Assembly (NCBI GenBank): GCA_004321805.1
Contig: SGZV01000011.1
Span: forward strand, 1 to 44,830
Length of the DNA: 44,830 nt
Direction of reading: 5' to 3'
From: an alpha proteobacterium HIMB59
GTDB lineage: Bacteria; Pseudomonadota; Alphaproteobacteria; HIMB59
The notes under the pieces were generated by a model. The model did no database searches and had not been told where the DNA came from. It saw only the letters and a program-made list of their open reading frames with translations. Below, one piece after another: positions 1 through 44,830 of the stretch. The position numbers were made by a program, and so were the translations under genes. Positions within the stretch are counted from its first letter, which is position 1; each line of letters begins with the position of its first letter.

Positions 1-245
1 CTAGTTATACAATAATCATATAAATCATTATCAAATCCTAACTTAGTGAGATTAGAAATAGAGTCTACAGTGGGTCTTGAAGAATTAGATATTAATATAA
101 TTTTTTTTTTATTATTTTTTAAAACTCTCAAACAATTTTCAGCTTCCTTAAATTTATAATGACCATTATGTAAAACTCCCCATTGGTCAAATAAAAAAAA
201 ATCATATTTATCTACTAAAGAACGGAAAGACTTAAGGTTTTTCAA
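1..245 (-). CDS. HAD-superfamily class IIA hydrolase, N-terminal part only
   Basis: Reading from 245 toward 1, the frame begins with TTG and gives about 81 residues before the window edge. It contains the HAD motif I stretch FDQWGVLHNG at about residues 19-28 and the motif II-like LISNSSRP, which is the pattern of the TIGR01459 HAD IIA proteins of alphaproteobacteria. Such enzymes are probably phosphatases; the substrate cannot be told. The TTG start overlaps the pyrD stop as TTGA, which implies translational coupling. No ATG or GTG lies nearby in this frame, and the N-terminus matches the family's usual length, so the TTG start is credible. The C-terminal part lies outside the window. Confidence 0.75.
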   Translation of the reverse strand, partial: MKNLKSFRSLVDKYDFFLFDQWGVLHNGHYKFKEAENCLRVLKNNKKKIILISNSSRPTVDSISNLTKLGFDNDLYDYCIT

Positions 246-1285
246 GAATGTTGACCTATTACTTCTGTAATATTTCTGAAACCTTGTTGTTGAATTAAAG
301 ATATTAAATCTAGGGTCATTTTTTTTATGTGATAAGGTCCGTTATAAGTGAAACTTGTATAAACTTGTACAAGTGATGCTCCCAATTTCATTTTAGTTAA
401 AATATCATTAGCATCAAATATACCCCCAACTCCTATGATTTTAATTTTTCCAGAAGTTAAAGTGTAAAAATCTCTTATAATCTTATTAGATTTATAAAAT
501 AATGGTCTACCACTAAGCCCACCATTCAGCTCTTTTTCAAGTGAGGTTTTATCAATAGAGGTGTTTGTTAATATTAATCCATCAATATCATTAGCTAAGG
601 AAATAAGAGCAATATCCTTTTTTTCTTGCTCTGTAATATCAGGAGAAATTTTAAAAAGTATTGGAATCCTTGAAAAATTTTGCTCACGTAATTGATGTAA
701 TCTATTGACAATTTTTTCAAAACTATTCGATTTCAAATTATCTCTAAGGCCAGGAGTATTAGGTGATGATAGATTGATAACTATATAGTCCCCCAATCTA
801 TGTAAACGGTCAAATAATAACTCTAAATCATTTAAAATATCTTTAGTTTCTCTATTATTTCCGATATTGATACCCACAATTTTATCCTGAAAGTTTTCTT
901 TAAAATTTGAGTTGATAATATTATTTTCAAAAATTTCCATTCCCTTATTATTAAAACCTAAAGAGTTAACAAGAGCATTTTGTTTTGGGAATCTATGAAT
1001 TCTAGGTTTTGGATTACCAGTCTGAACTAATGGTGTAACAGTTCCAAGTTCTGTAAAACTAAAACCTAAATTCAAGATAGGTTTAATGACTTCAGCATTT
1101 TTATCAAAGCCCGCAGAAAGACCTATTGGAGTTTGAAATCTCCTTCCCCAAATTGTTTGTTCCAATATTTCAGAATTAGAATAATTAATTTTAGGATATA
1201 ATCCAAGCTTCAATGCTTGAATAGATAAATTATGGGCTGTTTCTGGATTAAGATGTTTTAAAAATCGATGTGCTAAATTATACAT
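242..1285 (-). CDS. pyrD: Dihydroorotate dehydrogenase (quinone), class 2
   Basis: This is the fourth step of pyrimidine synthesis, oxidising dihydroorotate to orotate and passing electrons to membrane quinone. The 347 residues fit class 2. The N-terminal about 45 residues form the amphipathic membrane-associating extension of that class. FMN-barrel motifs follow: GLSAGFDKNA (about 56), NSLGFNNKG (about 107), INLSSPNTPGLRDN (about 169; Ser is the class 2 catalytic base region), FKISPD (about 210), LTNTS, GGLSGRPL and GVGGI near the phosphate site. Its start lies inside the end of lysK (8-base overlap) and its stop overlaps the next gene. pyrC is about 8 kb away, so the pathway is not one operon here. 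Confidence 0.95.
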   Translation of the reverse strand: MYNLAHRFLKHLNPETAHNLSIQALKLGLYPKINYSNSEILEQTIWGRRFQTPIGLSAGFDKNAEVIKPILNLGFSFTELGTVTPLVQTGNPKPRIHRFPKQNALVNSLGFNNKGMEIFENNIINSNFKENFQDKIVGINIGNNRETKDILNDLELLFDRLHRLGDYIVINLSSPNTPGLRDNLKSNSFEKIVNRLHQLREQNFSRIPILFKISPDITEQEKKDIALISLANDIDGLILTNTSIDKTSLEKELNGGLSGRPLFYKSNKIIRDFYTLTSGKIKIIGVGGIFDANDILTKMKLGASLVQVYTSFTYNGPYHIKKMTLDLISLIQQQGFRNITEVIGQHS

Positions 1286-2822
1286 TTAGCTTTGAATTAA
1301 TAAGCTCAATAGTTTTGTCTTTTGTAAATATTTTAATAAATGAGCCTAATCTTGGACCATTTTCTTGTCCAAAAACAACCTCATATATTAGTTTAAAGAA
1401 GTCTTTAATATTTTCTTTATAAATAGTTTCTTTGCCAACGGAAAATATTGCAGTTTGAAATTCATCTGCTGAAGAATTAGCATCTAAAATTGAAATTTTA
1501 TTTATCACTTCATTTAGTATAGATAATTCATCTGGGTTTGGAATTTTAAATTTTAAGTTTGGTTGAATAAAATCTCTAAAGTAATTAATGCCACAATCAA
1601 TCATTCTGTAAATATAATCTTTTTCCACATCGCTAAAAACAGACTGGTAATTCTTTATGAGCCCCATTATTATTTCTGGGTCTTCAGATTTACACACTGA
1701 GATAACATTTAAAATCAAACTATAGTTAATTTTTGAATTATATTTTGGATTAATTGCCTTATGTATATGCCATGAAGGATTATCGGGATTTTCATTTTCA
1801 TTAAGTTTATTTAAATGAGATAAATACTCATCTGTGTTTTTTGGGATAACGTCAAAATAAAGTTTTTTTGCAGTTGTGGGTCTTTGGTACATAAACATTG
1901 ATAGGCTTTCTTCAATAGAATATTTAAGCCAGTCATCAATACTGATACCATTACCTTTTGACTTACTAATTTTTTCAGCATTTTCGTCTAAAAATAATTC
2001 ATAGATTAAATTTTCAGGAGGTCTAGAACCAATAATCCTACAAATTTTAGATGATAATACATAACTTTCAGTTAGGTCCTTTCCACACATTTCATAATCT
2101 ACACCAAATGCAGCCCACCTCATCGCCCAATCTACCTTCCATTGTAATTTACAATTTCCATCTAAAACTGACTTATTAACTATCTTTCCATCTTCATAGT
2201 AACTAATTGTAAAATTTTCGGTGTTAATTTCTTCTACTGGCACTTGTAAAATCTTCCCAGTTTTTTCATTAATAGGAAAAAAAGGACTATATGTTTTCCT
2301 TCTTTCTTCTCCTAAAGTTGGTAAAACTACATTTAAAATATCATTATAATTAAGTAATATTTTTTTTATTGTTTCATTAAATAATCCGGTTTTATAGGCT
2401 TGTGTAGAGCTTTGGAACGTAAAAGGTAATTTAAATCGATCCAAAAATTCAACTAATTTTGAGTTGTTATGCTCGCCAAAACTATCAAATTTATTAAACG
2501 GATCTGGAACAGATGTTAAAGGATAGTCTAAATAATTAGATAATTTATCTTTATTTGGAACATTATCAGGAACTTTTCTAAAACCATCCATATCATCTGA
2601 AAAAGCGATTAGATCTGTTTTTAGACCACTTAACTTTTCAAAACAAAAACGAACCATATTGGTTCTAAGAACCTCTCCAAAAGTCCCTATATGGGGAAGT
2701 CCCGATGGGCCATAACCTGTTTCAAATATAATTTTTTCTTTCTTGTTGGACTTTTCAATTCTTTTAAGAAGCTTTTTTGCTTCGTTAAAGGGCCATGATT
2801 TATAATTGTTGTAATCTATCAA
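1278..2822 (-). CDS. lysK: Lysyl-tRNA synthetase, class I
   Basis: This enzyme charges tRNA-Lys. The protein is of the class I (Rossmann) type, not the class II LysS of most bacteria; class I LysRS is usual in alphaproteobacteria. The HIGH-type signature is HIGT at residues 44-47 within GPSGLPHIGT, and the KMSKS signature is KISKSKG at about residue 285. The length, 514, is normal. The start codon is TTG, and the four bases TTGA join it to the stop of the upstream ferredoxin gene, so its translation is probably coupled. pyrD begins before this gene ends. Confidence 0.95.
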   Translation of the reverse strand: MIDYNNYKSWPFNEAKKLLKRIEKSNKKEKIIFETGYGPSGLPHIGTFGEVLRTNMVRFCFEKLSGLKTDLIAFSDDMDGFRKVPDNVPNKDKLSNYLDYPLTSVPDPFNKFDSFGEHNNSKLVEFLDRFKLPFTFQSSTQAYKTGLFNETIKKILLNYNDILNVVLPTLGEERRKTYSPFFPINEKTGKILQVPVEEINTENFTISYYEDGKIVNKSVLDGNCKLQWKVDWAMRWAAFGVDYEMCGKDLTESYVLSSKICRIIGSRPPENLIYELFLDENAEKISKSKGNGISIDDWLKYSIEESLSMFMYQRPTTAKKLYFDVIPKNTDEYLSHLNKLNENENPDNPSWHIHKAINPKYNSKINYSLILNVISVCKSEDPEIIMGLIKNYQSVFSDVEKDYIYRMIDCGINYFRDFIQPNLKFKIPNPDELSILNEVINKISILDANSSADEFQTAIFSVGKETIYKENIKDFFKLIYEVVFGQENGPRLGSFIKIFTKDKTIELINSKLNV

Positions 2823-3136
2823 AACTTAGGTGCTAAAGTTAAAACTATACCATCTAATTCTTCTGTAAATGGAATTTGACAGGATAATCTCGAATTTTTT
2901 TTTACATCAAAAGCTTGGTCTAACATAGATTCTTCATCTTCATCAGCAGATGAAAGTTTTGGTAACCATTCCTCACCCACATAGCAATGACAAGTTGCAC
3001 AAGCACAACATCCTCCGCAAATAGCTTCAATATCAAGTCCAGCATCACGTATAATTTCCATGATAGAGAAGCCCAAAGTTGCCTCTAAAATGTGTTCTTT
3101 TCCATCGTGATCGATGATTTTGATTGTATGTGACAT
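2819..3136 (-). CDS. [2Fe-2S] ferredoxin, adrenodoxin type
   Basis: This is a small electron carrier. The cluster ligands are visible as Cys40-x5-Cys46-x2-Cys49 and Cys86, the adrenodoxin/ferredoxin VI spacing. Extra cysteines at 43, 44 and 51 sit in the same loop, as is common in the ISC-associated ferredoxins. At 105 residues it is full length. Such proteins supply electrons for Fe-S cluster assembly or for a P450/heme pathway. It faces the heme A synthase gene across a 109-base divergent gap, and COX15-type enzymes are known to need a ferredoxin. That link is suggestive, not shown. No iscSUA genes are in the window. Confidence 0.92.
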   Translation of the reverse strand: MSHTIKIIDHDGKEHILEATLGFSIMEIIRDAGLDIEAICGGCCACATCHCYVGEEWLPKLSSADEDEESMLDQAFDVKKNSRLSCQIPFTEELDGIVLTLAPKF

Positions 3137-3245
3137 TTTAAATTTGACCTAAATTACAGAAAAATTCTTACTGTTCAATAGTTACATTAATGCGACTTAA
3201 ATAACCATATAAATGATATTCTTAAAAATTATAAAATTAGATTAA

Positions 3246-4265
3246 ATGCAAAAAAATTTATCAAATTCAATTAATATTTGGTTAATTACTCTAGCGTTAA
3301 TAGTGCTATCAATGATAGCTGTAGGGGGTTTGACTAGATTGACTGAGTCAGGCCTTTCTATGGTTGACTGGCAATTATTCATGGGTGCTATTCCTCCACT
3401 CAATCAAGCTGATTGGATTAAATTGTTTGATGATTATAAACAATATCCTGAATATCAAATAAAAAATTTAAATATGAACATCGATGAATTTAAATATATT
3501 TTTTGGTGGGAATACGGCCACAGAGTCCTTGGTAGGATAATAGGAATAGTTTTCATAATTCCTTTTATTTATTTTGCTATAAAGAAATGTTTTTCAAATC
3601 AAGAATATAAATTTTATTTTTTGTTATTATTCCTAGGTGGATCTCAAGGGCTAATTGGATGGTGGATGGTTAAAAGTGGCCTAGATATAAATCCATACGT
3701 TAGCCACATTCGCTTAGCTGTTCATTTAATAATTGCTCAAGTAATATTAGCTTTAATTTTTTTTCAACTTTTAAAAAGGAATATGAAAGATCAATACAAA
3801 AGGATAAGTACTGGGCATAATAGCTTATTTATTTTTTTTAATTTAGTTATTTTACTAACTGTGATCTATGGTGCTTTTATGGCAGGTCTTGATGCTGGAA
3901 AATCATTCAATACTTGGCCAAGAATGGGTGAAGGATATATACCTGAAAATTTAATATTTTGGGATGAGAGTTTTTGGGGGTTTTTTGAAAATAGTATTTT
4001 TATTCATTTTTTTCATAGATTCTTGGCATATGTATCTTTGATCATAATTTTAATTATTATTTGGTTTGACTATAGAAAAATTAAAAATCATTTACAAAAG
4101 TATCACTTACTATTTATAAGTTTACTAGTTTTGTTACAGTTAATTATTGGTGTTTTTGTTGTTTTGACAAACGTTCAAATTTCTATGGGATCTATTCATC
4201 AAATAGTTGGTACCATCTTATTTATAGCAACTACTAGCTATTCTTTAAGCATCTTAAAGACTTAA
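3246..4265 (+). CDS. ctaA: Heme A synthase, COX15/CtaA type 2
   Basis: The enzyme oxidises the C8 methyl of heme O to the formyl group of heme A for aa3-type cytochrome oxidase, in the inner membrane. Eight hydrophobic segments can be traced over 339 residues. The expected heme-ligand histidines appear in both halves: His92 in EYGHRVLGR, His154 and His160 in SHIRLAVHL, His254/257 in HFFHRFLAY, and His318 in GSIHQIVG. The glycine-rich GGLTRLTESGLSMVDW near residue 27 is typical of COX15. It starts a plus-strand run; the 3137-3245 gap must hold promoters for it and for the divergent ferredoxin. Confidence 0.95.
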   Translation: MQKNLSNSINIWLITLALIVLSMIAVGGLTRLTESGLSMVDWQLFMGAIPPLNQADWIKLFDDYKQYPEYQIKNLNMNIDEFKYIFWWEYGHRVLGRIIGIVFIIPFIYFAIKKCFSNQEYKFYFLLLFLGGSQGLIGWWMVKSGLDINPYVSHIRLAVHLIIAQVILALIFFQLLKRNMKDQYKRISTGHNSLFIFFNLVILLTVIYGAFMAGLDAGKSFNTWPRMGEGYIPENLIFWDESFWGFFENSIFIHFFHRFLAYVSLIIILIIIWFDYRKIKNHLQKYHLLFISLLVLLQLIIGVFVVLTNVQISMGSIHQIVGTILFIATTSYSLSILKT

Positions 4266-4298
4266 AATCCAATACTTCCTTTTTTTCGTTAAGTAGAT

Positions 4299-5003
4299 AT
4301 GGGTAAAATTATCATAATTGGAGCAAATGGTGCAGTAGGAAAATCTTGTGTATCAAAACTCAATGATAAGGAGTTAGTTCTTATCTCAAGGAGTAAATTT
4401 GATGATAATAATCCAAAAAACTCACAAGTTTTAGAACATGTCTTAGATTTGAACGATTATGCTAAGACAGCAGACTTTATCAACAAAATTGACTATGAAA
4501 TCTCAGGAATTATTTTTGCTATTGGTTCAATTTCACTAAAGCCTTTTTCAAATACTAAAATAGATGATTTTAAAAAGTTAATGGATGATAACTTTTATAA
4601 TATTGTGAATTTTTTAAATCTATCTATTAACAAAATGGCAGAGGGATCCTCTGTTGTTTTTTTTTCTACTATAGCTGCTATTCGAGGTTTGAAAAACCAC
4701 ACTGGTATTGCCTCAGCAAAAAGCGCTCTCCTCGGGCTCTCTAATTCTTTGGCCGCAGACTATTCTCCAAAAATTCGATTTAACACAATCTCTCCAAGTT
4801 TATCATACTCTAAGATGTCAGATTTTATTACATCTAATGAAAAAGTTGCAGAAGGGCTTGGGAAACTTCATCCAATGGCAAGACTTGGTAAGGGTGATGA
4901 TATAGCAAGTTTGGCGTCTTTTTTAATTTCTTCAGAATCCTCATGGATTACTGGTCAAAATTTCAGTGTTGATGGGGGTCGATCAACACTTATAACCAAA
5001 TAA
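4299..5003 (+). CDS. SDR-family protein with altered catalytic motif
   Basis: This is a short-chain dehydrogenase/reductase fold of 234 residues. The nucleotide-binding glycine motif is GANGAVG (8-14), Ser123 fits the catalytic serine (FFSTIAA), and the C-terminal WITGQNFSVDGG is classical. The usual catalytic YxxxK reads I137-A-S-A-K141, so the tyrosine is replaced by isoleucine while the lysine stays. The other core motifs are intact, so this looks like a subfamily trait and not decay. It lies 12 bases before the photolyase-related gene and is probably co-transcribed with it. The substrate is unknown; a non-redox or binding role is possible. Confidence 0.85.
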   Translation: MGKIIIIGANGAVGKSCVSKLNDKELVLISRSKFDDNNPKNSQVLEHVLDLNDYAKTADFINKIDYEISGIIFAIGSISLKPFSNTKIDDFKKLMDDNFYNIVNFLNLSINKMAEGSSVVFFSTIAAIRGLKNHTGIASAKSALLGLSNSLAADYSPKIRFNTISPSLSYSKMSDFITSNEKVAEGLGKLHPMARLGKGDDIASLASFLISSESSWITGQNFSVDGGRSTLITK

Positions 5004-5015
5004 AATTATTTCTTT

Positions 5016-6503
5016 ATGAAAGAAGCATTCGTTGTACTTGGTAATCAGTTATTTGATAAGAAGCATTTAATTCCTTATAAAAAAAACTGCCATTTTTTTT
5101 TACAAGAAGATCATGGTTTATGTACCTATTTCAAACATCATAAACAAAAAATCTATTATTTTTTAGCAAGTATGAGGGAATATAGAGACTATCTTAAAAT
5201 TAATAAATTTGAAATTTCATATTATGAACTAGATCAAAATATAAAATATTTTAAAAATTATTTTGATGGACTTGATTTTTTTTTAAACAAAAAAAGAATT
5301 AAGAAAATTAATATTTTTGACATCGAGGATTTGAAATTCAAAAAAGAATTTGAAAAATATTGCTCTAAAAAAGATTTGAAATTTGAATATCACCCCTCTC
5401 CTATGTTTCTTTTAAAGAGAGTGGATTTTTCAAAATTCTCAGATTATAAAAAACCACAATTAGCTAGTTTTTATAGCCAAATTAGAAAAAAATTTAATAT
5501 CTTAATGGACAAAGATCGCCCCATTGGAGGTAAATGGAGTTTTGATGAAGATAATAGAAAGAGACTCCCTAAGGATTATAAAAAACTTGTCCCTCAGCAA
5601 TTTGAGTCAAAGTATTTTAAACCTATCAAAGATCTTATTCAAAAACACTTTTCTGACCATTTTGGTGAATTAAATCCAAAAATTCTATTTCCATTTAATT
5701 CAAAAGACTCAAAAAAAGTCTTAGAAAATTTTATACACAATAAATTTAATCATTTTGGTGATTATGAAGACTTTATTCATGATGCAGATCTAACAATCAA
5801 TCATAGCTTAATAAGTGCCCCATTAAATATGGGTTTAATTACTCCCTCTGATGTTCTAAAAAAAATATCAGATATTAATTATAAAAAAGTGGGATTAAAT
5901 AATTATGAGGGTTTTATTAGACAAATATTTGGTTGGAGGGAATTTATAAGATATTTAAATTTCACTCATTATAATGAATTTCATAAAAATAATTTTTTTA
6001 AAAATAAAAGAAAATTATCAAAACATTGGTATGAGGGAACTACAAATATTCCTATTTTAAATGAAACCATTAATAACCTAAAGTCGAGTGGTTATGTTCA
6101 TCATATTCCAAGATTAATGGTATTGAGCAATATAATGAACTTGAGCGGTATAGAACCACAAGAAGTATACAAGTGGTTTATGGAAACGTTTATAGACTCA
6201 TCTGATTGGGTAATGACACCAAATGTTTTTGGAATGGGACTTTTTAGTGATGGAGGAATATTCGCAACAAAGCCATATATTTGTGGATCTAATTATCTAT
6301 TAAAAATGAGCAATTACAGTAAGGGTGAATGGACCAAAACTATGGATGGACTTTATTGGAATTTCATTTTTAATAACAAAGGATATTTTAAGTCTAATTA
6401 TAGATTATCAATGATGTATCATTCTATAAATAAAATGGATAAAGAAAAATTATCTAACCATCTAAAAAATGCAAAAAACTTCATCAACACCTACACAAAA
6501 TAA
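5016..6503 (+). CDS. Cryptochrome/photolyase-related protein (DPRP, FeS-BCP branch) without the Fe-S cysteines
   Basis: This belongs to the deoxyribodipyrimidine photolyase-related family (Pfam DPRP), which includes the bacterial (6-4) photolyase PhrB. Seen: an N-terminal antenna-type domain (to about 130), GGKWSFDEDNRK (171-182), the FAD-domain stretch YEGFIRQIFGWREF (297-310), HHIPRLMVLSN (362-372) and WVMTPNVFGMGLFSDGG (398-414). PhrB holds a [4Fe-4S] cluster through four cysteines, three of them in a C-terminal CxxC...C segment. Here that segment (431-446, MSNYSKGEWTKTMDG) is about ten residues shorter and has no Cys, and the fourth position is Ile347. Repair of UV-damaged DNA by light is the likely role; photoreception is an alternative. 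Confidence 0.88.
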   Translation: MKEAFVVLGNQLFDKKHLIPYKKNCHFFLQEDHGLCTYFKHHKQKIYYFLASMREYRDYLKINKFEISYYELDQNIKYFKNYFDGLDFFLNKKRIKKINIFDIEDLKFKKEFEKYCSKKDLKFEYHPSPMFLLKRVDFSKFSDYKKPQLASFYSQIRKKFNILMDKDRPIGGKWSFDEDNRKRLPKDYKKLVPQQFESKYFKPIKDLIQKHFSDHFGELNPKILFPFNSKDSKKVLENFIHNKFNHFGDYEDFIHDADLTINHSLISAPLNMGLITPSDVLKKISDINYKKVGLNNYEGFIRQIFGWREFIRYLNFTHYNEFHKNNFFKNKRKLSKHWYEGTTNIPILNETINNLKSSGYVHHIPRLMVLSNIMNLSGIEPQEVYKWFMETFIDSSDWVMTPNVFGMGLFSDGGIFATKPYICGSNYLLKMSNYSKGEWTKTMDGLYWNFIFNNKGYFKSNYRLSMMYHSINKMDKEKLSNHLKNAKNFINTYTK

Positions 6504-7239
6504 CAAGGTTCTTATAACTGGTGCCACAAGTGGTATAGGCTATGCACTAGCTAAAAAATATTTATCTGAGGGTTGGCAAGTAATAGGTATCGGAAGAGAT
6601 ATTTCAAAAGTTAAAGAATTAATGTCAAATTTTAGAAATAATTTTGATTTTTTTGAAATTGATTTATCAGATTTCAAAAACTTAAATAAGAATTTTTCTG
6701 ATGTTCTAATTAATCATAAAAATTTAAATACTATTATACTTAATGCAGGGATATATATACCTGATAGTTATGAGAATTTTTCATTTAAAAATGCTAAGCA
6801 AAGTTTTGATATAAATGTATTAAGCATTTATTTCACCATAGAAATTTTAAGAAAAAATATACATTTAGATTTTAAACATACATTAGCAATAGTCTCTTCT
6901 GTTGCAGGTTATAGAGGTCTTCCAAAATCCATTTTATATGGCCCTACCAAAGCAGCTTTGATTAATCTTTGTGAGTCTTTAAGAGTAGATTTACCAAAAG
7001 AAGTAAATATAAAGCTTATTAATCCAGGTTTTATAAAAACACCAGCAACAAGTATAAATAATTTTAAAATGCCTTTTTTGATGACAGCAGAGAAAGCTGC
7101 ATTAATCATTTTTTCTCGAATTTATAAAAAAGGTTTTGAAATTAGTTTTCCTTTTCCTTTTAATTTCATGATGAAGTTTGGTAGTATCCTGCCATACAAT
7201 ATATATTTTAAATTTACAGATTATATTTCTAGAAAATGA
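6469..7239 (+). CDS. Short-chain dehydrogenase/reductase
   Basis: This 256-residue SDR has the classical motifs: GATSGIG (18-24), LNAG (91-94), Asn116, Ser143/144 in VSSVAGYRG, and the intact Tyr157-x3-Lys161. The first dozen residues are Ser/Thr/Gln-rich and overlap the end of the photolyase frame by 35 bases, so a later non-ATG start is possible, but 6469 is the only ATG before the nucleotide motif. The C-terminus carries a hydrophobic segment (about 225-245) resembling SDRs that act on lipids. SDRs of this kind are often found beside photolyase-family genes. The substrate is unknown. Confidence 0.87.
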   Translation: MQKTSSTPTQNNKVLITGATSGIGYALAKKYLSEGWQVIGIGRDISKVKELMSNFRNNFDFFEIDLSDFKNLNKNFSDVLINHKNLNTIILNAGIYIPDSYENFSFKNAKQSFDINVLSIYFTIEILRKNIHLDFKHTLAIVSSVAGYRGLPKSILYGPTKAALINLCESLRVDLPKEVNIKLINPGFIKTPATSINNFKMPFLMTAEKAALIIFSRIYKKGFEISFPFPFNFMMKFGSILPYNIYFKFTDYISRK

Positions 7240-7721
7240 ATAACAAAAATAAAGTAGTCATAGTCATGGGAAGTCAAAGTGACTGGTCTACATTAAAACA
7301 TACTAGTTCGATTCTAAAATCACTCATAATTCCGCATACTAAGAAAATAATTTCTGCACATAGGACCCCTAAAAGATTGTATGATTTTGCAGAAAAAGCT
7401 TACGAGGATGGGATTGAGATTATAATAGCTGGTGCTGGTGGTTCTGCACATTTACCTGGAATGATTGCTGCAATAACTCATTTACCAGTAATTGGTGTAC
7501 CTATTGAGACCAGAGCATTGAAGGGTCTTGATAGCCTTTTATCTATAGTTCAAATGCCATTTGGTGTTCCTGTTGGTACAGTTGCGATTGGAGAGAATGG
7601 AGCAAAGAATGCTGCTTTATATGCCGCTTCAATACTTGCCAATAATAATACTGATATCGAAAAAAGATTAGTTAAATGGAGATTGACTCAAACTAAAAAA
7701 ATTAAAAAGACACCAATTTAA
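7236..7721 (+). CDS. purE: N5-carboxyaminoimidazole ribonucleotide mutase
   Basis: This enzyme converts N5-CAIR to CAIR in purine synthesis. Its 161 residues match class I PurE. GSQSDW near the N-terminus binds the substrate phosphate, SAHRTP (about 40-45) carries the catalytic His, and GAGGSAHLPGM and PVIGVPI are characteristic. The start overlaps the preceding SDR stop as ATGA, and its TAA stop shares one base with the purK ATG (TAATG). purE and purK are thus one unit and may be carried by the promoter upstream of the photolyase group. Confidence 0.97.
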   Translation: MNNKNKVVIVMGSQSDWSTLKHTSSILKSLIIPHTKKIISAHRTPKRLYDFAEKAYEDGIEIIIAGAGGSAHLPGMIAAITHLPVIGVPIETRALKGLDSLLSIVQMPFGVPVGTVAIGENGAKNAALYAASILANNNTDIEKRLVKWRLTQTKKIKKTPI

Positions 7722-8752
7722 TGAAGTTAGGAATTCTTGGTGGTGGCCAATTAGGTATGATGATGTGTCAAGCAGCCAAAAATATTGACATATCAACAGT
7801 AGTTTACTCAGACAGCATTGACTCACCCGCTATTAATTTTTCTGAAAAACATTTTATTGATAAGTATGATAATTTTTTAAAAATAGATGATTTTATAAAA
7901 AATTGTGATGTAATCACTTTTGAATTTGAAAACATCCCTTTCGAAACGCTACAATATATAAATTCGAAAATTGATGTATTCCCATCACCAAAAGTTAATA
8001 ATATTATTCAAGATCGATTAAGTGAAAAGAATTTTATTAATAATTTAAATATCTCTACCGTTCCTTTTATCAAAGTTAATCATCAAGATGATTTAAAAAA
8101 TTTATCAAATGATTTTTTCCCTGCCATATTAAAAACGCGAAGATTAGGATATGATGGTAAAGGTCAACAAATTTTTCAAAATAAATTAGATATACCTAAG
8201 ATAAATTCTGATAAATATATTCTTGAAAAAAAAATAAACCTCAGGCAAGAAATATCTGTTGTCACTGTGAGGTATCAAAATGGAACAATGTATTCATATA
8301 TCCCGATAGATAATACTCATAGAAATCAAATACTTGATAAATCTATTTCTCCTGCAATTGTAAATAAAATAATAAAAGAAAAATCTTTAGAATGGTCTAA
8401 AGAAATTATTTCGAATTTAAATTATGTTGGAGTTATTTGTATAGAGTATTTTATAAATGAAAAAGATGAACTTTTTGTAAATGAAATTGCTCCAAGAGTT
8501 CACAATTCAGGTCATCTGACCATTGAGTCTTACAATATCAGTCAGTTTGAGTCACATGTAAGGGCAGTTTGTAATATTGAGCCTATTGAGCCTAAAATGA
8601 TCTTTGCTGCAGAAATGCAAAATATTCTAGGAGAAGATATTTCTAAATATCGAGAAAAAGAAATTCATGTAAACTCATATTTTCATGATTATTTTAAAAA
8701 AGAAGCGAAATCAGGCCGTAAAATGGGTCATATAACAAAAATAATTACTTAA
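7721..8752 (+). CDS. purK: 5-(carboxyamino)imidazole ribonucleotide synthase
   Basis: This ATP-grasp enzyme carboxylates AIR to N5-CAIR, the substrate of PurE. The 343 residues start with GILGGGQLGMMM. The ATP-grasp lid has LKTRRLGYDGKGQ (about 140-152), and the catalytic domain ends with FVNEIAPRVHNSGHLTIES (about 252-270). It is slightly shorter at the C-terminus than E. coli PurK. It overlaps purE by one base. Its stop is shared with the convergent pyrC through the palindrome TTAA at 8749-8752. Confidence 0.97.
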   Translation: MKLGILGGGQLGMMMCQAAKNIDISTVVYSDSIDSPAINFSEKHFIDKYDNFLKIDDFIKNCDVITFEFENIPFETLQYINSKIDVFPSPKVNNIIQDRLSEKNFINNLNISTVPFIKVNHQDDLKNLSNDFFPAILKTRRLGYDGKGQQIFQNKLDIPKINSDKYILEKKINLRQEISVVTVRYQNGTMYSYIPIDNTHRNQILDKSISPAIVNKIIKEKSLEWSKEIISNLNYVGVICIEYFINEKDELFVNEIAPRVHNSGHLTIESYNISQFESHVRAVCNIEPIEPKMIFAAEMQNILGEDISKYREKEIHVNSYFHDYFKKEAKSGRKMGHITKIIT

Positions 8753-9762
8753 ATCCTGGTCCATAAATTTTTATAAAAGTTATAGTTAATTAAGTAGTCA
8801 TCTTGAAATTTTGTATATTTTTGGAATTTTGCTGTTTTATTTCTTTTATATTTACAAAGTTTTTTATCGTAATCTAGTCCGTAGTGATTTGACCCATTAA
8901 TAGTCAAAAACTTATTGAGATTATCAGTTTTTTTATTAGACCAAAAAAACTCTAAGATATTCGAAGTGGCATATTTAGTTGAGTAAACACCAGCACAACA
9001 AGAATCTGCAAATTTAGCTTTTTTAAGATGGGGGGCTGAGTCAGATCCAAAAAAAAACTGTTTATGTCCTGATAGAGCTACTTTTTGAAGTTCTTTTTGA
9101 TGTTTATGATTTTTAATAATTGGCTTGCAGAATAACTCAGGTCTTAGATTGCTCCCCAAAAAGGTGTAAGTATTTTCCAGTAAATGGTGTGTAGTTATAG
9201 TAGCAGCTATGTTTTTATGGGATTTAACAAATTTGACTGAGTCTTTTGTAGTTATGTGCTCTAATGTGATTTTTAATGATTTAAAATTACTGATAATCCA
9301 AGAAAGTTCATTATCAAGAAATTTTTTTTCTCTTTCAAAAGGATCATCATTATGATGAACATGTTCTCCATGGATGCAAAGAGGAATATTATGTTTTTCC
9401 AAAAATTCAAAATACTTAGACATTTTTTTTATATCTTGAACACCAGAGCTAGAATTGGTAGTTGCATTGAGAGGATATAATTTTACAGCTGAAAAAAGAT
9501 TTAATTTATGCATCTTTTTTAAATCCTTAAGATTACATTCGCTATTTAGATAGATAGTAAATAATATCTGAGAACCTTTATTGTACTTTAAGATGTGTTT
9601 TTTGTATTTAAGTAAAAGATTACTGTTTGTAATAGACCTTGAAAGATTAGGCATAACTAATATTTTTTGAAAGTATTTATTATTTTCTTTTAAAACAAAT
9701 TTAGCTAAATTTCCCTCACGCAAATGAACGTGAAAATCGCAGGGCTTAAAAATTTTGAGCAT
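8749..9762 (-). CDS. pyrC: Dihydroorotase, class II (E. coli PyrC type)
   Basis: This enzyme cyclises carbamoyl-aspartate to dihydroorotate. It is an amidohydrolase of 337 residues. Metal-site motifs are visible in order: DFHVHLR (9-15), the carbamylated lysine in AVKLYP (about 93), CIHGEH (about 132), TLEHIT (about 167) and the catalytic Asp in FFGSDSAPH (about 238). This is the single-domain class II form, distinct from the longer class I/III dihydroorotases also found in alphaproteobacteria. It is downstream of and overlaps the glycosyltransferase gene by 17 bases, and it converges on purK. Confidence 0.93.
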   Translation of the reverse strand: MLKIFKPCDFHVHLREGNLAKFVLKENNKYFQKILVMPNLSRSITNSNLLLKYKKHILKYNKGSQILFTIYLNSECNLKDLKKMHKLNLFSAVKLYPLNATTNSSSGVQDIKKMSKYFEFLEKHNIPLCIHGEHVHHNDDPFEREKKFLDNELSWIISNFKSLKITLEHITTKDSVKFVKSHKNIAATITTHHLLENTYTFLGSNLRPELFCKPIIKNHKHQKELQKVALSGHKQFFFGSDSAPHLKKAKFADSCCAGVYSTKYATSNILEFFWSNKKTDNLNKFLTINGSNHYGLDYDKKLCKYKRNKTAKFQKYTKFQDDYLINYNFYKNLWTRI

Positions 9763-10666
9763 TTAAGATTGTATCGATATTGTTGATAACATCATTATAG
9801 GCAACATCCTCCATTAGACAATTATTTAAAGTAAAGTTTTCTGTTTTTTTTATTAAATCATTATAGCTTTCTGAAGATCTTACTAGATAACAATTTTCAA
9901 ATATTTTTGGAAAATAAATATCATCATTAGTTGGACCAAATAAACCAATAGTAGGAGTATTTGCCAGAGCAGACATATGCATCATAGAAGAGTCATTACC
10001 AATAAATAATCTTGATTTTAATAATAGCCCATAATCATTTAAAATGTGTTGTGTACCGCAACGATTTACAACTTTATCACCTAATTTAGACTTAAATTCT
10101 TCAAACTTATCGCTCTCCTCTTTAGAACCTAATACATAAATTTTATTTATACCTTTATCTATTAAGTATTCGGCTATTTTAATATAGTTATTTGTAGGCC
10201 ATTCTTTGGGTGGCCAATTAGCAAATGGGGCTAAGCATGCATAGTTTGAGTTTGGAAAAATTTTCCTAACTCTATCTGTAAAGATTTTACAATCTTTTTT
10301 TATATCAGTTTCATATTTATCATGAATTTGACTATAAATATTTTGATTTTTTTTCATTTTAAAAACTGTTCTTTTTTTTGATCTCAAAAAATACGAAATT
10401 AAGGATGATCTAAAATCAAAAATTTCATCAAATCTAAAAGGGGCAAGTTCCTTGTATAATTTCCACCAATGTAAATTATATTTTTCTTTTTTAAGTATTA
10501 TTCTTCTGATGATATTTGGATAATCATCATAAATTGGTAGAGGAAGAGGGCCTGATACTAGAGTTATCTGAATATCTTTTTTATTTTTTCTTATGTATTT
10601 ATTTAGAACTTGAAGATTTATTAGAGAGTCCCCTATTCTATTTGAAGAAATGAATAATAAATGCAT
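9746..10666 (-). CDS. Glycosyltransferase family 9 (heptosyltransferase-like)
   Basis: This resembles ADP-heptose:LPS heptosyltransferases. The C-terminal nucleotide-sugar site reads IGNDSSMMHMSALANTPTIGLFGPT (roughly 220-245 of the protein), and the N-terminus has RIGDSLI, the GT9 substrate-loop signature. An ATG at 10666 is preferred over one 24 bases further upstream, because it places FISSNRIGDSLI at the usual distance from the N-terminus; the protein is then 306 residues. It probably transfers a sugar to lipopolysaccharide core. No other LPS genes adjoin it, and pyrC overlaps its end. The exact sugar is not predictable. Confidence 0.85.
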   Translation of the reverse strand: MHLLFISSNRIGDSLINLQVLNKYIRKNKKDIQITLVSGPLPLPIYDDYPNIIRRIILKKEKYNLHWWKLYKELAPFRFDEIFDFRSSLISYFLRSKKRTVFKMKKNQNIYSQIHDKYETDIKKDCKIFTDRVRKIFPNSNYACLAPFANWPPKEWPTNNYIKIAEYLIDKGINKIYVLGSKEESDKFEEFKSKLGDKVVNRCGTQHILNDYGLLLKSRLFIGNDSSMMHMSALANTPTIGLFGPTNDDIYFPKIFENCYLVRSSESYNDLIKKTENFTLNNCLMEDVAYNDVINNIDTILNAQNF

Positions 10667-10693
10667 ATATATTAAATATAAATAATACATTAC

Positions 10694-11323
10694 ATGAAAA
10701 TTAAAACATTTAATCCAATAAAAATTATAATTACCGGTGAAGAAAAATATGAATTTTTACAAAATCTAATTACAAACGATTTGAATAAAATAGAAGATAT
10801 AATTTATAGCTACTTATTGACACCTCAAGGTAAAATATTTGTTGAATTACAAATTAAGAAGAGAGAGGATTCTCTAGAATTATTTTGTACTAATGATCAA
10901 GTTGGTATTTTTGATTACTTACAAAAATATTCAAAATTATCAGAAGTAAATTTAGAGAAGAAAATATCTTTAGATATAGATATTAATGAAAAATATTTTA
11001 CTGATTTACTTTCTAAGGGCTTAATTGACTCTAATGTCCTTCCTCATTCTTCTTTTAATCCCTCAGAAATATCACCTAGTTATATAGATTATAAAAAAGG
11101 TTGTTATGTTGGCCAAGAGGTAGTTTCGAGGATTAAACACCGACAATTAAACAGTAAATCAATAATAGTTTTTCAAAATTTATTTTTTGATGAGTCAAAA
11201 AAAATAGATAATTTTAAAATCATTTTAAAAATAAAGGATTTTTTTATTGTTAGATTGCCAATCAATACTGATTTTGAAAGATTTGAAAATGATTATGGCT
11301 TAAAAAAAATAGATGCTACTTAA
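10694..11323 (+). CDS. ygfZ: Folate-binding protein YgfZ
   Basis: YgfZ proteins are tetrahydrofolate-dependent factors that help maintain or repair certain Fe-S enzymes. The diagnostic motif KGCYVGQEVVSR lies at 135-146 with the conserved Cys137. The N-terminal half has the GcvT-like fold (FLQNLITNDL, 21-30; LTPQGKI, 42-48). At 209 residues it is much shorter than E. coli YgfZ (326) and short even for alphaproteobacteria, so the C-terminal barrel is reduced. It diverges from the glycosyltransferase across 27 bases and converges with glyS, overlapping by eight bases. Confidence 0.88.
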   Translation: MKIKTFNPIKIIITGEEKYEFLQNLITNDLNKIEDIIYSYLLTPQGKIFVELQIKKREDSLELFCTNDQVGIFDYLQKYSKLSEVNLEKKISLDIDINEKYFTDLLSKGLIDSNVLPHSSFNPSEISPSYIDYKKGCYVGQEVVSRIKHRQLNSKSIIVFQNLFFDESKKIDNFKIILKIKDFFIVRLPINTDFERFENDYGLKKIDAT

Positions 11324-12665
11324 AGTAATTCATATAAAAGTTTTCAACTTCTGATAAATTCACTCTTTCTTGTTTCATGGTGTCCCTATCGCGAATAGTT
11401 ACTGATTGATTTTCAAGACTTTCAAAATCTATCGTAATGCACATAGGAGTTCCAATTTCATCATGTCTACGATAATTTTTTCCTATATTTCCTGAATTTT
11501 CTACCATTACCCTTCCTAGACCTAATGCTTGCAAGTTTGATTTTACCTTATGCGCTAAATTTACTAGATCCGCATTATTTCTTTTGAGAGGAATGATAGC
11601 AGCTTTTATAGGCGATAAATGAGATCTTAATTTTAATAATGTTCGATTATTTTCTGGCTCTTCAGTATAAGCTTCATTTAATATAGCTAAGACGCCTCTT
11701 TCTACACCTGCTGATGGTTCTATTACAAATGGAATAAACCATTCTTTTTTTTCTAAATCTTGTATTGCTAACTTAGTAGTAGAATTTTTATTTTCTTGAA
11801 CATAAGCTTGAATACTAAAGTCATTTTGATTTTTTGTATGAGAGCCCAAATCAAAGTCTGTTCTGTTTGCCACACCCTCAAGCTCCTCTAAGCCATGTGG
11901 AAATTGATACATAATATCAAATGTTGCCTTAGAGTAGTGAGATAATTCCTCTTTTTCTACTTCAAGTAACTTTAATTTATCGGACGCTATACCTTGTTTG
12001 GACCACCATTTTAATCTTTGATCTAACCAATATTGATGCCATTTTTCATCAGTTCCTGGCTTCACGAAAAATTCTAATTCCATTTGTTCAAATTCCCTAA
12101 CTCTAAATATGAAATTTCGAGGTGTGATTTCATTTCTAAATGCCTTGCCTATTTGTGCTATACCAAATGGCGGTGTTCTACTAGTTGAGTCAACAATATT
12201 TTTAAAGTTAACAAAAATTTGTTGAGCAGTTTCTGGTCTTAAATAGGCAAATGAGCTTCCATCATCTATAGGACCAATAGCTGTTTTAAACATAAGATTA
12301 AATGGCCTAGGATCAGTTAAGTCTTTAGATTTACAAGAAGGACATTCTCCATTTTCAATTTGATCGTCTCTCCATCTAGATTTACATTTTTTACAATCTA
12401 CTAGGGGATCAGTAAAAGTGTCTTCATGACCAGAATGTCTTAGTACAAAAGGTGACGTTAAAATAGTAGAGTCCAAACCTTCAACATCATCTCGTTCATA
12501 GATCATAGACTTCCACCATGAATTTTTAAGATTTATTTTTAATTCTGTTCCTATTGGGCCAAAATCATAAAGCCCTTTCATTCCACCATAAATATCATTG
12601 GAGGGAAAAATAACCCCCCTTCTCTTGCACAGAGATACCAAATCTTCCATGGTTTTAGCAGTCAT
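11316..12665 (-). CDS. glyS: Glycyl-tRNA synthetase, homodimeric (alpha2) type
   Basis: This enzyme charges tRNA-Gly. It is a single-chain class II synthetase of 449 residues, not the alpha2beta2 GlyQ/GlyS form of most proteobacteria. Motif 2 is FRNEITPR (about 176), motif 3 GVERGVLAIL (about 323), and the C-terminal anticodon-binding domain starts near 350. A Cys-rich insertion CKKC...CPSC (about 87-110) looks like a zinc ribbon, as in thermophile and eukaryotic alpha2 enzymes. Its start is two bases from the stop of the upstream peptidase gene, so the two are probably one transcript. Confidence 0.95.
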   Translation of the reverse strand: MTAKTMEDLVSLCKRRGVIFPSNDIYGGMKGLYDFGPIGTELKINLKNSWWKSMIYERDDVEGLDSTILTSPFVLRHSGHEDTFTDPLVDCKKCKSRWRDDQIENGECPSCKSKDLTDPRPFNLMFKTAIGPIDDGSSFAYLRPETAQQIFVNFKNIVDSTSRTPPFGIAQIGKAFRNEITPRNFIFRVREFEQMELEFFVKPGTDEKWHQYWLDQRLKWWSKQGIASDKLKLLEVEKEELSHYSKATFDIMYQFPHGLEELEGVANRTDFDLGSHTKNQNDFSIQAYVQENKNSTTKLAIQDLEKKEWFIPFVIEPSAGVERGVLAILNEAYTEEPENNRTLLKLRSHLSPIKAAIIPLKRNNADLVNLAHKVKSNLQALGLGRVMVENSGNIGKNYRRHDEIGTPMCITIDFESLENQSVTIRDRDTMKQERVNLSEVENFYMNYFK

Positions 12666-12667
12666 GA

Positions 12668-13462
12668 TTATAATCCAAATTTATTGAGCAGAATCTCTTC
12701 TTTTACTTTTAGTAATAAATCTTCAGAGTTTAAAGTTGAAATCCCCAAACCTAGTTTTTGTTTAAATGATTTTGGTTGTTTGATTTTTTTTATTTTTGTT
12801 TTTTCTCCAAATTTTGTTTTAAAAAAAGATGCTTCAGAAGAAATACCATCAATTAATCCTAAATTTTTTGCCTCAGAAGAAAGCCAAAATGATCCTGAAA
12901 ATACAGTTTTATTGTCATTTTCCTTAATTTTTCTTTTTCTTCTTGTTAAAACCCAATCAATAAAATTCTGATGTATTTGCTTTTGCAAATTTTTTAATTT
13001 TATCTCATCTTTTTTGTTAATCTTCTCAAAAGGATCTAAAAAACTTTTATTATCACCAGCTGTAAAAATTCTTCTCTCTACACCAATTTTTTTAATTAGT
13101 TCAGTAAAACCAAATCCTCCAGAAATGACGCCAATTGATCCAACTATAGAATTTATATCAGCATAAATCTCATCAGCTGAACATGCCAACCAATATCCTC
13201 CTGATGCAGCAACATCTTCAACAAAGCAATAGCATTTAATCTTTTTCTTAATACAAATTTCACGAATTTTTTGTGCAATAAGAGATGATTGAACAGGAGA
13301 TCCACCTGGAGAATTAACTACAATTGAGAGAGCATCAAATTTCATTTTTCGTAATTTTCCAAAAAGAGTATTTAAATTATCAATGTTTAATGGAGCTCTT
13401 CCTCCAGAGGCAATCATCCCTTTTAAATCAATTGAAACTATTGTTTTTTGAGATGAAAACAT
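12668..13462 (-). CDS. S49-family serine protease (SppA/SohB-like)
   Basis: This is a signal-peptide-peptidase-like protease using a Ser/Lys dyad. VNSPGGSP (49-56) is the oxyanion region, Ser87 in VAASGGYW is the predicted nucleophile, and Lys139 in GDNKSFLDPF is the predicted general base. The 52-residue spacing matches SohB. SIVGSIGVISGG (105-116) is conserved. The protein has 264 residues and no N-terminal membrane anchor in this frame, unlike E. coli SohB. It is probably peripheral or cytoplasmic. Its start overlaps the end of the methyltransferase gene by a base. Confidence 0.88.
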   Translation of the reverse strand: MFSSQKTIVSIDLKGMIASGGRAPLNIDNLNTLFGKLRKMKFDALSIVVNSPGGSPVQSSLIAQKIREICIKKKIKCYCFVEDVAASGGYWLACSADEIYADINSIVGSIGVISGGFGFTELIKKIGVERRIFTAGDNKSFLDPFEKINKKDEIKLKNLQKQIHQNFIDWVLTRRKRKIKENDNKTVFSGSFWLSSEAKNLGLIDGISSEASFFKTKFGEKTKIKKIKQPKSFKQKLGLGISTLNSEDLLLKVKEEILLNKFGL

Positions 13463-14169
13463 TATTTAAACCAGTTTTTTATATCCTTTGAATATTCTGA
13501 AGAATTTGTATGAATAATAAAATCATTTTCTATTTTTTCTACATATTTCTCATTTTTATTTATTGATATTAAGACATTCTTTGGTTTAGAGCCCTTAAAA
13601 GATAATAGTGGAGTAATAGTTAATTTACACAAGGTCTTACTAAAAAAACTTCTCATATATTCAAGATTTTCATATCTATTGATGATATATGCAGTTCCGA
13701 GAGGACTGAGATAATTTAATAATGAACAAAACCATAAATCTAATTTTTTCTGAGTTATATATTTAGCATCACGAATAGAGGGGTTAAGTGATTTGATGAC
13801 CGTATTTTCAAAAAAGAAAGGTGGATTTGTGAGTATTAAATCAAAGAAGCCATTAAATTGATCATAAAACTGCCCTACATCACCATTAAAATATTTTAAA
13901 TTAATAAAGTTATTTTTTTCTTTATTTCTAAATGCAAGGCCATGATGAATTTTATTTTTTTCAATTCCAATGACATTACTATTAGGGTATCGATAGGCTA
14001 CAATTAATGATATGGGTCCACATCCAGCACCTAAGTCTAATATATTTAAATCGGAAGCTTGCGCTTTTGATGCTAAAATAATTGGTTCAATACCACTGCG
14101 ATAACCATATTTAGGTTGGAAATAAATAATTTTGCCATCTAGTAAATAATCTTTAGTGTATAAATTCAT
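13462..14169 (-). CDS. TrmN6-like N6-adenine methyltransferase
   Basis: This is a Rossmann-fold AdoMet methyltransferase of 235 residues. LDLGAGCGPISL (about 45-56) is the AdoMet site, and NPPFF (about 114-118) is the catalytic NPPY/F motif of enzymes that methylate exocyclic amino groups. The N-terminal FQPKYGYRSGIEPIILA is typical of the tRNA1(Val) adenine-N6 methylase group (YfiC/TrmN6). tRNA is the likely substrate, but the family has divergent members. Its ATG is five bases from that of the divergent polyprenyl synthase. Confidence 0.85.
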   Translation of the reverse strand: MNLYTKDYLLDGKIIYFQPKYGYRSGIEPIILASKAQASDLNILDLGAGCGPISLIVAYRYPNSNVIGIEKNKIHHGLAFRNKEKNNFINLKYFNGDVGQFYDQFNGFFDLILTNPPFFFENTVIKSLNPSIRDAKYITQKKLDLWFCSLLNYLSPLGTAYIINRYENLEYMRSFFSKTLCKLTITPLLSFKGSKPKNVLISINKNEKYVEKIENDFIIHTNSSEYSKDIKNWFK

Positions 14170-14174
14170 AATTA

Positions 14175-15173
14175 ATGAAAAACTTAAAATTTGATGAAAC
14201 TATACTATCTATACATAAAGAAATTCAAGTAAAGTTAAAGAAAACTAATATAAAAATAGATAATTATATAAAGAGCGATATTCCAGTTATACCTAAATTA
14301 AGTAAATATTTTTTTAACAAAAGAGGAAAACAACTAAGGCCCGTACTATGTTTGCTCTCAAGTAAAATGATAAATAAAGAATATTCGAATTTAAAATCTG
14401 ACATAAGCATGGCTGCAGCATTAGAATTCATCCATGCCGCAACACTTCTACATGATGATGTTATTGATAAAGGCAAAACAAGAAGAGGTCAAAGAAGTGT
14501 TAATGATATTTGGAATAATAAATTTAGTGTCCTGTTAGGTGATTTTATGTTTTCAAAATCATTTCAATTGATGACCGAAGCTCAGTCTTTAAAAGCAATG
14601 GAGTCCCTCGCTAATGTAAGTGCTAAAATATCCGAAGGTGAATTTCTTCAAATGTCTAATGAAAATAATACATCATTATCAATTAGTGAATACATGCAGA
14701 TAATTTCATTAAAAACAGCAGAATTATTTGGAGCAGCAATGAAAATTCCTGCAATTCTAACTGACAAAAATAATAAAATTATAGAACAATTAAATTTTGT
14801 TGGTATTAATTTTGGAATGATATTTCAAATAATTGATGATCATTTAGATTATTTTGGAACTTACAAAACAGGTAAGTCTAAAGGTCAGGATTTTTTTGAG
14901 GGTAAAATAACGCTACCAATCATAATATTATTAAAAAAAGCTAATTTAGATGAAAAAAAATTACTGAAAAAAATATTTCACAACAAAAAAAGAACAAAAA
15001 AAGATTTTCTTAAAACTTTAGCTTTATTAGAAAAATATAATGTTGAAAGCATATCCTTAAAATACGCTAATAATTTGAAGCAAAAATCCAAAAATATTTT
15101 AAAAAGATTTAAGAATCGGCCCTCTTATTTGTTGGGTGAGCTTTTAGATACGTCTATTAATAGAAAAAATTAA
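14175..15173 (+). CDS. ispB: Polyprenyl diphosphate synthase (long-chain, quinone side chain)
   Basis: This trans-prenyltransferase extends farnesyl-PP with isopentenyl-PP to make the ubiquinone tail. FARM is LLHDDVIDKGKTRRG (about 91-105) and SARM is IIDDHLDYFG (about 218-227). GKQLRPVLC lies at about 51-59. The small residues before the first Asp-rich motif fit a long-chain product, but the chain length (octa-, nona- or decaprenyl) cannot be read safely. At 332 residues it is normal. It ends in TTAA (15170-15173), which is also the stop of panB. Confidence 0.93.
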   Translation: MKNLKFDETILSIHKEIQVKLKKTNIKIDNYIKSDIPVIPKLSKYFFNKRGKQLRPVLCLLSSKMINKEYSNLKSDISMAAALEFIHAATLLHDDVIDKGKTRRGQRSVNDIWNNKFSVLLGDFMFSKSFQLMTEAQSLKAMESLANVSAKISEGEFLQMSNENNTSLSISEYMQIISLKTAELFGAAMKIPAILTDKNNKIIEQLNFVGINFGMIFQIIDDHLDYFGTYKTGKSKGQDFFEGKITLPIIILLKKANLDEKKLLKKIFHNKKRTKKDFLKTLALLEKYNVESISLKYANNLKQKSKNILKRFKNRPSYLLGELLDTSINRKN

Positions 15174-15958
15174 TCGTAACGAAAATTCTTATTGGGAAAT
15201 TTAACTCGATCTATTTCCGTAACATATTTTTTAACAGCATGTTTTATTTTATCAGAGAGATTTAAATATTTTTTCACAAATTTTGGATGATATTCAGTAA
15301 ACATTCCTAGCATATCCTCAGAGACTAATATTTGACCATCACAAAATTCAGAAGCGCCAATACCAATAGTAGGTATTTTTGTAATTTCAGTAATTTTTTT
15401 TGCAATATTCGTTTTCATTCCTTCTAATAATAGAGCAACTGCTCCAGAGTTTTGTAATTTAATGCTATCATCAATAATTTTATCTAGATCTTTTTTGTTT
15501 TTACCATAAATCTTAAAATTTTTTGATGATGTAAATTTCTGAGGTTGTAAACCCAAGTGTGCCATTACTGGTATGTTCAATTTTTTTAATTTTTGGATAA
15601 CATTAATTAGTTCTGCATTACCCTCAATTTTTACTCCATCACATCCTGTTTTTTTAAAAATATTTTTAACTCTAGTTATCATCTCTTTTTCATCAAATTT
15701 TTTTTGAAAAGGTAGGTCAAAAAAAACAAGGGATTTTTCAGCTGCTTTTTTTACAGCTTTTGCATGATTGATCATCATTTGATCTGTTATATTGCGGGTA
15801 TTGTCCATTCCATATAAAACCATACCCATTGAGTCACCGACAAGAATAATATCAACTAAGCCATCAATGATTTTTGTGAAATTGTAACTATAAGACGTTA
15901 AACATGAAATTTTTCTTTTGTTTTTTTTATCAAATACTGATTTAATCTTTTTTTCCAT
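15170..15958 (-). CDS. panB: 3-methyl-2-oxobutanoate hydroxymethyltransferase
   Basis: This is the first step of pantothenate synthesis, moving a hydroxymethyl group from methylene-THF to ketoisovalerate, a product of the ilv genes further along. The 262-residue barrel shows CLTSYSYNFTKI (about 19-30), VGDSMGMVLYG with the metal-binding Asp (about 41-51), GVKIEG (about 113), PVMAHLGLQPQ (about 134) and GIGAS near the C-terminus. No other pan gene is in the window. The ATG uses 15958-15956 and shares the tetramer CATG with the apt start on the other strand, so its promoter should lie inside apt. Confidence 0.95.
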   Translation of the reverse strand: MEKKIKSVFDKKNKRKISCLTSYSYNFTKIIDGLVDIILVGDSMGMVLYGMDNTRNITDQMMINHAKAVKKAAEKSLVFFDLPFQKKFDEKEMITRVKNIFKKTGCDGVKIEGNAELINVIQKLKKLNIPVMAHLGLQPQKFTSSKNFKIYGKNKKDLDKIIDDSIKLQNSGAVALLLEGMKTNIAKKITEITKIPTIGIGASEFCDGQILVSEDMLGMFTEYHPKFVKKYLNLSDKIKHAVKKYVTEIDRVKFPNKNFRYD

Positions 15959-16475
15959 GTCTCAAACTTTAAAAAGTATTCGGATTATAAAAGACTTTCC
16001 CAAAAAGGGTATTTCTTTTTATGATATTTCTACAATTTTATCTAATCCTTCAAAGTTTTATATGGTTGTTAATAAAATGTCTAAAGAAGTACAAAAAATT
16101 AATGCAGATACAATAGTAGGAATAGACTCTAGAGGTTTTATATTTGCTTCTGCAGTCGCTTATAAATTAAAAAAAAAACTGGTGATGATTAGAAAAAAAG
16201 GAAAGCTTCCAGGTAAAACATTCTCAATAAAATACAATCTAGAATATGGCTCTAGTCAATTGGAAATGCAAAAAGACATGATAATAAAAAAAGATAAAGT
16301 CGTAATAATAGATGATATTTTTGCTACAAGTGGAACAATGAAAGCGTCTATCAACTTAATTAAAAGATCAAAAGCCAGTATTAAAGGGATTATTGTTTTA
16401 TTAGAATTGAGCTTTTTAAATGGGAGATCAAAAATCAAAGAAAATTTAATTAGCTTAGAAAAAGTTAATATCTAG
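15957..16475 (+). CDS. apt: Adenine phosphoribosyltransferase
   Basis: This purine-salvage enzyme makes AMP from adenine and PRPP. IKDFPKKGISFYDIST (about 11-26) is the family N-terminus, and VVIIDDIFATSGT (about 117-129) is the PRPP-binding loop. The ATG at 15957 gives 172 residues, the usual length. An upstream in-frame ATG at 15918 would add only residues antisense to panB and is rejected. Start: see the shared CATG with panB. The 3' end overlaps the convergent DUF6165 gene by 11 bases. Confidence 0.94.
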   Translation: MSQTLKSIRIIKDFPKKGISFYDISTILSNPSKFYMVVNKMSKEVQKINADTIVGIDSRGFIFASAVAYKLKKKLVMIRKKGKLPGKTFSIKYNLEYGSSQLEMQKDMIIKKDKVVIIDDIFATSGTMKASINLIKRSKASIKGIIVLLELSFLNGRSKIKENLISLEKVNI

Positions 16476-16854
16476 AATATTCTTTCTCTTCAACAATTTG
16501 AGAGTTTGAGAGTAAATTAATTTCTTTTTTTATTTGAGCTCTGATATCATTTTTAAAGTGGACATCCCTAGATAATTTGATGAAAATCTCCCCAAAATCC
16601 TTTTTAGCCTCACATTCTCTTTTATGATTTTCAATATCCCACAAATCTTCATTGATATATTGTAATTGAGATACTAATTCATTAAGGCTATTTATATCCA
16701 ATACATCAATTTTTTTTGATTGTTTTTCAAGTATTTTTAATTCCGTTTGAATATTTTGAAGTTTATCATTATCAGATATCTTTTTTGTTTTAATATTCAG
16801 GATTGTTATTTTATCAAATAATTCTCCTACAGAAATTTCAGCTAGTATCTTCAT
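16465..16854 (-). CDS. DUF6165 family protein
   Basis: This 129-residue protein opens with an ISVGELFDKITILNIK motif (6-21) and continues with LQYINEDLWDIENHKRECE (about 66-84), FIKLSRDVHFKND and an IKKEINLLSNS...VEEKEY ending, which is the DUF6165 pattern. It is charged, helical and has no signal peptide. No biochemical role is established. Family members often lie in polysaccharide or glycosyltransferase loci, and here the gene overlaps a phosphomannose-isomerase-type cupin, so a link to surface sugar metabolism is possible. It is last in the long minus-strand run. Confidence 0.8.
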   Translation of the reverse strand: MKILAEISVGELFDKITILNIKTKKISDNDKLQNIQTELKILEKQSKKIDVLDINSLNELVSQLQYINEDLWDIENHKRECEAKKDFGEIFIKLSRDVHFKNDIRAQIKKEINLLSNSQIVEEKEYSRY

Positions 16855-17201
16855 TGACTCCTTCCATAAATATCTGAAAACCTTTTTATATCAGACTCTA
16901 AAAACTTACTTCCGGTTTGGATTTCAACTATAACTAATTTCTTTTTTTTATTCTCATTAAGAACTCGATGTTTCGCTTTTCTAGGAATAAAAATATGCTC
17001 ATTAGCTGATTTATAATAGGTTCGATTATTAAGGATTATTGTGGCCTTACCTTCAATAACAATCCAATGCTCAGATCGGAAATTATGCGATTGGTATGAA
17101 AGAACTCCTTCAGGTTTAACAGTTATTTTCTTAAAAAGAAAATCTTTTGATTTAGAAATAACAACATATGCCCCCCAAGGCCTTTTAATAATTTTACTCA
17201 A
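16851..17201 (-). CDS. Stand-alone mannose-6-phosphate isomerase-type cupin
   Basis: This is a single cupin domain of 116 residues that matches the C-terminal domain of bifunctional mannose-1-phosphate guanylyltransferase/isomerase (type II PMI). It contains SYQSHNFRSEHWIVIEG (about 35-51), with metal-ligand His, and the closing EIQTGSKFLESDIKRFSDIYGR (about 93-114). The nucleotidyltransferase half is absent. It may isomerise mannose-6-phosphate/fructose-6-phosphate. The start overlaps the rodA stop and the stop overlaps the DUF6165 ATG (ATGA), so the three are coupled. Confidence 0.85.
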   Translation of the reverse strand: MSKIIKRPWGAYVVISKSKDFLFKKITVKPEGVLSYQSHNFRSEHWIVIEGKATIILNNRTYYKSANEHIFIPRKAKHRVLNENKKKKLVIVEIQTGSKFLESDIKRFSDIYGRSQ

Positions 17202-18301
17202 GAAAACATTCTCTTCTTTTCAGATATTGACATAATATTAATCAATAATGCACAAATAATCATATTACTCAACAATGAACTACCTCCATAAGACATAAAA
17301 GGTAATGCAACACCAACAACAGGGACTAAACCAATAGTCATAGATATATTTATAAGAAATTCAAAAAATATTTTAAAAGACAAAACAAATAATATTAATT
17401 TATTAAACACTTGGGTTAAAAAGAATGATTTAAAAATTGGAATTAAGAATAGAAATAAAAATAGACCTAGGATAACCATTGAACCAGTAAATCCAAATTG
17501 CTCTGAAAAAATTGCAAAAACAAAATCTGTTTCTTTTTCAGGTAAGAAGTCTAGGCTACTTTGCGATCCACCTAAAAAACCATTTCCCCTCATACCACCA
17601 GATCCTATGGCTATTTTAGATTGAATAATATGGTATCCTTTTCCTAAAGGATCCAAATCTGGATTCAGAAAAATCATAACTCTATTTTGCTGATAGGGCT
17701 TTAATAATGTCCAAAGAAATGGACTTGATATGCCTAGTATAATTAGAGATAAAATTGGATATATAAGATTAATTCCAGCATAAAATATAGCAATTAAACC
17801 TAAAGTTAGAATAATCACTGCTGTTCCAAGATCTGGTTGAATGGCGACTAAAATAAAAACTATTAAAGATATAATCAAAGGTAAAATTGACCTCAAAAGT
17901 CCTATGGTTTTTTCAGCATTAAGTTTATGAAAGTATTTAGCCATAAATAAAACTAGAGCTATTTTTGCAAACTCTGACATTTGCAAATTAAAACCACCTA
18001 TTCTAATCCACCTTTTTGCACCCATTCCAGTGTAGCCAAAGAACAAAGTAATAATTAATCCAATAACAGTAGTAATTAATATTATTTCCGTAACATTAAA
18101 AATAAATCGAGGTTGAAGCATTAATATAAAAAGGAATATGGGTAGAAATAATAAAAATCTTTTTAATTGATTATAAGCCCAAGGCTCAAAATTTCCATTA
18201 GCAGCAGAGTAAAGATTAATTTCTCCAATCCAAAAAATTACTAATAATAAAAAAAAGAATATCCAATTAATATCCATCAATGATCTAAATTCTTTAAACA
18301 T
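17198..18301 (-). CDS. rodA: Peptidoglycan glycosyltransferase RodA (SEDS)
   Basis: This SEDS-family glycan polymerase of the elongasome pairs with PBP2. It has about ten transmembrane segments in 367 residues. Landmarks are GAKRWIRIGGFNLQMSEFAK (about 93-112), QPDLGTAVI (about 155), GKGYHIIQSKIAIGSGG (about 217-233), the FLPEKETDFVFA loop (about 246) with catalytic-region acidic residues, and GVALPFMSYGGSS (about 332-344). It overlaps mrdA by eight bases, as expected for a SEDS/PBP pair. Confidence 0.96.
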   Translation of the reverse strand: MFKEFRSLMDINWIFFFLLLVIFWIGEINLYSAANGNFEPWAYNQLKRFLLFLPIFLFILMLQPRFIFNVTEIILITTVIGLIITLFFGYTGMGAKRWIRIGGFNLQMSEFAKIALVLFMAKYFHKLNAEKTIGLLRSILPLIISLIVFILVAIQPDLGTAVIILTLGLIAIFYAGINLIYPILSLIILGISSPFLWTLLKPYQQNRVMIFLNPDLDPLGKGYHIIQSKIAIGSGGMRGNGFLGGSQSSLDFLPEKETDFVFAIFSEQFGFTGSMVILGLFLFLFLIPIFKSFFLTQVFNKLILFVLSFKIFFEFLINISMTIGLVPVVGVALPFMSYGGSSLLSNMIICALLINIMSISEKKRMFS

Positions 18302-20066
18302 TCAAATTATAAGCAAAATTTAATGCTTTATGAGCGATTGGAGCAGCAACAGCAGAGCCAGAGCCTCCGTTCTCTATAATGACACTTGCTACATATTTTG
18401 GTTTATCAAAGGGGACGTAACCAACAAATACTGAATGGTCTTTAAAACGATCTTCAACCTCTTTAGATTTATATAAGTCATCCTCTCTATCTTCTTCTTT
18501 AATTCTTATGACTTGAGAAGTTCCAGTTTTTCCACCTATTTTAACAAAATTTGGATGAAGATTATTAAGCTTAAATGCTGTACCACTAGGTTCAAGGACT
18601 GCGGCATTTAAAGACTCAAGAATTAGATCATGATATTTTTTTTCAAATGCATCTCCTAAATACGAAACGTTTTCATCATTATGGATGCGTGGCTTTGGAT
18701 ATTTACCCCCATTTATTAGCGCAGAATAGAGAGTGGCTAATTGAAGAGGCGAGGTAAGATTAAAACCTTGTCCAATACATGTAATAAGAGTCTCGCCCAA
18801 ATACCAACCTTGATCTAAATAGGCTTTTTTCCATTTTTTATTGGGAACAAGACCTTGTTGGGGATTAGATAATCCAATATCGTACTTTTGATTAAGTCCA
18901 AGCGATGTAGCTAATTGAGAGAGTTCATCAATATTAGTTTTTTTAGCTAATTCATAAAAATAAACATCACAAGACTCTTTTATTGCCTTTTTTAAATTTA
19001 CTCTTCCATGTCCACCTTTTTTCCAACAATAATAATTTCTATCTTTAAGTGTAGAATGTCCCTTGCAAATAACTTCAGTATTTTCATTAATTAAATTTTT
19101 CTGTAAACCTAGAAGAGCAGGTATTGGTTTAAAAACAGAGCCCGGAGGGTAAAACCCTGAAAACGCTCTATTTATCAAGGGTTTTGAATTATCACTCAGA
19201 ATCCTTTCAATTACTAAATTATCTCTATCCTCAAAAGCTTGAGAGTTAAAAGTCGGGTTAGAATTCATAGATAAAATAGAGCCGTCTTGACAATTTAATA
19301 CAACAATAGAACCCTTATTAGTTAAAGGTAGAAGTGATTGCGCAAAATCTTGCATTTTTAAATTAATAGTTAAATGTAAATTATTTCCTTTGATTGGTTC
19401 TTGAATAGAAATTTCTCGTATAATTCTTCCTTGAGAATTAACTTCATTAAATATTTTACCAGGCTTACCTTTTAAAATATTTTCAAATGTTTTTTCTATA
19501 TGAAAAACACCTTTCGGATATAACTCTGATGATAGACTTGAACTACCAGTATAACCCAATATTTGAGACATATTTTTATGTGGGTAATATCTTTTTTTCG
19601 ATTCTTGAATTTTTATTGCAGTAAACAAAAATTTATTTTTTTCAAATTTAACAATTTGGTCCCATCCAGCTTTAGAGATTTTATAAGGAACATAGGGATT
19701 TTTTTTATTAATTTCATTAATCATTTTTGGTAAATTTAAATCAAGAGAGAGTATTGAATTAAGAGAGTTTAGTTCATCAATAAATTTTTTATTTAGATTT
19801 TTAAATATTACAAATTCATAAGATGAGGTACTGCCGGCTATAAGGTTATTATTATTATCGAAAATATCACCTCTTAAGGGTGGTATTGCTTTTACAGAAA
19901 CTTTATTCTCTATGGATTTTTTTTTATAAAATTTTGAATTAATTATTTGTAATGAAAATAATCTAAGAATAACAAACAAACTAAAAAAAACAGATATAAA
20001 TATTATTATAAAAGACCTTCTGTTAAGTATTTTAATACTTTCTTTAGAAGTTTTATTGTCTTCCAT
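18294..20066 (-). CDS. mrdA: Penicillin-binding protein 2
   Basis: This class B transpeptidase cross-links peptidoglycan in the lateral wall. One N-terminal membrane span (about 18-40) precedes the dimerisation domain with RGDIFD (65-70). The transpeptidase motifs are intact: Ser310-x-x-Lys313 (SVFK), Ser365-Cys-Asp, and Lys513-Thr-Gly-Thr. The 590 residues are of normal length. It overlaps mreD by 14 bases upstream and rodA by eight downstream, completing mreB-mreC-mreD-mrdA-rodA. Confidence 0.96.
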   Translation of the reverse strand: MEDNKTSKESIKILNRRSFIIIFISVFFSLFVILRLFSLQIINSKFYKKKSIENKVSVKAIPPLRGDIFDNNNNLIAGSTSSYEFVIFKNLNKKFIDELNSLNSILSLDLNLPKMINEINKKNPYVPYKISKAGWDQIVKFEKNKFLFTAIKIQESKKRYYPHKNMSQILGYTGSSSLSSELYPKGVFHIEKTFENILKGKPGKIFNEVNSQGRIIREISIQEPIKGNNLHLTINLKMQDFAQSLLPLTNKGSIVVLNCQDGSILSMNSNPTFNSQAFEDRDNLVIERILSDNSKPLINRAFSGFYPPGSVFKPIPALLGLQKNLINENTEVICKGHSTLKDRNYYCWKKGGHGRVNLKKAIKESCDVYFYELAKKTNIDELSQLATSLGLNQKYDIGLSNPQQGLVPNKKWKKAYLDQGWYLGETLITCIGQGFNLTSPLQLATLYSALINGGKYPKPRIHNDENVSYLGDAFEKKYHDLILESLNAAVLEPSGTAFKLNNLHPNFVKIGGKTGTSQVIRIKEEDREDDLYKSKEVEDRFKDHSVFVGYVPFDKPKYVASVIIENGGSGSAVAAPIAHKALNFAYNLNV

Positions 20067-20473
20067 AGTTCACAAGACCTACAAAAATTGAAACCATAAT
20101 TAATAAAAGTAGAACATAGTCAAAAAAATTAAAATTGAATAAAATCTTATTGTTAAGTAATACTAAGGTTATTAGGCTAGAAAAAAATATTATTAAGACT
20201 TTAATAACTCTGTGAAAAGAGAAATTATTAATAATATAATTCATAAATAAAATCGGGATTATTAAAATGACAGAAGTAAAAAATAAAGGCATATCTAATA
20301 TAACTTCAATAAAAAAAGAATTGAAAATAAATATTAAATAGTCATAAAAATTTAAATTTTTATTCCTCAAAATTGAATAAAAAGCTATATTTATCAACGA
20401 TAATAAGACAATATTATTTAAATTTGATGAAAAATTTCCATATAAAATAAATAGAAAAAATATAATTAATAAT

Positions 20474-20481
<8 letters not shown>
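20053..20481 (-). CDS. mreD: Rod-shape protein MreD
   Basis: This is a small integral membrane protein of 142 residues with about five hydrophobic segments and very few charged residues, placed between mreC and mrdA. Sequence conservation in MreD is low, so the call leans on position, length and topology. It shows the family-like mid-protein DMPLFFTSVILIIPILF. It links the MreBC scaffold with the peptidoglycan synthases in the membrane. It overlaps mreC by eight bases and mrdA by 14. Confidence 0.85.
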
Positions 20482-23845
<3,364 letters not shown>

Positions 23846-23850
23846 AATTA

Positions 23851-24867
23851 TTAAATATCCTTTACTAACTTATTAGATGCAATCCATGGCATCATAGATC
23901 TTAGCTTAGAACCCACCTCTTCAATTTGATGCTTAGATCCTTGATCTCTCATTTGTTTAAATTTGATTTGACCAGACTTGTGTTCAGCCATCCATTCTTT
24001 AGTGAATGTACCGTCTTGAATCTCAGTTAAAACTTTTTTCATTTCGGCTTTCGTTGCGGCATCAGGAACTACTCTTGGTCCTCTAGTATAATCGCCATAT
24101 TCTGCTGTATTTGAAATAGAGTATCTCATGTTGGCCATGCCGCCCTCATACATTAAATCCACAATTAGTTTTACTTCGTGCAAACATTCAAAGTAAGCCA
24201 TTTCAGGTGCATATCCAGCTTCTACAAGAGTCTCAAAGCCATTTTTAATTAATGACATTAAACCTCCACATAGAACTGTTTGCTCTCCAAAGAGATCTGT
24301 TTCACATTCTTCTCTGAAAGTAGTCTCAATTATTCCAGATTTTCCTCCACCAATAGCTGAAGCATAGGCTAAACCAATCTCTTTAGCGTTACCACTGACA
24401 TTTTTGTCAACAGCTAGTAAACAAGGAACGCCACCACCTTTTAAGTATTCACCCCTAACTGTATGTCCTGGTCCTTTTGGTGCTACCATAAATACATCTA
24501 GATCTTCTCTTGGAGAAATTAACTGGAAATGAATTGATAAACCATGAGCAAAAGCCAAAGCTGCTCCTTGTTTAATATTATCTTTAATTAGATTTTGATA
24601 TATATCTTGTTGATTTTCATCAGGTGCCAAAAACATAACAATGTCTGCGTCTTTAACTGCCTCTTCAGGTGTTTGTGATGATAATCCAACATTTTTAGCT
24701 TTTTCAATTGATGAGGATCCTTCTCTTAAACCAACAATTACATTTGTTGCACCAGAGTCTTTTAAATTTAGTGCATGTGCATGACCCTGAGATCCAAAAC
24801 CAATAATTACAATTTTTTTATCTTTAATTAGACTAAAATCTGCGTCCTGTTCGTAGTAAACTTTCAT
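23851..24867 (-). CDS. ilvC: Ketol-acid reductoisomerase, class I
   Basis: This enzyme isomerises and reduces acetolactate and acetohydroxybutyrate in valine and isoleucine synthesis. It is the short class I form, 338 residues, with [17 protein letters not shown] (23-39) binding NAD(P)H and [19 protein letters not shown] (about 184-202) and [17 protein letters not shown] (about 221-237) binding the metals and substrate. A strong ribosome binding site, TAGGGGGT on the coding strand (24871-24878), precedes the ATG. It lies between ilvH and leuA. Confidence 0.98.
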
Positions 24868-24883
24868 TTTACCCCCTAAAATA

Positions 24884-25423
24884 TTATATACCGAGCCCTA
24901 TTGGCCCGCTTCGAACTAACTCGACTTTTATACCACTGATAGTATTTAAGTCATCTAAAAATTTATTGATGCGTTCACTCGTGCCCGATATTTCATAAAC
25001 AACTATATGTTGTCTTTTTTGGACAGTTCTAGTTCGATAAATATCAGCAAAATTGAGAATTTTGCTATCTTGATCTTCATTATCAAATTCAATTTTGACT
25101 AAACATATTTCCGCCTCATATGACTCTTTCAAATGAGCTAGGTTTGTAGCACTATGAACAGGTACTAATTTTTCTAGTTGAGCTATTATTTGTCTAATAA
25201 CTTTCTCTTCACCTAATGTTTCAATCGTAATTCTTGATAAATTATTTTCAATATCTACAACCGTAACATTTAAAGCTTCAATGTTATATCCGCGACCAGA
25301 GAAAAGACCAACTATTCTAGCTAATATCCCCGGCTCATTATCTACAATAACGGAAAGAACACTTCTTTTTGATTGCTTGAAAGCATTAATTGGTGATGGG
25401 TAAACAGAAGAAGATGAGGACAC
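24884..25423 (-). CDS. ilvH: Acetolactate synthase small (regulatory) subunit
   Basis: This is the ACT-domain subunit that activates IlvB and confers valine feedback. The ACT domain runs from about residue 21 ([29 protein letters not shown]) to about 90, followed by the C-terminal domain ending in [19 protein letters not shown]-like residues. The 179 residues include about 18 extra Ser/Pro-rich residues at the N-terminus, so a later start cannot be excluded. One base separates it from the ilvB stop. Confidence 0.95.
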
Positions 25424-25424
25424 G

Positions 25425-27197
25425 TTAGACTAATACCTTACCCTTTTCTTGGTTTTCAGGTTTTTCTTTATCGTATTTTGACAATAACATTTCATTATGA
25501 GCCGCTCCACTTGGTATCATTGGGAAACAATTTTCTTTTTTATCAACCCATATATCCGCAATTACTGGTCTATCAACACTGATCATTTCGTTAATCGCAT
25601 CATCAAGCTCAGATAAGTTTTTTGCTCTTACGCCAACAGCATTAAAACTTTCTGCTAGCTTTTTAAAATCAGGGAGAGCATCAACATAGCTCTCTGAATA
25701 ACGGCTACCATGAAGTAATTCCTGCCACTGGCGAACCATTCCCATATACTCATTATTAAGAATGAAAATTTTAATTGGGAGTTTATATTGAACCGCAGTT
25801 GCTATTTCTTGAATATTCATTAAGAAGGATGCCTCTCCAGCTATATCGACAACTAAAGCATCTGGATTGGCCATCTGAGCTCCGATAGCTGCAGGCATGC
25901 CAAAACCCATTGTTCCTAAACCTCCTGATGTAAGCCATCTATTAGGTTTATCAAATTTGTAATATTGAGCTGCCCACATTTGATGTTGGCCAACTTCTGT
26001 TGTTATGAAGGTGTCTTTAGTGTTGGTTAGTTCATAAAGTCGAGTTATTGCATGTTGAGGTTTGATTGTGTCATCACTTTGTTCATAATGAAGACAATCT
26101 TTCCCTCTCCAATCCTCTATGGAATTCCACCATTCACTGTATTGATTTAAATCAAATTGGATGCTATTTGAGGTAATGTATTCATTGATAGCCTTTAAAG
26201 AAAGTGTGATATCTGTGTTTGTATGGTAGTCAACTTTGACATTCTTGTTAATTGAGCTTTGATCAATATCAAAATGAAACTTTATGGAGTCTGGTGAAAA
26301 AGCATCTAATCGACCTGTAACGCGATCGTCAAATCTTGCGCCAACATTGATCATCAGATCACATTGGTTCATGGCTAAATTGGCCTCATAAGTGCCGTGC
26401 ATTCCTAGCATTCCTAAAGATTTTGAGTCCTCTCCAGGATAACAGCCCAAACCATGAAGAGTTGTCGTAATAGGAATATTAGTTAATTCGACTAATTTCA
26501 TTAATTCTTGACTGGCTAGCGGACCAGAATTTAAACAACCACCACCAACATAAAAGATAGGTTTTTTTGATTTTTTTATATGATCAACAAGTGTTTCTAT
26601 AAATTCTCGGTTGATATCTTTTGAGCCAGACTTAATTCGGTGGCTTTTAAACGTGACTTCACTTTTTTTTACATAGTTTGACTTAGCGAACTGAACATCT
26701 TTTGGAATATCAATTAGAACGGGCCCTGGTCTGCCAGAGCGTGCTATTTCAAAAGCTTCATGAATTGTTTCAGATAACTTACTAACATCTTTTACTAAGT
26801 AATTGTGTTTGGTGCAAGGCCTGGTGATACCCGTTGTATCACATTCTTGGAAAGCGTCTGTTCCAATTAAGTGTGAAGGAACTTGACCACTTATACATAC
26901 AAGAGGGATACTGTCCATTAATGCATCAGTGAGGCCAGTTACAACATTTGTAACCCCTGGTCCAGATGTTACAAGCAACACGCCTACTTTACCACTTGAT
27001 CGGGCATAACCTTCAGCAGCATGAACTGCTCCAGCCTCTTGCCTAACTAAAACATGTTTTAAAAAGTTTTGACCAAATAGAGCATCATAAATTGGAAGTA
27101 CGGCACCACCGGGATATCCAAAAATAGTGTCTACTTCTTGGTCTTTAAGGGCTTGAAGAATTATCTCCGCACCTGAAATTTCTTGATCATTACTCAT
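25425..27197 (-). CDS. ilvB: Acetolactate synthase large (catalytic) subunit
   Basis: This ThDP/FAD enzyme condenses pyruvate with pyruvate or ketobutyrate. Its 590 residues show FGYPGGAVLPIYDAL (about 22-36), the ThDP-activating Glu in VRQEAGAVHAAEGYAR (about 51-66), GFGMPAAIGAQ (about 425), and the ThDP-Mg motif VDIAGEASFLMN...LNNEYMGMVRQWQ (about 442-480). The Glu in IAGEAS replaces the Asp of the usual GDG, as common in alphaproteobacterial enzymes. It overlaps miaA by four bases (ATGA). Confidence 0.97.
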   Translation of the reverse strand: MSNDQEISGAEIILQALKDQEVDTIFGYPGGAVLPIYDALFGQNFLKHVLVRQEAGAVHAAEGYARSSGKVGVLLVTSGPGVTNVVTGLTDALMDSIPLVCISGQVPSHLIGTDAFQECDTTGITRPCTKHNYLVKDVSKLSETIHEAFEIARSGRPGPVLIDIPKDVQFAKSNYVKKSEVTFKSHRIKSGSKDINREFIETLVDHIKKSKKPIFYVGGGCLNSGPLASQELMKLVELTNIPITTTLHGLGCYPGEDSKSLGMLGMHGTYEANLAMNQCDLMINVGARFDDRVTGRLDAFSPDSIKFHFDIDQSSINKNVKVDYHTNTDITLSLKAINEYITSNSIQFDLNQYSEWWNSIEDWRGKDCLHYEQSDDTIKPQHAITRLYELTNTKDTFITTEVGQHQMWAAQYYKFDKPNRWLTSGGLGTMGFGMPAAIGAQMANPDALVVDIAGEASFLMNIQEIATAVQYKLPIKIFILNNEYMGMVRQWQELLHGSRYSESYVDALPDFKKLAESFNAVGVRAKNLSELDDAINEMISVDRPVIADIWVDKKENCFPMIPSGAAHNEMLLSKYDKEKPENQEKGKVLV

Positions 27198-28102
27198 TGG
27201 TTTAAGTATATACTTATATTTTCAATTGAATCTTTAGGGAAGCTTTTTTTATAATTAATTCTTAAATTTAATTTAGAAAATTTTTGGTTATTCCACCAAG
27301 TAAACTGTCTTTTGATATATCTTTTCGTATTTTGAATACCATCATAAATTGCATCATCCAGACTCATTTTATTTCTAACACAGGCCAGCAATTCAGGAAG
27401 TCCATGGGCTTTTAACAACGTCTTAGAGATTTTTTTATTTTCATGCAATGATTTTGCCTCCTCCAGAGCACCAGCACTTATCATTTTATGAAATCGAGAC
27501 TCTGCCATATCATAGAGATCTTTTTTAGGTTTAGTGACTTGGATAACTAAAGGATTAGGAGTAATGGGGTTTTTTTTACCATAATTATTTTCCATAATAT
27601 CTTTGTACTCCAGGCAAAATGCTAATCTATTTATTAAACGTTGCCTATCTTTAGGAAAAATTCTTTCTTTATAATATTTTTCTAAAACATCTAGACAATA
27701 ATCAGGTCCTTTTTGATAAAATAAATCCTCTGCTTCTTTTTTAAAACTTTTACTTATTTCTGGCATTTCTGACAAACCCTCAATTAATGCCTGAATATAA
27801 AAACCAGTCCCTCCAACAAAAACTGGGATTTTATTTCTTCTTTTAATATTTAAAAGCGATTGCTCAACATCTGATATCCAATGATTTACAGAATATTCTT
27901 TATTATTGATATGTCCGTATAAGTGATGAGGTGCAATTTTTAACTCTCTATCATTTGGACGATTAGATAAGATTTTTAATTGTTTATAAACTTGAATACT
28001 ATCAGCATTAATTATTTCAATATCAAAAAAGTTTGATAAATCGTATGCAAAATCATTTTTACCAGAGCATGTTGGTCCAACAATAAATAAAGGTTTATTC
28101 AA
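27194..28102 (-). CDS. miaA: tRNA dimethylallyltransferase
   Basis: This enzyme puts a dimethylallyl group on A37 of tRNAs reading UNN codons, including the tRNA-Phe encoded in this window. GPTCSGKND (about 9-17) is the P-loop, NADSIQVYKQLKILSNRP (about 35-52) binds DMAPP and tRNA, and VGGTGFYIQALIEGL (about 99-113) and KRYIKRQFTWW (about 265-275) are conserved. The 302 residues are normal. It overlaps the degP end by eight bases; miaA next to ilvB is a common alphaproteobacterial arrangement. Confidence 0.95.
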   Translation of the reverse strand: MNKPLFIVGPTCSGKNDFAYDLSNFFDIEIINADSIQVYKQLKILSNRPNDRELKIAPHHLYGHINNKEYSVNHWISDVEQSLLNIKRRNKIPVFVGGTGFYIQALIEGLSEMPEISKSFKKEAEDLFYQKGPDYCLDVLEKYYKERIFPKDRQRLINRLAFCLEYKDIMENNYGKKNPITPNPLVIQVTKPKKDLYDMAESRFHKMISAGALEEAKSLHENKKISKTLLKAHGLPELLACVRNKMSLDDAIYDGIQNTKRYIKRQFTWWNNQKFSKLNLRINYKKSFPKDSIENISIYLNQ

Positions 28103-29480
28103 CGAAAGGGTTGATTAACCAAAACTCACTACCGTCTCGAATAACTCTTAACAATAATTTATCTCTTTGGAGATTCACGCTGTCGCTAATCATTTTTTCA
28201 AATGAGACAAGATCTTGAATTTTTTCACTAGATACCTGAATGATAATGTCATTAGGTAAAAGATTTATATTTTTTTCACCGACCTCTTTTACAAGAACTC
28301 CAGTGGTTTCAGGATCAAGACCTAAAGATTGAATTGATTCATCATCTAACTCTCTAAGCGTAATATCCAATTCTTTTATATATGTCCCCTTACTGACAGC
28401 GGGTTTTTTTCGACCTTCATTTAGTTCATCTATTTTTACGGTGACTTCTATTAAACCACCGTTTCTCCAAACATTGACAATGACCTCACTATCAACTGGT
28501 GTTTCAGCGACAACTTTAGGTAAGTCTTTAAATGAAGAGATTTTTTTTCCATTGAACTCCATAATAATGTCACCGGCTTGAATATTGGATTTAGAGGCTG
28601 GACTATCTGGCTGAACGGAAGCTACAAATGCGCCGTCCGTTGAGTCATAACCTAGACTCTCTGAAAATTCAGGAGTTAGATCTTGTATTTGTACACCGAG
28701 CCATCCTCTTTTAGCTTGTCCAAAGGAAATAATTTGATTAACAATTAACTTCGCAGTACTTGAGGGGATAGAGAAACCTAAACCAACACTACCGCCTGTT
28801 TGTGAAATAATCATAGAATTAATTCCAATAACTTTTCCATCTAAGTTAAATAGGGGTCCTCCGGAGTTTCCTCTATTTATAGGAGCATCAGTTTGAATAA
28901 AATCAACATATGGGCCACCACCAATATCTCTATTAATTGAGGAAATAATTCCTGAAGTAACAGTACCTCCAAGGCCTAATGGATTACCTATTGCGAGAAC
29001 TATATCTCCCACTCTTGATATCTCAGAGTCACCCCAGTTCACCGGTTGAATTTCAATGATATCTGGATCAATTTTTAAAACAGCTATATCTGTTTTAGGG
29101 TCTGTACCAACTAATTCTGCAGGAACTTCATCCACACCATTATTAAAAATAACAGTGATTTGGTCAGCGCGACTAATAACATGATCATTAGTTACAACGT
29201 ATCCATCTTCACTAATAATAAAACCAGAACCAAGACCAGTCATATTTTCCCTTCTTGGCATTTGATCGCCAAAAAAATCTTTAAACATATCATTAAAAGG
29301 GTGCCCCTCTGGAAGTTCAGGAAGAGAACTTGATCTTCTCTCGACTATTTGAGAAGTAGCTATGCTAACAACAGAAGGTAATAACTCTTCAACTAAATCT
29401 GCATAGCCTCTTTCGAATTCAGCAGAAGCTTGATTTAGTGAGAAGAAAAAAGAAAAAACGCCTACAATAAAAATTCTCAT
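28095..29480 (-). CDS. degP: Periplasmic serine protease Do/DegP
   Basis: This is a trypsin-fold protease and chaperone of envelope quality control. The N-terminal signal peptide has its likely cleavage after Ala-Ser-Ala20. The triad is His100 (TNDH), Asp131 (KTDIAVLKID) and Ser206 (GNSGGPLF). Two PDZ domains follow, the first from about 255 to 350 (GWLGVQIQDL) and a shorter, more divergent second from about 365 to 455. The 461 residues match the DegQ/Do type. It sits 30 bases after hflC; hflK-hflC-degP is conserved in alphaproteobacteria. Confidence 0.95.
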   Translation of the reverse strand: MRIFIVGVFSFFFSLNQASAEFERGYADLVEELLPSVVSIATSQIVERRSSSLPELPEGHPFNDMFKDFFGDQMPRRENMTGLGSGFIISEDGYVVTNDHVISRADQITVIFNNGVDEVPAELVGTDPKTDIAVLKIDPDIIEIQPVNWGDSEISRVGDIVLAIGNPLGLGGTVTSGIISSINRDIGGGPYVDFIQTDAPINRGNSGGPLFNLDGKVIGINSMIISQTGGSVGLGFSIPSSTAKLIVNQIISFGQAKRGWLGVQIQDLTPEFSESLGYDSTDGAFVASVQPDSPASKSNIQAGDIIMEFNGKKISSFKDLPKVVAETPVDSEVIVNVWRNGGLIEVTVKIDELNEGRKKPAVSKGTYIKELDITLRELDDESIQSLGLDPETTGVLVKEVGEKNINLLPNDIIIQVSSEKIQDLVSFEKMISDSVNLQRDKLLLRVIRDGSEFWLINPFVE

Positions 29481-29510
29481 AAAAAAATCCTATTATTTAT
29501 TCGTTGTTAT

Positions 29511-30383
29511 TTATTTGTTAGATCCCTCTGCGTTTTCGAAATATTCGAAAAAATCACTATCAGGAGAAATAACCATAGTGGTTGAGCCGTCTTTAAAAGT
29601 ATCTGCGTAAGCTTCCATCGATCTGATAAATTCAAAGAATTCTGGATCCTCAGCAAAGGCATCATTTAATATTTTATTTCTGGCAGCTTCACCTTCACCT
29701 TTTAAAATATTAGATTGTTTTTCTGCCTCAGCAATAATCTCTATTTTTTCTCTATCAGCTGTAGCTTTAACTTTTTGTGATATTTCCTGACCTTCAGCTC
29801 TTAATAAATTAGCTTCTCTTTCTCTTTCGGTCCTCATTCGATCAAAAACGTTTGATTGAACTTCAGGAGTTAATTCTGTTCTTTTTAATCGAAGATCAAC
29901 AATCTCAATACCAAAGTTATCCTGATCCTCTCTAACATTTTCGAAGATTTCAGCCATAATATTATTTCTGTCATCAGACAAAAGATCATTCAGTTGATAT
30001 TGTGCAATTACACCTCTCACAGAAGAGTTTACAATTCTTCCTAAACGATCATTGAGAGCTAATTCTGTTCTTGTTGTTTGAAAAAACTTTAGTGGATCTT
30101 TGATCATGTAACGAACAATAGAGTCAACAACAATACGTTTTTGATCTCTTAGAATAACTTCCTCTTGGGCAGGATCTAAATTAAGAACCCTGCTATCATA
30201 ATAAACAACGTTTTGTATAAAAGGTAATTTAAATTTTAAACCTGGAGTTTGATGAACAGCACGAGGCTCACCGAACTGAAGAACAATTACCTGTTTTGTT
30301 TGATCTACTACAAAAAAGAAGCCAGATGCAAACATTATAAAAAATAAAGAGATACCAAGAATAATTATATTTCTAGTTTTCAT
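29511..30383 (-). CDS. hflC: FtsH modulator HflC (SPFH protein)
   Basis: HflC forms with HflK the large membrane cage around the FtsH protease. The 290 residues start with one membrane span (about 6-25), then the SPFH/band-7 domain (VVDQTKQVIVLQFGEP at about 26-41; DSIVRYMIKDPLKFF about 91-105) and a helical Ala/Glu/Arg-rich segment (about 185-245, ADREKIEIIAEAEKQSN) that makes the ring wall. It overlaps hflK by one base. Confidence 0.96.
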   Translation of the reverse strand: MKTRNIIILGISLFFIMFASGFFFVVDQTKQVIVLQFGEPRAVHQTPGLKFKLPFIQNVVYYDSRVLNLDPAQEEVILRDQKRIVVDSIVRYMIKDPLKFFQTTRTELALNDRLGRIVNSSVRGVIAQYQLNDLLSDDRNNIMAEIFENVREDQDNFGIEIVDLRLKRTELTPEVQSNVFDRMRTEREREANLLRAEGQEISQKVKATADREKIEIIAEAEKQSNILKGEGEAARNKILNDAFAEDPEFFEFIRSMEAYADTFKDGSTTMVISPDSDFFEYFENAEGSNK

Positions 30384-31489
30384 TAATTAGCTCCTGACTG
30401 TTTATTTTTATTTAATTCATTTAAAGGTAAATAAGGCACAACACCATTACCTGAGTTTTGGTCAATCATAATTTTACTAGAACCTGATAAAACATCTCTC
30501 AATGTTTCTAAATAAATTCTTTTTTTAGTGGTATCTTTAGCTTGTTGGTAGGTATTTAAAACCTGAGTAAATCTACTAGCTTCACCTTCAGCTTGTTTAA
30601 TTAATTTATTTTTGTATCCCTCTGCTTCTTGAAGAATTTTTTCTGCTTCACCACGAGCTTCAGGAACAATTCTATTGCTGTAAGCTTCAGCTTGATTGAC
30701 TGTTCTTTCTTTATCTTGTCTTGCTTTTTGAACATCATCAAATGCATCAATAACTTCTTTGGGAGGGTTAACATCTTGTAATTGAATAGATTGGATAAGA
30801 ATACCAACTTCATAGTCATCAAGTAATTCTTGTAATAAAGATCTTGAGTCTCTTTCAACAGACTGTCTCGAGACAGTTAAAAGGTCTTCTAATCTGGTCA
30901 TACCAACAACTTCTCTTATGGCGCTCTCAGATATGACTTTTACTGTTTCTTCTGGATCACGTAAGTTAAATAAAAACTGACCAGCATCTTTAATTCTATA
31001 AAGAACTGTATAATCTAAGTCGGAGATGTTTTGATCAGAAGTTAACATCATACTCTCTTCCAAAACGTCTCTTTTTGATGTTCCGTTAGATCGAAAACCG
31101 ACATTAATTTTTCTTATAGCCTCAACTTTTGGTGTTAAAACTTTTCCAATAGGTGTTGGAAAAAAGTAATGAAGACCTGGGGAAGTTGTGCTCTCGTTCC
31201 ATTTACCAAAAAGTAACTCTACTCCTTGCTCATCTGGCTCAACTCTGTAAAAACCCGTTGCAAGCCAGCCAAGAACTATAAGTACCAGAATAAATGAAAT
31301 ACCTTTTATTCCACCTTTAAAAGGCATTTTAATTTTATATTTATTTTTTAAATCTTTTAATAAATCGTCAATAGAGTCATTATTATTGCCCCCACCTGAG
31401 AAACCGCCGCCAGAACCAGGGTTTTTATTGCCAGAGGATGGTCCCCAAGGACCATCAAGAGCGAAAATTTTAAATTTGTTTTTGATCAC
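30383..31489 (-). CDS. hflK: FtsH modulator HflK (SPFH protein)
   Basis: This is the partner of HflC. The 368 residues start with a Gly/Asn/Ser-rich cytoplasmic tail (about 13-40, ALDGPWGPSSGNKNPGSGGG), one membrane span (about 63-83), the SPFH domain (VEPDEQGVELLFGKW from about 87) and a long helix with Gln/Ala/Glu repeats (about 270-320). The eight residues before the Gly-rich tail are unusual for HflK, but no other start codon is available. It heads the long minus-strand run and diverges from mrp over only 26 bases. Confidence 0.95.
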   Translation of the reverse strand: MIKNKFKIFALDGPWGPSSGNKNPGSGGGFSGGGNNNDSIDDLLKDLKNKYKIKMPFKGGIKGISFILVLIVLGWLATGFYRVEPDEQGVELLFGKWNESTTSPGLHYFFPTPIGKVLTPKVEAIRKINVGFRSNGTSKRDVLEESMMLTSDQNISDLDYTVLYRIKDAGQFLFNLRDPEETVKVISESAIREVVGMTRLEDLLTVSRQSVERDSRSLLQELLDDYEVGILIQSIQLQDVNPPKEVIDAFDDVQKARQDKERTVNQAEAYSNRIVPEARGEAEKILQEAEGYKNKLIKQAEGEASRFTQVLNTYQQAKDTTKKRIYLETLRDVLSGSSKIMIDQNSGNGVVPYLPLNELNKNKQSGAN

Positions 31490-31515
31490 GATACAATATA
31501 TGTAGTGTTTAATAG

Positions 31516-32262
31516 ATGAATATCAAGACTTGTTTTGGAATATCTAGCTGTAAAGGTGGTGTTGGAAAATCAACTGTTGCCTGCAATATTGCTATTACTT
31601 TAGCTAACCAGGGCCACAAAGTTGGTCTTCTAGATGCAGATATATACGGTCCAAGCGTCCCTACTCTTTTAGGCATTGGAGACAAGGAACCTGAGGTTAA
31701 AGATGGAAAATTTGTTCCATTTGAGGTTTTTGGAATTAAAGCGATGTCTATTGGTTTTCTGGTTAATGAGGATCAAGCCGTTGTATGGAGGGGGCCGATG
31801 CTTGCAAAGGGACTTGATGGGCTAATCAATAAAACTCATTGGGGTGATTTAGATTATCTCATTGTAGACTTTCCACCGGGAACTGGAGATGTTCAAATAT
31901 CTATGTCTCAAAAACTAAAATTAAATGGAACTGTCATTATTACCACGCCCCAACTTCTATCATTAAAAGATGTAATAAGAGGTATAAATATGTTTGTAAA
32001 AGTAGGTGTCCCTATTTTAGGTGTTGTTGAAAATATGTCCTACCTTGAAGAAAAAGATGAAAAAAAATATATTTTTGGTGAATCTAAGACTAAATCTCTT
32101 TTATTGAAAGAAAATGTTAATCTTCTTGAAGAACTGCCTTTTAACATAAAAGTTCCTAAAAGTTGTGATGACGGTAAACCATATTGTTTTGATTATAAAG
32201 ATGACTATTCGTCAAAATTTATGAACATAACAAATCAGATTGTAAAAAAATTACAAAATTAA
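31516..32262 (+). CDS. mrp: Mrp/NBP35-family ATPase without CxxC
   Basis: This is a deviant-Walker P-loop ATPase of the Mrp/ApbC group, thought to carry or deliver Fe-S clusters. The P-loop is KGGVGKST (13-20), DADIYGPSVPTLLG (40-53) is family-specific, and DFPPGTGD (118-125) is the Walker B region. The 248 residues consist of the ATPase alone: the N-terminal MIP18/DUF59 domain of many Mrps is missing. After VENMSY (171-176) the usual CxxC reads LEEKDEKK. Loss of these Cys is, as I recall, common in alphaproteobacterial Mrps. Its TAA shares TTAA with thyX. Confidence 0.88.
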   Translation: MNIKTCFGISSCKGGVGKSTVACNIAITLANQGHKVGLLDADIYGPSVPTLLGIGDKEPEVKDGKFVPFEVFGIKAMSIGFLVNEDQAVVWRGPMLAKGLDGLINKTHWGDLDYLIVDFPPGTGDVQISMSQKLKLNGTVIITTPQLLSLKDVIRGINMFVKVGVPILGVVENMSYLEEKDEKKYIFGESKTKSLLLKENVNLLEELPFNIKVPKSCDDGKPYCFDYKDDYSSKFMNITNQIVKKLQN

Positions 32263-33185
32263 GAAATTTTTATATTAAACTTATTTTCGATTTCTCGAAC
32301 TTCTCTTAATGAAAGTTTATAGTCTGTGGGTTTGATTCTCTTTTTACCTAATTTATCTTTTAATAATCGAGCTCCCTCCTTAGATAATTGAAAAGAGTCA
32401 GATCGATAATCTTCAAAAGCCTCAAAAGTTAAAGGAACCCATTTCTTTAATATTTCGACCATTTTGTCAGCATATATCTGTATCTCATACTGAGCATGAC
32501 TATCAGCACGTAGCCTTAAGAAATGCATAAGATTATGAAGATCAATCTTCCAATACCACTGGGTGTAGTAATTCAAAGGAAGGGTTGTTCTTGCTAACTC
32601 TCTAGCCAGGCCTTCACCTTCAACATATTCATCATTATTTAGCAACTTACCATTAAGTAAGTTTTGATAATCATCGTATAATTGTTCAGAATTTTTTTTA
32701 ATCAAATCTTGTGCTTGTTTTGCAAATTTTTTATCAAGTGTATTTGATCGACCTTGTTTATTGGTGGTAGATTGAGATCCAAGCTGGTTCATTTCAGGGA
32801 TATAAAATTCTTTATCTAAGACTGAATACCTTGCTGAATACTCATTCACATTTGCAGTACGATGTCTAATCCATTGACGTGCAACAAAAATTGGCAGTTT
32901 AATATGAAACTTAATTTCACACATTTCAAAGGGTGTTGTGTGCCAATGACTTAACAAGTATCGAATTAACCCCCTATCCTCTCTTAATTTTTTTGTCCCT
33001 TCGCCATAAGATACTCTTGCGGCTTGAACTATTGATTGATCAGTTCCCATATAGTCAATAACTCTAATAAAACCATGATCTAAAATAGGAATTTGTTTAT
33101 AAAGTATTTTTTCTAAGGCTGGTGATGTAGATCTGGAAGTTTTGAATTCTTTAAATTTAGGAGATTTTGGATTTTTTTTTGTCAT
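32259..33185 (-). CDS. thyX: Flavin-dependent thymidylate synthase
   Basis: ThyX methylates dUMP to dTMP with FAD and methylene-THF, replacing ThyA. The signature RHRx7S is present as RHRTANVNEYS (about 101-111), followed by ARYSVLD. ALPLNYYTQWYWKIDLHNLMHFLRLR-type residues at about 208-235 carry the other substrate and FAD contacts. The 308 residues include a Lys-rich N-terminal tail of about 25. The next feature on its 5' side is the tmRNA on the opposite strand. Confidence 0.96.
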   Translation of the reverse strand: MTKKNPKSPKFKEFKTSRSTSPALEKILYKQIPILDHGFIRVIDYMGTDQSIVQAARVSYGEGTKKLREDRGLIRYLLSHWHTTPFEMCEIKFHIKLPIFVARQWIRHRTANVNEYSARYSVLDKEFYIPEMNQLGSQSTTNKQGRSNTLDKKFAKQAQDLIKKNSEQLYDDYQNLLNGKLLNNDEYVEGEGLARELARTTLPLNYYTQWYWKIDLHNLMHFLRLRADSHAQYEIQIYADKMVEILKKWVPLTFEAFEDYRSDSFQLSKEGARLLKDKLGKKRIKPTDYKLSLREVREIENKFNIKIS

Positions 33186-33252
33186 TGATGTTTAAAGGAT
33201 TCATTTAATAGATTATATTATCCTTGTTGTTTATCAACTATAGCAATAAATA

Positions 33253-33485
33253 CTATATGTGCTAAGTGTATCGGACTCGGGGGCGGTACCCGACACCTCC
33301 ACCAAAAAAATCATGGGGGTGATATAGGCTTGACGTGCTCTGAAGGATATGGTTTTTGCTCGTTGTAAGCGTTTCTTCGATATAGAAACTTAAAATAATT
33401 GCTAACGATAATGAATTAGCACTCGCTGCTTAATCTAATTAGGTAAGCGCGGCTTTGGGGCGGCCGGGCAACAGAACGCCCCTTG
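33253..33485 (+). ncRNA. ssrA: Two-piece (circularly permuted) tmRNA
   Basis: The acceptor piece comes first. Its T-arm is TCGGG (33277-33281), a seven-base loop, then CCCGA (33289-33293), directly followed by acceptor strand CACCTCC (33294-33300), A and encoded CCA (33302-33304). A spacer of ten bases follows, then the coding piece begins GGGGGTG at 33315-33321, pairing with the acceptor strand and giving a G3:U pair, the alanine identity. The reading frame for the tag is at 33401-33433: AANDNELALAA then TAA. A helix GGGGCG (33457-33462) with CGCCCC (33477-33482) fits the final pseudoknot. Permutation is typical of alphaproteobacteria. The outer limits are estimates; a possible promoter TTTAAA-17-TATATT lies at 33191-33219. 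Confidence 0.93.
33401..33433 (+). other. tmRNA proteolysis-tag reading frame
   Basis: Ten codons and TAA encode ANDNELALAA after the alanine carried by the tmRNA; with that first alanine the tag is AANDNELALAA. The start with resume codon GCT, the AND core and the LAA end match bacterial ClpXP/ClpAP degradation tags (E. coli ends ALAA). Confidence 0.88.
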
Positions 33486-33490
33486 AAAAG

Positions 33491-33640
33491 ATGATAAAAT
33501 TAATTTTATTATGTCTTCTTATTGCAGTAATTGCTGAGTTGATTTTTTATTTTCGTAAAAAAGATGATTTTTGGAAATATTTAAGAAATAGAATAATTTA
33601 CTATGTTATTTGTATATTAGTAGTAGTGATTTTTTTTTAA
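33491..33640 (+). CDS. Small membrane protein, 49 residues, directly after tmRNA
   Basis: From the ATG at 33491 this frame gives 49 residues with two hydrophobic segments (about 2-18 and 36-49) around a charged loop FRKKDDFWKYLRNR. A TTG further upstream (33455) is in the tmRNA itself and is rejected. No clear Shine-Dalgarno is seen, and the first codons overlap a 16-base perfect palindrome (33494-33509). The stop is shared through TTAA with the convergent gene. I do not recognise a family. It could be real and transcribed with the tmRNA, or chance coding in an AT-rich stretch. Confidence 0.4.
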   Translation: MIKLILLCLLIAVIAELIFYFRKKDDFWKYLRNRIIYYVICILVVVIFF

Positions 33641-34044
33641 TAAATCTTATCTGATAGGCCGTAAATTAGAATAACAGATACAATAACAAAAAATATTGCA
33701 ATACCTATATCAAGTTTACTATTTTTGGCTGAAATATTCTTATCGACTAACTTAAAATAAAAAGCTGTTTCGTAAATCAATTGGCATAATCCAATCATAA
33801 AAGATAAAATAAAATAAACCCATGTGCCCTCGGTTCCTCTAAAAAGTATTATAAGACCCATTATAAAAAGTGGGACAATAAAAACACCAAGCACTCTAGC
33901 TAAATATAAACTATTCTCTCCTGTATTGTATTCTTTGATTAATCCAGAAGGAGAAAAAACTATTCGAAATACATAAACTCCCTGAAGTCCAATTGCTAAT
34001 ATAAAAAGAAAAAGATAAAAAAAACCATTAAAATTTTCAATCAC
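33637..34044 (-). CDS. Uncharacterised membrane protein, four spans
   Basis: The 135 residues have four hydrophobic segments (about 8-28, 47-66, 74-95 and 110-130) joined by short loops with charges, a credible integral membrane protein. I do not recognise the family. It converges with the small protein after tmRNA, sharing TTAA as both stop codons. The region on its 5' side (34045-34128) shows no gene. Codon use is like the neighbours, so no sign of recent transfer. Confidence 0.65.
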   Translation of the reverse strand: MIENFNGFFYLFLFILAIGLQGVYVFRIVFSPSGLIKEYNTGENSLYLARVLGVFIVPLFIMGLIILFRGTEGTWVYFILSFMIGLCQLIYETAFYFKLVDKNISAKNSKLDIGIAIFFVIVSVILIYGLSDKIY

Positions 34045-34128
34045 GTTTATAAAATATATGAGATTTGCAAAACCTAAAGTTTAAAAAGTATTTATAATAA
34101 AAATTTCATATTAAAAAATACCTAGAAT

Positions 34129-34320
34129 TTACAAATTTGTTTCAAAAATTCTTTGATCTTTTTGATCAGTGATATTTAAAATTTTAAATTTCTGTGTTTT
34201 TTCTAATTTTTGACCTTTTGATGTAACAAAAGATTTCATTTTTATAACCTCCGCCTGAGGCATTTTTCTTTGATATTTTAAAATATTTTTGTTTCCATCA
34301 ATTATAAGTATAGTTTTCAT
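34129..34320 (-). CDS. Small basic protein, 63 residues, unknown
   Basis: This frame gives a Lys-rich soluble protein (about 14 Lys) with a hydrophobic start ILIIDGNKNIL. It has an ATG, but no Shine-Dalgarno is visible in front. It diverges from the four-gene cassette that begins at 34449, and the 34321-34448 gap between them would hold both promoters. A regulator of that cassette would be in the right place, but no DNA-binding motif is evident. It may be a chance ORF. Confidence 0.35.
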   Translation of the reverse strand: MKTILIIDGNKNILKYQRKMPQAEVIKMKSFVTSKGQKLEKTQKFKILNITDQKDQRIFETNL

Positions 34321-34448
34321 AAAAAATTTAAGTTGCTTTATTATGTTTTAAATTAAAACAATATGCAATAAATTCATATGAATATCATAGTATTTTAATA
34401 AGAATTTAATAATGTTACTGTTAAACTAAAAAAAATGGAGGAATTTCT
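34321..34448. promoter_or_regulatory. Upstream region of the four-gene cassette with palindrome
   Basis: This very AT-rich 128-base stretch separates the small minus-strand frame from the cassette. It holds a perfect 12-base palindrome ATTCATATGAAT (34372-34383) and an AT-only inverted repeat TTTTAA-A-TTAAAA (34346-34358). Either could bind a dimeric regulator, though AT-rich sequence makes palindromes by chance fairly often. A Shine-Dalgarno GGAGG at 34437-34441 lies seven bases before the first ATG. No promoter can be chosen with confidence. Confidence 0.35.
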
Positions 34449-34748
34449 ATGGAGAAAATGATGTTAGCTATAGGTAAACTTAAAGAGGGTGAAGGTAACT
34501 TTGAAAAATTTATGGGATTTATGCAGTCAGATGAAGGTATGGCAGAAAGAAGAAAAGTAGCCCATGTCGAGAAGACCGTTCCTGGAATTTTACCTGACAA
34601 AAGTGGAGTGATGTTTAAGGTACACGTTCATGATGAACAGGCGATGAAAGATTTTGTTTCTGGAAGAAATCCAGTCATGAAACCTATTTATGATGAATGT
34701 ATTGAGAGTATTGAGCTATTTGAATTAACACCTGTAAGCACTGACTAA
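34449..34748 (+). CDS. Uncharacterised small soluble protein, cassette gene 1
   Basis: The 99 residues have no signal peptide or membrane span. They are Met-rich (about nine Met) and alternate strand- and helix-like stretches (MMLAIGKL; FEKFMGFMQSDEGMAERR; GVMFKVHVHDEQAMKDFVSGRNPVMKPIYDECIESIELFEL). This resembles a ferredoxin-like dimeric alpha-beta barrel, as in ABM monooxygenase-like or NIPSNAP-like proteins, but no catalytic motif is recognised. It has a near-perfect GGAGG site. Twelve bases separate it from the cupin gene, so co-transcription is likely. Confidence 0.75.
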   Translation: MEKMMLAIGKLKEGEGNFEKFMGFMQSDEGMAERRKVAHVEKTVPGILPDKSGVMFKVHVHDEQAMKDFVSGRNPVMKPIYDECIESIELFELTPVSTD

Positions 34749-34760
34749 AAAGGAGATATC

Positions 34761-35108
34761 ATGGGAATAGACGTAAGAGATTTTAACAATCCAGACGATC
34801 AAATAAATACATTTAATAATGCGACAGTGGATGTTTGCAAAGTTGGAGATCAAAGAGTAATGAGAATTACTGCAGAGCCTGGTTGGAAATGGTCCAACGA
34901 TGTTAAACCTCATGTAGGTACTGAAAGCTGCCAAACAAGGCATTTAGGTTACATAGCTGAAGGAACTGTTTGTGTCAGAATGGATGACGGTACAGAAGCA
35001 ACATATTCATCTGGACAGGCTTACTCGATCGATCCTGGTCATGATGGATGGGTAGTAGGAAATGAGAAAGCTGTAATGATTGAATTTCATGGAGCATGGG
35101 GAGAATAA
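34761..35108 (+). CDS. Cupin-domain protein, cassette gene 2
   Basis: This 115-residue single cupin domain shows EPGWKWSNDVKPHVGTESCQTRHLGYIAEGTVCVRM (about 39-74; first cupin motif with the Cys/His pair) and PGHDGWVVGNE (about 92-102; second motif). This form, with PGHD.WVVG, is widespread in uncharacterised bacterial cupins. Metal binding through His56 and others is possible but unproven. Its ribosome binding site is AAGGAG at 34750-34755, and gene 3 begins three bases after its stop. Confidence 0.82.
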   Translation: MGIDVRDFNNPDDQINTFNNATVDVCKVGDQRVMRITAEPGWKWSNDVKPHVGTESCQTRHLGYIAEGTVCVRMDDGTEATYSSGQAYSIDPGHDGWVVGNEKAVMIEFHGAWGE

Positions 35109-35111
35109 AAA

Positions 35112-35429
35112 ATGTCATTTAAGGCAATATATACAAGAACAATAAGTGTCAAAGATCACAAATTAGGTGAAGCAATGGAGATTTGTAATGGATTAGCAGA
35201 AGTAAGAAAAAAACACTTCCCTACCTCTCATGTCTTTTTTTCTTTTCAAGTTGGCGGCAACCCTAGAACAATAAGAGAGACATTGATTGGTGAGATGTTT
35301 GGGGATGATGATGAGAGAGACTCTAACATGTCTGCAGATCCTAAATACATTGAACTCCAGGAAAAAGGCAAAGACGTTTTTGTTGAGGGTACAATACAAG
35401 ATGAAATTAGATATATTTTTGCTGACTAA
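35112..35429 (+). CDS. Uncharacterised small soluble protein, cassette gene 3
   Basis: The 105 residues have an N-terminal strand-like start (FKAIYTRTISV), a helix (LGEAMEICNGLAEVRKKHF), then SHVFFSFQVGGNPRTIRETLIGEMF and a Glu/Asp-rich C-terminus. The repeat of strand-helix-strand suggests another dimeric alpha-beta barrel, possibly related in fold to gene 1. I do not recognise a family. The Shine-Dalgarno GGGGAG (35098-35103) overlaps the end of the cupin gene, implying coupling. Confidence 0.75.
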   Translation: MSFKAIYTRTISVKDHKLGEAMEICNGLAEVRKKHFPTSHVFFSFQVGGNPRTIRETLIGEMFGDDDERDSNMSADPKYIELQEKGKDVFVEGTIQDEIRYIFAD

Positions 35430-35465
35430 ATCGATGTTGGTTTTTGAACAATAAAAGGAGTTAAT

Positions 35466-35789
35466 ATGTCAATATTAGAAAGAATGAATAAAGCAATTGA
35501 GGATGTAGATACAGCTACTATGGAAGAACTGATTCATGATGATTTTAAATTTTATTTTCACTCAAGTGGTACAAATATAGGAAAAAGCGAAATTATTGAG
35601 TGGGTAAAAAGTGGAGATGTAAAAAATGAATCACCGCCAAGAATTTTATTTGAAAATGATGAAGTTGGATTTGATCACTCAATTGTCAAATTTTCAGATG
35701 GTAAAAAAGAAGCTGTTATGGCTCATTACAAATTTAAAGATGGTAAGATCATCTTTATGGAAACAGGAGCCACTAAGCTAGATAGCTAA
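35466..35789 (+). CDS. SnoaL/NTF2-like protein, cassette gene 4
   Basis: The 107 residues read as a short cone-shaped NTF2/SnoaL fold: N-terminal helix ILERMNKAIEDVDTATMEELIHDDFKFYFHSSG (about 3-35), GKSEIIEWVKSG (about 39-50) and the paired strands ending YKFKDGKIIFMETGATKLDS. This pattern (EDVDTATMEELIHDDF; FKDGKI) is typical of SnoaL-like proteins, which act as hydrolases, cyclases, isomerases or pure binding proteins. The site AAGGAG (35455-35460) precedes the ATG by five bases. It abuts the convergent MazG-like gene. Confidence 0.8.
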   Translation: MSILERMNKAIEDVDTATMEELIHDDFKFYFHSSGTNIGKSEIIEWVKSGDVKNESPPRILFENDEVGFDHSIVKFSDGKKEAVMAHYKFKDGKIIFMETGATKLDS

Positions 35790-36161
35790 TTAATTTAAGA
35801 ATTTAGAAAGGTCTGGCTTGAAATAGTTTGGGCCTTTCATGACCTTCCCCGCTTCATTATAAATTGGCTTTCCATCCTCTCCTAGCTTACTCATATTAGA
35901 ATTTTGAACTTCATCAAAACATTTATCTAAATCAATTCCAAAAGCATGTCCGGCGCCATAAGTAACATATAAGATATCAGTTAAAGCATCTGCCACTTCT
36001 GTTAAGTCTTTTTCTTTCATAGCATTTGTAAGTTCATCTAATTCTTCTTTGATCAAATCAACTCTAAGTTTATTTGTCTTGTCATCACTAAACTCAGATT
36101 TAGTTTTAACTTCTTGACCATAAGTTAGCATAAACAACTTAACTTTTTCAAAATTAGTCAT
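35790..36161 (-). CDS. MazG-like nucleotide pyrophosphohydrolase
   Basis: This all-alpha NTP pyrophosphohydrolase has 123 residues. The metal-binding motif EExxE-x12-ExxD is exact: Glu39, Glu40, Glu43, Glu56 and Asp59, with ADALTDILYVTYGAGHAFGID following. Such enzymes hydrolyse (d)NTPs, often non-canonical ones, or a phosphoribosyl-ATP-like substrate. With a his gene cluster nearby the latter is worth noting, but the C-terminal KLGEDGKPIYNEAGKVMKGPNYFKPDL matches the house-cleaning MazG-like group, not HisE. It stands alone, converging with the cassette. Confidence 0.87.
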   Translation of the reverse strand: MTNFEKVKLFMLTYGQEVKTKSEFSDDKTNKLRVDLIKEELDELTNAMKEKDLTEVADALTDILYVTYGAGHAFGIDLDKCFDEVQNSNMSKLGEDGKPIYNEAGKVMKGPNYFKPDLSKFLN

Positions 36162-36238
36162 TTTATTAGAATCCTTTCACTTTTTATTGAGTCTAGATTA
36201 ACATTTGTACTTTACCTACATCATTAGAATTATTAATT

Positions 36239-36267
36239 TTTACTAGTAAATAATAGTTTTATGTAAT
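36239..36267 (+). promoter_or_regulatory. Candidate promoter of tRNA-Phe
   Basis: A -35-like TTTACT (36239-36244) and a -10-like TGTAAT (36262-36267) are separated by 17 bases and end 16 bases before the tRNA, a suitable distance for a short processed leader. The match is four of six and five of six to the sigma-70 consensus; AT-rich background weakens it. Confidence 0.42.
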
Positions 36268-36283
36268 AAAAATTATCCGCTAT

Positions 36284-36359
<76 letters not shown>

Positions 36360-36368
36360 CTTAAATTC

Positions 36369-37496
36369 TTAGTTTAAGTTAAGCTCGTCAATTGATCGAT
36401 CATTGCGTGATCTGCTTAACTCTAGCAGTCCACCACGTGTATACCCATATACATTAGTGATACTAAGATCATCTCTAAATTCATTTTTAAGCATTCCAAC
36501 TAGTTTCCTGAGTGTATTTTGATCACTTGCAACAGGATCAATTACCACTTTCCCAGAGACATTTTTTAACTTAATTAATTTTGCAATCAGATGAATAGCT
36601 TCTCGGTTAGTATCAAATCTTTTTGCAGCGCCAGTATTAACATCAATGGCTGTTAAGGCGTCAGTTTTACCAAACATTATATTTCCTCCGCTTGGCAACT
36701 CATATTGATGTCCAATTAGATAATCTATTTTTTCGCTAAGATTAAATTGCTCTTCAATTTGGTCTGATGAAATTTCTTCACATATTGAAGCAAAACTAGA
36801 GTCTAAACCCTCATCCCAATTCTTAACCTTCTCAAATCTATCATGATCGCTAAAAATTATTTGATCAGTATTTTTATCAGAATAATCACAAACAAAGTTT
36901 TGATCAAAATAAGTATTCTGGAAAACTAAGCCTTCCTCGTTTAATTCTTTTGCATTAAGTTCAATTTCTTTCCATTGATCATTTAGTGTTTTTAACTCTG
37001 CTTGAGCAATTTCCAAATTCTCAGGAGTAAGATTATGTCTGGCTATTAAACCTACTTCGGTATCACTTAACGCGTCCATAATTTTATCTTGTTGGTTAGT
37101 ATCAAGGTTTTTTCGAGTTCTTCGACTTAAAATGATTTCATCACCATATGGAAGTAAATTAATAAATTTTCCAGTTAGAATGATGTTATTAGTAAAAAGA
37201 TGAACTTTATCTTTAGATCCTATACTTCTTACTTGTAATAGTAATGTTTGACCCTCATGAGCTTTATCACCATTAGGAAGATTTATTCGCTTAAAAAAAC
37301 CTCGCTGATCATCTTTTCCATAAGTAATAAATGCCCCACTATCGTTAGGAAGAATTTCGGAAACTTTTACTTTGTAAATATCACCAATTTGAACATCTTC
37401 ATTAGGTTGGAAACGGATATTGACCAATTCCCCTTCATTTAATTTAACCCCGCATTTAAAATTTTTGTAATTTGAAACAATAAGCTTTGTAGACAT
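36369..37496 (-). CDS. Short ribonuclease E/G-family protein
   Basis: This is related to the catalytic half of RNase E/G, which cleaves single-stranded RNA. Its 375 residues include an S1-like stretch (about 36-72, IGDIYKVKVSEILPNDSGAFI) and the DNase I-like domain with Asp285 and Asn287 (TAIDVNTG) and Asp320 (KVVIDPVAS), which match metal ligands Asp303 and Asp346 of E. coli RNase E. TRGGLLELSRSR is also conserved. The zinc-link CPxC and C-terminal small domain are absent: it ends just after this region. This short form next to infA is known in alphaproteobacteria. The specific substrate is unknown. Confidence 0.85.
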   Translation of the reverse strand: MSTKLIVSNYKNFKCGVKLNEGELVNIRFQPNEDVQIGDIYKVKVSEILPNDSGAFITYGKDDQRGFFKRINLPNGDKAHEGQTLLLQVRSIGSKDKVHLFTNNIILTGKFINLLPYGDEIILSRRTRKNLDTNQQDKIMDALSDTEVGLIARHNLTPENLEIAQAELKTLNDQWKEIELNAKELNEEGLVFQNTYFDQNFVCDYSDKNTDQIIFSDHDRFEKVKNWDEGLDSSFASICEEISSDQIEEQFNLSEKIDYLIGHQYELPSGGNIMFGKTDALTAIDVNTGAAKRFDTNREAIHLIAKLIKLKNVSGKVVIDPVASDQNTLRKLVGMLKNEFRDDLSITNVYGYTRGGLLELSRSRNDRSIDELNLN

Positions 37497-37521
37497 GGCA
37501 TTACTCCCTTTAAAATATTCA

Positions 37522-37743
37522 TTAAAATTTTGACCTAAATGTTATTCTGCCCTTAGTTAGATCATATGGTGTCATTTCGACTGTCACCCTATCTCCTGCT
37601 AATACTCTAATTCTATTTTTTCTCATTTTACCAGATGTATGCGCTATAACTTCATGATCATTGTCAAGTTTAACCTTAAACATAGCGTTTGGTAGCAGTT
37701 CAGAAACTACACCTTGGAATTCAATTGCATCTTCTTTGGACAT
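37522..37743 (-). CDS. infA: Translation initiation factor IF-1
   Basis: This 73-residue OB-fold protein binds the 30S A-site during initiation. It is unmistakable from [17 protein letters not shown] (8-24), the [19 protein letters not shown] region (about 35-53) and the closing [12 protein letters not shown]. It lies 25 bases before the RNase G/E-like gene and 11 after hisD, all on the same strand. Confidence 0.97.
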
Positions 37744-37754
37744 ATAAATGTATC

Positions 37755-39026
37755 TTATGTTTTGATTTTACGAATTTCAACTGATAAAGCATGAGCTTCG
37801 AGGCCTTCTTGTCTCGCTAAATCAATTGTAGGTTGGGCTATCTTCTTTAGAGTCTTGTTACCAGCCTCAATGAAAACTGTTTTCTTAACAAAATCATCGA
37901 CGCTAAGACCTGAAGAAAATCGTGCTGTTTGATCTGTAGGTAAAACATGATTAGTGCCAATTGTATAATCTCCTAAAGCTACTGGAGCCTTCTCACCTAC
38001 AAAGACAGACCCTGCATGAATTATATTTTTCAGTAAACTTTTGTTAAATTTAGAATGAATATGAAGGTGTTCTGGTGCAATAAAATTGGATATTTCATAT
38101 ATCTCTTTTTCATTTTTAGCATGAATTAAAAAACAATTATTTCCTATCGAATGTTTAACATTTTGAAGAGGTAAGTTTTTAAGTTTAACAGCAATTTCAT
38201 TTTTAATTTTTTGTAATATATCACGTGACCTAGAGACAACATATGTCTTAGCATTAATATCATGTTCTGCTTGAGCTAAAATATCCAAGGCAACCCATGA
38301 AGGATTTGATTTATTATTGGCAATGACAAGAACTTCAGAAGGGCCCGCAGGTAAATCAATTCCAATAGTACCAAAAAGTTGTTTTTTTGCTTCTGCAACA
38401 AATTGATTTCCAGGTCCAAAAACCTTATCCGCTTTTTGAATGGTTTTTGTACCAAAAGCATAAGCAGCTATGGCTTGAGCCCCACCAACATTAAATACTT
38501 TATCAACGCCACTTAAGTGTGCTGCTGCTAGTGTTAATGTTGATGTTTTGCCGTTTTGTGAAGGTACGCACATCATCACGTTTGGTACTTTTGCAATTTT
38601 TGCGGGAATAGATGTCATGAGTACAGTTGACGGATAGGATGCCATTCCTCCTGGCACATATAATCCAACATTCTCAATAGGATTCCATTGAATATGAAAT
38701 TTGGAGTCTTCTTGATCACGAAAAGAATAAGACTTTCTTATTTGCTTTAAGTGATAAAAGTAAATTCTTTGATGAGCTAGTTTTAACGCTCTTTTATCTT
38801 TTAGAGATAGAGATTGATAGGCATTTGCTAATTGTTTTTTGGAAAAAACAATATCCTTGATCTGAGCTTTAGAATTTTCAAATTTTTTGACATATTTTAA
38901 TAAAGCTTTATCTCCATTACGTTCAATATCTTTAATTATTGATTGAACAATGGATCCGACTCTAGATTTATTATTATTGAAAGACTTTAGGTTTTTGTAA
39001 ATCCAGCTTTTAGAAACTGTTTTCAT
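37755..39026 (-). CDS. hisD: Histidinol dehydrogenase
   Basis: This enzyme does the last two oxidations of histidine synthesis, L-histidinol to histidine, with NAD and zinc. The 423 residues show [18 protein letters not shown] (about 126-143), [16 protein letters not shown] (about 189-204), [14 protein letters not shown] (about 228-241; catalytic-domain core), EHDINAK (about 260), the catalytic Glu/His region [11 protein letters not shown] (about 321-331) and [14 protein letters not shown] (about 358-371). It shares a base with the hisG stop. Confidence 0.97.
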
Positions 39027-39658
39027 TAAAGACCTTTATTAAGCAGTTTTTTGATAAAGTTCTTTTTGGTATCATAAGCAAAATAACTACTAATGATAAC
39101 AGTAGAAATATCATTATTAATAATAACATTTTCATATAACTGATTGTCTTTAAGGGTTTTTCCAGATTGAACTAAATCAAGAATAAAATCAGCAACACCA
39201 TACTTTACCGCAAGCTCAATAGAGCCATTAAGTTTGATGGTTTCTGTTTGAATGTTTAACTGTTTAAAATAATTTTCTGATATATTTTGAAACTTGGTAG
39301 CTACCTTAAAAACTTTTTTTTCAGAAAAATTAATCTTTTTTTTATCTGATGCTATTGAAATACGACATTTACCAATATTCGTTTTATTGAGTAAAACAAG
39401 GTTCTTTTCAGAATTTTCTAAGATGTCATCATAACCTACAAACCCAATATCGGCTGCACCTAAAATTGTATATGATCGAATATCAGAGGGTTTTAATTTA
39501 ATAATTTTAACTTCTTTAAAATTAGTATCAAAAGTTAGCTTTCTTGTATTATCATCAAAAAATGCATCTTCAATTTTAAGTCCTCTATCAGATAAGTATT
39601 TTACAACTTTGTTCTCAAGTCGGCCTTTAGGACAAGCTATGATTAATTCTTCTTTCAT
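39026..39658 (-). CDS. hisG: ATP phosphoribosyltransferase catalytic subunit, short form
   Basis: This is the first and flux-controlling step of histidine synthesis, joining PRPP and ATP. IACPKGRLENKV is at 7-18, LGAADIGFVGYDDI at about 67-80, and the PRPP-site segment GVADFILDLVQSGKTL at about 154-169. At 210 residues it is the short HisG(S) form, which lacks the C-terminal histidine-binding domain and in other bacteria needs the HisRS-like HisZ for activity. No hisZ is in the window. It overlaps murA by four bases and hisD by one. Confidence 0.95.
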   Translation of the reverse strand: MKEELIIACPKGRLENKVVKYLSDRGLKIEDAFFDDNTRKLTFDTNFKEVKIIKLKPSDIRSYTILGAADIGFVGYDDILENSEKNLVLLNKTNIGKCRISIASDKKKINFSEKKVFKVATKFQNISENYFKQLNIQTETIKLNGSIELAVKYGVADFILDLVQSGKTLKDNQLYENVIINNDISTVIISSYFAYDTKKNFIKKLLNKGL

Positions 39659-40911
39659 TTTTTTCTTTTAATATTTACGCCACATTTTTTTAATTTCAAA
39701 TCAAAATCTTCATAGCCTCGATCAAGATGATAAATTCGATTAATTGTCGTTGTGCCTTTTGATATTATTGCGGCTATTATCAATGAAAAGCTTGCTCTAA
39801 TGTCAGTTGCCATCACCTCTGCACCAAATAGATCATTTGTTTTATTTACCACTACAGTATTTCCATCAATATCTAATTGAGCGCCAAATCGTCGAAGTTC
39901 AGGGATATGAATAAATCTATTTTCAAATATATTCTCTGTAATTTTTGATTTTTGACCAACTTTTAATAAGCTTGCAATCAATTGTGCTTGTAAATCCGTT
40001 GGATAACCTGGAAATTCTTTTGTCTTAATTTTTTTCAATGATTTTAAATTTGAGCAACTAAATTCATAACTGCTCGGATTTAACTGCTTAATTTTTAGTC
40101 CCATAGACTGATAAACCTCTAATGGAAAAGCTAAATCATCAATATTGATATTATTGAGAGTAATTTTTCCTTTCGAAGCCATTGTAGCCAAAATATAAGA
40201 TCCTGCCTCTACTCGATCAGGTATCACTTCATGATTATGTAAATTCAACTCATCAACACCTTGAATTGTAAGAGTTCTATCTTTAACTTTTATTTTAGCA
40301 CCACATTCTGTTAAAAATTTAATGAGATCTATTACCTCTGGTTCAATAGCACAATTTTTTAAAACAGATTTACCTTTAGCTAATGTTGATGCCATCAAGA
40401 TATTTTGTGTAGCACCCACACTTATTTTTGAAAATGAGTGCTTAATTGCACTTAGTTTTTCATTTCTTCTTTCAGCATGAACATATCCGTTTCGAATAGA
40501 TAGCTTTACCCCCATTTTTTTTAATGCCTCTAGATGTAAATCTATTCCTCTTGTACCAATTGAACATCCTCCTGGTAAGGCTATCTTAAATTTTTTATAC
40601 CTAGCAATAACTGGACCCAGTAAAACAATAGATGCTCTCATTTGCCTAACATATTCATAATCTGCAGATTTTTTAGAGATGCTAGAACTATGAACTGCAA
40701 AAACATTTTTTTGAAAATCTACTTTACATCCTAAGTCTTGTAAAATTGAAACAAGAAATCTTGTGTCTCTTAGATTAGGAACATTTCCAATCAAACAACT
40801 ACCCTTCGCCAATACTGTTGAGATCATAATTGGCAAGGAGGCATTTTTTGAACCTGAAATATTAATTTCACCTTTAAGACTAGTAGGTCCTTCAATAATT
40901 ACTTTTTGCAT
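39655..40911 (-). CDS. murA: UDP-N-acetylglucosamine 1-carboxyvinyltransferase
   Basis: This is the first committed step of peptidoglycan synthesis, adding enolpyruvate to UDP-GlcNAc. The 418 residues show ISGSKNASLPIM (about 18-29) and PGGCSIGTRGIDLH (about 112-125), whose Cys is the fosfomycin-sensitive PEP-binding cysteine, so sensitivity is predicted. DRVEAGSY, PTDLQAQ and DIRASFSLIIAA follow. It shares a base with the stop of a small basic protein upstream and overlaps hisG by four bases. Confidence 0.97.
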   Translation of the reverse strand: MQKVIIEGPTSLKGEINISGSKNASLPIMISTVLAKGSCLIGNVPNLRDTRFLVSILQDLGCKVDFQKNVFAVHSSSISKKSADYEYVRQMRASIVLLGPVIARYKKFKIALPGGCSIGTRGIDLHLEALKKMGVKLSIRNGYVHAERRNEKLSAIKHSFSKISVGATQNILMASTLAKGKSVLKNCAIEPEVIDLIKFLTECGAKIKVKDRTLTIQGVDELNLHNHEVIPDRVEAGSYILATMASKGKITLNNINIDDLAFPLEVYQSMGLKIKQLNPSSYEFSCSNLKSLKKIKTKEFPGYPTDLQAQLIASLLKVGQKSKITENIFENRFIHIPELRRFGAQLDIDGNTVVVNKTNDLFGAEVMATDIRASFSLIIAAIISKGTTTINRIYHLDRGYEDFDLKLKKCGVNIKRKK

Positions 40912-41024
40912 TAATCTTTTAGTTTACTTTGTTTTCTTTTTTTTAAATTTTCTCTTAATTTTTGAGCTAGTTTTTCTTTTTTTAAATTTTCAATATTTTT
41001 TTTCTTCGGGTCTTGTTTCTTCAT
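40911..41024 (-). CDS. Small basic protein upstream of murA
   Basis: A 37-codon frame runs from the ATG at 41024 to a TAA whose last base is also the A of the murA start (TAATG on the coding strand). The product is very Lys-rich and helical, with the core EKLAQKLRENLKKRKQ. Small conserved alphaproteobacterial proteins just before murA have a similar core (LAxxLRxNLxRRKxQ), as I recall, which supports it being real. A ribosome-associated or RNA-binding role is imaginable, but nothing shows it. Confidence 0.6.
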   Translation of the reverse strand: MKKQDPKKKNIENLKKEKLAQKLRENLKKRKQSKLKD

Positions 41025-41046
41025 AAATTATAACCACATAAATTAT

Positions 41047-43623
41047 ATGATGAATTTTGAAAAATATACTAATAGTTCAAAAAAAATAATTAATGCTGCA
41101 CAAAACTCAGCTCTAGGAAAAAAACATCAAAAAATTACCCCAATGCATATTTTCTCTGAATTGCTTAATAGCAATCATGATTTGATAGTTAGGGCTTTTG
41201 AGGGTAGCGATTTGAAACAAATTAAAATCGCAGCACAAAGTAATTTAGCAAAAGAGGCCTCTAATGGAGGAAATGGTCAAATTTTTGCAGACCCCAAGTT
41301 AATACAACTTTTTGAAAAAGCAGAAAAACTCGCATCTGAGCAGCAGGATAATTATGTCTCCATAGACTCTCTTTTAATCAGCTCTATTCAATCTGATAAT
41401 AATGTTGAAGCCATTATTAAAAAAGGAGGACTAAGCCTTAATAAAATTCAAAATAAAATTTCTGAAATACGAAAAAGCTCTACATCTGATAGTGAAAGCT
41501 CTGATGATAACTTCAATGCTTTAGAGAAATATACCATTAACGTTACACAAAAAGCCCAAAATCGAGAACTAGATCCGGTTATTGGTCGTGATGAAGAGAT
41601 AAGAAGAACAATTCAAGTTTTGTCTAGAAGAACTAAAAATAATCCCATTCTTATTGGTGATCCTGGTGTCGGAAAAACAGCTCTTATTGAAGGACTAGCT
41701 CAAAGAATAGTAAACAAGGATGTTCCTAGGTCTTTAGAGAATAAAGTAATTCGTATTTTGGATTTGGGTTTACTTCTTGCTGGTGCAAAATACCGGGGAG
41801 AATTTGAAGAGAGACTTCAAAATGTATTAAAAGAAATTCATAAAGAAAATGGAAAGATTATTTTATTTATTGATGAAATTCATACCTTAGTAGGTGCAGG
41901 TAAATCTGATGGAGCAATGGACGCTTCAAACATGTTAAAGCCAGCTTTAGCGCGAGGAGAATTACATTGTGTTGGTGCTACAACTTTAGATGAATATAAA
42001 AAATATTTTGAAAAAGATGCAGCTCTTACTCGAAGATTTCAACCGGTTTTTGTTAATGAACCCTCCTCTTCTGATGCAGTTGCTATTCTAAGAGGGCTAA
42101 AGGAAAAATATGAAATCCATCATGGTATTCGTATAAGTGATGAGGCAATACTAGCTGCGGTTCAATTATCTGATCGATATATCACTGACCGTTTTCTTCC
42201 TGATAAGGCTATTGACTTAATGGATGAAGCAGCCAGTAAAGTCAAAATGGAAATTGATAGTAAGCCTGAAGAAATTGATCAATTAGACCGTGATTTAATC
42301 AAGCTTCAAATGGAAAAGAACGTCTTATCTAGAGATAGTGAACAAGATGAAAAGAAGAATGAAACTATCAATAAACAAATACAAGACCTTGAAAAAAAAC
42401 TCAAAAGTCTCAATGCTACTTGGGAAGCAGAAAAAAAAGTTCTAGATACTAAAAGAAATCTTAATGAACGTATCGACCAAGCAAAAGAAGACCTTGAAAC
42501 TGCTCAACGAAATGGTGATTTAACAAGAGCTAGTGAAATTATGTATGGTTTATTGCCAAATCTGCAAAAAGAATATGACTTGTTAAATGAGCAAGAACAG
42601 TCAAAAATCATCAATGAAGTAATTAATGCGGAAGATATTGCAGGAGTTGTTTCAAAATGGACGGGAATTCCCCTTGAAAAGCTATCAAATGGTGAAAACA
42701 ATAAATTAGTTAATATAGAACAATTGCTTGAGAAAAGAGTGATTGGTCAAAAAGATGCCATTGAGAAAGTCTCAAAGGCTATCAAAATATCAAAAGCAGG
42801 ATTGCAAGATCCTAATAAGCCCTTGGGTTCGTTTCTTTTTTTAGGACCTACTGGTGTAGGTAAAACTGAACTTTCTAAGGCTTTAGCTGAATATGTATTT
42901 GATAATGAAAAACAAATGCTTCGCCTCGATATGTCTGAATATATGGAAAAACATTCTGTGAGCAAACTGATTGGTTCGCCTCCAGGTTATGTCGGTTATG
43001 ATGATGGAGGAAAGTTAACTGACTCTGTTCGTCGTCGTCCCTACCAAGTTATTCTTTTTGACGAAATAGAAAAAGCTCACCCTGATGTATTTAATATTCT
43101 GCTTCAAATACTTGATGATGGAAGACTAACTGACTCCAAAGGTAAGATAGTAAATTTTAAAAATACTTTAATAATCATGACATCTAATATTGGATCCCAA
43201 ATTCCAATCGATGATAATTTTGATTATGCCACTAAAAAGAATTTAGCATTAGAGGAATTAAAAAATCATTTTCGACTAGAATTTTTAAATAGAATTGATG
43301 ATATCATTCTATTTAACAAATTAAGTAAAGATAATATAAAAGATATTTTACATAACCAAATTCAAATAATTGAAAATAGAATTAGATCTAAAGGTATATT
43401 TATTGGTTTTAGCGATGACGCTCTTGATTTTTTAACTGAAAAGGGATTTGATCCAATTTTTGGAGCACGGCCTTTGAAGCGACTCATTCAAGATGAAGTT
43501 CTAAATCCCTTATCAGAAATAATTTTAGAGATTGGAGAAAATATTCCCGAAAAGATAGTATTTAGCAAAGATAAATATGGTCTTAAGATAGCTAATAAAA
43601 AACTAAGAGTATTAAGCTCTTAA
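41047..43623 (+). CDS. clpB: ATP-dependent disaggregase ClpB
   Basis: This Hsp100 chaperone dissolves protein aggregates with DnaK. The 858 residues give the N-domain (about 1-150), AAA1 with Walker A GDPGVGKT (about 204-211) and Walker [24 protein letters not shown], the coiled-coil middle domain (about 400-530) that marks ClpB from ClpA/ClpC, and AAA2 with GPTGVGKT (about 602), [14 protein letters not shown] (about 672-685) and GARPLKR near the end. Two adjacent ATGs (41047, 41050) are possible starts. It stands alone on its strand, with no heat-shock promoter that I can point to. Confidence 0.98.
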
Positions 43624-43662
43624 AATATTTTCTGAGTAATTGTTTTGTGATATAATAAATAA

Positions 43663-43755
43663 ATGAAATGGTTATTTTTATTAGGTGCATTTTTAATAAT
43701 TGCTTTAGTTTTGTACCTTTCAATTATGACTATAAGAAAGATAAGAAAAAAATAG
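43663..43755 (+). CDS. Micro-protein with single membrane span, 30 residues
   Basis: The frame is ATG AAA TGG... to TAG. It encodes about 20 hydrophobic residues (LFLLGAFLIIALVLYLSIM) followed by a basic tail TIRKIRKK, the topology of a small type-II-like membrane peptide with the tail inside. A TATAAT box lies at 43651-43656, seven bases before the ATG, which suggests a promoter placed for a very short or leaderless transcript. It is the first of a row of small membrane proteins. The size makes chance a real alternative. Confidence 0.45.
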   Translation: MKWLFLLGAFLIIALVLYLSIMTIRKIRKK

Positions 43756-43758
43756 TCT

Positions 43759-44172
43759 TTGGATTTATTTTTTTCAGACTCCCTTTACAATACTAAAATA
43801 TTTATAATTTCAGTCATTTTAACTGTTATTTTTGCTTTATTGTTATTAACAAGAAAAATTTATCAACAAAAAATATCATTTTCCAAAATTTCGATTTACT
43901 CATCTTTTTTTTTATTATTATTTGTTTTATCTAGTCTATTAATTGTTAACTTTTTTGGAAAATTTACTTATGTTCTATATATTGCTGGTGCATTAACAGT
44001 AATCTATTCTGAAATAAGTTTTTTACTAGGTAAATATTTTTTTCCTAACTTTGTCAGCGAAAATGTTTCAAAGGAAATAATTTATATGTTTAGTTTTATT
44101 GTTTTTATAAACGCAGGATATTTTACTTTTATGTTGATATTAGATATTTTAAAAGCTGAGACTATCCTCTAA
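43759..44172 (+). CDS. Uncharacterised membrane protein, four spans
   Basis: The 137 residues give four hydrophobic stretches (about 13-30, 44-64, 70-92 and 108-130). The start is TTG at 43759, three bases after the 30-residue micro-protein. I recognise no family. It lies 11 bases before the YqaA-like gene and is likely co-transcribed with it. Both are small inner membrane proteins. An upstream alternative start is not available before the previous stop. Confidence 0.6.
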   Translation: MDLFFSDSLYNTKIFIISVILTVIFALLLLTRKIYQQKISFSKISIYSSFFLLLFVLSSLLIVNFFGKFTYVLYIAGALTVIYSEISFLLGKYFFPNFVSENVSKEIIYMFSFIVFINAGYFTFMLILDILKAETIL

Positions 44173-44183
44173 AAAACTTAAAA

Positions 44184-44618
44184 TTGATAATATTTATATC
44201 TTACTTTAAACTTTTCTTAATAAGTTTTCTAGCTGCCACCATCCTTCCTTTTTCATCGGAGTTAATCTTAACAACGATGTACTTGTCAAATTTATTTGAA
44301 ACTTATTTCCTTTTAATTTTTGCTAGTATAGGCAATATTTTAGGTTCAATTACTAATTGGTACTTAGGTAAAAAGATCACGATATTTCAAGATCGTAAAT
44401 GGTTTCCTGTATCTCCAGATCAATTAGATAGAAGTCAAAAATATTTTCAAAAATATGGTCTTTGGTCTTTGCTACTAGCTTGGGTTCCAATCATTGGTGA
44501 TCCTTTGACGTTACTTGCAGGAGTATTAAATGTTCGATTTAGTCTATTTTTAATATTAGTGAGTATTTCTAAAATATCACGTTACCTATTCATTCTCTAT
44601 GTAGCCAGTTTGTTTTAA
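44184..44618 (+). CDS. YqaA/DedA-like membrane protein
   Basis: The 144 residues match the E. coli YqaA subgroup of the DedA/SNARE-associated family: SFLAATILPFSSELIL (about 14-29), IGNILGSITNWYLGK (about 49-63), YFQKYGLWSLLLAWVPIIGDPLTLLAGVLNV (about 90-120) and the closing SKISRYLFIL. DedA proteins are thought to move lipid carriers or support envelope homeostasis. YqaA itself has no defined role. The start is TTG at 44184. Its stop overlaps the next ATG (TAATG). Confidence 0.85.
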   Translation: MIIFISYFKLFLISFLAATILPFSSELILTTMYLSNLFETYFLLIFASIGNILGSITNWYLGKKITIFQDRKWFPVSPDQLDRSQKYFQKYGLWSLLLAWVPIIGDPLTLLAGVLNVRFSLFLILVSISKISRYLFILYVASLF

Positions 44619-44800
44619 TGAAAAAAATAATCACTTTAGAAATTGGTAATTCCTCCTGGTGGAAAAATAGAAAGTATCGAAGAGAAGCGGCTTCAGAGAT
44701 TAGAAAATTAAGAAAAAAAAATAAAAAAGTTAAACTTTTAAAGAAATATCAACTAGATAGTTCCAATACTGTCATTTATGGAGATTATGAAATTTCTTGA
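44618..44800 (+). CDS. Small basic protein, 60 residues, unknown
   Basis: This frame starts at the ATG fused with the preceding stop (TAATG), which supports it being a real coupled gene. The product is soluble and very basic, with a central RKYRREAASEIRKLRKKNKKVKLLKKY helix-like stretch, preceded by LEIGNSSWWKN and followed by SNTVIYGDYEIS. I recognise no family. The remaining bases 44801-44830 hold no visible feature. Confidence 0.5.
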   Translation: MKKIITLEIGNSSWWKNRKYRREAASEIRKLRKKNKKVKLLKKYQLDSSNTVIYGDYEIS

Positions 44801-44830
44801 CTAGATAAGCTAGTTAACTATTAATTGATC

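Follow-up and report, generated by a model that had tools for sequence, protein, structure and literature searches.

A four-gene cassette of an HIMB59 alphaproteobacterium as a probable variant of a recombining small-barrel array found in two marine bacterial orders

Results

The cassette and its surroundings

The window, by which we mean the whole stretch of 44,830 nucleotides analysed here, belongs to an incomplete HIMB59 genome of 1.07 Mb and lies on a contig with a G+C content of 30.2%. Four small genes stand in a row in it (Table 1), separated by gaps of 12, 3 and 36 bases. The ORF calls bear out the initial annotation, which had described four adjacent plus-strand genes of 99, 115, 105 and 107 residues with gaps of 3–36 bases; position 34321, given there as the start of the unit, is intergenic DNA ahead of gene 1. 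The Shine-Dalgarno sites of genes 2, 3 and 4 are placed just 5' of each start. On the left, a gene for a membrane protein, which is probably a partner of the arrays described below, is found 404 bases upstream of gene 1. The conserved 63-residue gene between them has a weak PADLOC match to KwaB (DUF4868, E 3e-4). On the right, gene 4 runs tail to tail into the MazG/PRA-PH-like gene, which is 85–93% identical across eight same-genus loci. Further along, a hisD-like gene (37755–39026) shows 72–80% identity to relatives against 84–100% for its neighbours and appears to be another exchanged or fast-changing gene.

Table 1. Features of the cassette and its flanks, with positions in the window
Feature	Position	Strand	Description	Basis
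tmRNA gene (alpha_tmRNA)	33187–33485	+	left flank of the variable region	Rfam RF01849, 183 bits; ARAGORN 33211–33524
Membrane gene, unannotated	33637–34044	-	135 aa; family in 26/47 Pelagibacterales array loci	
Conserved 63-aa gene	34129–34320	-	flank; upstream of the cassette in many same-genus genomes	
Gene 1 Shine-Dalgarno stretch	34434–34448	+	contains GGAGG	
Gene 1	34449–34748	+	99 aa; ferredoxin-like (dimeric alpha+beta barrel-type) protein; first bracket gene	ORF call, predicted fold
Gene 2	34761–35108	+	115 aa; cupin, altered metal motif	sub-cut-off Cupin_2 match, conserved residues
Gene 3	35112–35429	+	105 aa; NIPSNAP/ABM-like barrel protein	predicted fold
Gene 4	35466–35789	+	107 aa; SnoaL/NTF2-like; second bracket gene	Pfam DUF4440, SnoaL_2
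MazG/PRA-PH-like gene	35790–36161	-	conserved right flank	Pfam PRA-PH, E 5e-22
tRNA-Phe	36284–36359	+	right flank	

Coding status and expression signals

All four genes are under purifying selection. Codon comparisons with relatives gave dN 0.066 against dS 1.13 for gene 1, 0.026 against 0.88 for gene 2, 0.238 against 1.21 for gene 3 and 0.084 against 0.81 for gene 4, and dN stayed far below dS in every pair for which dS was computable (several pairs were saturated), so that all four are translated genes. Their Shine-Dalgarno strings (GGAGG, AAGGAG, GGGGAG and AAGGAG, in gene order) form duplexes with the anti-Shine-Dalgarno sequence at calculated energies of -9.3, -8.7, -8.6 and -8.2, which are ranks 2–5 among the 48 genes of the window. 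Among the 44 other genes the median energy is -0.9 and just 3 reach -7 (Mann-Whitney against the cassette, p = 0.0007), in agreement with the initial reading of these sites as near-consensus and rare elsewhere in the window. Strong Shine-Dalgarno sites are an array-wide property in the order Pelagibacterales too: there 131 of the 262 genes in arrays reach a duplex energy of -7, compared with 41 of the 497 genes that flank them, single-copy ORFs and ORFs shorter than 85 residues being left out of the count. High protein levels of the cassette genes may be expected from these sites, and the short gaps and shared orientation indicate that the four genes are probably co-transcribed. A promoter scan returned 8 promoter-like sites against 15.5 in shuffles, with none standing out, a terminator scan returned 0 terminators, and the 170-base stretches upstream of gene 1 from 15 loci align only within subclades, revealing no conserved promoter. 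Rfam at gathering scores found no riboswitch in the window, where the tmRNA (two models) and the tRNA are the only matches, and gave no match in the 12 of the 47 Pelagibacterales array loci that were scanned.

Predicted folds of genes 1 and 3

Sequence comparison says little about these two proteins. Pfam lists no family at E ≤ 1 for genes 1 and 3 of the window and none at 0.1 for any of 11 scanned members of the gene 3 family, and sequence searches against solved structures yielded no credible match for genes 1 and 3 (nor any match at 0.01 for genes 2 and 4). The initial annotation had guessed, from an alternation of helices and strands, at dimeric barrels of the ABM/NIPSNAP kind, and structure searches with AlphaFold models support this guess, strongly for gene 3 and more weakly for gene 1. 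The gene 3 model (pLDDT 89, pTM 0.80) has NIPSNAP proteins as its best matches, with 1vqs found both by Foldseek (E 5.2e-7, TM 0.73) and by VIA (Z 12.1, rmsd 2.3 over 102 aligned residues), and its predicted fold is that of a NIPSNAP/ABM-like barrel. The gene 1 model (pLDDT 95, pTM 0.82) is less surely a match to the same ferredoxin-like barrel. Its best VIA match is E. coli YgiN (Z 9.0, rmsd 2.6, 88 aligned) and its best Foldseek match is an ABM protein (E 3.8e-4); since ribosomal protein S6 and the ACT domain score within 1 of YgiN in VIA, only the ferredoxin-like arrangement is sure. Matches of the two models include OAC, SnoaB, TftG and YgiN. The models are of single chains; homodimers with ligand pockets would be expected for both proteins.

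Gene 2, an altered cupin, and gene 4, a SnoaL-like protein

The initial cupin and SnoaL-like assignments both hold. Gene 2 matches Cupin_2 below the Pfam cut-off (E 0.0019, 18.3 bits against 27.2), and its conserved residues are unusual for this fold. The first motif of canonical cupins is HxH with a glutamate. In gene 2 the usual second histidine of this motif is glycine in 49 of 51 distinct homologues (32 from the two orders, HIMB59 and Pelagibacterales, and 19 from elsewhere, including one haloarchaeon) and position 67 varies, while Cys57, His61 and the motif 2 histidine, His94, are invariant in all 51. These three residues may form a Cys-His-His metal site. We considered an identity with DMSP-lyase cupins and set it aside because the canonical motif is lacking. 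Gene 4 scores 29 bits for DUF4440, above the cut-off of 25.2, and its 27 bits for SnoaL_2 equal the cut-off of 27.

States of the cassette within the genus

The order HIMB59, formerly SAR11 clade V, comprises two families with 29–31% G+C, and Pelagibacterales is another order, according to PMC10734472. We compared 100 genomes of the order, 52 from the same genus as the window (G000–G051) and 48 from the sister family, and found the gene 1 family in 44 of them, gene 3 in 6 and gene 4 in 86. Within the genus the numbers are 40 for gene 1, 14 for gene 2 and 4 for gene 3. In 39 of these 40 genomes gene 4 lies downstream of gene 1 in the same orientation, and in the 40th (G025) gene 1 sits at a contig end. 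What lies between the two differs: nothing in 25 genomes, where they are 17–27 bases apart (match to match), gene 2 in 10, and genes 2 and 3 in 4. One locus thus exists in nested states (g1-g4, g1-g2-g4 and g1-g2-g3-g4), and the suggestion of a fixed stand-alone four-gene unit was not supported, as all four genes are together in 4 of 52 same-genus genomes and in 8 of 47 Pelagibacterales loci.

The usual order at the locus is thyX, tmRNA, variable genes, cassette, mazG-like gene, tRNA-Phe, RNase E/G-like gene and infA, where the names thyX, RNase E/G-like and infA are presumed by recognition. Content is therefore variable at a fixed position between conserved flanks, as in a flexible island or a recombining cassette. 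In two genomes (G015 and G024) genes 1 and 4 are found as a pair elsewhere, at a locus that lacks both tmRNA and tRNA-Phe, so the two have moved together.

Other variation was seen at and around this place. The tmRNA tag peptide occurs in the genus as ANDNELALAA, ANNNELALAA and AKNNQLALAA (window 33187–33524; loci L105–L121), and all four loci with AKNNQLALAA (L110, L112, L113 and L121) have extra genes between the tmRNA and the cassette, which suggests that the tmRNA end may have been exchanged together with the inserts. A rhodanese gene and an ABM gene occupy the same hot spot in one of them (L112:4638–6112). Three same-genus genomes (loci L136, L143 and L144) hold a second cluster, with gene-4-like proteins, barrels of the k34 and k21 families and, in part, peroxiredoxin-like genes. 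A cysE link in these three was dropped, as the protein only weakly matches the cysE-cluster profile and may be another hexapeptide acyltransferase.

Exchange of alleles and descent

Divergence in this region is local. The three genomes that also have all four genes share 83–94% identity with the window in genes 1 and 2, 81–86% in gene 4 and only 65–69% in gene 3. In genomes that lack gene 3, gene 4 is just about 50% identical to that of the window, while thyX, the mazG-like gene and the RNase gene keep 85–95%. Genes 3 and 4 have thus diverged far more than most neighbouring genes, which indicates that alleles were exchanged. All four gene 3 genomes of the genus carry a second type of gene 4, and since gene 3 always comes with this type and the divergence is local, gene 3 and that gene 4 allele probably arrived together. 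Gene 3 was then probably exchanged again later, which would make the cassette a mosaic.

On a larger scale, the gene 1 tree groups the sister-family copies with 23 Pelagibacterales copies in one clade of 27 rows (support 100), which suggests that genes may have been transferred between the order HIMB59 and Pelagibacterales, although tree tests did not reject a single HIMB59-order clade (p 0.0875 for gene 1 and 0.203 for gene 3). A repeat search of the window region and two array loci, made with integron-like repeats in mind, found no family at successive borders beyond the similarity of the Shine-Dalgarno–start regions. We also considered a viral origin and a defence role and rejected both: a profile search of viral contigs with the gene 2 and gene 3 alignments confirmed no relative, PHROGs gave 0 of 6, and PADLOC matched 0 of 4 cassette proteins.

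Arrays in Pelagibacterales

The gene 1 family is present in 113 of 247 Pelagibacterales genomes. We read 47 loci, made up of 7 from a first set of 8 (L031 was left out, its genome being counted already) and a further 40 hand-chosen from 39 of the 113 positive genomes, with ORFs of at least 60 residues called mechanically, longest first, so that small or overlapping genes may be missed. The strings of genes at these loci are extremely variable, 42 of the 47 being distinct, but the bracket is kept: gene 4 is found in 43 loci, and gene 1 stands ahead of the last gene 4 in all 43 one-strand loci, with 0 to 5 genes between. Gene 2 is present in 15 loci, gene 3 in 19 and all four genes in 8, although, as loci were chosen by gene 1 or gene 3, the frequencies of these two there mean little. 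Other recurrent members are DUF1330 (k18), DUF3764 (k21), GYD (k24) and a second SnoaL_2 protein (k25), along with small proteins that have no Pfam name (k16 and k34). Further members include DUF2798 (k15) and a DSBA-domain protein (k19), and two families (k7 and k27) have apparent signal peptides. The k27 family (for example L033:4934–5422), with proteins of about 160 residues, is found in 15 of the 47 arrays, and the one member scanned had no Pfam match. A genome of this order, G502, has two copies of gene 1, one in an array (L202) and one without array partners (L220).

Cupin, SnoaL-like and ABM-like genes do therefore recur together, as had been remarked at the outset, and the company they keep is wider here. 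The absence of adjoining redox or transport genes, stated in the initial annotation, is correct for the window, but not for the related arrays, where SMR transporters (k2) occur in 41 of 47 loci and cysE-cysK lie upstream on the same strand in 37. A median of 86.5 bases separates cysK from the array, compared with 13 between array genes, so cysK and the array need not share a transcript, and the cysE-cysK pair may be an inherited neighbourhood. Genes resembling type III SQR (7 of 47) and persulfide dioxygenase (metallo-beta-lactamase fold, 12 of 47) both score below the cut-offs of their models.

Sister family and more distant lineages

The initial proposal of searching relatives for the same four-gene order gave a largely negative answer in the sister family, where the cassette families are mostly scattered: gene 2 is present in 22 of 48 genomes and gene 4 adjoins it in 2 of these 22. 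One genome of this family, G083, has genes 2, 3, 4 and 4' in a row at one locus (L122) and an SMR-family gene, a membrane gene of the 33637 type, gene 1 and a k34 barrel together at another (L123). In the wider class, gene 1 was found in 2 of 240 genomes and gene 3 in 2 of 230, all from the window's own genus. Gene 2 is more widespread, with homologues in 11 of 230 genomes of the class and 6 of 398 of the phylum. Among 13 loci with gene 2 homologues outside the two orders, an array-like arrangement is seen only at L160 and, less clearly, at L159, where the cupin is amid several small ORFs; at most of the others the cupin stands alone. At L160, from another small-genome alphaproteobacterium, a double DUF6854 protein, the cupin, a 111-residue protein, another cupin, a GYD-like protein and a k16 barrel follow in a row. 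An unrelated alphaproteobacterium (L164) has the gene-2 cupin 8 bases before a cysteine synthase gene, which is the one locus, among those read outside the two orders, that links the cupin to cysK, and a haloarchaeal plasmid has a DUF4242 protein ahead of the cupin.

Discussion

The comparisons indicate that the four genes of the window are a single variant of a small-barrel array that recombines and occurs in abundant marine bacteria belonging to two orders. What do these proteins do? The reading that we prefer, with a probability of roughly 0.4, is that of a recombining cassette of accessory small-molecule-handling proteins. The window would then hold a compact and strongly translated gene set for four small soluble proteins with ligand pockets, two being ferredoxin-like/NIPSNAP-type barrels, another an altered cupin and the last a SnoaL/NTF2-like protein. 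The slot between the bracketing genes 1 and 4 has its content exchanged by recombination. Each protein would bind or convert a small, probably reactive organic molecule, such as a quinone, an aldehyde or a sulfur electrophile, and the set would act as accessory detoxification or tailoring enzymes, completed in Pelagibacterales by the small multidrug-resistance pumps. Members would be swapped because the compounds met vary between populations. That the cassette has a shared metabolic function at all is something that we infer.

The main rival dispenses with such a function. It sees a tolerant insertion slot here: good translation of the operon would make the stretch between genes 1 and 4 a suitable place for small genes that are useful but unrelated and share no pathway. 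The extreme variability of content, with 42 of 47 strings distinct, is what such a slot would produce; the same families are scattered in the sister family, and some array members look secreted or membrane-bound with no evident link to the rest. However, random cargo should vary more than is seen, as a dozen families keep coming back in both orders and, in part, in a third lineage, and many of them are alike in fold class and size. We consider the insertion slot somewhat unlikely, though a serious competitor.

The genes for sulfur metabolism near the Pelagibacterales arrays call for a more specific alternative, a reactive-sulfur or cysteine metabolism unit in which the proteins would act as helpers of cysteine synthase or deal with persulfides and electrophiles derived from sulfide. 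It would account for cysE-cysK directly upstream in most Pelagibacterales loci (37 of 47), for the SQR-like and persulfide-dioxygenase-like genes (sub-cut-off, in 7 and 12 loci), for the cupin just before cysteine synthase in L164 and for the rhodanese and ABM genes at the hot spot in L112. We nevertheless regard it as improbable: no such genes are next to the cassette in the window, the gap to cysK is larger than those within the arrays, L164 is the single independent cupin-cysK case among the loci read outside the two orders, and neither cysK nor cysE responded when sulfur was limiting in Ca. P. ubique, as reported in PMC5069961. For the recombining set of accessory proteins, the same neighbourhood (cysE, cysK, SQR-like and metallo-beta-lactamase-fold genes) may be a hint towards sulfur electrophiles as the molecules handled, weakened by the separate spacing and by this lack of response.

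Still less probable is that the proteins are tailoring enzymes (a cyclase, an oxygenase, an isomerase) of one small polyketide-like or aromatic metabolite that is made or degraded. ABM, SnoaL and cupin folds do occur in pathways of this kind, and the models of genes 1 and 3 match OAC, SnoaB, TftG and YgiN, but fold matches carry no function, and neither the cassette nor the arrays read showed a recognisable synthase, dioxygenase or regulator. Anti-phage or toxin-antitoxin cargo, for which variable small genes beside a tmRNA gene would be the usual place, is very improbable, as none of the four cassette proteins has a PADLOC or PHROGs match at E 0.01 and genes 2 and 3 have no related place in viral contigs.

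SAR11 and HIMB59 bacteria are among the most abundant in the ocean and have very little surplus DNA, but these genes are present in many of them. In such minimal genomes, genes that recur together, are constantly swapped and have strong ribosome-binding sites would be expected to respond to an important and changing factor in sea water. We allow ourselves a speculation beyond the accessory cassette, one that we do not think probable: both groups might keep a combinatorial repertoire of small ligand-pocket proteins for chemical defence or the processing of infochemicals, held in the bracketed slot, strongly translated, paired with small efflux pumps and reshuffled between populations. By analogy, such a repertoire could be likened to the surface-sugar islands that are reshuffled for phage. 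In any case the arrays make a defined group of roughly twelve small proteins, mostly soluble, available for testing, along with a cupin whose conserved Cys-His-His residues are unusual.

No account of the array was found in the open-access literature that we searched, and its parts resemble known systems to different degrees. Gene 3, and less surely gene 1, are alike in predicted fold to the NIPSNAP/ABM dimeric alpha+beta barrel proteins (Atu4242 (1vqs), YgiN, LsrG), but differ from them in lacking a Pfam match, and their identity to the listed solved structures is at most about 20%. Gene 2 shares with the small Cupin_2 cupins the PGH region of the second motif and the overall length, whereas it has Cys57-x3-His61-x-Gly63 and a non-conserved position 67 in place of the motif 1 HxH...E. 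Gene 4 passes as a SnoaL-like/DUF4440 protein of the NTF2 fold by the DUF4440 cut-off and equals that of SnoaL_2; DUF4440 is itself a domain of unknown function, and gene 4 is a short single domain of 107 residues. As a whole, the cassette resembles the flexible islands in HIMB59 and SAR11 genomes, such as fGIp (described in PMC10734472, the text of which has no mention of a cupin or a tmRNA), in its variable content, fixed position, conserved flanks and exchange between relatives. Islands of the fGIp type are phosphate or phosphonate islands, while the cassette is a slot between two bracket genes for small barrel proteins.
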